Positions 1 to 42,818 of a DNA stretch of 42,818 nucleotides are shown here, piece after piece. The notes beneath the pieces are model-generated. The model searched no databases and was not told the DNA's origin. It saw only the letters and a program-made list of their open reading frames with translations. Position 1 is the first letter of the stretch. The number at the start of each line of letters is the position of its first letter. The translations under genes were made by a program, and so were the position numbers. This DNA comes from Candidatus Omnitrophota bacterium. GTDB taxonomy: Bacteria; Omnitrophota; Gorgyraeia; Zapsychrales; Zapsychraceae. The DNA is taken from contig JAFGFL010000042.1 of assembly GCA_016931055.1 (NCBI GenBank), positions 1 to 42,818 of the forward strand, in the 5' to 3' direction.

Positions 1-102
1 CCTTTAAAAGATTGGACTCTTTTTTGGAAGGATAAGCCCTTTTTATTGACTTTTAAAGCAATTTACACACTTTACTGTACATCACCCACCGATGCTGCTA
101 AG

Positions 103-130
103 TTGCATTGATAACCAAACCTGATATAAT
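103..130 (+). promoter_or_regulatory. Sigma70-type promoter overlapping the TPR gene start
   Basis: TTGCAT (103-108), 16-base spacer and a perfect TATAAT (125-130). The expected start of transcription is about 137-138, exactly at the ATG that best fits the signal peptide of the next gene, so the mRNA could be leaderless. The TATAAT itself overlaps the ATG at 129, so a start there would not be transcribed from this promoter. Confidence 0.5.
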
Positions 131-137
131 GATTCCC

Positions 138-2636
138 ATGCGCAAGCACGTACCCCGCTTCTTTAGACTTTCTTTGATTTTGGCCCTTATAGGCATATTA
201 TCCTTGATGGCCAACCGTTTTTCATGGGCTCAGGACAAAGAGAATGAGCTTTTTCTAGTTTCCCAGAAAGCCTTTGAAGACGGATTTTATGATGTGGCGA
301 TGCGTTATATCAACCAGTTGCTTGAACAATATCCTCAAACCAAAAAACACGTTCAGGCAAAACTTCTTTTGGGGCAATGTTTTTTCTTCAAAAGCCAATA
401 CCTGAAGGCGTATGACACGTTTCAAGATTTGCTTCAATATTCGGAATTCAAAGACGCTACCCTGTTCTGGCTAGGTGAGACTTACCTGAAAGGATCTGAT
501 TATAAGCAGGCGGAAAAACAATACCATCAATTAATCAGTCTCTATCCCGATTCAATTTATGCGCCGCAAGCCTCTTATTCGTTGGGGTGGAGCTATTTCG
601 AGCAGAATGACTATAAAAAGGCGAAGGATGCTTTCTTAGAACTGATCCGGAAATTTCCCTCACACCAACTCGCGGAGGACGCATCTTTTAAACTGGCTGA
701 AACAGAATTCAACATGCGCGCCTATGAGAACGCGATACGCTATTTTGACGATTATGTCCTTAAATTCCCGAAATCAAGACGCCATGCTCAAGCTTTTTTC
801 TACATAGGCGAATCTTATTACTATCTTGAAAATTATTTAAAAGCGGTCACCTATTACGCGAAAACTGCTGAAATCGCTTATGACGAAAAGCTGATTCTCA
901 TGGCCAAAGTCAGTCTCGGATGGAGTTATCTGAAATTAGAGAAATTTTCTCTGGCCCGGCAATATTTTGAAGAATCCTATCAATTCGCCCGTGAAAAAGG
1001 CATCTTGTCAGACGACGTCTTCCTGGGGCAAGCAACATTTTACGCCGAAACCGGCAAGCTACAAGATGCGATTAATGCTTATAAAGAGTTGGTTGAGAAA
1101 TTTCCTGATAGCGAACGGATTATCGAAGCTTATCTCGGATTAGCCAACACGTATTACCAAAATAAAGAGTATGCAAAGGCGGTCAAAAACTATTTATATG
1201 TGATTGAGCATGCCGCTAACGGCCCTTCTCATCAACATAACCTAGAGAAATCTTACTTTGGATTGGCCTGGTCCTATCTGAAAGCCGGGAACATCAACCA
1301 GGCTGTAGAAAGTTTTCAGACGATTAAAAACAAGACAGAAAGCAAAACCGTCAAAATCAGCGCATTGACACAAATCGGAGACGCCTACCAAGATGTCGGG
1401 CAATTCGAACAAGCCATCAAGGTCTACGATGACATTCTCAAGAATTTTCCCGACAGCCTTTATACAGATTATGTTCAATATCGTCAGGCAATCGCCCTTT
1501 TAAAAATGGAAAAAGTTGAAGCCGCAACCCTGTCTTTCCAAAGTTTACAAGCCAATTTCCCAACCAGCAAATATCTCAACGACATCAATTATTATCTCGC
1601 CGTTGCCTATTTTAAAAAAGAAAATTGGGCCGTCGCCCGGGAGTATATCTTAGATTTTATTAAAGGGCTTCCGAGGACCAATGAATTCTTGGCAGAAGCT
1701 TACTATATTTTGGCTTTATCGAATTATAATCTGAAAGAATATAAAGAGTCCTTGAAGACGTTTCTGGGGATATTACAAGATTATCCAAACGAAACCGCGC
1801 TGGTTAAAAATGCGGAAATGTATATCGCAAAATGCAGCTATAAAATGGGGGACATCCCAAAAGCCCTAAAAGAGTTTCAGGATTTGGCAGTTAAATATCC
1901 CGGATCCAAAATCGCCCAGGAAGCTTTGATGTGGCTAGGTGACCACTATCTTGAAGCCTCAGTTTTCGATGAAGCAATTAAGTATTATCAACAGTTTATC
2001 AATGGATTTCCGGGAAGCGACCAGGTTGAGCTCGTTTATTACGAGCTTGGTCGCGCCTATCAAGCAAAAGAAGAGTATGACAGGGCCGTAAACGCGTTTA
2101 AACTTATTGGAGACAAACAAAATCCCGAACTGCTGGCAAAGGCCAAACTTGCCATAGCCGATATTTTCTCTCGGGATCTTGACCCGAATTCCAGCGTTCA
2201 AACTTACCAAAATATCATTGATACTTCCCCCAAATTCAAACGCAACGCCTATATCAAGATCGCCGAAATCCATAAAGAGGCGAGAAATTACCCGGCAGCT
2301 ATTTCCGCATACAAAAATGCCCTTGAATCTGACAATGTAGATAGCGAATATTCAAACGCGGAGCTGCAATTTCTCATCGCTGATACTTATCAACTTTTGA
2401 ATAAAAATGAAGAGGCTGTTGATGGGTATCTGAAAATATCTTACCTTTATCCCAATGACATTGCCTGGGTTATAAAAGCATACCTGAGAATAGCGAGAAT
2501 TTTTGAAGATAGCGAACAATGGGCTGAAGCAAAAATTACATATGAAAAAATCTTAAAATTCGAGACAGATGAATCAAAGTTCGCGCAAGAACGGTTAGAC
2601 TGGATCAACGAACATATCAAAAATTTCACGAACTAG
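138..2636 (+). CDS. Secreted TPR-repeat protein, about 832 aa
   Basis: A long solenoid of tetratricopeptide repeats. Helical pairs of about 34-37 residues recur throughout, with signatures such as YPDS, FPDS and YPGSKIAQEAL at repeat ends, the TPR_6/BamD/YbgF style found in periplasmic scaffolds. The N-terminus is a classic signal peptide: basic MRKHVPRFFR, a hydrophobic core, then a likely cleavage after SWA. This favours ATG 138 over in-frame TTG 108 or ATG 129. There is no enzyme domain and no lipobox cysteine. It is followed at 102 bases by ExbB and ExbD, so a role as scaffold of a Tol/Ton-like envelope machine is plausible. The TPR assignment is firm; the specific role is inference. Confidence 0.85.
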   Translation: MRKHVPRFFRLSLILALIGILSLMANRFSWAQDKENELFLVSQKAFEDGFYDVAMRYINQLLEQYPQTKKHVQAKLLLGQCFFFKSQYLKAYDTFQDLLQYSEFKDATLFWLGETYLKGSDYKQAEKQYHQLISLYPDSIYAPQASYSLGWSYFEQNDYKKAKDAFLELIRKFPSHQLAEDASFKLAETEFNMRAYENAIRYFDDYVLKFPKSRRHAQAFFYIGESYYYLENYLKAVTYYAKTAEIAYDEKLILMAKVSLGWSYLKLEKFSLARQYFEESYQFAREKGILSDDVFLGQATFYAETGKLQDAINAYKELVEKFPDSERIIEAYLGLANTYYQNKEYAKAVKNYLYVIEHAANGPSHQHNLEKSYFGLAWSYLKAGNINQAVESFQTIKNKTESKTVKISALTQIGDAYQDVGQFEQAIKVYDDILKNFPDSLYTDYVQYRQAIALLKMEKVEAATLSFQSLQANFPTSKYLNDINYYLAVAYFKKENWAVAREYILDFIKGLPRTNEFLAEAYYILALSNYNLKEYKESLKTFLGILQDYPNETALVKNAEMYIAKCSYKMGDIPKALKEFQDLAVKYPGSKIAQEALMWLGDHYLEASVFDEAIKYYQQFINGFPGSDQVELVYYELGRAYQAKEEYDRAVNAFKLIGDKQNPELLAKAKLAIADIFSRDLDPNSSVQTYQNIIDTSPKFKRNAYIKIAEIHKEARNYPAAISAYKNALESDNVDSEYSNAELQFLIADTYQLLNKNEEAVDGYLKISYLYPNDIAWVIKAYLRIARIFEDSEQWAEAKITYEKILKFETDESKFAQERLDWINEHIKNFTN

Positions 2637-2738
2637 CCGCGATAATTTTACGGATAAACGTTTTAAAAACCGCAGAAAATACTATAATCATAGTTAGTAT
2701 TATTATCTGACAGTGATGCAAAAAATAAGGAGGATTTC

Positions 2739-3398
2739 ATGGGTGGTATATGGGAAATGAATGCATGGTCATTGATTAAAGCAGGCGGTCCGATCATGGC
2801 CCCAATTATACTTGGTTCTGTTTTTGCGCTCGGTATCGTCATCGAAAAGCTAATGTATTTTGCTTTCATTAAAACAAATGTCCCTCGGCTTAAAAAACAG
2901 GTTTTTGACCTCATCAAGAACAACAAGATCAAAGAATCCATTGAGCTATGCGATGCCAACCATTCTCCCGTTGCAAAGATTTTCAAGGCTGGTATCTTAA
3001 AATTCGGGGCTTCCCGCGATGAGATTAAAGAGAATATAGAAGATGCCAGCCTGTTTGAAATCCCCAGACTGGAAAGCCGCTTAAATGCCTTGGCAACGAT
3101 CGCTCATATCAGTCCGTTACTTGGCCTTTTAGGAACAGTCACAGGGATGACAGCATGCTTCCACACCATCCAGGTGCGTGCAGCCTCACTTAATCCCATA
3201 ACGCCTGGAGATTTGGCAGGAGGGATCGGGGAAGCGCTCCTGACAACCGTTGCCGGGCTTATGGTCGCCATTCCGACTTTCGTTGCATATAATTACTTTG
3301 TCCACCGGACGAACCATTTTATCCTGGAAATGGAGCGAGGGGCAACAGAATTGGTCAATTTCCTATGCCAGGTTAATGAAATGCAATTAAAAGTATAA
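2739..3398 (+). CDS. exbB: ExbB/TolQ-family proton channel subunit
   Basis: 219 aa, usual family length, with three transmembrane segments at about residues 17-38, 117-141 and 165-188. The second and third carry the small-residue pattern (LLGLLGTVTGM, GEALLTTVAGL) typical of MotA/TolQ/ExbB proteins. The family forms the pentameric inner-membrane channel that, with ExbD/TolR, couples proton flow to periplasmic work. A strong ribosome-binding site, AAGGAGG, lies 5 bases before the ATG. exbD follows 4 bases later, so the two are co-translated. ExbB and TolQ cannot be separated from sequence alone: no TonB, TolA or TolB gene is in view. Confidence 0.9.
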   Translation: MGGIWEMNAWSLIKAGGPIMAPIILGSVFALGIVIEKLMYFAFIKTNVPRLKKQVFDLIKNNKIKESIELCDANHSPVAKIFKAGILKFGASRDEIKENIEDASLFEIPRLESRLNALATIAHISPLLGLLGTVTGMTACFHTIQVRAASLNPITPGDLAGGIGEALLTTVAGLMVAIPTFVAYNYFVHRTNHFILEMERGATELVNFLCQVNEMQLKV

Positions 3399-3402
3399 TC
3401 AA

Positions 3403-3807
3403 GTGAAATTCAAACAGCATACAAAATTAGAACATGGCCTTGAACAGATTGATATCGCTCCGCTCATTGACTGTATCTTTCTGCTTTTGATCTTTTTCAT
3501 GCTGTCATCATCATTCGTCTTTCAATCTGGGATCAATGTTAAGCTGCCAAAAGCCGTCACCAGCGATATCATTAAAGAAGAAAATTTCATCGTGACCATC
3601 ACCAGTGAAAACGTTACTTACTTAAATGGCGAAGTCATAACGTTAAAGGAGCTCAGAGAAAAACTGAGCCCGCCCGTCAGCAAAGATCGGCCATTGCTCA
3701 TAAAAGCGGACCGGAGGGCTTCTGTCGGGCGCATTGTCGATGTTTGGGACCTTTGCCGCGATCTTGGGATCGAAAGAATCAATATTGCCACCAACCAAGC
3801 TAAGTAA
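3403..3807 (+). CDS. exbD: ExbD/TolR-family proton channel subunit
   Basis: 134 aa starting at GTG, 4 bases after exbB. One transmembrane helix at about residues 19-41 holds the conserved membrane aspartate (PLIDCIF, D23) that carries protons in this family. The periplasmic part has the usual small domain, ending with the segment containing LLIKADRRASVGRIVDVWDL, close to the family pattern for the last helix and strand. It works as a dimer inside the ExbB pentamer. Its position after exbB confirms the pairing. Confidence 0.9.
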   Translation: MKFKQHTKLEHGLEQIDIAPLIDCIFLLLIFFMLSSSFVFQSGINVKLPKAVTSDIIKEENFIVTITSENVTYLNGEVITLKELREKLSPPVSKDRPLLIKADRRASVGRIVDVWDLCRDLGIERINIATNQAK

Positions 3808-3858
3808 TACTGTTGAACACGAATATCTTGAACGCTATTTTCCAGAACACTTCATTCC

Positions 3859-4323
3859 ATGAACATCAAATTCGTCATTCTTACATCTTTTACGGCAGCC
3901 CTGCTCTTGCATCTGTTCGTTTTTAATTTATTCACATTTTCATTTGCGATCGACCCCATTAGCTTTAATCCAAAATTCTTTTTTTTAGGCCAAATTTTAC
4001 AACAAGAAGATGTTTACCAGCGCTTACCAAACGTCGATATCAATGAAACAAGCCGCTTGGGTTTAAGCCATTTTGGCCATGATAAAACTATGCTAAAAAA
4101 TATTTACTACGAAATTGCAGACCCGGGGAAAAAACCTTTTAACATAAAATCCATTGAAAAGCCAATAGTCCCGCAAACAACCGATCAACAGGGAAAAGTT
4201 GTCATTAAATCAACGTTTCCATTGCCAACTGAAAGCGCAGAAAATGTTGAAATAAAAAATGAAGGGCTTGATGACAAATTAGGCATTCAACCTTATAGGC
4301 CATTGCGGTCCCGTTTGCCTTAA
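3859..4323 (+). CDS. Unrecognised membrane-anchored periplasmic protein after ExbBD
   Basis: 154 aa, not recognised. There is one hydrophobic N-terminal segment (about residues 5-32), then a polar tail rich in proline and charged residues that should lie in the periplasm. The position directly after exbB-exbD is where tonB or tolA is often found, and the single-anchor-plus-proline-tail layout is reminiscent of TonB. However, the C-terminal TonB fold is not visible and the protein ends shortly after YRPLRSRLP. It might be a shortened energy transducer or a lineage-specific partner of the TPR protein. That is speculation from position only. Confidence 0.55.
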   Translation: MNIKFVILTSFTAALLLHLFVFNLFTFSFAIDPISFNPKFFFLGQILQQEDVYQRLPNVDINETSRLGLSHFGHDKTMLKNIYYEIADPGKKPFNIKSIEKPIVPQTTDQQGKVVIKSTFPLPTESAENVEIKNEGLDDKLGIQPYRPLRSRLP

Positions 4324-4359
4324 GAAATGCAGCTTGGCTAAAATTAGCATTCATTTATT

Positions 4360-4698
4360 ATGGTAAAAGTCAGTTTTCTCTCTGCCATATCGATATACCT
4401 ATGTTTTTCAATATTCCTTGTTTTTGCCGTTTGGATATTCTATAATTTTCGTAGAAACGGTATCTCTAATGAAACGAAACACTTGCAGCAATGCCCGTAT
4501 TGTACGTATATTTTCTTTGATTATGATTCCAGCGTTGCCGCAACTAAGAAAACCGTAACTAAAGATCAATTGGAGAAAAGTGCGTTGGGATCGGCATCCT
4601 TAATCACGGGAACTGGTGATCCGGATGATAAAACAGCTCATTTTTTGATTTGTCCTCGATGCCAAAGCTATATTAAATCCGGGAATAATATCTCTTAA
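4360..4698 (+). CDS. Small membrane protein with two CPxC motifs
   Basis: 112 aa, not recognised. An N-terminal transmembrane helix (about residues 6-29) is followed by a soluble part with CPYC near residue 46 and CPRC near residue 99. Two CPxC knuckles about 50 residues apart suggest one split zinc ribbon. The tail ends in a short hydrophilic stretch. It lies between the ExbBD-associated gene and a PilX-like gene with short gaps, so it is probably in the same transcript. No function is assigned. Confidence 0.6.
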   Translation: MVKVSFLSAISIYLCFSIFLVFAVWIFYNFRRNGISNETKHLQQCPYCTYIFFDYDSSVAATKKTVTKDQLEKSALGSASLITGTGDPDDKTAHFLICPRCQSYIKSGNNIS

Positions 4699-4715
4699 GA
4701 TTAGGATCGGATGAC

Positions 4716-5060
4716 ATGTTCAGGGAATTGCGAAATAATAAACAGGGAATGATTTTTGTCACAGTCCTCATCATTATCGTTGTTGCAATGGTTCTTGCCG
4801 TTACTATTCTTAGCCTCAATATCAGCCAGGTTAAAAGCTCAGAAGACGAGTTTAAACATCTCCAGGCAAAGCTGCTTGCAGAAGGGGGCCTTGCCATAAT
4901 GCTCATTAACAGGTTGTCCGGGCCTCCTGGTGATGGTGAAATCTCTTACACCGAAACGCTGGGAAACACCACCTATACCATTGTATCTAATGTTGACTCC
5001 TCAAGCACTGCCCCAGTTGGTTATAGCACCAATCCTTTCACGATAGATGTTACATTTTGA
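4716..5060 (+). CDS. PilX/GspK-like minor pilin
   Basis: 114 aa. The N-terminus has the prepilin layout: short basic leader, NKQG cleavage region, then a long hydrophobic helix, then SEDEFKHLQAKLLAEGGL, which matches the PilX_N pattern where an amphipathic helix follows the membrane helix. There is no glutamate at position 5 of the mature protein, a trait of GspK/PilX members. The protein is much shorter than full PilX or GspK (150-300 aa). It ends 165 bases before the HTH gene of the main pilus operon and is separated from it by a promoter. Confidence 0.7.
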   Translation: MFRELRNNKQGMIFVTVLIIIVVAMVLAVTILSLNISQVKSSEDEFKHLQAKLLAEGGLAIMLINRLSGPPGDGEISYTETLGNTTYTIVSNVDSSSTAPVGYSTNPFTIDVTF

Positions 5061-5127
5061 CATAAAACCTTGTGAATCCTACCATAATTCGCCATAACCA
5101 CTTCATTTAAAATAATTTGCAAAATAA

Positions 5128-5156
5128 TTGACAAAGTAAGTCTATTATAGTCTAAT
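5128..5156 (+). promoter_or_regulatory. Sigma70-type promoter of the pilus operon
   Basis: Consensus TTGACA (5128-5133), 17-base spacer, TCTAAT (5151-5156). It lies in an AT-rich 165-base gap. The predicted transcript starts near 5163, about 60 bases before the small HTH gene, and should run through the tightly packed pilus genes to 12649. Confidence 0.6.
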
Positions 5157-5225
5157 TAAGTTTAGAGAAGATCTTATGCAATAATAATCTGAATATAATA
5201 TAAATCATAATAATTCTTTATATAA

Positions 5226-5405
5226 ATGAGAAACCTCCTAGACGTTGATGATCTGGCCAAATATCTAAAACTTCAGAAACAAACTATCTATAATTGGCTG
5301 AATCAAAGGAAAATTTCCGGAATGAAAATTGGCGGCGTATGGCGTTTTGATAAAAATGAAATTGACCGCTGGCTAAAATCGCAAGCAAGAAAAGCTAAAC
5401 AATAA
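5226..5405 (+). CDS. Small excisionase-type (HTH_17) DNA-binding protein
   Basis: 59 codons, ATG 5226 to TAA 5403-5405. The product begins MRNLLDVDDLAKYLKL and has QTIYNWLNQRKI, GGVWRF and EIDRWL. This is the compact winged helix-turn-helix of MerR/excisionase-type proteins: helix, recognition helix with YNW, a wing around GG-WRF, then a final DRWL helix. It is nearly the whole protein, with only a lysine-rich tail. It is the first gene after the 5128 promoter and ends 16 bases before pilM, so it may be an autoregulator of the pilus operon (inference). The same domain recurs at 41850-42010 and 42050-42200. Confidence 0.75.
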   Translation: MRNLLDVDDLAKYLKLQKQTIYNWLNQRKISGMKIGGVWRFDKNEIDRWLKSQARKAKQ

Positions 5406-5421
5406 AAGACAAAATAATTTT

Positions 5422-7029
5422 ATGGCTGATAAAAAAAATCTTGGCATCTATTGGGGAAGCAATTCGCTGTATTTTGTCGAAACCCAACAAACGACCCCAA
5501 CGAATCAATTCCAGGTTCCTTTCGGAGAAGCTGCCAGAGAAACTTTTAAAGATGGCCCCACCAGTATCGGCAGCATGGAACTCAAATCGGACATTCAAAG
5601 AATTTTGCATAAACAGAACCTTTTGGACTCAACGGTCAATTTATCTTTGCCCTCCAAAGATATTATTTTCCGATCCTTCATCATACCTTGGATGGAAGAT
5701 CACGAAATCAAGAATGTTGTTGAGTTTGAAGCCGGCAAATACATCCCGTTTTCATTAGAGAAATTGTCATTTTCATTCCATCCGATCAGTTTTCAATCGA
5801 AAGATACACGGCAGCTGCGCATCATTTTCGTCGCCATAAAGACCGATGTCTTGTCACATTATCTAAAGGTCCTGGAAGATATTTCTTTGGACATTAACTT
5901 AGTTGAGCCTGCCTCAGTCAGTTTAATACGAGCTTTAAACTTCAAGCTGCAGGACGTGATCCCCAAAAACCAGACCTTTGCCATTATTGAGAAGGAAAAG
6001 GTCGGGAGAATCACTATCGTTGATAATTATATCCCCCAGTTTGTCCGGGAATTTCATTTATCAAGCACAGGAACGCACAATCAAGCGGAGGGAACCCTTC
6101 AAGACCCCTTAAGGCGATTGACAGGGGAGATACGCATTTCGCTAGATTACTTTAACCGCCAGTATGATCAATTACAGGTAAAACAAGCCATCCTTCTATG
6201 CGAATCAAACCTTGCCGAATCCGCCGAAATCTTACAAAAAAACCTTCCTATCTCGATCATGCCCATCGAGAAGCAGCTAACACTGAAAGATCCATCAACA
6301 AAAGAACTCGGGTATCTTAACGCCTATGGAACAAGTATTGTCTCTGCCATAGATTCTCCAGTTTATTTCGATCTTGCTAAACATAAAACCCAGAAGAAAA
6401 TACCGACAAAAACACACCTTCCCAGGAAACCCATTGACTATAAATCCCTTGTCAAAACCGCTTTCATTTGCATTCCTTTAACGGTTGGAGCCATCGTGGG
6501 ATCCGTGCTCGCAAAACAAAACGCCGATAAGACGACTCATGAACTCAAACAAAGACTGGGCCTTTTTCAAGATGCGGATATTTCCATGATCGAACAAAAA
6601 GAAAAAATCCTAAGCGACAAGCTGACCTATTTCAGGAAGATCCGCATGGAAAGTAACATAGCCTCGTTTCTTGTGTTAATACCAAATCTTCTTCCAACTG
6701 GCACATGGATACAAAATCTTGATATCACCTATGACGATACGGCATCCTTCGATCTTCCCAGCGATAACCCTGAGTCATCGGGCAGAAAACTCTTGCGGAG
6801 CGACGCCCCAAAAGAAGTGCCAGTTTTGCTTTTTACAATAAAGGGTTATGCTTACTCTGAGGATAAAAACCAGCAATTTATTCTTGTCAATCAGTTGCTG
6901 CGGAACTTAAAAGACGACAAAAATTTTTCTGGTTTTTTCAATAGTATTGATCTTGAAACGACAAAAGCAGAACAATTGAACGAATTTCCCATAACCAGAT
7001 ACACGATCGTGTGCAAAAAAGAGCGATGA
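5422..7029 (+). CDS. pilM: PilM-PilN fusion, pilus inner-membrane assembly protein
   Basis: 535 aa. Residues 1 to about 320 are an actin-like PilM: IYWGSNSLYFVE at the start, EFEAGKYIPFSLE near residue 101 and GEIRISLDYFNRQY near 235, all typical of the family. After a basic linker comes one transmembrane helix (about 343-364), a coiled-coil stretch, and a ferredoxin-like periplasmic domain ending in the segment with FPITRYTIVCK; this is the layout of PilN/GspL-C. In most systems PilM is cytoplasmic and only grips the N-terminus of a separate PilN, so here the contact is made covalent. The stop overlaps the ATG of pilO. Confidence 0.85.
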   Translation: MADKKNLGIYWGSNSLYFVETQQTTPTNQFQVPFGEAARETFKDGPTSIGSMELKSDIQRILHKQNLLDSTVNLSLPSKDIIFRSFIIPWMEDHEIKNVVEFEAGKYIPFSLEKLSFSFHPISFQSKDTRQLRIIFVAIKTDVLSHYLKVLEDISLDINLVEPASVSLIRALNFKLQDVIPKNQTFAIIEKEKVGRITIVDNYIPQFVREFHLSSTGTHNQAEGTLQDPLRRLTGEIRISLDYFNRQYDQLQVKQAILLCESNLAESAEILQKNLPISIMPIEKQLTLKDPSTKELGYLNAYGTSIVSAIDSPVYFDLAKHKTQKKIPTKTHLPRKPIDYKSLVKTAFICIPLTVGAIVGSVLAKQNADKTTHELKQRLGLFQDADISMIEQKEKILSDKLTYFRKIRMESNIASFLVLIPNLLPTGTWIQNLDITYDDTASFDLPSDNPESSGRKLLRSDAPKEVPVLLFTIKGYAYSEDKNQQFILVNQLLRNLKDDKNFSGFFNSIDLETTKAEQLNEFPITRYTIVCKKER

Positions 7030-7664
7030 ATCTAAAAGACTTAAATAAAATCGATATTAAGGACCTTCAGAACATTGACTGGAGCCAAATCAAAAATCGC
7101 GTTTTAACCCAACCCGATCTGGCTATTAATATCGTCATGTCATTAATTACGGTTATTATTCTCTTTACAACTTTTGACAAGTACAAGGCCACCTCAAAGA
7201 TTTTCAATGACGAGATTACGGATTTAGAAAAACGTCTGGCCGCATTTGAGAAATTCGAAGATACTGAAAAACAAACAAAAGAATTCCTTGATAAGATCCC
7301 TAAGGCTATCGGCAGCGATCAAGTCATTCAAACACTCTCGGAATTTGCTGTGCGGCGTAGCATTCAGATCTTGTCATTCTCGCCAGCTCAAAAGAAAAGC
7401 AACAATTTTGTCAGTTTAACTAGCGTCGAGGTCAATGTTGCCTCCGAGAATTATGCCAACCTTGTGCTATTCATCCGAGATATAGAAAATTCGCCCTATC
7501 CGATCCGAATCATAAATTGGGCCGGGCTCCCTATGGATGAATATAGCTCAACTTCACAATGGTCAAGACGCCAGCCCTCAATGGCCCCTCCAGTAATAAC
7601 TGATAAAAAGGGTTATATTAAGGCGACCATCACAATTGAATCCGTGGAGTTAAAAAATGTTTAA
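7026..7664 (+). CDS. pilO: PilO-like pilus assembly protein
   Basis: 212 aa from ATG 7026, which overlaps the pilM-N stop (ATGA). A cytoplasmic tail of about 35 residues is followed by one transmembrane helix (PDLAINIVMSLITVIILF), a coiled-coil region (about residues 55-85) and a periplasmic ferredoxin-like domain. This is the PilO/GspM plan; PilO pairs with PilN to form the inner-membrane alignment ring. The gene order PilM-N, PilO, PilP, secretin supports the call more than any motif, since PilO proteins diverge strongly. An upstream in-frame ATG at 7011 lies inside pilM-N and is less likely. Confidence 0.8.
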   Translation: MNLKDLNKIDIKDLQNIDWSQIKNRVLTQPDLAINIVMSLITVIILFTTFDKYKATSKIFNDEITDLEKRLAAFEKFEDTEKQTKEFLDKIPKAIGSDQVIQTLSEFAVRRSIQILSFSPAQKKSNNFVSLTSVEVNVASENYANLVLFIRDIENSPYPIRIINWAGLPMDEYSSTSQWSRRQPSMAPPVITDKKGYIKATITIESVELKNV

Positions 7665-8121
7665 ACGCGTTCTTATGCTCATAATCATAATTTGCGCGGC
7701 GTTCGTTACCACTACGATGGCTGAAATCCAAATTGACGATCAATTTTTTTTAAAATTGGAGACAGGGCAAATAGAAATGATGAATCCGTTCCAATCTCAA
7801 CTTCCGGTCATACAAGAGCCTGAAGCAGAAAAACCAAAAATTAACCAGCCTGTATCAGATTTTGAAATACCAGAAGAAACCATTGACGAAGAACATGAGA
7901 CTGCCGAGCCGACAGAAGTCCCAATAGTTGTTCCAGAAAGGCCTGTTCCTATTGTCATCATTAACGGCATTATCTGGAACTCTGACCGCCCTCAGGCTAT
8001 CGTTGACGGAAAGATTTTTGGTATAGGAGATATTGTTTCAGAAATACGGATTATTGACATTCAAAAAACAGGCATCATCGGCCAGTTTGATGGAAGAGAC
8101 GTAACCATACCTTACAAATAA
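7657..8121 (+). CDS. PilP/GspC-like periplasmic linker protein
   Basis: 154 aa, overlapping the end of pilO by 8 bases. It has a signal or anchor segment (about residues 4-22), an acidic proline-rich linker (about 50-100), then a small beta domain starting near IINGIIWNSDRPQAIV and ending in VTIPYK. That final domain matches the homology region of PilP and GspC, which docks on the N0 domain of the secretin. There is no lipobox cysteine, unlike many PilP proteins. Position directly before the secretin supports the role. Confidence 0.7.
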   Translation: MFKRVLMLIIIICAAFVTTTMAEIQIDDQFFLKLETGQIEMMNPFQSQLPVIQEPEAEKPKINQPVSDFEIPEETIDEEHETAEPTEVPIVVPERPVPIVIINGIIWNSDRPQAIVDGKIFGIGDIVSEIRIIDIQKTGIIGQFDGRDVTIPYK

Positions 8122-8132
8122 AGGAGCCAAAC

Positions 8133-9632
8133 ATGAACAATAAAACCCTATTAACCTTTTTAGTCACATGCGCTGTTTTTGTATCATCCACAATTCCTTG
8201 TTTTGCTCTTGAAATTGAGGGCCTTGAGGATTATGACAGCCTTTTTTTTCTGCAACCTGAAAAGAAAATCTCCCTGGATTTCACCAACGCTGACTTGAAT
8301 ACTGTCTTAAAAATGTTTTCACAACAATCAGGGCTGAATTTTATCGCCGCCACGGATGTCGCCGATAAAAAGGTCAATCTCTATCTTGACCAAGTCCCTG
8401 TTGAAGAGGCGCTGGAACGCATTCTTTCCGCCAACGGCCTAACTTATGAGATTAAGCCGGACAGTAATATATTCGTTGTCAATGAGTTAAAGACATCCGA
8501 CAAGCAATTCATGACGCGCGTCTATCCTTTGAGATTTGCCACTGTCCCGTCTTCGAAGCTCAATCAAACATTATCGATTGAAGGTGGTAAAAGTTCGTCA
8601 TCCGAATCCGCAGGGATCCTTGCCGCTGTAAAATCTGTCCTGACAGGTGATGGCTCGGTTATTGAAGACATTCGGACAAACAGTCTTATCGTCAATGACA
8701 TCCCAAGCCAGTTTCCGCTTATCGAACAGACGATCGCCAGGCTGGATGTCCGTATCCCCCAAATCTTGATCGAAGCTGAAATGCTGGATATATCCAAGAG
8801 AACCGCCGATTTGCTTGGAGCCAAATTCGGCGATACACCGCTAGAATTCTCAGGCGCTTCACGGGACGTCCTTGTTCCTTTTGACCGAAACAAAGCATTA
8901 CAGAACTATGGAAAATCCGGAGGACAAGGATATCAATTCAGCGGTGAATTTACTGCTGGCACACTTTCATTCGCTGGTTTAACGGTTACTTTGCAGTTTC
9001 TAAGGACACAGGCAGATACGAAAAATCTTGCCCGGCCCCGCATTTTGACTCTCAATAACGATACGGCAGAAATCTCTATCAAGACCGATGAGGCCATCGG
9101 GCTTGATACCAGCTCATCAGCGGACACAGGAACGACGTCGGTTGAAGCGGAGCGCGTTGAAACCGGAGTCTTTTTAAAAGTCACCCCACAAGCCAACATT
9201 TATACCCGGGAAATCACAATGGCAATAGAGCCTAAAGTGTCCGTGGCGAAACAAGGACAATCATTCGGCGGAGTGCCTTTTAAAGATCCGGAAGAGAGAT
9301 CAACTAAATCGCTCTTGCGCGTAAAAGATGGCGATACAATCGTTATCGGCGGATTGCTGAGATCCGAAGTTGCCCAGACAAAGACTCAAGTGCCAATTTT
9401 GGGGAATATACCCGTTTTAGGAGCTGCTTTCCGTCATAAAGACAGTTTTGATGATCAGCGTGAACTTATAGTATTCATTACACCTCATATACTTGATGAA
9501 GAGATCAATAATATTGTTTCTTCAAAAAACCAAGATATTTTACGTGAGCAAAGTGTCCCCACGCATAAGAATCAGATGATTGAAAGAGAGCTGTCTTCCA
9601 TTGAAGAGCAAAAATTCAGTTCATATCGATAA
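8133..9632 (+). CDS. pilQ: Secretin (PilQ/GspD), outer-membrane channel
   Basis: 499 aa. A signal peptide (about residues 1-25, ending PCFA) is followed by an N0/STN domain (ISLDFTNADLNTVLKMFSQQ, near 48-110), an N1-like region with the typical YPLRFATV, and the secretin domain from about residue 190. The conserved secretin core is visible: VPILGNIPVLGAAFRHK and ELIVFITPHIL. It is shorter than full PilQ (no AMIN domains) and than GspD (fewer N domains). SD AAAGGAG precedes the ATG. It forms the multimeric pore through which the pilus or pseudopilus acts. Confidence 0.93.
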   Translation: MNNKTLLTFLVTCAVFVSSTIPCFALEIEGLEDYDSLFFLQPEKKISLDFTNADLNTVLKMFSQQSGLNFIAATDVADKKVNLYLDQVPVEEALERILSANGLTYEIKPDSNIFVVNELKTSDKQFMTRVYPLRFATVPSSKLNQTLSIEGGKSSSSESAGILAAVKSVLTGDGSVIEDIRTNSLIVNDIPSQFPLIEQTIARLDVRIPQILIEAEMLDISKRTADLLGAKFGDTPLEFSGASRDVLVPFDRNKALQNYGKSGGQGYQFSGEFTAGTLSFAGLTVTLQFLRTQADTKNLARPRILTLNNDTAEISIKTDEAIGLDTSSSADTGTTSVEAERVETGVFLKVTPQANIYTREITMAIEPKVSVAKQGQSFGGVPFKDPEERSTKSLLRVKDGDTIVIGGLLRSEVAQTKTQVPILGNIPVLGAAFRHKDSFDDQRELIVFITPHILDEEINNIVSSKNQDILREQSVPTHKNQMIERELSSIEEQKFSSYR

Positions 9633-9661
9633 TCCTCATCGTTTTTATTGAGGCCTGATAT

Positions 9662-11401
9662 ATGCAACATTTAAAATTGGGCGAAATCCTGATCCAGCAA
9701 GGGCTCATTACTGAAAACCAGCTGAATACGGCCATTGAGCATCAACGCAAAGAGAAAGGCCGCATCGGTGAGGTCCTTATTAAACTGGGTATTATCACCG
9801 AAGAAAACATGACAACCGCGCTGGGCTCGCAACTTGGAATTCCCTATTATACTTCCGATAACATCGATCTGATGAGGCCCCAAAAAGACCAGAACCTGGA
9901 AAAATTGATACCGGCTGATTTCGCCAAAAAAAATTGCGTTCTGCCGATCTCAAAACACCTCAATTCACTGACCTGCGCCGTTCCCGACCCGCTGGACCTT
10001 CTCTTGCTTGATAACTTACGCAGGATTACGGGACATGAAATTAATCTCGTTGTCGCTCCGCAATCCATTATCTCAAATGCCATTGACAACTTTTATTTTC
10101 AGGGCAGTTCCCCGATTGACTCAAAACCAACGATGCTCAGCGATGCCGTTCAGAAATCCTACCATAAAAAAGACGAGCACCTAAAAACCGGCCCCAAAAA
10201 AACGCAGGAGACCGCTGAGCTCAGCTTGGACAAACTGATCGAAAGGGCGGAGGAAGCCCCTGTCATCAAACTTGTCGATTTGATCATCCGCCAGGCTATT
10301 GACGAGCGCGCCAGCGACATCCATATCGAACCCTTCGAGAACAAAATCAATTTGCGTTACCGCATTGACGGCCATCTTTATTTATTGCCGCCACCGGCGC
10401 CTCATTTGCATTTGCCCATCGTTTCGCGCATTAAAATCCTTGCAAGATTGGACATTGCCGAGAAGCGTCTTCCGCAAGACGGGGCTATTTCGGCAAAGCT
10501 GGAAGACCGTATGGTCGATCTCCGTGTTTCAACGGTCCCGACCATTTGGGGAGAAAAAGTCGTCATGCGCATCCTTGATAAAGGCGCTATCCCCCTTGAA
10601 TTGACGAGCCTGGGTTTCGACCCCAAACAAATTGACTCGTTGCGAAAAGCATTGTCTTATCCGTATGGCTTGTTTTTTGTGACCGGGCCAACCGGGAGCG
10701 GAAAATCAACGACCCTTTATGCCGCTGTCAATGAAACGATGGACCCCAAAAAAAACATTCTGACCGTCGAAGACCCTGTTGAATATAAGATTGAAGGCAT
10801 TAACCAAGTTGCCGTTAAACCCGATATCGGTTTGACGTTTGCAACCGCCCTTAAGGCCTTTCTTAGGCAGGACCCGGATGTTATCATGGTCGGAGAAACA
10901 AGGGACCTGGAAACAGCTTCTATTTGCGTGCGGGCAGCATTAACAGGGCACTTCGTATTAAGCACCCTGCACACCAATGATGCCGCCTCGGCCATTACAC
11001 GCCTTATGGACATCGGCATTCCCAACTATCTGTTGACACCATCGTTGGTTGCCATCATGGGACAACGGCTTGCCCGCAAACTCTGTCAAAAATGCAAAGA
11101 ACCTTATGAGCCATCTCCAGACCAACATGGAGGGATCATATTCAAAAGTGATCTTATTTACCGTCCCAAGGGGTGCGAAGAATGCAAGAATACCGGGTTC
11201 AAAGGCCGCATTGTCGTTGCCGAAGTGTTGATTGTCAATGACGAAATCCGCTCACTGATTTCTCGGTCCGCCACCGCCGGTGAATTAAAAGACTGCGCGA
11301 GAAAGAACGGCATGTTGACCATATTTGATTCGGGCATCAAGCTGGTGGAAAAGGGATTAACGAGCTTCGATGAGGTCTGCCGCATCAGTGTCGAAGGATA
11401 A
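9662..11401 (+). CDS. pilB: Pilus extension ATPase (PilB/GspE) with MshEN domain
   Basis: 579 aa. Residues 5-28 and about 35-58 are two MshEN motifs in tandem (KLGEILIQQGLIT.., RIGEVLIKLGIIT..), a domain known in MshE-type ATPases to bind c-di-GMP. The catalytic part has Walker A GPTGSGKST (about 342-350), an Asp box with TVEDPVEY, Walker B DVIMVGETRD (about 405) and the His box HFVLSTLHTNDA. A four-cysteine zinc knuckle, CQKC and CEEC, lies near residues 474-508. It drives pilus or pseudopilus assembly in the cytoplasm. pilC follows 18 bases later. Confidence 0.95.
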   Translation: MQHLKLGEILIQQGLITENQLNTAIEHQRKEKGRIGEVLIKLGIITEENMTTALGSQLGIPYYTSDNIDLMRPQKDQNLEKLIPADFAKKNCVLPISKHLNSLTCAVPDPLDLLLLDNLRRITGHEINLVVAPQSIISNAIDNFYFQGSSPIDSKPTMLSDAVQKSYHKKDEHLKTGPKKTQETAELSLDKLIERAEEAPVIKLVDLIIRQAIDERASDIHIEPFENKINLRYRIDGHLYLLPPPAPHLHLPIVSRIKILARLDIAEKRLPQDGAISAKLEDRMVDLRVSTVPTIWGEKVVMRILDKGAIPLELTSLGFDPKQIDSLRKALSYPYGLFFVTGPTGSGKSTTLYAAVNETMDPKKNILTVEDPVEYKIEGINQVAVKPDIGLTFATALKAFLRQDPDVIMVGETRDLETASICVRAALTGHFVLSTLHTNDAASAITRLMDIGIPNYLLTPSLVAIMGQRLARKLCQKCKEPYEPSPDQHGGIIFKSDLIYRPKGCEECKNTGFKGRIVVAEVLIVNDEIRSLISRSATAGELKDCARKNGMLTIFDSGIKLVEKGLTSFDEVCRISVEG

Positions 11402-11419
11402 CACGATAAGGACAATGAA

Positions 11420-12649
11420 ATGACAAGGTTTTCTTATACCGTTAAAGATAAATCCGGGAAAACAATAAAAGATTCGGCTGAGGCCGCCAGCCGAAGCATC
11501 CTGATTGAAAAACTCCAGCAGCAAGGATTCTTTATTGTTGAGGTTACCGATGCCATCTCGTCTAGACCTGTCTTTGTAAAGAAATCAAAAAAAGCGGCCA
11601 GAAAATTCCATCGCAAAAAAATCAAATTAAACGACCTTGTGTCTTTTTCACGGCAACTTGCCACCATGCTCGAGGCCGGCGTTCCCTTGATCCGCAGCAT
11701 CTCCGTCATTGAATCTCAAATCGAAAGCAAGGAATTTTCGCGCGTGATTGCGGATGTCCAAAAGAACGTGGAGCAGGGGGCTTCCTTGAGTTTGGCTTTA
11801 GCGGCGCATCCTAAAGTTTTCAGCCAATTTTGGGTCAGCCTGATCGAAGTCGGAGAGGCCTCTGGGACGATCCCCAAGACTTTAGACAAACTCGCCTTTT
11901 ACCTGGAACAACAGGCTTCCTTCCGCTCAACCATCATCTCCGGCATCATCTATCCGTCCATACTGTTTTCAGTTTGTGTCGGCGCCATCGCATTCTTTGC
12001 CTTGGTCGTCGGCCCGAAATTTAAAACAATCTTCGAATCGATGGGCGCAGACCTGCCGTGGATTACAAATACCTTACTGGCTGTTTTTGAGTTGATTAAG
12101 AAAAACATTCTTTTCATCTTCTTTGGGATTGCCGCAGCGATTATCTTTTTCAGAAAATTTGTAAGAACGCACGCGGGAAAGTTCATGTTTGAGAAATTCC
12201 TGTTTCGCCTGCCTACGATCGGTGAAATTTTTAAGCTGATCATCGTTGAAAGATTCTCTTCGCAAATGTCTCTTCTGGTAGACAGCGGCGTCCCGATCCT
12301 TTACGCTTTGGACATTACCGAGCGCCTGGTTGACAACATCACCTGCGCCCTTATCATTTCCGACATCAAAGAATCCGTCAAACAGGGGGAACTTCTGGTG
12401 GCCTCTATGGAGCGCAGCGAATTTTTCCCAACCATGTGCATCCAAATGATCACAGTGGGAGAAGAAACCGGTGAACTGAGCAAGATGCTTAAACATATCG
12501 CCGCCTACTACCAGGAAGGCGTGGAGACATTCATGAAACGTTTTGCCACCATTATCGAACCGTTTATGCTTGTTTTTATGGGGGCTATTATCGGGACAAT
12601 CGTAGTCGCGATGTTTCTACCGTTGTTTAACCTTTCACAGTTGGGATGA
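11420..12649 (+). CDS. pilC: Inner-membrane platform protein (PilC/GspF)
   Basis: 409 aa, the family length. An N-terminal FSYTVKDKSGKTIK segment is followed by two T2SSF domains, each ending in membrane helices. Marker motifs are FSRQLATMLEAGVPL (about residue 75) and FSSQMSLLVDSGVPIL (about 278), the paired repeats of the family. Its last helix (MLVFMGAIIGTIVVAMFLPLF) is the best-conserved part of GspF. It receives motion from the ATPase and handles pilin subunits. It is the last gene before the 626-base leader region. Confidence 0.95.
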   Translation: MTRFSYTVKDKSGKTIKDSAEAASRSILIEKLQQQGFFIVEVTDAISSRPVFVKKSKKAARKFHRKKIKLNDLVSFSRQLATMLEAGVPLIRSISVIESQIESKEFSRVIADVQKNVEQGASLSLALAAHPKVFSQFWVSLIEVGEASGTIPKTLDKLAFYLEQQASFRSTIISGIIYPSILFSVCVGAIAFFALVVGPKFKTIFESMGADLPWITNTLLAVFELIKKNILFIFFGIAAAIIFFRKFVRTHAGKFMFEKFLFRLPTIGEIFKLIIVERFSSQMSLLVDSGVPILYALDITERLVDNITCALIISDIKESVKQGELLVASMERSEFFPTMCIQMITVGEETGELSKMLKHIAAYYQEGVETFMKRFATIIEPFMLVFMGAIIGTIVVAMFLPLFNLSQLG

Positions 12650-12804
12650 TGGAAACACAGAATCTTCGATGCTGGGAATTATAGGCTTTTTTAAAAGAAT
12701 TTCTATTTTTATCTTTATTTTATTAGTATTATAAGGTAAATTAATAGAGCCTTATATTTGTGAGAAAATCGCTGAAAAACTCATAGAAGAAAGCGGTTTC
12801 TCAT

Positions 12805-12833
12805 TTGACAACCTAAAGTTCATGTGTTATACA
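12805..12833 (+). promoter_or_regulatory. Strong sigma70-type promoter of the pilin riboswitch transcript
   Basis: Consensus TTGACA (12805-12810), exact 17-base spacer, TATACA (12828-12833). The expected transcript start is about 12840, roughly 70 bases before the riboswitch. The leader between them can form two small hairpins (CTCC/GGAG at 12866-12884 and CTCTC/GAGAG at 12891-12907). The 155 bases between the pilC stop and this promoter are AT-rich and show nothing else. Confidence 0.75.
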
Positions 12834-12910
12834 TTCTGTAGAGTGTAAGTTTGCTGTTGTAAACGCTCCATAGCTTAATTGGAGGGTTGTCTCTCGTTAT
12901 AAGAGAGATC

Positions 12911-13038
12911 AAAGGTAAACTACCTGCAAGGGTAGGACACAAAGCTATCCCGCCCGCTCAAATTCGTTGAGGTCGGGGCCTCAGGCATAAAGCCGGGGAA
13001 GGGTCCAGTAAATGATAACTGGATAGCCAGCTGCCAAA
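12911..13038 (+). promoter_or_regulatory. c-di-GMP-I (GEMM) riboswitch with enlarged P3 arm
   Basis: Matches the c-di-GMP-I aptamer. The opening AAAGGTAAAC (12911-12920) leads into hairpin CTACCT-GCAA-GGGTAG (12920-12935) with a GNRA tetraloop, then GGACACAAAGCTA, the family's GGACGCAAAGC block. Near the 3' end GATAGCCAGCTGCC closes it: GCTA (12944-12947) pairs with TAGC (13024-13027), and GGTA (12914-12917) with TGCC (13032-13035). TCCAGT/ACTGGA (13004-13009/13018-13023) is the usual P3 tip. Unusual: about 50 bases are inserted in P3 (12948-13000), able to form their own hairpin (12953-12961/12967-12977). The ligand call rests on family resemblance. The pilin gene downstream fits the known targets of this class. 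Confidence 0.85.
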
Positions 13039-13050
13039 AGCGAACATTTG

Positions 13051-13083
13051 TGCCTATTCTGCAGGTAAAGAATAGGCTTTTTT
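13051..13083 (+). terminator. Intrinsic terminator, riboswitch expression platform
   Basis: GCCTATTCT (13052-13060) pairs perfectly with AGAATAGGC (13069-13077), loop of 8 bases, followed by six Ts (13078-13083). It starts about 15 bases after the aptamer, the classic position of a transcription-control platform. The loop is complementary to the aptamer (see findings). The next 190 bases to the pilin have no recognised element apart from the ribosome-binding site AAAGGAG. Confidence 0.85.
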
Positions 13084-13275
13084 AATATATCCATATGTTC
13101 ACAATGTGTAGGGCATTGGATTAGTTCTGATAAACCGCGATACATAGCGAGAAACGGAACAACCGGATTTCACCCTGGTTTATTTGGAGATTGGGACATA
13201 TACCAATCGCGATCATAAATATAATCCGGTAACAACTGAAATCAAACAAATGAGTGAAAACAAAGGAGAAAAGAA

Positions 13276-13707
13276 ATGAATATGAAATCAAACAAGTGCG
13301 GTTTTACGCTGCTCGAAATCATCATTGTCATTATCATCGTCGGCGTGTTGGCCAGTTTAGCGCTTCCTCGGTTATTTAACACAATCAACTACTCAAGGTC
13401 GACAGAAGCCCTCAACGCTATCGGCGTCCTTAAGCGAGGTGCCGATCTTTGCGCAATGGCTGTTGAAGCTACTGGCGGCGGTGCTGGGCAATACGGTCAA
13501 TGCGATACGTTCGCCGAAATCGGCATTGAAGACCCAGGCACACAGGTAGGCGCCAACTTCACTTATGCGATTAATGCTTTTGCGTCTCCCAATTGGGTCG
13601 TTGTCGCTACAGATGTGGGTGGCGCCGGAACGATTACCTTCACGTATAATACTCTTACTGGCGCAATAACACGTGTGGGTACCGGATCATTTACAGCGCT
13701 CAAATAG
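13276..13707 (+). CDS. pilA: Major type IV pilin / pseudopilin
   Basis: 143 aa. Prepilin peptidase site KCG|FTLLE, with the glutamate at +5, then the hydrophobic helix IIIVIIIVGVLASLALPRL. The C-terminal head is rich in glycine and contains two cysteines (LCAM and YGQCDTF) that could form a disulfide. SD GGAG lies 8 bases before the ATG. As the first gene behind the riboswitch and terminator, followed by a strong hairpin, it is likely the abundant subunit. GspG and PilA are hard to separate here; the symbol is provisional. Confidence 0.88.
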   Translation: MNMKSNKCGFTLLEIIIVIIIVGVLASLALPRLFNTINYSRSTEALNAIGVLKRGADLCAMAVEATGGGAGQYGQCDTFAEIGIEDPGTQVGANFTYAINAFASPNWVVVATDVGGAGTITFTYNTLTGAITRVGTGSFTALK

Positions 13708-13736
13708 TAGCGCCTGATTAGGATTGAATCATGTAA

Positions 13737-13783
13737 ACAAGGCAACATTTCGCCTATCTTGTGCGGGCGAAATGTTGCCTTGT
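13737..13783 (+). terminator. 18-bp perfect hairpin between major and minor pilins
   Basis: An arm at 13737-13754 (ACAAGGCAACATTTCGCC) pairs perfectly with 13766-13783, loop of 11 bases, followed by CCGTTTTCATT. The T-run is short and begins 3 bases after the stem, so termination would be partial. It could equally be an mRNA-stabilising end for the major pilin message. Either would give more major than minor pilin. Confidence 0.6.
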
Positions 13784-13813
13784 CCGTTTTCATTAAACAG
13801 CAATACAAAACTC

Positions 13814-14227
13814 ATGACTCGCAAAAAAACAAAAAGTTACGGCGGTTTTACGTTAACTGAAGTCGTTGTGACAATTATTATTGTAGGTGTTTTGGCATCC
13901 CTTGCCTTGCCCCGATTCAACGTTGTTTTTGAACGCGTGCGGGCGGCGGAAGGGGTCCAAATCTTAACCGCACTGCTTCAGGCGCAAAAAGCCTATGAAG
14001 TTGAATGGGGCGTTTACTCGACCTCCTTGGGCATTTTGGATGTCGAAATCGACCGCGCCAGCAACTTTAATCTGCCTCCCACCGTTGCCAATCCCGCTAA
14101 TCCTTTAGCTAATCCTATAGCCACCATACAACGGACAGGCTCATACACGCTGGGAATCAATGAAAACGGGGATATTTTGTGCACAGATGGAGGCGGCGGG
14201 TTCACCTGCGCCGAAGCCGGTTTTTAA
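13814..14227 (+). CDS. Pilin-like protein (pseudopilin)
   Basis: 137 aa from ATG 13814 (MTRKKTKSYGG), chosen because it gives a normal short basic leader before the cleavage site GG|FTLTE. The upstream in-frame start at 13724 would translate through the 18-bp hairpin. The mature helix TIIIVGVLASLALPRF is nearly the same as in the preceding pilin, so the two are likely paralogues. The head has ALLQAQKAYEVEWGVYS, as in PilE/GspG types, and two cysteines near the C-terminus (LCTD, FTCAE). Confidence 0.85.
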   Translation: MTRKKTKSYGGFTLTEVVVTIIIVGVLASLALPRFNVVFERVRAAEGVQILTALLQAQKAYEVEWGVYSTSLGILDVEIDRASNFNLPPTVANPANPLANPIATIQRTGSYTLGINENGDILCTDGGGGFTCAEAGF

Positions 14228-14268
14228 CCATATTTCTGAGTAAGACACAAATTTCAGATATTACGGCA

Positions 14269-14628
14269 ATGTCTCTGAGTTTAAAATCCATAAAGGAAAA
14301 TCAAGGATTTGCTTCAATCGTGGAAGTGGTTGTGACTTCTGTTATTTTTATTATTGCGACCGCGGGCATTCTTTCCACCGTTTCTATGCTCAGGCCTCAC
14401 GGGCAGATATCCTCAGACAAAATCGAGGCTGCTTACATAGGCAAAGGAATTATGGGTGATTTGCGCACTCAAGTCCTTGCAACGACAACAGCGGGAGAAG
14501 AATTATTCGGGCCTGACTTGGCTCTTGGTGCCCATGGGCCTTGGACCATTAACGGCTACACGGTTACGTATACCGTAACTGAACCGATTCCGAATGTCCG
14601 CAAACTGGAAATGGATATTTCCTGGTAG
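14269..14628 (+). CDS. Minor pseudopilin, PilV/GspI-like
   Basis: 119 aa from ATG 14269. Cleavage site NQG|FASIVEVV, then a hydrophobic helix. Glutamate is at +6 rather than the usual +5 after the predicted cut. The small head ends VRKLEMDISW. PilV and GspI have similar size and end in a short beta sheet, and the next gene resembles PilW/GspJ, the usual neighbour. No clear ribosome-binding site is seen; a longer form from 14179 would overlap the preceding gene by 49 bases and lack a leader peptide. Confidence 0.7.
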   Translation: MSLSLKSIKENQGFASIVEVVVTSVIFIIATAGILSTVSMLRPHGQISSDKIEAAYIGKGIMGDLRTQVLATTTAGEELFGPDLALGAHGPWTINGYTVTYTVTEPIPNVRKLEMDISW

Positions 14629-14630
14629 AT

Positions 14631-15203
14631 ATGAATAAAAAAGGCCTTACGCTTGCAGAGCTTCTTGTTGCCAGCATCCTCATCAGTATTGTTATGATCG
14701 GGGTCGCTTCCTTCAGCGCTTCGATGCAGCAGTTTCAGAATTCAACAAATCGGACCACTATCCTTGCCATGAGAACAATGAGCGTCATGAATCAAATCGA
14801 GCGGGATGGTTACCTCGCAATCGGGGACGAAACTAATCCAGGAGTTGTAATAGGAGGGACCGCAAACAAAGAAAGCATCTGTTTTCGCCATGACGCTGAT
14901 GGCGATCCAATGACTTACGACAATAATTGGGTCTGCTACTATGGCAGAGCTAACAGAGAATTATGGCTTTGCGGTGACAACCCGACTGTTCCTGTTGATG
15001 GCTGGAACGATTGCCAGCAGGGGAACGGCGAACGCGTTCTTGTCGATCTGTTCTCCAAAGATATTGTAACCGGGCCCGGGCCATTAGGGGTGACCGTTAC
15101 CCTAAAAACTATTTTCGATCGAGCGCAAGGGTTCCATCCTCTTAAAAACCCCCGTTACGACCTTGAAACAATGATCATGCCACCGGGACACAGCAGCAGT
15201 TAA
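14631..15203 (+). CDS. Minor pseudopilin, PilW/GspJ-like
   Basis: 190 aa, starting 2 bases after the previous stop. Short leader MNKKG|LTLAELLVASILISIV, with glutamate at +5, then QNSTNRTTILAMRTMSVMNQIERDG, the pattern of PilW/GspJ after the membrane helix. Four cysteines in the head (ICFRHD, VCYYG, LCGDN, DCQQ) are unusual in number and could form two disulfides. This is the last gene of the pilin cluster. Confidence 0.78.
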   Translation: MNKKGLTLAELLVASILISIVMIGVASFSASMQQFQNSTNRTTILAMRTMSVMNQIERDGYLAIGDETNPGVVIGGTANKESICFRHDADGDPMTYDNNWVCYYGRANRELWLCGDNPTVPVDGWNDCQQGNGERVLVDLFSKDIVTGPGPLGVTVTLKTIFDRAQGFHPLKNPRYDLETMIMPPGHSSS

Positions 15204-15295
15204 ATTAATAGATTTCACTCTTTAATGAGCGCAAACATTTTTTTGTACAATCCTTGTGTTTTTAAGGCTTCTTTGATATCATGTCTACGAATTCG

Positions 15296-15377
15296 TATGG
15301 GTCGGCATTGATTTTTCTAAACATTAATTGAAATCAATACTGCCCCATTTCTTTCTGAACATTAAATAGTAAATGGG
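15296..15377 (+). repeat. Two tandem palindromes abutting tRNA-Ala
   Basis: Hairpin 1: ATTGATTT (15307-15314) with AAATCAAT (15331-15338), loop TTCTAAACATTAATTG. Hairpin 2: CCCATTT (15344-15350) with AAATGGG (15371-15377), loop CTTTCTGAACATTAAATAGT. The loops are similar while the stems are unrelated. The 3' arm of hairpin 2 includes the first three bases of tRNA-Ala. The tRNA start (ATGGGTCGG) is also duplicated upstream at 15297-15305. The same layout occurs before tRNA-Met. The rest of the gap (15204-15295) is AT-rich with nothing recognised. Confidence 0.7.
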
Positions 15378-15447
15378 TCGGTAGCTCAGTTGGGAGAGCG
15401 CCTGGTTCGCAATCAGGAGGCCGGGGGTTCAACTCCCCCTCGATCCA
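15375..15447 (+). tRNA. tRNA-Ala (CGC)
   Basis: A complete cloverleaf of 73 bases. The acceptor GGGTCGG pairs with TCGATCC, the anticodon arm is CCTGG-TTCGCAA-TCAGG with anticodon CGC, and the T-arm is GGGGG-TTCAACT-CCCCC. The G3:U70 wobble pair, the main alanine identity element, is present, and the discriminator is A73. CCA is not encoded. It reads GCG codons. Confidence 0.95.
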
Positions 15448-15469
15448 TTTTCTTTTAACGTCGATTCTT

Positions 15470-16204
15470 ATGCATCGTTTTTATTGTCTTGAAGGTAATT
15501 ATTCGTCCGATCAAATTGCGATCACCAATAAAGAAGAGCTTCATCACCTCCGCAATGTCTTGCGCCTTAAGAAAGAGGCTCATATCAATTTGTTTAATGG
15601 AAAAGGAATGGAGGCTTCCGGAATCCTTCTTGCCGTTTCATCCCAAAAAGCTGAAGTCCAAATAACATCCGTTAAGGAATCAAAACAAAAAAAACCGGAA
15701 TTCATTTTAGCCTGTGCGTTGCCAAAGAAAAGCAAGTTTGAATTCATTATTGAAAAGGCGACGGAACTCGGCGTTGATGAGATTGTCCCGCTTAAGACAC
15801 AAAGGACGGGAATGAACCTTAAAGGAGACCGCCTGATCACAAAAATGTCCCGTTTTCAAATGATCGCGATTAACGCCGCAAAACAATCCCAGCGTAATTT
15901 TATTCCGATTATTCATCCCATTATGGACTTTTCGCCGGCCATAAAACATCTTTCAAAAATATCAGCCATGATCATCCCAAGCCTGATGGGAGAACGCCGG
16001 AAAATATTTGATGTTTTCCGGGATCTCAAATCTCCCAACGCCATTGCCTTTTTGATCGGCCCGGAGGGAGATTTCACGCCTGAAGAATACTGCCAAGCCC
16101 ATAAAAGCGGCTGTGTTCCCGTCACATTAGGCGATACTGTTCTGAAAGTCGAAACGGCAGCAATATGCGCGCTGTCTTGTGCCAATCTTTTTTTCCGGTC
16201 ATGA
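15470..16204 (+). CDS. rsmE: 16S rRNA m3U1498 methyltransferase RsmE
   Basis: 244 aa, family length. An N-terminal PUA-like domain with HHLRNVLRLK is followed by a SPOUT methyltransferase with FEFIIEKATELGVDEIVPL, the knot motif IGPEGDFTPEE (GPEGG in most members, here GPEGD) and LGDTVLKVETAAI at the end. RsmE uses S-adenosylmethionine to methylate N3 of U1498 in 16S rRNA. It starts 22 bases after tRNA-Ala and may be read from the tRNA promoter. Confidence 0.93.
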   Translation: MHRFYCLEGNYSSDQIAITNKEELHHLRNVLRLKKEAHINLFNGKGMEASGILLAVSSQKAEVQITSVKESKQKKPEFILACALPKKSKFEFIIEKATELGVDEIVPLKTQRTGMNLKGDRLITKMSRFQMIAINAAKQSQRNFIPIIHPIMDFSPAIKHLSKISAMIIPSLMGERRKIFDVFRDLKSPNAIAFLIGPEGDFTPEEYCQAHKSGCVPVTLGDTVLKVETAAICALSCANLFFRS

Positions 16205-16307
16205 CGGTTCACAGCTAATAATAAAGAACACGGGCAGCCCGCCGCAAACCCGAAAGATAACCTGTTCATTTCATTGGATTTAGCAGATTTTGCCTCCTCA
16301 TAAATAA

Positions 16308-16336
16308 TTGACAAGACTTCCGGGGTCATGTATAAT
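16308..16336 (+). promoter_or_regulatory. Perfect consensus sigma70 promoter of recA
   Basis: TTGACA (16308-16313), 17-base spacer, TATAAT (16331-16336): a full match to the consensus. Transcription should start near 16343. The dyad ATGC-AAAA-GCAT (16346-16357) sits on the start site and could be an operator. The leader of about 115 bases can form a weak hairpin, ATTCGG/CCGAAT at 16370-16402. Confidence 0.8.
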
Positions 16337-16457
16337 CCCATTCTCATGCAAAAGCATTTCTGCATGTTTATTCGGTTTTTCTTGCAAATGAGTAAGCCGA
16401 ATTATTAATTTTCCCCTCTGACATATATATTCTAATATTTAATTTGAAAGGATAATC

Positions 16458-17495
16458 ATGGCAGAACAAAAGAAAACCATAGATCTGGATAATCGCAAGA
16501 AAGCCCTGGAGTTAGCATTAACCCAAATTGAAAAACAATTCGGCAAAGGATCGATTATGAAACTCGATGGGAGCATGACTGCCGACATCGACGTAATACC
16601 CACGGGATGTCTATCGTTGGACCTGGCATTAGGCGTCGGAGGGGTGCCCCGCGGCCGCGTTGTTGAAATTTACGGCCCGGAATCTTCAGGGAAAACTACT
16701 TTAACATTAAGCGTCATCGCCCAAATCCAGAAATTGGGCGGCACGGCCGCGTTTATAGACGCGGAACACGCGTTTGATTCGATTTACGCAAAAAAGGTCG
16801 GCGTAAAATTGGACGATCTTTTGATGTCCCAACCGGATACCGGCGAACAGGCGTTGGAAATCGCGGAAACCCTTGTCCGTTCCAATGCCGTAGACTTGAT
16901 CGTCATTGATTCGGTCGCCGCTTTAACGCCGAGGGCTGAAATCGAAGGCGACATGGGGGATTCCCATATGGGGCTCCAAGCGCGCCTGATGTCCCAAGCC
17001 TTGCGCAAGCTGACGGGCGCCATCAGCAAGTCAAATACATGCATTATTTTCATCAACCAAATCCGGATGAAGATCGGCGTTATGTTCGGCAATCCGGAGA
17101 CAACTACTGGGGGCAACGCCCTTAAGTTTTATGCGTCAGTACGTATCGACCTGCGCCGTATCGAAACCATTAAAAAAGGCGAAGAATTTATCGGGAGCCG
17201 TATCCGGGCTAAAATCGTCAAAAATAAGGTCGCCGCGCCGTTCCGCCAGGCCGAGTTTGAGATTTATTTTGACGAAGGGATCTCCCATTCCGCGGATGTC
17301 CTGGATATAGCGATTGTCAATGAAATTGTCCAGAAATCCGGGGCTTGGCTCTCTTTTGAGAATGAAAAGATCGGCCAAGGGAAAGACGCTGCGCGGAAAT
17401 TCTTAAGCGAGAATCCGAAGCTCTTGAATAAAATCGAGAAGATGGTGATTGACGGCGCCAAAGCTAAGGAGATCGCGAAAGCTAAGGATCAATAG
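16458..17495 (+). CDS. recA: RecA recombinase
   Basis: 345 aa. Walker [10 protein letters not shown] (about residues 72-80), Walker [11 protein letters not shown] (about 150), L1 loop [19 protein letters not shown] and [22 protein letters not shown] are all intact. RecA binds single-stranded DNA, catalyses strand exchange and triggers LexA self-cleavage. SD AAGGA lies before the ATG. recX follows 16 bases later. Confidence 0.98.
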
Positions 17496-17511
17496 AGGAT
17501 CCCTATTATCC

Positions 17512-17982
17512 ATGGACAATCGAGAAGAGGAAGATTATTTCTCTAAAGCGCAAAACACGGTTTGCCGACTGTTAAAGTTTCGCCTGCGCAGCGAAAAAGA
17601 GCTTCAAGATAAATTAAAAGCAAAAAATCTTCCGGGTTCCGTTATCAAGCAAACCATTCAACACCTAAAAGACATTGGCCTGGTCGATGACCTGCCGTTT
17701 GCGCGGCAATGGGTCTGTTCACGTTTAAAAAAGCCGTTTGGCATCAATCGTATCCGATTGGAGCTGAAATTGAAAGGTGTTGATCCGGCGGCCATTGAAA
17801 CAGTCATTCAAGAAACCACGGGTCAATACGACGAGCTGGATGTCGTGACCCGTTTAGCTCAGCGGCAGGCATCCAAATACAAAAACATCGATCACGAGAA
17901 GATCCGGCAACGCGTCTATGGATACCTGCAAAGACGGGGTTTTAGCACGAACGTTATTCTAAAGGCCATAAAAACACTATGA
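17512..17982 (+). CDS. recX: RecX regulatory protein
   Basis: 156 aa from ATG 17512. It is built of three-helix repeats typical of RecX: RLLKFRLRSEKELQDKL near the start, LKDIGLVDDLPFARQWV in the middle and KIRQRVYGYLQRRGFSTNVI at the end. RecX modulates RecA filaments. Position directly after recA and the four-base overlap with alaS (ATGA) support the call. A longer reading from 17449 would start inside recA and is unlikely. Confidence 0.93.
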   Translation: MDNREEEDYFSKAQNTVCRLLKFRLRSEKELQDKLKAKNLPGSVIKQTIQHLKDIGLVDDLPFARQWVCSRLKKPFGINRIRLELKLKGVDPAAIETVIQETTGQYDELDVVTRLAQRQASKYKNIDHEKIRQRVYGYLQRRGFSTNVILKAIKTL

Positions 17983-20648
17983 CCGGCAACGAAATTCGAA
18001 AAAAGTTCCTTGATTTTTTCGCTTCGAAAAATCACACGATTGTCCAAAGCGATTCGCTCGTCCCAAAAAACGACCCGACCGTCCTGTTCACGACCGCGGG
18101 CATGCAGCAATTCAAGCGGCAATTTTTAGGGAATATCGATGACTGCACCCGGGCGGCTTCATCCCAGAAGTGCCTGCGCACGGATGACCTGGATGAAGTC
18201 GGCAAAACGGATTTTCACCATACGTTCTTTGAGATGCTCGGGAATTTCTCCTTCGGCGATTATTTCAAAAAAGAAGCCATTGCCTGGGCATGGGAATTCC
18301 TGACGCGGGAATTAGGCATACCCAAAGAGAAATTATGGGTCTCGGTGTATAAAGATGACGCGGAGGCCGAAGAGATCTGGTTAAAGGATATGGGGATCGT
18401 TTCCGGCAGGCTGATTAAACTCGGCGATCAGAGCAACTTCTGGCCGGCTGATGCCAAAGAAAAAGGGCCAAACGGGCCTTGCGGGCCATGTTCGGAAATT
18501 TTTTACGACTATGGTTCCGGCAGCCGGGATTGTTCCAAGAAGCCTTGCGGCCCCGATTGTGATTGCGGCCGGTTTTCAGAAGTATGGAATCTCGTCTTCA
18601 CCCAATTTAACCGGAAAGAAGGCGGCATTCTGGAGCCTTTACCCAATAAAAACATCGACACCGGCATGGGGCTGGAACGGCTGGTTGCCGTTATGCAGGG
18701 CAAAAAAAACAATTTTGATACGGATTTATTTGCCCCGATCATGGAATCTGTGGGCGCGATTGATCCAAGCAATCAGCTGCTCTCACTTACGGACAGAAGA
18801 ATCATTGCTGACCATATACGGGCGATTGTCTTTGGTATCGCGGATGGTGTTCTCCCTTCTAATGAGGGCCGTGGTTATGTCATAAAGAAACTCATAATTG
18901 ACATAACGGATTTATCGTTAAAAACGGGTATTTCAAGGCCTGTAATTCATACCTTAGTCCCATCAGTTGTATCAGCGATGAAAGAACCATATCCTGTACT
19001 TCTTGAAAAAATGCATGGGGTCGCTGACATTATCAAAAACGTGGAAGAAGCTTACATAAAAGTCCGTAAGGAGCGGCTTCCACAATTTGTAAGAGAAGGA
19101 AAGGAAATTAAGGACTGTAAAGATCCTGATGATGAAAAAACCAGGAAATTCGGGCAATTACTGTTCACATATCGCGATACTTTTGGTCTTGCTATCCCCA
19201 CACTCAAAGCGGCTGATGAAACTGTTGGGATGCCCTATGAAATATTAGTCCGTGCTTGGGACTATTTTGATCAGCTTATGAAACAACAACAGGAGCAATC
19301 CCGCGCGTCCAGCAAAATGACCGGCGATGTTTTTACGGGGACAACCCTTGATCTGAATGTTCCAAAAACAGAGTTCCTTGGCCATGACCGGATCAAAAGC
19401 ACAAGCACAATATTGAAACTGTTCGTTGATAATAGAAAAGTGAACACGATTTCATCCGGTGACAACGTGAAAATCATCCTGGACCGGACCCCCTTTTATG
19501 CCGAAGGGGGAGGGCAAATCGGCGATTCCGGCACCATTTCATCCAGTAAAGGCCGGATTCGCATTCATGACACGCAAGGGATCGATGACATTTTTATCCA
19601 CTTGGGAATTGTCGAAGAAGGAAACTTCAAAATGAACGACCAGGTTTCCGCTGAGATTGACCTAGAGCGCCGGTTAGCGATCATGCGTCACCATACGTCA
19701 ACACACTTGTTGCAGGCGGCATTACGTCATGTTCTCGGAAGTCACGTGCAACAACAGGGGTCCTATGTTTCCGAAGACCGTTTGCGCTTCGATTTTACGC
19801 ACCATAAAGCCATCACAACCGATGAGATGGAACGCATCGAACAATACGTGAACGAACGCATCCTGAATTGCGATACGGTCACGAAAGATTCCCTGCCTAT
19901 TGAGCAGGCACAAAAGAGCGGCGCGTTGGCTTTCTTTGCGGAGAAATACGGCAAGATGGTCCGGGTTGTGACCATTAACGATTATTCAAAAGAATTCTGC
20001 GGAGGCACCCATCTGGACTCAACGGGACAGATCGGCTTATTTAAAATCATATCCGAAAGCGCGATTGCGCAAGGGATCCGTCGCCTCGAGGCAAAAACAG
20101 GAATAGCGGCCCTGAAATATGTTACTGAAGAAGAACACCAACTTTCAAAGATATCCGAAATATTAAAGGCGCCGACAACAAAATTGGTCGACCGTTTAAA
20201 CGCGCAAACGAAAAGGCTGAAAACCCTCGAAAAAGAGATTGAACAGTTCCGATTCGAAGCCATCAAAAACACTATCGACACCATACTCGAAAAAGCGGAA
20301 CATCTTAACGGGATCTCCGTCATCAGCCATGTCTTTAAAGACATCGACATTGAACTGTTGCGTAGGGTATCCGACCTGCTTAAGCAAAAACTAAAAACTT
20401 CGATCATCTTGCTTGGGGCGCACACGCAGGAAAATGCTTCAATCCTGTTAACGGTCACCGATAATCTCGTTAAAAAAGGGATTAAGGCCAACGACCTGAT
20501 TAAAGAGATCGCGCCGCTCATTGATGGCAGCGGCGGCGGGCGCCCGCAGCTGGCCCAGGCGGGAAGCAAAGAAGTCAAGAAAGTCGAGCGCGCGGTAAAA
20601 GAAGCGAACAAACTGATAAAGGATAAACTCAGAACATGCAAATACTGA
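17979..20648 (+). CDS. alaS: Alanyl-tRNA synthetase, diverged middle domain
   Basis: 889 aa, normal length. The class II catalytic domain is normal (FFEMLGNFSFGDYF, GPCGPCSEIFYD, NIDTGMGLERL), as are the editing domain (HHTSTHLLQAAL near residue 571, CGGTH near 673) and the C-Ala domain (GSGGGRPQLAQAG). The tRNA-recognition domain between, about residues 270-440, is unusual. After NEGRGYV the normally arginine-rich RRIxRRAVR reads IKKLIIDITDL, and the later DTYGFPxDLT reads DTFGLAIPTL. This part also looks more AT-rich at the DNA level (about 18780-19300). It overlaps recX by 4 and hisD by 13 bases. Confidence 0.96.
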   Translation: MTGNEIRKKFLDFFASKNHTIVQSDSLVPKNDPTVLFTTAGMQQFKRQFLGNIDDCTRAASSQKCLRTDDLDEVGKTDFHHTFFEMLGNFSFGDYFKKEAIAWAWEFLTRELGIPKEKLWVSVYKDDAEAEEIWLKDMGIVSGRLIKLGDQSNFWPADAKEKGPNGPCGPCSEIFYDYGSGSRDCSKKPCGPDCDCGRFSEVWNLVFTQFNRKEGGILEPLPNKNIDTGMGLERLVAVMQGKKNNFDTDLFAPIMESVGAIDPSNQLLSLTDRRIIADHIRAIVFGIADGVLPSNEGRGYVIKKLIIDITDLSLKTGISRPVIHTLVPSVVSAMKEPYPVLLEKMHGVADIIKNVEEAYIKVRKERLPQFVREGKEIKDCKDPDDEKTRKFGQLLFTYRDTFGLAIPTLKAADETVGMPYEILVRAWDYFDQLMKQQQEQSRASSKMTGDVFTGTTLDLNVPKTEFLGHDRIKSTSTILKLFVDNRKVNTISSGDNVKIILDRTPFYAEGGGQIGDSGTISSSKGRIRIHDTQGIDDIFIHLGIVEEGNFKMNDQVSAEIDLERRLAIMRHHTSTHLLQAALRHVLGSHVQQQGSYVSEDRLRFDFTHHKAITTDEMERIEQYVNERILNCDTVTKDSLPIEQAQKSGALAFFAEKYGKMVRVVTINDYSKEFCGGTHLDSTGQIGLFKIISESAIAQGIRRLEAKTGIAALKYVTEEEHQLSKISEILKAPTTKLVDRLNAQTKRLKTLEKEIEQFRFEAIKNTIDTILEKAEHLNGISVISHVFKDIDIELLRRVSDLLKQKLKTSIILLGAHTQENASILLTVTDNLVKKGIKANDLIKEIAPLIDGSGGGRPQLAQAGSKEVKKVERAVKEANKLIKDKLRTCKY

Positions 20649-21862
20649 AACAGACCGGAGCGGGCATCCAAAGGCTTTATGACCGGCACACATCCATCCG
20701 TAAGCCCAAGATTGCCGAGAAAGTCCGTCATATCATTGAAGATGTTCAGCAAAAAGGCGATGAGGCTGTCATCAAATATACCCGGCGATTCGATAAAGCA
20801 AAGCTTTCGCCAAAGGACCTGCGTGTTCCGGAAAATGAGATCAGCGCCGCGTTCCAGAACATCACCAGTGATTTTGTCTCCAGTTTAAAAGTCGTTTTGA
20901 GCAACGTGTTTCTATTTTATAAGAAACAGAACCAGAAAGCGGCCCGTGTGCGCCAGGATGACGGGATTTTGCTTAAAGAAAACATCCTGCCGCTTGATTC
21001 TGTGGGGATTTATGTGCCCGCCGGAACGGCGCCGCTCGTGTCCTCAGTCTATATGTCGGTTATTCCGGCTAAGGTTGCCGGAGTCAAGCGCATTGTCATT
21101 GCGACGCCGCCCGATAAAAATGGCCATGTCAACCCGTATATCCTTGCCGTTGCAAACCTCCTCAATGTCAATGAGATTTATAAAATGGGCGGGGCTCAAG
21201 CGATCGCGGCGTTATCTTTAGGGACAAAAAGCATTCCGAAAGTCGATAAGATCATCGGCCCCGGGAACATGTATGTCACGGAGGCCAAGCGGCAACTGTT
21301 CGGATACGTCGATATCGATATGCTGGCCGGCCCGACCGAGCTCGTGATCATTGCCAACCGCTACAGCAACCCTAATTTCATCATGGCGGACCTCGAAGCC
21401 CAGTCTGAACATCTAGGAGGATTATCCATTTTGGTCACGACTTCCAAACAGTTGATCAAGCAAATAAGGAAGAAGGTCGCAAAAGGCTATATTATCTACG
21501 CCAAAAATATAACCGAAGCCATTGAGATTACCAATAAAATAGCGCCTGAACACTTGCAGATCCTAACGAATAATCCCGTCAGTGTCGCCAAAAACATCAG
21601 GAATGCCGCAGCGATCTTTTTAGGCCCCTACAGCCCAACAGCATTAGGGGATTACGCGGCCGGGCCCAGCCATGTCTTACCGACGCTGGGAACGGCCCGG
21701 TTTTTTTCGGGAATAGGCATCTCCGACTTCATGAAAAAAAGCCATATTATTTCTTATTCGAAGCGCGCGCTGGAAAAAATGAAGGACCCTATTGAAAAAA
21801 TCGCGAAGCTGGAAGGGCTGCCGAAACACTATGAGTCGGTCAACGCCCGGTTCCAGCATTGA
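20636..21862 (+). CDS. hisD: Histidinol dehydrogenase
   Basis: 408 aa, at the short end of the family. Zinc ligands are in place: AQSEHLGG (Gln and His, about residues 255-259), [13 protein letters not shown] (Asp) and [11 protein letters not shown] near the C-terminus (His). The catalytic Glu-His pair is in IAPEHLQI. It oxidises L-histidinol to histidine in two NAD-linked steps. The ATG lies 13 bases inside the end of alaS, so translation is probably coupled; this ties the recA-alaS run to the histidine genes. Confidence 0.96.
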
Positions 21863-21864
21863 TA

Positions 21865-21953
21865 TTGGCCGCACCCATTCTTTTATGTGAGAGGCCAAGA
21901 GTTTCATCATTTCCTTTTATTGGAAATGTCGAAAAATGACGGGAGAGAATCTT
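21865..21953 (+). promoter_or_regulatory. Recurrent structured leader element, copy A (before hisB)
   Basis: First of three copies. It opens with GGCCGCACCCATT, in a hairpin closed by TTGGCC/GGCCAA (21865-21870/21893-21898). A second hairpin CATTTCC/GGAAATG (21908-21914/21922-21928) is followed by AAAAATGACGGGAG (21932-21945), which carries the ribosome-binding site of hisB. AAGAGTTTC (21897-21905) can pair 8 of 9 with GAGAATCTT (21945-21953), which would shut the ribosome-binding region. Not a family I recognise. Confidence 0.7.
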
Positions 21954-22574
21954 ATGAAAGACCGCAAAGCCGAATTAGAGCGTAAAAGCAAAGAAACCGA
22001 AATCAAAGCCAAGCTGAATATAGACGGCAAAGGCACCACCCATATTAAGACGCACATCGGCATTCTCGATCACATGCTCGAGCTATTTGCCTTCCACGGG
22101 CACTTTGACCTTGACTTGGAGGTCAAAAAAGCGGATTTCGAGATCGATATTCATCACACCAATGAAGATGTCGGCATCGTCCTTGGGAAGATATTCAAGG
22201 ACGCGTTGGGCGAAAAACAAGGGATCCGCCGCTTTGGAGTCGGGTTTGCCCCCATGGAATCGACCCTCGGCAGAACCGTTATGGATATCAGCGGGCGGGG
22301 ATATCTGAAAATGCAAGCCGGCCAACACGGCGTCATTTGGCCTACAGTCACCGAACAAGAAAATTATTCCATGAAGCATCTGGAGCATTTCTTGGAATCC
22401 TTCGCGCACGGATTGGGCGCAACGGTCAATATCTTCATCGAAAATCCGGATGAAGATCTGCATACGAACCTGGAAACTGTTTTTAAATCCCTCGGCCTTG
22501 CTTTGGATCAGGCAACCCAAATCGATCCTCGCCGAAAAGGCAGCATTCCGTCAACGAAAGGGATTATCGACTAA
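21954..22574 (+). CDS. hisB: Imidazoleglycerol-phosphate dehydratase
   Basis: 206 aa from ATG 21954, preceded by GGGAG at 8 bases; an in-frame ATG at 21936 lies inside the leader element. It is a stand-alone dehydratase without the phosphatase domain. The first metal motif is intact (HHTNEDVG), as are GILDHMLELF and KHLEHFLESFAH. The second, normally HHxxE in repeat two, reads LHTNLE, so one of the paired histidines seems replaced by threonine. It dehydrates imidazole-glycerol phosphate in histidine synthesis. The ending IPSTKGIID is typical. Confidence 0.95.
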   Translation: MKDRKAELERKSKETEIKAKLNIDGKGTTHIKTHIGILDHMLELFAFHGHFDLDLEVKKADFEIDIHHTNEDVGIVLGKIFKDALGEKQGIRRFGVGFAPMESTLGRTVMDISGRGYLKMQAGQHGVIWPTVTEQENYSMKHLEHFLESFAHGLGATVNIFIENPDEDLHTNLETVFKSLGLALDQATQIDPRRKGSIPSTKGIID

Positions 22575-22591
22575 AGCCTTTAGGCTTTACC

Positions 22592-22643
22592 GGCCTTCCG
22601 CCATCAGCGTCAAGGAAATATGGACGATGGATCGCCGAAGGCC
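22592..22643 (+). other. Imperfect stem in the hisB-hisH gap
   Basis: GGCCTTC (22592-22598) pairs with GAAGGCC (22637-22643) and CCATC (22601-22605) with GATGG (22626-22630), enclosing 20 bases. A smaller palindrome, AAAGCCT/AGGCTTT, lies just upstream at the hisB stop. There is no T-run, so it is not an intrinsic terminator; it may be an RNA processing or stability structure. Confidence 0.35.
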
Positions 22644-22663
22644 CCTGATTTTAGAGATAAAAA

Positions 22664-23263
22664 ATGATCGCCATTATTGATTATGGGATGGGGAATTTGC
22701 GCAGCGTTCAAAAAGCGCTTGAACAGGTGGGCGCAAAAGCAAAGATCACGCAAGAGCCGGATGACATCAAGGCGGCCGATAAGATTGTCCTGCCCGGTGT
22801 CGGCGCCATGCAGCCGGCTATGGACCGCCTGAAGGCCCTTGGGATCATTCCGGCGATAAAAGACGCCGCGGCAAAAGGGGCTATGTTTCTTGGCATCTGT
22901 TTAGGGCTTCAGCTTCTATTCGAACAAAGCAGCGAAGGAGTATCAACTAAAGGATTAGGCCTCTTAAAGGGGAATGTTGAACGTTTCACCAGGTTAAAAA
23001 TTCCTCAAATTGGATGGAACCAATTACATATTCAGAACGCAGATTCCCCCATATTCAAAGGTATAGAGGAATCGGCAAACGTCTATTTTTGCCATTCCTA
23101 TTTCGTTAAGCCCAAAGACAAAGGCATTATTTCAACAACAACGCATTACGGCATTGATTTTGTGTCGTCGATTTATGCGGATAATATCCTGGGGGTGCAA
23201 TTCCACCCGGAGAAGAGCCAGTCTGTCGGATTGCAAATTCTTAAGAACTTTAGCAAATTATAG
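22664..23263 (+). CDS. hisH: Imidazole glycerol phosphate synthase, glutaminase subunit
   Basis: 199 aa class I glutamine amidotransferase. Nucleophile cysteine in GICLGLQLLFE (about residue 78), and His-Glu of the triad in VQFHPEKSQ (about 180). The start, MIAIIDYGMGNLRSVQKAL, is typical of HisH. It delivers ammonia to HisF, which uses it to build imidazole-glycerol phosphate and AICAR. hisA follows 11 bases later and hisF after that, so both subunits are in one transcript. Confidence 0.97.
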   Translation: MIAIIDYGMGNLRSVQKALEQVGAKAKITQEPDDIKAADKIVLPGVGAMQPAMDRLKALGIIPAIKDAAAKGAMFLGICLGLQLLFEQSSEGVSTKGLGLLKGNVERFTRLKIPQIGWNQLHIQNADSPIFKGIEESANVYFCHSYFVKPKDKGIISTTTHYGIDFVSSIYADNILGVQFHPEKSQSVGLQILKNFSKL

Positions 23264-23274
23264 GGCATATTTCA

Positions 23275-24006
23275 TTGATCATTTTCCCAGCCATTGATAT
23301 TAAAGAAGGCAAGGTTGTCCGTTTGGCACAGGGCAACTTTGATGAAGTCAAGGAATATTCCGGCGCACCCGTTGCAGCCGCGCGATTGTGGGAAGAAAAA
23401 GGGGCCCAATGGCTTCACGTGGTCGACCTTGACGGGGCAAAAGCCGGCGAAATGCGGAATATGAAGACCATCTTACAGATCGCCCAATCGGTCAAAATCC
23501 CGGTTCAAACAGGCGGGGGGATCCGCAAAGAAGAAGACATCCGGATGTTATTCAAGGGCGGCATCGCCCGCGTTATTTTAGGGACAAAAGTGATCGAAGA
23601 CCGCGCCTTTTTAAAGAATGCCATCAAACGATGGAAAAGGAAGATTGCCGTCAGCCTGGATTGTTCCAATGGCATGGTCGCTGTGCGCGGATGGGCATCA
23701 ACGTCAAATCTAAAGGCCATCGATCTTGTCAAGAAACTTGAAACATTAGGGCTCTCCTGTTTGATTTACACTGACATCGCCCGCGACGGAATGCTCAGCG
23801 GCCCGAACATGCAAGCCCTTGAAGAATTGACCGGCGCGACCGATATTCCGATTATCGCGTCAGGCGGTATTTCGGGCATTGATGACATTAAAAAATTGCT
23901 TACCCTTGAACATCAGGGCATTATCGGCGCCATAACGGGGAGGGCTATTTACGAAGGCAAACTGGACCTGAAAGAGGCCTTAGCGCTATGCTCACGAAAA
24001 GGATAA
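23275..24006 (+). CDS. hisA: ProFAR isomerase (phosphoribosylformimino-AICAR-P isomerase)
   Basis: 243 aa TIM barrel starting at TTG 23275. The start is set by the family's MII(F)[13 protein letters not shown]. Catalytic Asp8 and the matching aspartate in the second half ([12 protein letters not shown]) are present, with phosphate-binding [10 protein letters not shown] and ASGGISG. It converts ProFAR to PRFAR, the substrate of HisHF. The end overlaps hisF by 19 bases. Confidence 0.96.
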
Positions 24007-24746
24007 TCCCTTGTTTGGATGTCAAAGACGGCCGCGTCGTTAAGGGGACGCATTTTGTCAATTTAAGGGATGCCGGGGATCCGGTGGCCATCGCCGAACT
24101 GTACGACGAACAAAAAGCCGATGAAATCGTCTTTCTTGACATTACCGCAAGCCATGAAAAGCGCCCGATCATCCTGGATATTGTCAAAGAAACGGCAGAA
24201 AAAGTTTTTATGCCATTAACGGTGGGAGGGGGGATTAATAATCTTGACGACATCCGCGCCTTGCTCAACGCCGGATCAGACAAAGTATCGATCAATACAG
24301 CCGCCGTTGAAAATCCCGATCTGGTGCGGGAGTCATCAAAAAAGTTTGGAAACCAGTGTATTGTGGCCGCCATCGATGCTAAAAAGAATACGGGAGGCTG
24401 GTGGGAAGTTTATACCCACGGCGGTCGAACGGCAACAGGAAAAGACGCCATTAAATGGGCACAGACGGTCGAAAAACTCGGCGCCGGCGAAATCCTGTTA
24501 ACAAGCATGGATTACGACGGGACCAAGGACGGCTATGATATTCCGCTCACGGATGCCGTTTGCCAAGCCGTAAATATTCCCGTAATTGCTTCCGGAGGCG
24601 CCGGAAAACTGGAAGACTTCTATAATGTCTTTGCCAAGACACAAGCCGATGCGGCCCTTGCCGCATCCGTATTCCATTACCGCGAGCTAACGGTTGGAGA
24701 TGTGAAAAATTATCTAAGGGACAAGAAGATTGAGGTGCGATTGTGA
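23988..24746 (+). CDS. hisF: Imidazole glycerol phosphate synthase, cyclase subunit
   Basis: 252 aa TIM barrel. [20 protein letters not shown] gives the N-terminus with catalytic Asp11; the second catalytic aspartate is in AAIDAKK (about residue 130). [20 protein letters not shown] and [14 protein letters not shown] form the phosphate sites. It works as a complex with HisH. The start lies inside hisA and the stop overlaps the GTG of hisI, so translation is likely coupled along hisA-F-I. Confidence 0.97.
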
Positions 24747-25108
24747 ACGATAAAACAAAGATCAAGATAACGCCAAGAACGCTTCATAAACTGAAATTCA
24801 ATAAGGATGGCCTTATTCCGGCAATCATACAGGACTTCAAGACCAAGGACGTCCTGATGATGGGCTATATGAATATTGATTCGCTTAAGAAAACTCTCAC
24901 GAACGGGAAAACATGTTTCTGGTCCAGATCGCGCCAGAAATTCTGGATCAAGGGCATGACATCAGGGCATTTTCAGTTCGTTAAAGACGTGTATTATGAT
25001 TGCGACTGTGATACACTGTTGGTTAAAGTCCGGCAGGTGGGTTCGGCTTGTCACACCATGAAAAAAAGCTGTTTTTACCGCAAGATCATTACAAAACGAA
25101 ACAAATAA
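24743..25108 (+). CDS. hisI: Phosphoribosyl-AMP cyclohydrolase
   Basis: 121 aa from GTG 24743, overlapping the hisF stop. Metal-binding signature [13 protein letters not shown], then [14 protein letters not shown]; substrate region [14 protein letters not shown]. It opens the purine ring of phosphoribosyl-AMP. There is no fused HisE pyrophosphohydrolase domain and no hisE, hisG or hisC in view, so the pathway must be completed from elsewhere. The stop shares a base with the trpE ATG (TAATG). Confidence 0.96.
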
Positions 25109-26661
25109 TGGTATTCCCGTCAGAGAAAAAATTCTTAGAATTAACGAAAAAGGGCAACCTGATCCCAGTATATAAAGAAATCTTGGGTGATCTCGAGACG
25201 CCGGTTTCGGCGTATTTTAAGACTGCTCACAAAGCAAAATATTCTTTTCTCCTTGAGTCCGTCGAAGGCGAGGAGAAGGTCGCGCGTTTTTCATTTCTGG
25301 CAAAGGATCCCGAGCTTATTTTCCATAGCAAACATAATACCGTCACGATTTCCCGTTTAACAAAAGGGAAGATAATCAAAGAAACCTTTAAGATTGTCGA
25401 TACACCGCTTTCGTTCATAAGGCAAATCCTTAAAAAATATACGTTCGTTAACGTCTCGCAGCTTCCCCGATTTTGCGGCGGGCTTGTGGGATACTTAAGC
25501 TATGATGTCGTGAAATTCTTTGAGAAACTCCCCTTTAAAACAAAGGACGACTTGAAGCTCCCCGACGCTCTTCTTGTATTGGCCAAAGACCTGATCATCT
25601 TTGACCACCTGAACCATAATATCAAAGTTGTCCAATGTGTCCACATCCCGGAAAAATGTTCTTTTTCACAGAAAATTGAAGAATATGGAAAGGCCCTTCA
25701 TAAAATCGATCGCTTGATCAACGAGCTTAGAGGTCCCCTGACCGTGAAAACGCAAGAAAATTCTAAGGCCGAAACGCGTTTTCTTGAATTACGGCCTAAA
25801 TCCAATACAACCGAAACCGCATTCAAGAAGATGGTCTCTGAAGCCAAAAAACAGATCCGGAAAGGAGAGATCATCCAGGTTGTCCTTTCCCAGCGCTTTG
25901 AAGTCGATTTGAAAACGGACCCGTTTAATATCTACAGGACCCTGCGATCCATTAATCCATCGCCCTATATGTTCTATCTGAATTTTGACGGCATCCAAAT
26001 TATCGGCTCATCACCGGAGCTTCTGGTCCGCTGTGAAAACAGTATCGTAGAGACGCGGCCGATCGCCGGAACGCGGCCGCGCGGCAAAGATGATAGACAG
26101 GATGCCCTTTTAGCCAAGGACCTGCTGAACGACCCTAAAGAAAAGGCCGAACACATTATGCTTGTCGATCTCGGCCGCAACGATTTAGGGCGCGTTTGTC
26201 AAAAAGGGTCTGTCCGCATATCGGAATTCATGTCGATCGAGAAATATTCGCATGTCATGCATATTGTGACCAACGTCAAAGGAAGATTAAAACAGAAGAA
26301 CGACAGCCTGGATGTTTTGCGAGCCGCGTTCCCGGCCGGGACAGTTTCCGGCGCCCCAAAGATCCGGGCGATGGAGATCATCGAAGACCTGGAAAAGGTT
26401 ACGCGGGGGCCGTATGCCGGTTGCGTCGGTTATTTCAGTTTTTCCGGAAACCTGGACACATGCATAACGATACGGACCATCATTGCCTCTAAAGGCAAGG
26501 CTTATATTCAGGCAGGCGCGGGGATCGTTGCCGATTCCACGCCCCAAAAAGAATACCAGGAAACCGTAAACAAGGCCAAGGCTCAGATCATGGCTATTAA
26601 ACTCGCACATCATCAACCCGTTCGACGGCCTATTCTTAATATGAGGCGCGCTCAGGGTTGA
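25108..26661 (+). CDS. trpE: Anthranilate synthase component I
   Basis: 517 aa from ATG 25108. The N-terminal regulatory domain has FLLESVEG, the LLES motif of tryptophan feedback sites, which argues against PabB. The chorismate-binding domain has SSPELLVR, RPIAGTRPRG, ELVDLGRNDLGR-like LVDLGRNDLGR, FPAGTVSGAPKIRAMEII and IQAGAGIVADS. It makes anthranilate from chorismate with the help of TrpG. No trpG or other trp gene is near, so this is an orphan trpE in a histidine operon. Confidence 0.94.
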   Translation: MVFPSEKKFLELTKKGNLIPVYKEILGDLETPVSAYFKTAHKAKYSFLLESVEGEEKVARFSFLAKDPELIFHSKHNTVTISRLTKGKIIKETFKIVDTPLSFIRQILKKYTFVNVSQLPRFCGGLVGYLSYDVVKFFEKLPFKTKDDLKLPDALLVLAKDLIIFDHLNHNIKVVQCVHIPEKCSFSQKIEEYGKALHKIDRLINELRGPLTVKTQENSKAETRFLELRPKSNTTETAFKKMVSEAKKQIRKGEIIQVVLSQRFEVDLKTDPFNIYRTLRSINPSPYMFYLNFDGIQIIGSSPELLVRCENSIVETRPIAGTRPRGKDDRQDALLAKDLLNDPKEKAEHIMLVDLGRNDLGRVCQKGSVRISEFMSIEKYSHVMHIVTNVKGRLKQKNDSLDVLRAAFPAGTVSGAPKIRAMEIIEDLEKVTRGPYAGCVGYFSFSGNLDTCITIRTIIASKGKAYIQAGAGIVADSTPQKEYQETVNKAKAQIMAIKLAHHQPVRRPILNMRRAQG

Positions 26662-26670
26662 CCCTGAGCG
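26649..26670 (+). other. Perfect palindrome over the trpE stop codon
   Basis: CGCTCAGGGT (26649-26658) and ACCCTGAGCG (26661-26670) are perfect complements around two bases; the TGA stop (26659-26661) sits at the tip. A 4-base loop is needed, leaving 9 bp. No T-run follows, so it is not a clear terminator. Confidence 0.45.
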
Positions 26671-26711
26671 TTAATCGAAGGGGCAAACCAACGAATAAGG
26701 AGAATAGGTTC

Positions 26712-26960
26712 ATGGAAGTCATTATACGATTGCAAAAAGCAGGAAAATCCGCTAATAAACGGTATAATTATCGTATCGTCGCCTTAAGCAAGGCATCCAA
26801 GCGTGACGGCCGGTATCTTGATCTATTGGGATATTACGACCCGGCCAAAAAGCCGGCTTTCGCATCCCTCAATAGACAAAAATTAGACAAATGGCTCAAA
26901 CAAGGCGCTCAAATGAGTGATACGGTTAAATCCCTTGCAAAAAAAATAAAAGATAGTTAA
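26712..26960 (+). CDS. rpsP: 30S ribosomal protein S16
   Basis: 82 aa from ATG 26712 with a strong ribosome-binding site AAGGAG upstream. The S16 pattern is clear: VIIRLQKAGKSANKRYNYRI, then SKRDGRYLDLLGYYDP and LNRQKLDKWLKQGAQMSDTV. It binds 16S rRNA early in 30S assembly. In many bacteria rpsP is followed by a KH protein, rimM, trmD and rplS; here yajC and secDF follow. The longer in-frame reading from 26658 overlaps trpE and is rejected. Confidence 0.97.
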   Translation: MEVIIRLQKAGKSANKRYNYRIVALSKASKRDGRYLDLLGYYDPAKKPAFASLNRQKLDKWLKQGAQMSDTVKSLAKKIKDS

Positions 26961-27026
26961 TACGCCTCCTCGGATTCATTTTGTTAACGATTTTCCGTTA
27001 GAGAACAGATTATAAAAGGAGACTCT

Positions 27027-27311
27027 ATGCCGACAGAACAAGGTGGAATGTCCATGCTGATGCCGATGATCCTCATTTTTGCGATTTTTTATCTGTTGGT
27101 CTTTCGGCCGCAAAAAAAGGAACAGCAGAATAAGCAAAAAATAAGGGAAGGACTTAAGAAAAACGATGAGGTTGTGACCGTCGGCGGTATTCATGGAACC
27201 GTCGTCCTGACAAAGGAAAAAACGGTCACGCTTAGGATCGATGACAACGTAAAAGTAGAATTCGACAAAGAATCCATTGCAACCGTTGTTAATTCGAAAA
27301 CCGAAGGTTAA
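27027..27311 (+). CDS. yajC: YajC, Sec translocon accessory protein
   Basis: 94 aa. One transmembrane helix (about residues 9-27, MLMPMILIFAIFYLLVFRP) followed by the family signature RPQKKEQQNKQK and LKKNDEVVTVGGIHGTVV. YajC associates with SecDF in the inner membrane. SD AAAGGAG precedes the ATG. secDF starts 42 bases downstream, the usual order. Confidence 0.96.
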   Translation: MPTEQGGMSMLMPMILIFAIFYLLVFRPQKKEQQNKQKIREGLKKNDEVVTVGGIHGTVVLTKEKTVTLRIDDNVKVEFDKESIATVVNSKTEG

Positions 27312-27352
27312 ACCATAATCCAAATCAAATGCATTCATGAGGAGCGGCATTT

Positions 27353-29566
27353 ATGAGTAAAAGCACCCGCAACAGACTGATAGTTACCTTTGGCGTTATT
27401 TGTGCCGCCGTATTGTTTACTTTTCCGGTTGAAAAACACATTAATCTTGGCCTTGACCTTAAAGGCGGCATGCATCTCATCCTGAAAGTGGATACCGAAA
27501 AATTAAGCGCCAATGAAAAAAAAGATGCTGTTGAAAGAGCCATTGAGATTTTACGTAACCGGATAGACAAGATTGGAGCGGCAGAACCCGTCATCCAACG
27601 GCAAGGAGAAGACCAGATCCTTGTGCAGCTTCCCGGCATTACCGACCGTGAGTCGGCCATCAAAATGATCGGAACGGTCGCCCAGCTTGAATTCAGACTT
27701 GTCAACAGCAATCCGAAGGATATGGAAGAAGCGCTTAAAGGCAACATTCCAAAAGGATATATCCTGAAGTCCATACCAAAAAGTGACAATGAGCCCGTGC
27801 TTCTCGAAGACAAGGTGGCCTTAAGCGGCGAAACTGTCGCCGACGCCCTGGTCGACTTTGATTCCCAGGCTTTTGGACAACCTTACATCAAATTAAAACT
27901 CGATGGTCCAGGATCAAAGATATTTGCCAAAATTACAAAAGAGAATATCGGCGAACGACTGGCCATTATTATGGATGACACCGTGCTCTCCGCCCCTAAT
28001 ATCAGAGACGCCATTCTCAAAGGGGATGCCCAAATCACGGGACAATTTTCCTATGACGAAGCTTCAACCCTGGCCCTTGCCCTGCGTTCCGGCGCTTTAC
28101 CAGCGCCCATGCATATTGAAGAAGAAAGGACGATCGGTCCCCTTTTGGGAAAAGACTCCATCATGGCGGGTATTAAAGCGACGGTTATCGGCGGTATTTT
28201 GGTCTTTGCATTTGTATTAACGTATTACCTCATGGCCGGGGTCATTTCAAGCATCGTGCTGGCCATGAATGTTTTATTGATTTTTGGGATCATGGGCTTC
28301 TTAAACGCGATGCTTCCCGCATCGCAGTTGACTTTGACACTGCCCGGTATCGCCGGAATCATTCTGACAATGGGAATGGCGGTTGACTCGAACATTTTGA
28401 TCAATGAACGCATCCGCGAGGAAATAGCGAATGGCCGACCGCTACAAGCCGCCGTCAATAACGGCTTTAAAAAAGCGCTCAGCGCCATTGTCGATTCCAA
28501 TATAACGACCTTGGTTGCCGCATTTATGTTGTTCCAATTCGGTTCAGGCCCCATCAAAGGGTTTGCCGTCACATTGTTCATCGGCCTTCTTTCCAGCATG
28601 TTCACCGCTTTATTCGTCAGCAAAACATTGTTCAATGCGTCCATCGAATTTAGGATTTTAAAAGCGAAGTTGCCAATGCTAAATTTATTTTCCAATTTGA
28701 AAATTAATTTCATTTCAAAATGGATATTTTGCTCTATCGTTTCACTTATGCTGGTCATTGTCAGTATCGTCACCTTCATTGGCAAAAAAGAAAGTGCCTA
28801 CGGCATCGATTTTGCCGGAGGCCAAATACAGGAATACAGGTTTAAAGATGCGATCCATGCCGATGATCTGCGTACGGCTCTCAAAGAAGTTAACGTAAAT
28901 GACGCCGTCATCCAACAGTTTGATCAGCATCCGGAAAATGTTATTATCCGGACACCGCAAGATACTTACGATCAAGTCAGCAATATCTTTAAGAAAAACT
29001 TTTCTTATAATCCTTTCGAGGTTTTGCGTATTGAGAAGGTTGGGCCGGTTGTCGGCCAAGAGTTGCGCAAAGCCGCCTTACTGGCCATCATCTTTGCGAT
29101 GGGAGGGATCCTCACTTACGTCGGATTCCGATTTAAACATTTTGAATTTGGCATGGCAGGGGTCATCGCGCTTTTACACGATGTTACCGTTACCGGCGGG
29201 ATCATTCTCCTCATGGGCCGCCAGATCGACCTTTTGGTCATCACCGCGCTTTTGACCATTGCCGGTTATTCCATAAACGACACCATTGTTATCTACGACC
29301 GCATCCGTGAGAACATGGGCAGGCGCCACAAGGCCAGCCTTGACGAAATCATCAATACCAGCATTAACGAGACCTTCAGCAGGACCATCCTCACGACATT
29401 CACAACTTTATTAGTCGTTACTTCGTTATTTCTCTGGGGTGGCGAGGTCTTGAACACATTCGCCCTATGTTTGATTATCGGTTTTGTTACCGGAACATAT
29501 TCAACGATTTTCATCGCTTCACCGCTTGTTTTAGCCTGGGAATCAAAAGGCCATAAGAAAAATTAG
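27353..29566 (+). CDS. secDF: SecD-SecF fusion, protein-export RND subunit
   Basis: 737 aa, fusing SecD (1 to about 430) and SecF (about 440-737). The SecD part has GLDLKGGMHLIL near residue 33, the periplasmic P1 region with LVQLPGITD, and membrane motif MAVDSNILINERIREE. The SecF part has YGIDFAGGQ, and the matching membrane motif YSINDTIVIYDRIREN. Twelve membrane helices are expected. It uses the proton gradient to help preproteins leave the Sec channel. Confidence 0.97.
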   Translation: MSKSTRNRLIVTFGVICAAVLFTFPVEKHINLGLDLKGGMHLILKVDTEKLSANEKKDAVERAIEILRNRIDKIGAAEPVIQRQGEDQILVQLPGITDRESAIKMIGTVAQLEFRLVNSNPKDMEEALKGNIPKGYILKSIPKSDNEPVLLEDKVALSGETVADALVDFDSQAFGQPYIKLKLDGPGSKIFAKITKENIGERLAIIMDDTVLSAPNIRDAILKGDAQITGQFSYDEASTLALALRSGALPAPMHIEEERTIGPLLGKDSIMAGIKATVIGGILVFAFVLTYYLMAGVISSIVLAMNVLLIFGIMGFLNAMLPASQLTLTLPGIAGIILTMGMAVDSNILINERIREEIANGRPLQAAVNNGFKKALSAIVDSNITTLVAAFMLFQFGSGPIKGFAVTLFIGLLSSMFTALFVSKTLFNASIEFRILKAKLPMLNLFSNLKINFISKWIFCSIVSLMLVIVSIVTFIGKKESAYGIDFAGGQIQEYRFKDAIHADDLRTALKEVNVNDAVIQQFDQHPENVIIRTPQDTYDQVSNIFKKNFSYNPFEVLRIEKVGPVVGQELRKAALLAIIFAMGGILTYVGFRFKHFEFGMAGVIALLHDVTVTGGIILLMGRQIDLLVITALLTIAGYSINDTIVIYDRIRENMGRRHKASLDEIINTSINETFSRTILTTFTTLLVVTSLFLWGGEVLNTFALCLIIGFVTGTYSTIFIASPLVLAWESKGHKKN

Positions 29567-29599
29567 TCCTTCGTCTAACGATCAAGTTTATCCTATGCA

Positions 29600-31495
29600 A
29601 TGTTTGAGTCCTTAGAACTTTTTGTCGAACAAAAGATCAACCTTGATCATGTCCTCAACAATCTCGTAGCGTTCCGCTATCAGAAAGTCAAAAAATCCAC
29701 ACAAGAAGGGGAATTCAGCCAAAGGGGAGGCGTCCTGGATGTTTACCCCGTTGGATTCGACGGCCCCGTCCGCATCGATTTCGATGATGAAACCATCCGC
29801 GCCATCGCCAGCATTAATGTCAAAACAGGAAAATCAATATGGCAGCATAAAATTATCATCATCCTGCCTCACAAAGCCCATAAAATAACGGCTTTCAGTC
29901 CAGACATTCCGTTAAACCATTTCATCGAGATTCAAAAAGGCGATTACGTCGTCCATAACAACCACGGCATCGGAAGATTCCTTGGGATCAAAAATATCCC
30001 GGTTGCCGATGAAATCAAATCCCATTTGGCCATTGAATACCAAGGAGGCGACCGGTTATTCGTCCCCACTCATGATATCCGCTTGGTCCAGAAATACGTA
30101 AGTTTTCAAAAGCGTCCACCGCGGCTCTATAAACTCGGAAGCAAGGAGTGGCATCGTGTCCGCCTCCATATCCAAAAGCGCCTGCAACGCACCGCCGCTG
30201 AACTCCTGCACACGCAAGCCGTCAGGGCAAGCATGAAAGGTCACAGTTTCGCCAAAGATTCCGAATGGCAAAAAGAATTCGAAAGTTCATTCCCTTTCGA
30301 GGATACCCCCGATCAGATCACGGCAGCCATTGAAGTCAAGAAAGACATGGAATCGCCTCAGCCGATGGACCGCCTTTTGTGCGGAGATGTCGGCTATGGG
30401 AAAACAGAAGTCGCCATGCGGGCCGCCTTTAAGGCCGTTATGGATAACAAGCAGGTTGCCATCCTCGTTCCTACGACACTTTTGGCGGAACAACATTTTT
30501 ATAATTTTGCCATGCGCCTGAAAATATTTCCCGTCAATATCGAGATGCTCAGCCGTTTGCGCACGCAACACGAACAAATCCGGATCATCAGAGAATTGTC
30601 GGCAGGGAAGATCGATATCATTATCGGCACCCACCGGCTCTTATCAAAGGACATCGCCTTTAAGGATTTGGGGCTGATCATCATCGACGAAGAGCAGAGA
30701 TTCGGCGTGAAATCGAAGGAGCGCTTAAAGCATTTTCGCCTGCTGGCAGATGTCTTGACGCTCACGGCAACGCCCATCCCGCGCACTTTGCACATGGCCC
30801 TGACCGGGGCAAAGGACATGTCCGTCATTTCAACGCCTCCGCAAAACCGTATGCCGATCGAGACGCATGTCATCACGTTTGATGAGGCCATGATCCAAAA
30901 GGCCATTCAAAGAGAAATTAAACGAAAAGGACAGGTCTTTTTCCTTCACAATCGTGTTGAAGATATTGAGCAAATTGCTAAAATATTAGAAAAGACGGTT
31001 AAAGAGGCACGGATTGCCATTGCCCATGGGCAGATGTCCCCGAAACTTCTTGAGAAAATCATGCTCCGCTTTTTAAAAGGGGAAATTGATGTCCTGGTGT
31101 GCACAACCATTGTCGAATCAGGCATTGATATCCCCAACGCCAACACATTGATTGTCAATCAGGCGGACCATTTTGGCTTGTCCGACCTTCACCAGCTGCG
31201 CGGCCGTGTCGGGCGGTTTAATAAACAGGCCTATTCCTATTTTATTGTTCCGCCAAAACGGATGATGTCAACCCAAGCCAGGTCACGCATGAAGGCCATC
31301 GAAAGGTATAAAGGCCTGGGTTCAGGATTTCAGATCGCCTTTGAAGACCTGCAGATACGCGGGGCCGGGAATCTTTTGGGGGAGGAGCAAAGCGGTTGCA
31401 TTTCGGCGGTCGGTTTCGACCTTTATTGCCGGCTCTTGAAAGAATCGATTGAACAACTTAAGAAATTGCAAAACACACCACCGGAAGGGAAATAA
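29600..31495 (+). CDS. mfd: Short Mfd-like transcription-repair coupling factor
   Basis: 631 aa against about 1100-1170 for full Mfd. Present: a fragment of UvrB-like domain 1b (EFSQRGGVLDVYP, residues about 37-50), the RNA-polymerase-interacting Tudor-like domain (KGDYVVHNNHGIGRFLGI, about 113-131), and a complete translocase module with GDVGYGKTEVA (about 262), IIIDEEQRFGVK, TLTATPIPRTLHMAL, ESGIDIPNANTLIV and QLRGRVGR. Absent: domains 1a, 2 and 3 (UvrA binding) and the C-terminal domain 7; the protein stops after GAGNLLGEEQSG and a short helix. The 33 bases to secDF leave no room for a longer N-terminus. Confidence 0.93.
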   Translation: MFESLELFVEQKINLDHVLNNLVAFRYQKVKKSTQEGEFSQRGGVLDVYPVGFDGPVRIDFDDETIRAIASINVKTGKSIWQHKIIIILPHKAHKITAFSPDIPLNHFIEIQKGDYVVHNNHGIGRFLGIKNIPVADEIKSHLAIEYQGGDRLFVPTHDIRLVQKYVSFQKRPPRLYKLGSKEWHRVRLHIQKRLQRTAAELLHTQAVRASMKGHSFAKDSEWQKEFESSFPFEDTPDQITAAIEVKKDMESPQPMDRLLCGDVGYGKTEVAMRAAFKAVMDNKQVAILVPTTLLAEQHFYNFAMRLKIFPVNIEMLSRLRTQHEQIRIIRELSAGKIDIIIGTHRLLSKDIAFKDLGLIIIDEEQRFGVKSKERLKHFRLLADVLTLTATPIPRTLHMALTGAKDMSVISTPPQNRMPIETHVITFDEAMIQKAIQREIKRKGQVFFLHNRVEDIEQIAKILEKTVKEARIAIAHGQMSPKLLEKIMLRFLKGEIDVLVCTTIVESGIDIPNANTLIVNQADHFGLSDLHQLRGRVGRFNKQAYSYFIVPPKRMMSTQARSRMKAIERYKGLGSGFQIAFEDLQIRGAGNLLGEEQSGCISAVGFDLYCRLLKESIEQLKKLQNTPPEGK

Positions 31496-31496
31496 C

Positions 31497-32438
31497 ATGA
31501 CGTTCTTATCGCGATGGACAGTCATTATCAGTTTGGTCATATCATGGACTGGTAGCTGTTTTTGCTTAGTTCATGCGGCAGAAGACGCCATCATTGCCGT
31601 TGTTAATGATGAACTGATCACTCTCAATGACCTAAAGAATTATGCGCACGCAACATATGCCAGCCTCATCACTGAGGGAATGAGCGAGAGCCACATGCAA
31701 GCGGTGATGAAAGATTTGGAGGAAAACGGGATCCATAAGCTCATTGAGGATAAGCTCATCTTAAGCAGCGCGAATAATATCGGCTTGGAAGTCCGCGAAG
31801 AATTGGTGGATAAGCGTATCGCCGAACTCGAAAAAAAATACGGGTCAGAACAAAATTTGGTGAATGCGCTCATCAAGACCGGGGCCACGCTCACTGACCT
31901 TAGGAACAAACTCCGCGAGGAGATGAAATTACAATTCATCGTTGATCATGAAATCAAATCCAAGATTTATGTTAATCCTCAAGAAGTGACTGATTATTAC
32001 GAAAAAAATAAAGAGGATTTCGGTCGAAAGAGGCGCGTGAACCTTGAATCCATTTATATCGCTTATAAAGGCGATGAGCCGGCTGCGCTGGCAAAGGCCA
32101 AGAATGCCTTAACGCAGATCCAGGAAGGCAAAGACTTTAAAGAAATCGCTGCCCAATATTCAGATTCTCCTTCCGTTGGACTTATTGAAGAAGGGCATCT
32201 GTTGCCTTCTATCGAAGATGCTGTTTTCAATTTGAACATTGACGAAGTTTCACCTTTAATTGAAACCGAAAGAGGGGTCTACATTTTTAAACTTGTCGGA
32301 AAAGCCCCTGCGGAAATTCCCGATCTTGCGGATTTAAAAGAAACGATTCACGATCTGCTTTTCAAGGAAAAATTCAGAACACGTTTTATTGAATGGGTTG
32401 ATAAACTGAAGAAGGAAGCTTATATAGAGATCAAATAA
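31497..32438 (+). CDS. SurA-like periplasmic peptidyl-prolyl isomerase
   Basis: 313 aa from ATG 31497, one base after the mfd stop. A signal peptide ends at about VHA|AED. The SurA N-terminal fold follows (IIAVVNDELITLNDL), with long helices, then one parvulin domain (about residues 175-270) with RRVNLESIYIAY, IAAQYSDSPSV, EEGHLLP and IETERGVYIFKLV. Only one parvulin domain is seen, where SurA has two; PrsA/PpiC-type foldases have one. It should help fold outer-membrane or secreted proteins. Confidence 0.85.
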   Translation: MTFLSRWTVIISLVISWTGSCFCLVHAAEDAIIAVVNDELITLNDLKNYAHATYASLITEGMSESHMQAVMKDLEENGIHKLIEDKLILSSANNIGLEVREELVDKRIAELEKKYGSEQNLVNALIKTGATLTDLRNKLREEMKLQFIVDHEIKSKIYVNPQEVTDYYEKNKEDFGRKRRVNLESIYIAYKGDEPAALAKAKNALTQIQEGKDFKEIAAQYSDSPSVGLIEEGHLLPSIEDAVFNLNIDEVSPLIETERGVYIFKLVGKAPAEIPDLADLKETIHDLLFKEKFRTRFIEWVDKLKKEAYIEIK

Positions 32439-32486
32439 CCACGCCTTTTCTAAAGAAAAATGTCCAAATAAATTATAAAAAAACTC

Positions 32487-33425
32487 ATGTCTAAGAACAA
32501 CAAATGCATCGGGATAACATTGGGGGACCCTTCGGGCATCGGGCCGGAAGTGACCGCAAAGGCGCTTGCCGATCCATCAATCCGTAAACTCGCCGATTTT
32601 ACATTGATCGGGGAGCAATGGGTCTATCAGAAATACTGCTTAAAAGACTACGCGAATTGCTCATTTATTGATATTAAAAGCATTAATCCAACTCAATGGA
32701 AAATCGGAAAACCCAATCTTGCCAGCGCCCGAGCATCATTAAACGCCCTGCAAAAGGGTGTTGAATTGTTGAAAAAGAAGAAAATCATCGGCATTGTCAC
32801 AGCCCCGCTATCCAAGGAGCCCATCAGCCGGATCCTGCCATCCTTTCAAGGGCACACGGAATTCTTGGCGGATGCCTTTGGCATTAAAAATGTCGGCATG
32901 ATGTTCGTTGCCGGTAAAATGCGCACGATCATCGTTACCCGTCATATTCCGCTTCATCAAGTGAGCCCATCCCTTAACGTCTTTAACATCTACACCACGA
33001 TTGAACTGACGTATAAGGCCCTTCGCGAAATTTTTAAAATTAAAAAACCTGCGATCGGTATTTGCGGGATCAATCCTCATGCGGGGGAAGAAGGGACTAT
33101 CGGAAAAGAAGAGATTACAAAAATCATCCCGGCGGTTAAAAAAGCCAGGCGCCGGAAAATGGACATTCATGGCCCTTTTGCCGCCGACACCTTATTTTTA
33201 CCTGATATTGCCCATCATTATGACGCGATTGTGGCGATGTACCATGACCAAGGGCTTATCGCCGCTAAAACACTATACTTTCAACAACTAGTCAATCTGA
33301 CGATTGGACTTCCCTTTATCCGGACATCCCCGGCCCACGGGACCGCTTTTAATATTGCCGGGAAAGGGAAAGCAGACCCTTCCTCCATGCGCGCCGCCAT
33401 CAAACTCGCAGCCCAATTGACATGA
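32487..33425 (+). CDS. pdxA: 4-hydroxythreonine-4-phosphate dehydrogenase
   Basis: 312 aa. GITLGDPSGIGPEV at the N-terminus, metal histidines in FQGHTEFLA (about residue 121) and later in GPFAADTLF..HHYDA and MYHDQGL, and GLPFIRTSPAHGTAFNIAGKG near the end are all standard. The enzyme makes the amino-ketone precursor of pyridoxal phosphate with NAD. Its stop overlaps the ATG of rsmA, and surA-pdxA-rsmA is a gene order shared with many bacteria. Confidence 0.97.
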   Translation: MSKNNKCIGITLGDPSGIGPEVTAKALADPSIRKLADFTLIGEQWVYQKYCLKDYANCSFIDIKSINPTQWKIGKPNLASARASLNALQKGVELLKKKKIIGIVTAPLSKEPISRILPSFQGHTEFLADAFGIKNVGMMFVAGKMRTIIVTRHIPLHQVSPSLNVFNIYTTIELTYKALREIFKIKKPAIGICGINPHAGEEGTIGKEEITKIIPAVKKARRRKMDIHGPFAADTLFLPDIAHHYDAIVAMYHDQGLIAAKTLYFQQLVNLTIGLPFIRTSPAHGTAFNIAGKGKADPSSMRAAIKLAAQLT

Positions 33426-34210
33426 TAAACCAACGCAATCCATTGTTCCCCAAACGGTCTCTTGGGCAGAATTTCTTGATCAACCCCAATGTTGTTCGAC
33501 GGATCATTGCGTCATGCGACTTAAACAAGGCTGAAACCGTCCTGGAGATCGGGCCAGGGAAGGGGGCCTTGACCCGCTATCTTTCACAGGGCGCTTTTAA
33601 AGTCATTGCCATTGAAAAGGACGATCAACTGGCCATGCAATTAAAACAGGCCTTCAAGAATACCAATGTTGAGATCATTCATGCGGATGTCTTAAAATAC
33701 CCTTTTGACAAATTGCCCAACAATATCAAGGTCGTGGGTAACTTGCCTTACAACATCGCGACCCCCATCATCGAAAAAACCCTGAACCATCGGAGGAAAT
33801 TTCACGCGTTTTACATGACCGTTCAGCTCGAATATGGCCAGCGGATCGCCGCTCAACCGAACAGCAAACGCTACGGATCATTAAGCTGTTTTGTCCAATA
33901 TCATGCTGATGCCAAAATTTTGTTTAAGATAAAGAATTCGGCTTTCCATCCAGCGCCGAAAGTCCAATCCTGTTTCCTTAAACTTGAATTCCTAAAAATA
34001 CCGAGGCACGCAGCCAAAGAGGAAGACCTTCTTTTTAAGATCATCCGCGCATGTTTCGGACAGCGCCGGAAAACTGTCGAGAATGCCCTGTCAACACTTA
34101 TGGACAAAGAAAGGGCCAAGGCGCTTCTGTTGGAATCGGGCATCAACCCGAAATTAAGGGCAGAGAACATCTGCCTTGAGAAATACGTGCAACTATCGGA
34201 TAAAATTTAA
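33422..34210 (+). CDS. rsmA: 16S rRNA dimethyladenosine transferase
   Basis: 262 aa. KRSLGQNFLINPNVV at the start, SAM-binding EIGPGKGALTRYL (about residues 42-54), acidic residue in AIEKDDQLA, and catalytic VGNLPYNIATPII (about 104-116). It methylates two adenines near the 3' end of 16S rRNA (also called KsgA). It overlaps pdxA by 4 bases and ends convergently with pilZ, 37 bases away, with no clear terminator between. Confidence 0.97.
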   Translation: MINQRNPLFPKRSLGQNFLINPNVVRRIIASCDLNKAETVLEIGPGKGALTRYLSQGAFKVIAIEKDDQLAMQLKQAFKNTNVEIIHADVLKYPFDKLPNNIKVVGNLPYNIATPIIEKTLNHRRKFHAFYMTVQLEYGQRIAAQPNSKRYGSLSCFVQYHADAKILFKIKNSAFHPAPKVQSCFLKLEFLKIPRHAAKEEDLLFKIIRACFGQRRKTVENALSTLMDKERAKALLLESGINPKLRAENICLEKYVQLSDKI

Positions 34211-34247
34211 CATCAAAACGGCGAAGAATTATCTTTGAAGCGAGGAT

Positions 34248-34655
34248 TTAAGGATTTTCCCAGCCCTTATATAATTGCTGCAGGAACTTTTCGCGGTCTA
34301 ATTCAAAGGCATGTTGGAGGATGAGATTCTGAACATCATCGGGGGTATTGTAGAAACTGACTCCTATTTGAGGCTGATTATTTTCAATCTTCACCCAAAG
34401 GATATGAGCATTAAGCTTGACTTTGACTCCTTCGGCCAATTCAACGATGATCTTTATATTTTGATGCGGAAAGACGTCCCCTTTACTGATAATACAAGCC
34501 CCGGCACAACTGAGGTCTTTGGTCCGGCCTTCATAAGAGGTTGTTTCCCCATCAAAATGATACTGGACAGGGTCATCAACTTCCCAACGCGGGAAATAGC
34601 GCGAGTCTTTATCTTCAAATACGGAGTGGTCAAGGTTTTGGGCGCTCATGTCCAT
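34248..34655 (-). CDS. PilZ-domain c-di-GMP receptor protein
   Basis: 135 aa, read leftward from ATG at 34655. It is a single PilZ domain with both ligand motifs intact: RYFPR (RxxxR, about residues 18-22) and DLSCAGACI (DxSxxG, about 47-55). A short acidic N-terminal tail and a C-terminal helix are the only additions, so it probably acts by binding a partner. It is the only substantial minus-strand gene in the window. With the riboswitch and the MshEN ATPase it suggests c-di-GMP control of pili. Confidence 0.9.
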   Translation of the reverse strand: MDMSAQNLDHSVFEDKDSRYFPRWEVDDPVQYHFDGETTSYEGRTKDLSCAGACIISKGDVFPHQNIKIIVELAEGVKVKLNAHILWVKIENNQPQIGVSFYNTPDDVQNLILQHAFELDREKFLQQLYKGWENP

Positions 34656-34773
34656 CTCCTGGTTTCTCGTAAGACTTCGTCCTGACGGGCTGTCACAAAC
34701 TGCCTTTTTTTATTAAATTAACACCAGAAATTGGCCCCTGCAAGGAATAAATTTGATACTTTTTTCGTAATCC

Positions 34774-34802
34774 TTGACATTGGAAGAAACTGATGTTAGA
34801 AA
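34774..34802 (+). promoter_or_regulatory. Sigma70-type promoter before ybgC
   Basis: TTGACA (34774-34779), 17-base spacer, TAGAAA (34797-34802, 4 of 6 matches). It sits in the divergent gap between pilZ and ybgC and would start transcription about 30 bases before the ybgC ATG. Confidence 0.5.
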
Positions 34803-34838
34803 CATACATATGTAATTTCACTTAATTGGGATTATTCT

Positions 34839-35219
34839 ATGGAAAAACAAATCTATTACCATGATACCGATGCCGGAGGCGTCGTTTATTACGGCAGATA
34901 TCTGAATTACCTGGAAGAAGCCCGCACAGAGTATCTCCAACAAAGAGGGCTCGACCTAAAGTTGTTCCGCCAAAAGAAATTTCTTTATGCGGTGCGCCAA
35001 TGCAACGTCAGCTATGAGAGTCCTGCGCGCTACGGAGACATTATCGTTTGTGACGCGAAATTGGCGAAAATAACGACAGCCAGGCTCATCTTTGAGCAGG
35101 AAATCCGTGATAAAGAGACCGGCCGCCTGATTCTCAAAGCCGAAGTTACCCTTGTCAGCCTCAACGAGCATTTTAAGACGACCCCAATCCCTGAAGACAT
35201 TAAATCCTTATTGGTCTAG
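34839..35219 (+). CDS. ybgC: YbgC-family acyl-CoA thioesterase
   Basis: 126 aa hotdog fold. The start YYHDTDAGGVVYYGRYLNYLEEAR holds the catalytic aspartate and the DxxGVVYYxxYLxxxE pattern of the YbgC/4-hydroxybenzoyl-CoA thioesterase group. The rest has the usual YESPARYGD and IFEQEIRD strands. YbgC often lies beside tolQRA in other bacteria, acting on short acyl-CoA or acyl-carrier protein at the membrane; here it stands apart from the ExbBD cluster. Confidence 0.88.
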   Translation: MEKQIYYHDTDAGGVVYYGRYLNYLEEARTEYLQQRGLDLKLFRQKKFLYAVRQCNVSYESPARYGDIIVCDAKLAKITTARLIFEQEIRDKETGRLILKAEVTLVSLNEHFKTTPIPEDIKSLLV

Positions 35220-35298
35220 ATTGCCCTTGTCAGCATTTATGGATAGTGTTAATATACTGGCCAATTATTATTAGTACTAATAGCCCGTGGAAAATCGC

Positions 35299-35583
35299 AT
35301 GATCTCAGAAAACGATGTCAAATATGCCGCCGCACTTGCGCGGATCCATCTTGAAGATGATGAGGCAAGCCGTTTAACCAAGGACCTTGAAAAGATCCTT
35401 GATTATATAAACAAGCTGAACACCCTGGACGTCAAAGATGTCCAGCCGACAAGCCATGTCTTACCCCTCAAAAATGTCTATAGGGAAGATCGGATCAGGC
35501 CGTCCCTAACCCAAAAAGAAGTACTCAAAATATCCGTCGAGCAACAAGAGGGTTCCTTTAAGGTCCCGAAAGTCATCGAATAA
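35299..35583 (+). CDS. gatC: Asp/Glu-tRNA amidotransferase subunit C
   Basis: 94 aa from ATG 35299; a GTG at 35287 would add four residues. The product has [47 protein letters not shown] and REDRIRPSL, the standard GatC pattern. It forms the belt around GatA and GatB. gatA starts 2 bases after its stop. The start choice is uncertain as neither has a strong ribosome-binding site. Confidence 0.94.
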
Positions 35584-35585
35584 TA

Positions 35586-37025
35586 ATGGAACTGAATAGA
35601 CAAACTGCCCACGAACTTCTGGATCTTCTAAAAAATAAAAAAACAACCCCGGAAGCCATTCTCGATTCTGTCCACAAACAAATCCAGAAATCGGATAAAG
35701 ACGTTAAAGCTTATGTCCGATTGAATCAGAATAAAGTGGATCCCAAGACGGCTAACTCCCGATCGGTCCCGATTCCTATCGGCATTAAGGACAACATGTG
35801 CATTCTGGATGAAGAAACCACATGTTCCTCCCGGATCCTCAAAGGGTTTAAAGCTCCATATGATGCCACTGTCATTGAAAAACTAAAGAAATCCGGCGCA
35901 ATCCTTATCGGCAATACGAACATGGACGAATTTGCGATGGGATCGTCAACCGAAAATTCCTGTTACGGCGCGACGCATAATCCCTGGAAACTGGATTGTG
36001 TCCCTGGCGGTTCAAGCGGGGGATCCGCGGCAGCAGTCGCGGCCAGTGAAGCTATTTGGGCTATCGGGTCGGACACCGGAGGGTCGATCCGGCAGCCAGC
36101 GTCTTTCTGCGGCGTTGTCGGTTTAAAACCAACTTATGGGCGCGTATCAAGATACGGCCTTATCGCTTTTGCCTCCAGCCTTGACCAGATCGGCCCGATC
36201 ACCAAAGACGTGACCGATTCCGCTTTGCTCCTTAACGTTATCGCCGGTTACGATGAACGCGATTCAACTTCCGTAAATGCGCCTGTACCCGATTATCGAC
36301 AAGCGCTGAAGAACAACGTCAAAGGACTAAAGATCGGCATCCCAAAGGAATATTTTGTCCAAGGATTACACCCGGAAGTCAAAAATGCCGTTATGGCAGC
36401 TATCGAAGCCCTAAAAAATAAGGGAGCAACATTCAAAAAGGTTTCATTGCCACACACGGAATATGGCATCGCGACATACTACATAACCGCCACTTCGGAG
36501 GCCAGTTCAAATTTGGCCCGTTACGACGGTGTTCAATACGGGATCCGAGAGCTGCCGAAGAAAACGCGCAAATCTCCGCTTTTGGATATGTATGACGAAA
36601 CCCGCCATGTCGGCTTCGGCGCTGAAGTCAAGCGCCGTATCATGCTTGGAACGTATTCGCTTTCATCCGGCTATTATGACGCCTATTATCTTAAGGGTCT
36701 AAAGGTGCGCACGCTTATTAAGAATGATTTTGATAAGCTCTTTTCAGAATTTGACGCACTCATCGGGCCGACATCGCCGACAACCGCATTTAAGATCGGA
36801 GACAAAGTCAATGACCCGTTAAGCATGTATTTGTCAGACATTTATACGGTTTCCGCCAATCTTAGCGGTATTCCGGCAATCTCCGTGCCGTGCGGTTTTT
36901 CGAAAGAAAGGCTTCCCATCGGCCTGCAGATCATGGCAAAACCGTTCGCCGAAGAGATGTTGTTCAGGATCGCCTATACCTATGAACAGAATACGGATTG
37001 GCACAAACAAAGTGTTAATTTATAA
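35586..37025 (+). CDS. gatA: Asp/Glu-tRNA amidotransferase subunit A
   Basis: 479 aa amidase-signature enzyme. The Ser-cisSer-Lys triad is visible: Lys in GIKDNM (about residue 66), cis-Ser in [13 protein letters not shown] (about 142) and nucleophile Ser in [13 protein letters not shown] (about 166). It frees ammonia from glutamine for GatB. The gatC-gatA-gatB order is kept. Presence of GatCAB implies that Gln-tRNA and perhaps Asn-tRNA are made by transamidation here, as usual outside some Proteobacteria. Confidence 0.97.
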
Positions 37026-37028
37026 AAC

Positions 37029-38477
37029 ATGACCATAGCAGCAAAACAAAAATATGAAACCGTTATCGGGCTGGAAGTCCATCTCCAGTTAAACACCGCG
37101 ACAAAAATCTTTTGCGGGTGCGCCAATAAATTCGGGGAAGCGCCGAACACGTTAACCTGCCCGGTTTGTCTCGGCTTGCCGGGATCGCTTCCCGTCGTTA
37201 ATGCAAAAGCCCTGGAATATGCCATGAAAGTCGGGCTTGCCCTCAATTGTAAGGTAAATCCTTTTGTCAAATTTGACCGGAAAAACTATTTTTACCCGGA
37301 CTGCCCCAAGGCCTATCAAATTTCCCAATTCGATCTGCCAATCTGCAGTAATGGCTATCTCATGATCGAAACAGAAGAGGGAGAAGCCAAAGAAATCCGT
37401 ATTAACCGGGCCCACCTGGAAGAAGATGCCGGCAAATTGATCCATGATGATAAGAACAATTGCAGTCTGGTCGATTATAACCGTACCGGCACGCCCCTTA
37501 TGGAAATTGTCACCGAACCGGATTTGCGGTCTGCACAGGAGGCCTATAATTACCTGCAAAACCTTAAACTGACCCTTCAATACTTAAACGTCTCGGACTG
37601 CGATATGGAAAAAGGGAGCCTTCGCTGTGACGCTAATATTTCCATCCGTCCGATGGGGGCAATAAAACTGGGGACAAAGACCGAATTGAAAAACATGAAT
37701 TCGTTTAAAGCCGTCAAGGCCGGTCTTGAACATGAAATCCATCGTCATATGGCGGCCCTTGAATCCGGCCAAGCGATCATTCAAGAAACACGGCTCTGGG
37801 ACGAGACACGTGCCATGACCTTTGCCATGCGCAGCAAAGAAGAGGCCCATGATTACCGTTATTTCCCCGAGCCGGACCTGGTCCCGTTTATGATGGAAGG
37901 GGCCGCCATTGAGACCACAAGAAAGTCTCTTCCGGAGCTTCCCGCAAAAAAACGGGAACGCCTTATGGAACAATATCGGGTTTCCGCCTATGACGCCAAC
38001 ATCCTCATCCAGGACCCTGCTCTTGCGGATTTTTTTGAAGAATGCAGCAAACATTATAAGGACACCAAAACAATCTGCAATTGGATCAACGGCCCGTTGA
38101 TGAAAGAGCTGAACACCCGCAAAACCAGATTGGCTGACATAGGCTTAAGACCGGAAGATTTCACTGTCCTCATGCACAAAGTCAATGAGGGAATCCTGAG
38201 CAATCTAGCCGCAAAAGATATTTTAAGATTTATGATTGATACTCAACGCAGCGTTGATACAATCATAGAGGAAAAAGGGCTGGCCCAGGTTTCCGATGAC
38301 AGCACTTTGGAAAAACTGGTCCAGGAACTTATCAAGGAGCATCACAACATTGCCGAACAGATCCGTAACGGGAAGGAAAGCGCTATCGGCTTTCTGGTCG
38401 GACAAGCCATGCGCAAGTCTCAAGGCAAAGCGAATCCGAAAAAAATCGGCGGACTTATCAAAAAACTTTTAACCTGA
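37029..38477 (+). CDS. gatB: Asp/Glu-tRNA amidotransferase subunit B
   Basis: 482 aa. The start has ETVIGLEVHLQL and the zinc cysteines CGCANKFGEAPNT..CPVCLG, then HLEEDAGKLIHD, DYNRTGTPLMEIVTEPD, RCDANISIRP and EKGSLR, all typical. The C-terminal tail has the YqeY-like helices ending GKANPKKIGGLIKKLL that touch tRNA. GatB activates the glutamyl or aspartyl group with ATP and adds ammonia from GatA. Element B follows 15 bases after the stop. Confidence 0.97.
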   Translation: MTIAAKQKYETVIGLEVHLQLNTATKIFCGCANKFGEAPNTLTCPVCLGLPGSLPVVNAKALEYAMKVGLALNCKVNPFVKFDRKNYFYPDCPKAYQISQFDLPICSNGYLMIETEEGEAKEIRINRAHLEEDAGKLIHDDKNNCSLVDYNRTGTPLMEIVTEPDLRSAQEAYNYLQNLKLTLQYLNVSDCDMEKGSLRCDANISIRPMGAIKLGTKTELKNMNSFKAVKAGLEHEIHRHMAALESGQAIIQETRLWDETRAMTFAMRSKEEAHDYRYFPEPDLVPFMMEGAAIETTRKSLPELPAKKRERLMEQYRVSAYDANILIQDPALADFFEECSKHYKDTKTICNWINGPLMKELNTRKTRLADIGLRPEDFTVLMHKVNEGILSNLAAKDILRFMIDTQRSVDTIIEEKGLAQVSDDSTLEKLVQELIKEHHNIAEQIRNGKESAIGFLVGQAMRKSQGKANPKKIGGLIKKLLT

Positions 38478-38492
38478 TGATCCATACCTAAA

Positions 38493-38582
38493 GGCCGCAC
38501 CCAATCGATTACGTGATAGGGTGCGAGCCTCCTCATTTCCTTCTGTATAAGGAAATGAGGAAAAATGACGGGAGGCCTGTTC
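38493..38582 (+). promoter_or_regulatory. Recurrent structured leader element, copy B (before ctpA)
   Basis: GGC-CGCACCC (38493-38502) pairs with GGGTGCG-A-GCC (38519-38529) with one bulged A. A 12-bp hairpin follows (38531-38542/38549-38560), then AAAAATGACGGGAG (38561-38574) with the ribosome-binding site. GCCTCC (38527-38532) is complementary to GGAGGC (38571-38576), so it could mask the ribosome-binding site. Stems differ from copies A and C but pair in each. Confidence 0.75.
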
Positions 38583-39953
38583 ATGCTGAAGAAATTTTTT
38601 GCGATCTTCATCTCTCTTTTAACAATCTTTTCTTTGACAACCCTGGCGATCTCACAAATCGACCAGAAAGTCAAAGATGACCTATATTCCCAAATCGAGC
38701 TTTACAGTTACACGTTGACAACGATCCAAGCCGACTACGTCGAAGAGATGTCGCCGAAAGACCTTATTTACGGGTCCCTGAAAGGCATGTTGGCGACTCT
38801 GGACCCCCACAGCCAATTCTTAAATCCCGACGAATACAAAGATCTCAAGACTGAAACCGAAGGAAAATTCGGCGGATTGGGCATTGAGATCTCCATCCGT
38901 GATGGGCTCTTAACCATTATTACTCCTATCGAAGGAACCCCCGCCTGGAAAGCCGGGATCAAGGCTGGAGACCGTATCGTAAAAATCGAGGATGAGCTGA
39001 CCAAAGACATCACATTGAGCGATGCCGTCAAAAAGTTGCGCGGAAAACCAAAGACCGATGTCAGGATCACCATCCTGAGAGAAGATGAATTCAAGATCCT
39101 TGAATTTACCATCACGCGCGAGATCATCCATATCGAAGATGTTAAACATACCCAAATCCTGACCGACAAAATCGGTTATATTCGATTAACGGAATTCCGC
39201 GAAGACTCGGCAAAGGCCTTCCGGGCGGCCCTTGACGAGCTTCAATCACAAGGAGCAAGCAGCCTCATCTTAGACTTGCGGAATAATCCCGGAGGGCTGC
39301 TGAACGTCGCCATCCAAGTCACGGAAGAGTTTCTTCCAGCCGGGGACGTCATTGTTTCAACGAAGGGACGACGCATGTCACAAAATACCGTGACAAAATC
39401 GACAAACCGACGCCATCTGATCGATTGGCCCATGGTTGTCCTGATTAACGAAGGCAGCGCTTCGGGAAGCGAAATCTTGGCCGGCGCCCTCAAAGACAAT
39501 AAACGGGCGATCATTGTCGGCGAAAAATCGTTCGGAAAGGGATCGGTTCAATCCGTCATCCCGTTGCCGGACGGTTCGGGACTTCGCCTGACAACCAGCA
39601 AATATTTCACGCCTTCCGGCACTTCCATTCATGGCGTCGGGATCGAACCGGATATTGCCGTAGAGTATGTCCCTGTTAACGAGAAGCCGGAAGAAGAGAG
39701 CGGGAAAAAGATCGAACAAATCTTCAATGATATTGAATTGCAGAATACCGATGATAAAGAAAAACTAAATATATCCAAGAAGCAATTGGAAATCCGGGAC
39801 ATGTTACTGCAAGACAATCAAGTGCAAAGCGCGATTAGTGTCCTTAAAGGGATCCGTGTTTTTAAAATGTTTAGCGAAGGCCCTAAACCGACGGCCGGCG
39901 AATCATTAAAAAATGCCATTGAAGCAGAAGAAGCGCCACAGTCAACATTATGA
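38583..39953 (+). CDS. ctpA: C-terminal processing protease (S41 family)
   Basis: 456 aa from ATG 38583; an in-frame ATG at 38565 lies inside the leader element. N-terminal signal or anchor (about residues 1-24), then LYGSLKGMLATLDPHSQFL-like region, a PDZ domain (about 80-155; GGLGIEI, PAWKAGIKAGDRI) and the S41 core with NEGSASGSEI (nucleophile Ser) and KSFGKGSVQ (Lys of the dyad). It cuts periplasmic proteins from their C-terminus. Its stop overlaps the ATG of tsaD. Confidence 0.95.
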   Translation: MLKKFFAIFISLLTIFSLTTLAISQIDQKVKDDLYSQIELYSYTLTTIQADYVEEMSPKDLIYGSLKGMLATLDPHSQFLNPDEYKDLKTETEGKFGGLGIEISIRDGLLTIITPIEGTPAWKAGIKAGDRIVKIEDELTKDITLSDAVKKLRGKPKTDVRITILREDEFKILEFTITREIIHIEDVKHTQILTDKIGYIRLTEFREDSAKAFRAALDELQSQGASSLILDLRNNPGGLLNVAIQVTEEFLPAGDVIVSTKGRRMSQNTVTKSTNRRHLIDWPMVVLINEGSASGSEILAGALKDNKRAIIVGEKSFGKGSVQSVIPLPDGSGLRLTTSKYFTPSGTSIHGVGIEPDIAVEYVPVNEKPEEESGKKIEQIFNDIELQNTDDKEKLNISKKQLEIRDMLLQDNQVQSAISVLKGIRVFKMFSEGPKPTAGESLKNAIEAEEAPQSTL

Positions 39954-40951
39954 ATGTCCTCGGCCTGGAAACATCTTGCGATGAAACAGCAGCCGCTGTC
40001 GTTAAAGACGGGAAACATGTTCTTTCAAACGTTGTCGCCTCAAGCCTTCAGGAACATGCTCAGCATGGCGGAATCATCCCGGAAATCGCATCCCGTCGGC
40101 AATTAGAGTTTATTATCGCCGTTGCGGAAAAAGCCTTGATCAAGGCGAAAGTGAAGCTCAAAGATATTGATGCCGTCGCCGTAACCAGCCAACCAGGATT
40201 AATCGGCTCTTTGCTGGTCGGCATTTCATTCGCGCGCGGCTTGAGCTTCGCGATCCAGAAACCTTTGGTTTCTGTTAATCATATTGAAGCTCATGCCTAT
40301 GCTAATTTTCTGGAGGCGCCAGGGGCAGCAGCGAACAAAAAAAGCGGACGGCAAAAACCCAAATTGCCGGCAATCGCATTGGTCGTTTCCGGCGGGCATA
40401 CAAATCTGTATCACGTTAAGGCGTTTGATCAATTCCGGCTTTTAGGGCAAACCCTTGACGATGCGGCAGGCGAAGCGTTTGACAAAGTGGCAAAGATCCT
40501 CGACCTCGGATATCCGGGAGGGCCGGCCATTGACGGCTTAGCCAAGAATGGCAAGAACACAAACGTGCGTTTTAAAAGCACCGTTTTGCCGGATACCTAC
40601 AATTTCAGTTTTAGCGGGGTCAAAACCGCTGTTCTTTATCACTGCCGAGACCATAAACTTCAAAAGGAGTTTTCACCGGCCAAAACAGCGTATTCCTTTC
40701 AAGATAGTGTGGTCTTGGCTTTAACGCAAAAGAGCATTTCCGCTTGCAGGAAATTCAACATTGAAACGCTTTTGATTGGCGGGGGAGTCGCGGCGAATTC
40801 CGCTCTTCGTGCAAAACTGAACGAAGCGTCGTCGCAACACAATATCCATGCGCATTTTCCGCCCTTATCTTTATGTACAGATAATGCGGCCATGATTGCC
40901 GGATTGGGATTTCATCTCATAAACGAAAGGAGAATAACGTGTCTGATTTAA
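39950..40951 (+). CDS. tsaD: tRNA threonylcarbamoyladenosine synthase subunit TsaD
   Basis: 333 aa of the Kae1/TsaD family. MNVLGLETSCDETAAAVV opens the ASKHA fold; metal histidines in NHIEAHAYA (about residues 109-117); nucleotide site in VVSGGHTNLY, DDAAGEAFDKVAK and GGGVAANSALR; last ligand in CTDNAAMIAGLG. It puts the threonylcarbamoyl group on A37 of ANN-reading tRNAs together with TsaB and TsaE, which are not in view. It overlaps mgtC by 13 bases. Confidence 0.97.
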   Translation: MNVLGLETSCDETAAAVVKDGKHVLSNVVASSLQEHAQHGGIIPEIASRRQLEFIIAVAEKALIKAKVKLKDIDAVAVTSQPGLIGSLLVGISFARGLSFAIQKPLVSVNHIEAHAYANFLEAPGAAANKKSGRQKPKLPAIALVVSGGHTNLYHVKAFDQFRLLGQTLDDAAGEAFDKVAKILDLGYPGGPAIDGLAKNGKNTNVRFKSTVLPDTYNFSFSGVKTAVLYHCRDHKLQKEFSPAKTAYSFQDSVVLALTQKSISACRKFNIETLLIGGGVAANSALRAKLNEASSQHNIHAHFPPLSLCTDNAAMIAGLGFHLINERRITCLI

Positions 40952-41391
40952 TCGACATATTATTTAAAGTGCTGCTTTCCATCTTGCTGAGTAGTCTTAT
41001 AGGATTTGAACGGGAATTGCGCCAGAAGGGAGCCGGCTTACGCACGCACATCCTTGTGGGCTTAGGTTCAACGTTGATCGTATTGACTTCCCTCCATCTT
41101 TTTGATATATACAAAGAGTCGGCAGTCATCGATCCCACGCGCATGATTGCCGGCGTTATTACCGGGATAGGGTTTATTTGCGCCGGAACAATCATGCATG
41201 CGCAATCACGCATACGAGGGCTCACCACCGCAGCCGCTCTTTGGATCGTTTCAGGGGTCGGAATTTCCGTTGGAGCGGGACATTATTCGGCTGCCATCAT
41301 TGTTTCTATTGTTGTTTTTTGCGTGTTGGTCAGTATGCGGTCGTTAGAATATCAACTATCGAAAAAATTTAAAGAAAAAACTTTGAAATAA
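40939..41391 (+). CDS. MgtC/SapB-family membrane protein
   Basis: 150 aa from GTG 40939, set by a strong AAAGGAG 6 bases upstream. It has the family signature LLSSLIGFERELRQKGAGLRTHILVGLGSTLI, then GVITGIGFICAGTIM and RGLTTAAALWIVSGVGISVGAG, with four or five membrane helices. MgtC proteins are linked to magnesium or phosphate stress and inhibit the F-type ATPase in some species, but many members have unknown roles. The start lies inside tsaD. Confidence 0.92.
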   Translation: MSDLIDILFKVLLSILLSSLIGFERELRQKGAGLRTHILVGLGSTLIVLTSLHLFDIYKESAVIDPTRMIAGVITGIGFICAGTIMHAQSRIRGLTTAAALWIVSGVGISVGAGHYSAAIIVSIVVFCVLVSMRSLEYQLSKKFKEKTLK

Positions 41392-41473
41392 GGCCGCACC
41401 CATTGCAATCAATAGGGTGCGAGCCTCGTTCCGCCACGATCCGCGGCGGATGGAAAAATGACGGGAGACGAAC
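41392..41473 (+). promoter_or_regulatory. Recurrent structured leader element, copy C (before bactofilin)
   Basis: GGC-CGCACCC (41392-41401) pairs with GGGTGCG-A-GCC (41415-41425), same bulge as copy B. A GC-rich hairpin TCCGCC/GGCGGA (41430-41435/41445-41450) replaces the AT-rich one of the other copies. AAAAATGACGGGAG (41454-41467) holds the ribosome-binding site, 6 bases from the ATG. TCGTT (41426-41430) can pair with GACGA (41467-41471), one wobble included. Confidence 0.75.
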
Positions 41474-42016
41474 ATGGCTCTACGAGGAAGAAGACCCCCG
41501 CTAGAACGGGAAGAAGACAAGACAGTCGAGATCAACGCACAAATGCAGGGCTCTTTAACCTTTAAGGACCCTGTCAATTTAAAGATTAACGGAGAATTCA
41601 ACGGCAGCCTGGAAACGAAAGGCACCCTTGCCATCGGGAACAGGGCGTTCGTTGAAGCCAACATCACAGGCGACAATATCATCATCGCAGGAAAGGTCAA
41701 CGGCAATATCTTCGCTCATAAGATGTTAACGCTCATGCCGACCGCCGTCCTCAAAGGCGACATTTCCACGTCAAAACTCAATATCGTCGAAGGGGCCATT
41801 TTCCAAGGAAAATGCCAGATGATCGAAAACGCTTCCGAAACGATCGATGATAACCTCCTGGATATTGATGAAGTCGCTAAATACCTGGAGATCGATATGG
41901 ACGAGATTGAGGCCTTGGCGAATTCAGGAAAGATCCCCGGAAAGAAATCGGGCAACAATTGGAAATTTGAGCGCTCTCAAATCGATCACTGGGCAGCATC
42001 GGGAAGGATTAAATAA
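41474..42016 (+). CDS. Bactofilin fused to an HTH_17 DNA-binding domain
   Basis: 180 aa. Residues about 18-115 are a bactofilin (DUF583) beta-helix: VEINAQMQGSLTFKDPVNLKINGEFNGSL, then GTLAIGNRAFVEANITGDNIIIAGKVNGNI and AVLKGDISTSKLNIVEGAIFQGKC, the repeating hydrophobic strands of polymer-forming cytoskeletal proteins. Residues about 128-178 are an excisionase-type HTH (DIDEVAKYLEI, GKIPGKKSGNNWKFERSQIDHW). Bactofilins normally end in a short disordered tail, so this fusion is unusual. A filament that can touch DNA, or an HTH reused for protein contact, are both possible. Confidence 0.9.
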   Translation: MALRGRRPPLEREEDKTVEINAQMQGSLTFKDPVNLKINGEFNGSLETKGTLAIGNRAFVEANITGDNIIIAGKVNGNIFAHKMLTLMPTAVLKGDISTSKLNIVEGAIFQGKCQMIENASETIDDNLLDIDEVAKYLEIDMDEIEALANSGKIPGKKSGNNWKFERSQIDHWAASGRIK

Positions 42017-42042
42017 CCATAACGAAGGTGAAGTAGAGACCA

Positions 42043-42345
42043 ATGGCAACAAGTCAATTCATTTCCGTACGCGAAACAGCGCAGATCCTGGCCATCACCG
42101 AGAAAAAGGTCATGGACCTTATCGAAGAGGGGAAGCTCCAAGCTTACCGCATCGCGGATAAATTTTTGCGGTTAAAAAGAGTTGATGTGCTGAAATTGCG
42201 GAATGACGGAAACGTTGAAAAAGAGAATTATCAAATCCCTTATACCCCGGCCGAACGCGTAAGTGACTTTTTCCATTACAACAACTTCTACTTAATGTCG
42301 TGTGCATTAATCCTTGTGCTCATGTACATTATCTTTTATACTTAG
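42043..42345 (+). CDS. HTH_17 domain with C-terminal membrane anchor
   Basis: 100 aa. Residues about 4-52 are a second excisionase-type HTH (FISVRETAQILAITEKKVMDLI, LQAYRIADKFLRLKRVDVLKL). After a linker the protein ends in one hydrophobic helix (about 79-98, ending IIFYT), so it should be a tail-anchored inner-membrane protein with the HTH in the cytoplasm. SD GAAGG lies upstream. It starts 26 bases after the bactofilin fusion, so the two may form a membrane-filament-DNA link. Function is unknown. Confidence 0.8.
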   Translation: MATSQFISVRETAQILAITEKKVMDLIEEGKLQAYRIADKFLRLKRVDVLKLRNDGNVEKENYQIPYTPAERVSDFFHYNNFYLMSCALILVLMYIIFYT

Positions 42346-42365
42346 TTCTCTTAAACCTTTGTTAG

Positions 42366-42647
42366 ATGCCCTCGATTTATTCAAAAATTATTTATTGAAA
42401 TCGAGGGCATGCTATTTCAAAAACTTTAATTTTAGGGAAAGTCAGACGTAATTGATTTTTCTAAACGCATATGTGCAACTTAGGCGTAATCAATTCTTCT
42501 AAAAACTTATATTGAAATTGAGTACATGCCTTTGATTTTTATAAACATTTCATGACACAAGTTGGGCGTCCTCGGTCTCTCCAAAATCTTATATGGAAAC
42601 CGAGGACATGCCCTTGTTTTTCCTAAACATCTATTGTAAACAAGGGC
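42366..42647 (+). repeat. Array of palindromes with related loops before tRNA-Met
   Basis: Clear hairpins: ATGCCCTCGATTT/AAATCGAGGGCAT (42366-42378/42398-42410, 13 bp); GTCCTCGGT/ACCGAGGAC (42568-42576/42599-42607); GCCCTTGTTT/AAACAAGGGC (42610-42619/42638-42647). One with a mismatch starts GTAATCAATT at 42486. Weaker ones begin near 42449 and 42528. The loops share TCTAAACAT..ATTG or TCnAAAAnnTTATATTG patterns, while stems differ. The last arm includes GGC, the first three bases of tRNA-Met. Units are joined by ACATGCC. No coding potential was seen in 42346-42644. Confidence 0.7.
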
Positions 42648-42722
42648 GGGGTAGCTCAGGCTGGCTAGAGCACACGGTTCATACCCGTGGTGTCGTCAGT
42701 TCAAATCTGACCCCCGCTACCA
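42645..42722 (+). tRNA. tRNA-Met (CAT), probably elongator
   Basis: Cloverleaf with acceptor GGCGGGG/CCCCGCT, anticodon arm CACGG-TTCATAC-CCGTG (anticodon CAT), T-arm GTCAG-TTCAAAT-CTGAC and encoded CCA. The first pair is G1:U72 and the anticodon stem has CGG/CCG rather than three G:C pairs in a row, so it lacks initiator features. A lysidine-modified tRNA-Ile with the same CAT anticodon cannot be fully excluded. Unlike tRNA-Ala in this window, CCA is encoded. Confidence 0.92.
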
Positions 42723-42730
42723 AATTGCTC

Positions 42731-42818
42731 TGGGTCCATACCGGACACATGGGTAACAGTTTGTACCGGAGAGATGGGTTACACCACCTCCGGTACGAAC
42801 GGGTACTCCAGAGGCTCG
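42731..42818. mobile_element. Probable insertion-sequence end, cut by the window edge
   Basis: Two close copies of CCGGAnAnATGGGTnACA start at 42740 and 42767, 27 bases apart, 9 bases after tRNA-Met. Paired subterminal repeats like these are typical of transposase-binding ends, and a minus-strand reading frame runs in from the edge and stops at 42779. The family cannot be named from this fragment. Confidence 0.5.
42779..42818 (-). CDS. Possible transposase C-terminus, partial
   Basis: Only the last 12 codons are visible, read leftward from the window edge: EPLEYPFVPEVV then TAA (42779-42781). It overlaps the second subterminal repeat region, as transposase genes often do. The call rests on context, not on a motif; it could be a chance open frame. 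Confidence 0.3.
   Translation of the reverse strand, partial: EPLEYPFVPEVV

Follow-up and report, generated by a model that had tools for sequence, protein, structure and literature searches.

A c-di-GMP-I (GEMM-I) riboswitch of an Omnitrophota bacterium probably acts as an OFF switch for a type IV pilin operon, with an insert in its P3 helix that would represent a two-hairpin expansion segment. The evidence for this comprises the homology of the aptamer, the insert and its twin-hairpin topology, the covariation of the insert stems, the presence and absence of the insert among orthologues, and the complementarity of antiterminator and terminator. By its twin-hairpin insert the RNA departs from the known riboswitch class, and many GEMM-I switches of Omnitrophota have the same module, located in P2, J2/3 or P3. 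The window (the whole 42,818 nt stretch of contig JAFGFL010000042.1 that was analysed) contains the following features of the locus:

9662–11401, + strand: PilB-type ATPase with an MshEN domain (PF05157), by domain match
11420–12649, + strand: PilC/GspF homologue (PF00482), upstream of the riboswitch and used as orthology anchor
12805–12833, + strand: putative promoter, -35 TTGACA (12805–12810), 17 nt spacer, -10-like TATACA (12828–12833), from the sequence
12849–12855 (GUUUGCU) with 13039–13045 (AGCGAAC), + strand: tentative P1 of 7 bp, by itself within the reach of chance
12862–12888, + strand: leader hairpin 1, by folding
12889–12909, + strand: leader hairpin 2, by folding, abutting leader hairpin 1
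12914–12919, + strand: 5′ strand of the aptamer core, GGUAAA, from the sequence, covarying with GGC/GCAAAG in other copies
12920–12935, + strand: P2 hairpin CUACCU-GCAA-GGGUAG with GNRA tetraloop
12923–12943, + strand: predicted antiterminator 5′ strand (P2 3′ half and J2/3), complementary to 13047–13065
12936–12944, + strand: J2/3, GACACAAAG, with the equivalents of C44 (12938) and A47 (12941), uninterrupted in the window copy
12943–12947, + strand: 5′ strand of the P3 lower helix, AGCU and a bulged A, pairing with 13029–13032 (AGCU), from insert-less homologues
12948–12978, + strand: insert hairpin 1, outer stem UCCCG...CGGGG, by fold and covariation
12979–12998, + strand: insert hairpin 2, CCUC.GGC...GCCGGGG, by fold and covariation, abutting hairpin 1
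13001–13028, + strand: P3 upper helix, GGGUCCAGU...ACUGGAU-AG-CC, with the G83 equivalent (13026), from alignment A3 and the lineage model
13029–13035, + strand: 3′ strand of the P3 lower helix, AGCU, and the C92 equivalent (13034), from the alignment and the lineage model
13047–13065, + strand: predicted antiterminator 3′ strand, overlapping the 5′ arm of the terminator
13052–13083, + strand: intrinsic terminator, GCCUAUUC...GAAUAGGC-U6, by terminator scan
13276–13707, + strand: type IV pilin-like ORF (N_methyl, PF07963), with which the operon under control begins

An interrupted GEMM-I aptamer below the Rfam threshold

Positions 12909–13035 constitute a GEMM-I aptamer, as the initial annotation had proposed, and were found whole (43.7 bits, E 1.1e-8) by a lineage covariance model (R1, alignment A4) built from 12 insert-free Omnitrophota GEMMs; nothing else in the window reached E<=10 with this model. 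With filters off, the same model matched the aptamer as two halves, one on each side of the insert. The RF01051 score over this region was 33.5 bits, below the gathering threshold of 35 bits, which is a detection cut-off and no structural feature, and RF03167 (c-di-GMP-I-GGC), the cut-off of which is 59 bits, scored 29.7; because of the insert, the Rfam models align the 5′ half alone and misplace the 3′ half. Against RF01051, the insert-less orthologue of the sister species (L037) scored 57.4 bits; the lack of a significant RF01051 match that the initial annotation named as refuting evidence was thus nearly obtained by the letter, solely since the insert breaks the Rfam alignment. Only 10/20 insert-bearing loci tested gave a c-di-GMP-I match at the Rfam cut-off, and because inserts lower Rfam scores in this way, c-di-GMP regulons are under-annotated in Omnitrophota, and perhaps in other lineages. 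Matches to tRNA, freshwater-2 and serC at a low Rfam threshold were dismissed as chance or unrelated.

The equivalents of the ligand-contacting nucleotides are in register (G20 = G12914, A47 = A12941, C92 = C13034), with a G20-A47 spacing of 27 nt equal to that of Vc1 G12/A39, and the J2/3 register was fixed against Vc1 G12/C36/A39. G20, A47 and C92 contact the ligand in Vc2/Vc1, where the G20-A47 spacing is also 27 nt (PMC4744006). The interhelical C44-G83 pair corresponds to C12938-G13026, and the 21-46 and 22-45 pairs correspond to G12915-C12940 and U12916-A12939, the U-A pair covarying with C-G in paralogues. The window RNA shares with the c-di-GMP-I type member, Vibrio Vc2 (GEMM-I, RF01051), the core GG(Y)AAA, the GNRA-looped P2 (a GCAA tetraloop, as initially described), P3, the G20/A47/C92 and C44/G83 equivalents and a terminator-based expression platform, but differs in its twin-hairpin insert and sub-threshold Rfam score, and in the absence from P3 of the classic CUAAG/UAUGG tetraloop receptor, which insert-free paralogues scoring >60 bits lack as well. 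RF03167 was the best-scoring Rfam model for the window RNA and several paralogues, yet far under its cut-off, and its Rfam consensus has G where the window RNA has A12941, the A47 equivalent.

Scores under the gathering cut-off could also be expected of a decayed GEMM without a working aptamer, its P3 disrupted by the insertion, but the window RNA retains every ligand-contact residue, an intact P2, the two helices of P3 and a complete antiterminator and terminator, the insert itself covaries and the 3′ half matches the lineage model again after the insert, which makes such decay very unlikely. The cGAMP riboswitches (GEMM-Ib) have an A in place of G20; the window RNA has G at the aligned residue (G12914), with canonical A47 and C92 equivalents, and because of this G we infer c-di-GMP to be the ligand. 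Recognition of the other dinucleotide, 3′,3′-cGAMP, is a most improbable alternative, although Geobacter GEMM-I relatives controlling pili do respond to it (PMC9262584), since cGAMP-responsive members have a changed pocket residue (PMC9481103).

The P3 insert and its stems

The initial annotation recorded about 50 extra bases in P3, which amount to 51 nt (12948–12998) by comparison with insert-less orthologues, and it rightly regarded a compact P3 as normal for the known GEMM class. The insert lies in the P3 5′ strand between the lower (AGCU/AGCU and A) and upper (GGGUCC...) helices, and its edges are clean relative to ten insert-less PilC-locus orthologues, nine of which are taken into alignment A3, with no disruption on either side. 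It had been read as a single extra arm, but instead folds as two hairpins (12948–12978 and 12979–12998) which abut without a linker. Among 12 relatives with P3 inserts (stem alignment of 8 rows), 6/12 outer pairs were changed on both sides, which was equalled in 0/500 shuffles, and hairpin 1 had such both-side changes in 3/6 of its outer pairs. Shifting the pairing partners along the stem alignment abolished the covariation signal. Outer pairing in hairpin 1 is not perfect throughout, a few members deviating, and 89.6% of the cells are paired.

Gain and loss at the PilC-pilin locus

At the PilC-riboswitch-pilin locus, the insert is present in 5 species and absent in 10, and a PilC tree comprising 20 sequences requires at least three changes of this state on well-supported branches. 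The sister species (L037), the PilC of which is 75% identical to that of the window, has no insert, and L052 has none although it is placed within the clade of L038, L065 and L040. The insert-less orthologues align unchanged on both flanks, as for a removable expansion segment.

Twin-hairpin inserts across Omnitrophota

The host genome, a MAG of 2.2 Mb that is about 89% complete, contains 11 GEMM-I aptamers (two appear split in the search table), of which 4/11 bear an insert: the window aptamer (P3), L008 (P2 5′ strand), and L010 and L012, where the insert directly follows C44 in J2/3. Tandem aptamers were considered for L010/L013 and L011/L012 and rejected, each being a single aptamer split by a J2/3 insert.

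Across 285 Omnitrophota genomes we verified about 70 inserts from many families (about 40 in J2/3, 16 in P2 and 13 in P3), all read from MAG assemblies, with uninterrupted GEMM cores in 200/285 genomes. These insert counts are lower bounds, since the pattern scans had limited length ranges (J2/3 6–96 nt, P2 24–64 nt, P3 34–64 nt) and fixed core motifs. Comparison with other members, which the initial annotation had recommended, revealed P3 twin-hairpin inserts in relatives and a phylum-wide pattern at three sites, with inserts that measure 32 to about 100 nt. When the inserts were folded alone, as MFE folds, 31/40 J2/3 inserts formed a pair of outer helices that left no more than 2 nt unpaired, versus 1.1 expected from dinucleotide shuffles; of the remaining nine, L154 and L308 had been truncated in parsing at a GCAAA inside the insert, L264 folds in an alternative way, and the others are two hairpins by inspection. 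The same topology was obtained for 15/16 P2 inserts (0.35 expected from shuffles), the ends of which were chosen to give the best host hairpin, with ties going to the fewest unpaired nt, a slight bias towards the observed set, and for 12/12 P3 sequences. Within a homologous J2/3 insert family, 11/29 pairs covary.

Single-hairpin inserts were absent from J2/3 in the range of 6–35 nt in 285 genomes, where every match of the scan was a short twin (L307, L314), the beginning of a longer twin or no GEMM at all (L306, L308 and L312 inspected), and from P2 with loops of 24–33 nt in 193 genomes. Spacers in P3 were either 0–3 nt or twins of >=53 nt, besides a few mis-parsed long loops. In viral contigs, relaxed patterns gave no J2/3 inserts of 30–60 nt and only roughly 20 uninterrupted GEMM cores, and strict-pattern GEMM scans gave no match. 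No description of such inserts was found in the open-access literature, subscription journals being outside the scope of the search.

One locus (L017, G002:C225, 284–660) contains tandem GEMM aptamers, both with homologous J2/3 twin-hairpin inserts, and is a duplicated insert-bearing aptamer. In a recognisable J2/3 insert family (L010, L035, L147 and L264), hairpins 1 and 2 each have 3x3 internal loops (GAA/GAA or UUC/UAC) and resemble mutual reverse complements.

Proposed origin and role of the inserts

Four-way junctions can keep a host helix stacked, with the new helices stacked on each other, and a single hairpin creates a linker-less three-way junction which puts strain on the host helix. 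Because the linker-less hairpin pair is on one strand between paired parts of P3, it would form a four-way junction in which the host helix is able to stay stacked, and such stacking at the insert is likely. The term perfect four-way junction applies strictly to P2 only, because a continuous helix is interrupted by the P2 inserts alone, those of J2/3 being located at an internal loop and that of P3 at a bulge. Since both insert hairpins are folded in either predicted state of the switch and lie outside the switching pairs, the insert is presumably close to neutral: the switch would tolerate it or be tuned slightly by it, and it would not serve as a further sensor.

The initial annotation had suggested that the added domain could bind something else. 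Such a second functional domain, either an extra sensor or a protein- or sRNA-binding arm, would add an input or tune affinity by its own contacts, and would account for insert stems being kept through compensatory changes, because of which the insert structure appears to be under selection in at least some lineages, and for the sequence shared by P3 inserts of the window's family (UCCCGACGUUCCAG...). It is nevertheless improbable, as no conserved loop, receptor or sequence motif was seen between inserts, the insert lengths vary widely, and the insert is missing in the sister species and ten same-locus orthologues.

The inserts could also be remnants of small mobile palindromic elements (non-autonomous IS200/IS605 or REP-type), of which structure-preserving insertions alone survive. 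Such units end in two hairpins and insert without target duplication, which matches the two hairpins, the clean junctions with no obvious target duplication and the patchy presence of the inserts; furthermore, the arms of hairpins 1 and 2 resemble each other more than expected by chance (3.51 vs 3.02 ± 0.11), and a Y1_Tnp (IS200-like) gene is located directly downstream of the P2-insert riboswitch L008. We consider this origin unlikely, since the window insert occurs only once in its genome, where the next-best match is 15 nt, the insert sequences are mostly unrelated, and the host nucleotides preceding the three sites differ (GAC, GCUA, AAACC/U).

For the expansion segments favoured here, the accretion model provides the general frame (PMC12974513), and we tentatively suggest, at somewhat less than even confidence, that Omnitrophota aptamers still grow by RNA accretion, in which abutting hairpin pairs, never singles, would enter the 5′ strand of host helices at few permitted sites, with unrelated sequences, and could be lost cleanly. 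Insertions in rRNA employ three- or four-way junctions, and Halococcus morrhuae 5S rRNA and the rRNA/RNase P expansion segments likewise take up an insert at a four-way junction and leave the parent RNA as it was. Expansion segments are known from the large ribosomal and RNase P RNAs, whereas the Omnitrophota cases are small regulatory aptamers in which the inserts are many, occur at three sites and are present or absent among orthologues. Domain gain in RNA has been argued mainly on the basis of rRNA and RNase P, the insertions of which are old and difficult to test; in Omnitrophota a short RNA whose response to ligand can be measured has this type of insertion in some 70 cases, and the natural pairs with and without insert at the same locus are a test bed for structured RNAs growing new parts. 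The rule of two hairpins or none is a sharp prediction, open to binding and termination assays.

Predicted control of the pilin operon

The terminator at 13052–13083 and the pilin-like first gene bear out the intrinsic terminator and the placement before a pilin operon that were initially annotated. Without ligand, the P2 3′ half and J2/3 (12923–12943) would pair with 13047–13065 and block the terminator; with c-di-GMP bound, the aptamer would hold P2 and J2/3, the terminator would form and pilin transcription would stop. From this antiterminator/terminator pair c-di-GMP is therefore predicted to repress pilin transcription, an OFF direction that depends on the modelled folds. The antiterminator duplex has a predicted energy of -24.7 kcal/mol, and the complementarity of wider regions (-27.1 vs a null of -10.6 ± 2.8 kcal/mol) was reached in 0/1000 shuffles. 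The MFE structure is the antiterminator form (-62.4 vs -56.7 kcal/mol with P2 and terminator enforced), a gap that leaves out tertiary contacts and ligand. Similar antiterminator complementarity is present in the PilC-locus orthologues, as judged by eye. Locus L001 differs, as its P1-side strand itself makes the terminator, which from its sequence is as expected of an ON switch.

Geobacter metallireducens pilM and C. difficile Cd1 likewise represent GEMM-I control of pilus or motility genes, with Cd1 also being an OFF switch with antiterminator and terminator and pilM, unlike the window RNA, a cGAMP ON switch; the descriptions consulted mention no insert in either. The host genome has 13 GGDEF matches. 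The MshEN domain binds c-di-GMP, and since PilB carries this domain, c-di-GMP possibly acts at the protein level too, so that this pilus may be controlled at both RNA and protein level.

The promoter, initially described as near-perfect, has a perfect -35 (TTGACA), whereas the -10 (TATACA) matches at 4/6 positions and a consensus scan did not return the promoter; TG-N-TATACTT-like boxes are found in other GEMM leaders of the same genome. Both of the 5′ leader hairpins noted initially are real by folding, and they abut; the sister-species locus L037 has a homologous leader hairpin pair in the same place. These hairpins (12862–12909), which the tentative 7 bp P1 would enclose, are a possible fourth twin-hairpin insertion site.

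Additional sequence features near the riboswitches

In several orthologues without leader hairpins, the P1 helix ends 6 nt before the core. Members of the genus (L007, L022, L023 and L028) have a conserved GEMM with a P3 tip extended by about 60 nt, starting CCUAAAUUGUCUGAUACCUAAAAGGCCC. At L008 (28–1338, - strand), and also at L021 and L025, the P2-insert riboswitch precedes a gene for a Y1_Tnp domain protein (IS200-like, RAYT-like) that is extended by a long C-terminal part, and two GTGCCAGGCAC palindromes are located between the riboswitch and the Y1_Tnp gene. The protein may be domesticated, as it apparently lacks the usual histidines of the HUH motif. Palindromic repeats (AUUUAUGGAGCGA...AGCGAACAUAAAU) also follow several riboswitch terminators in the genus (L004, L005, L026).
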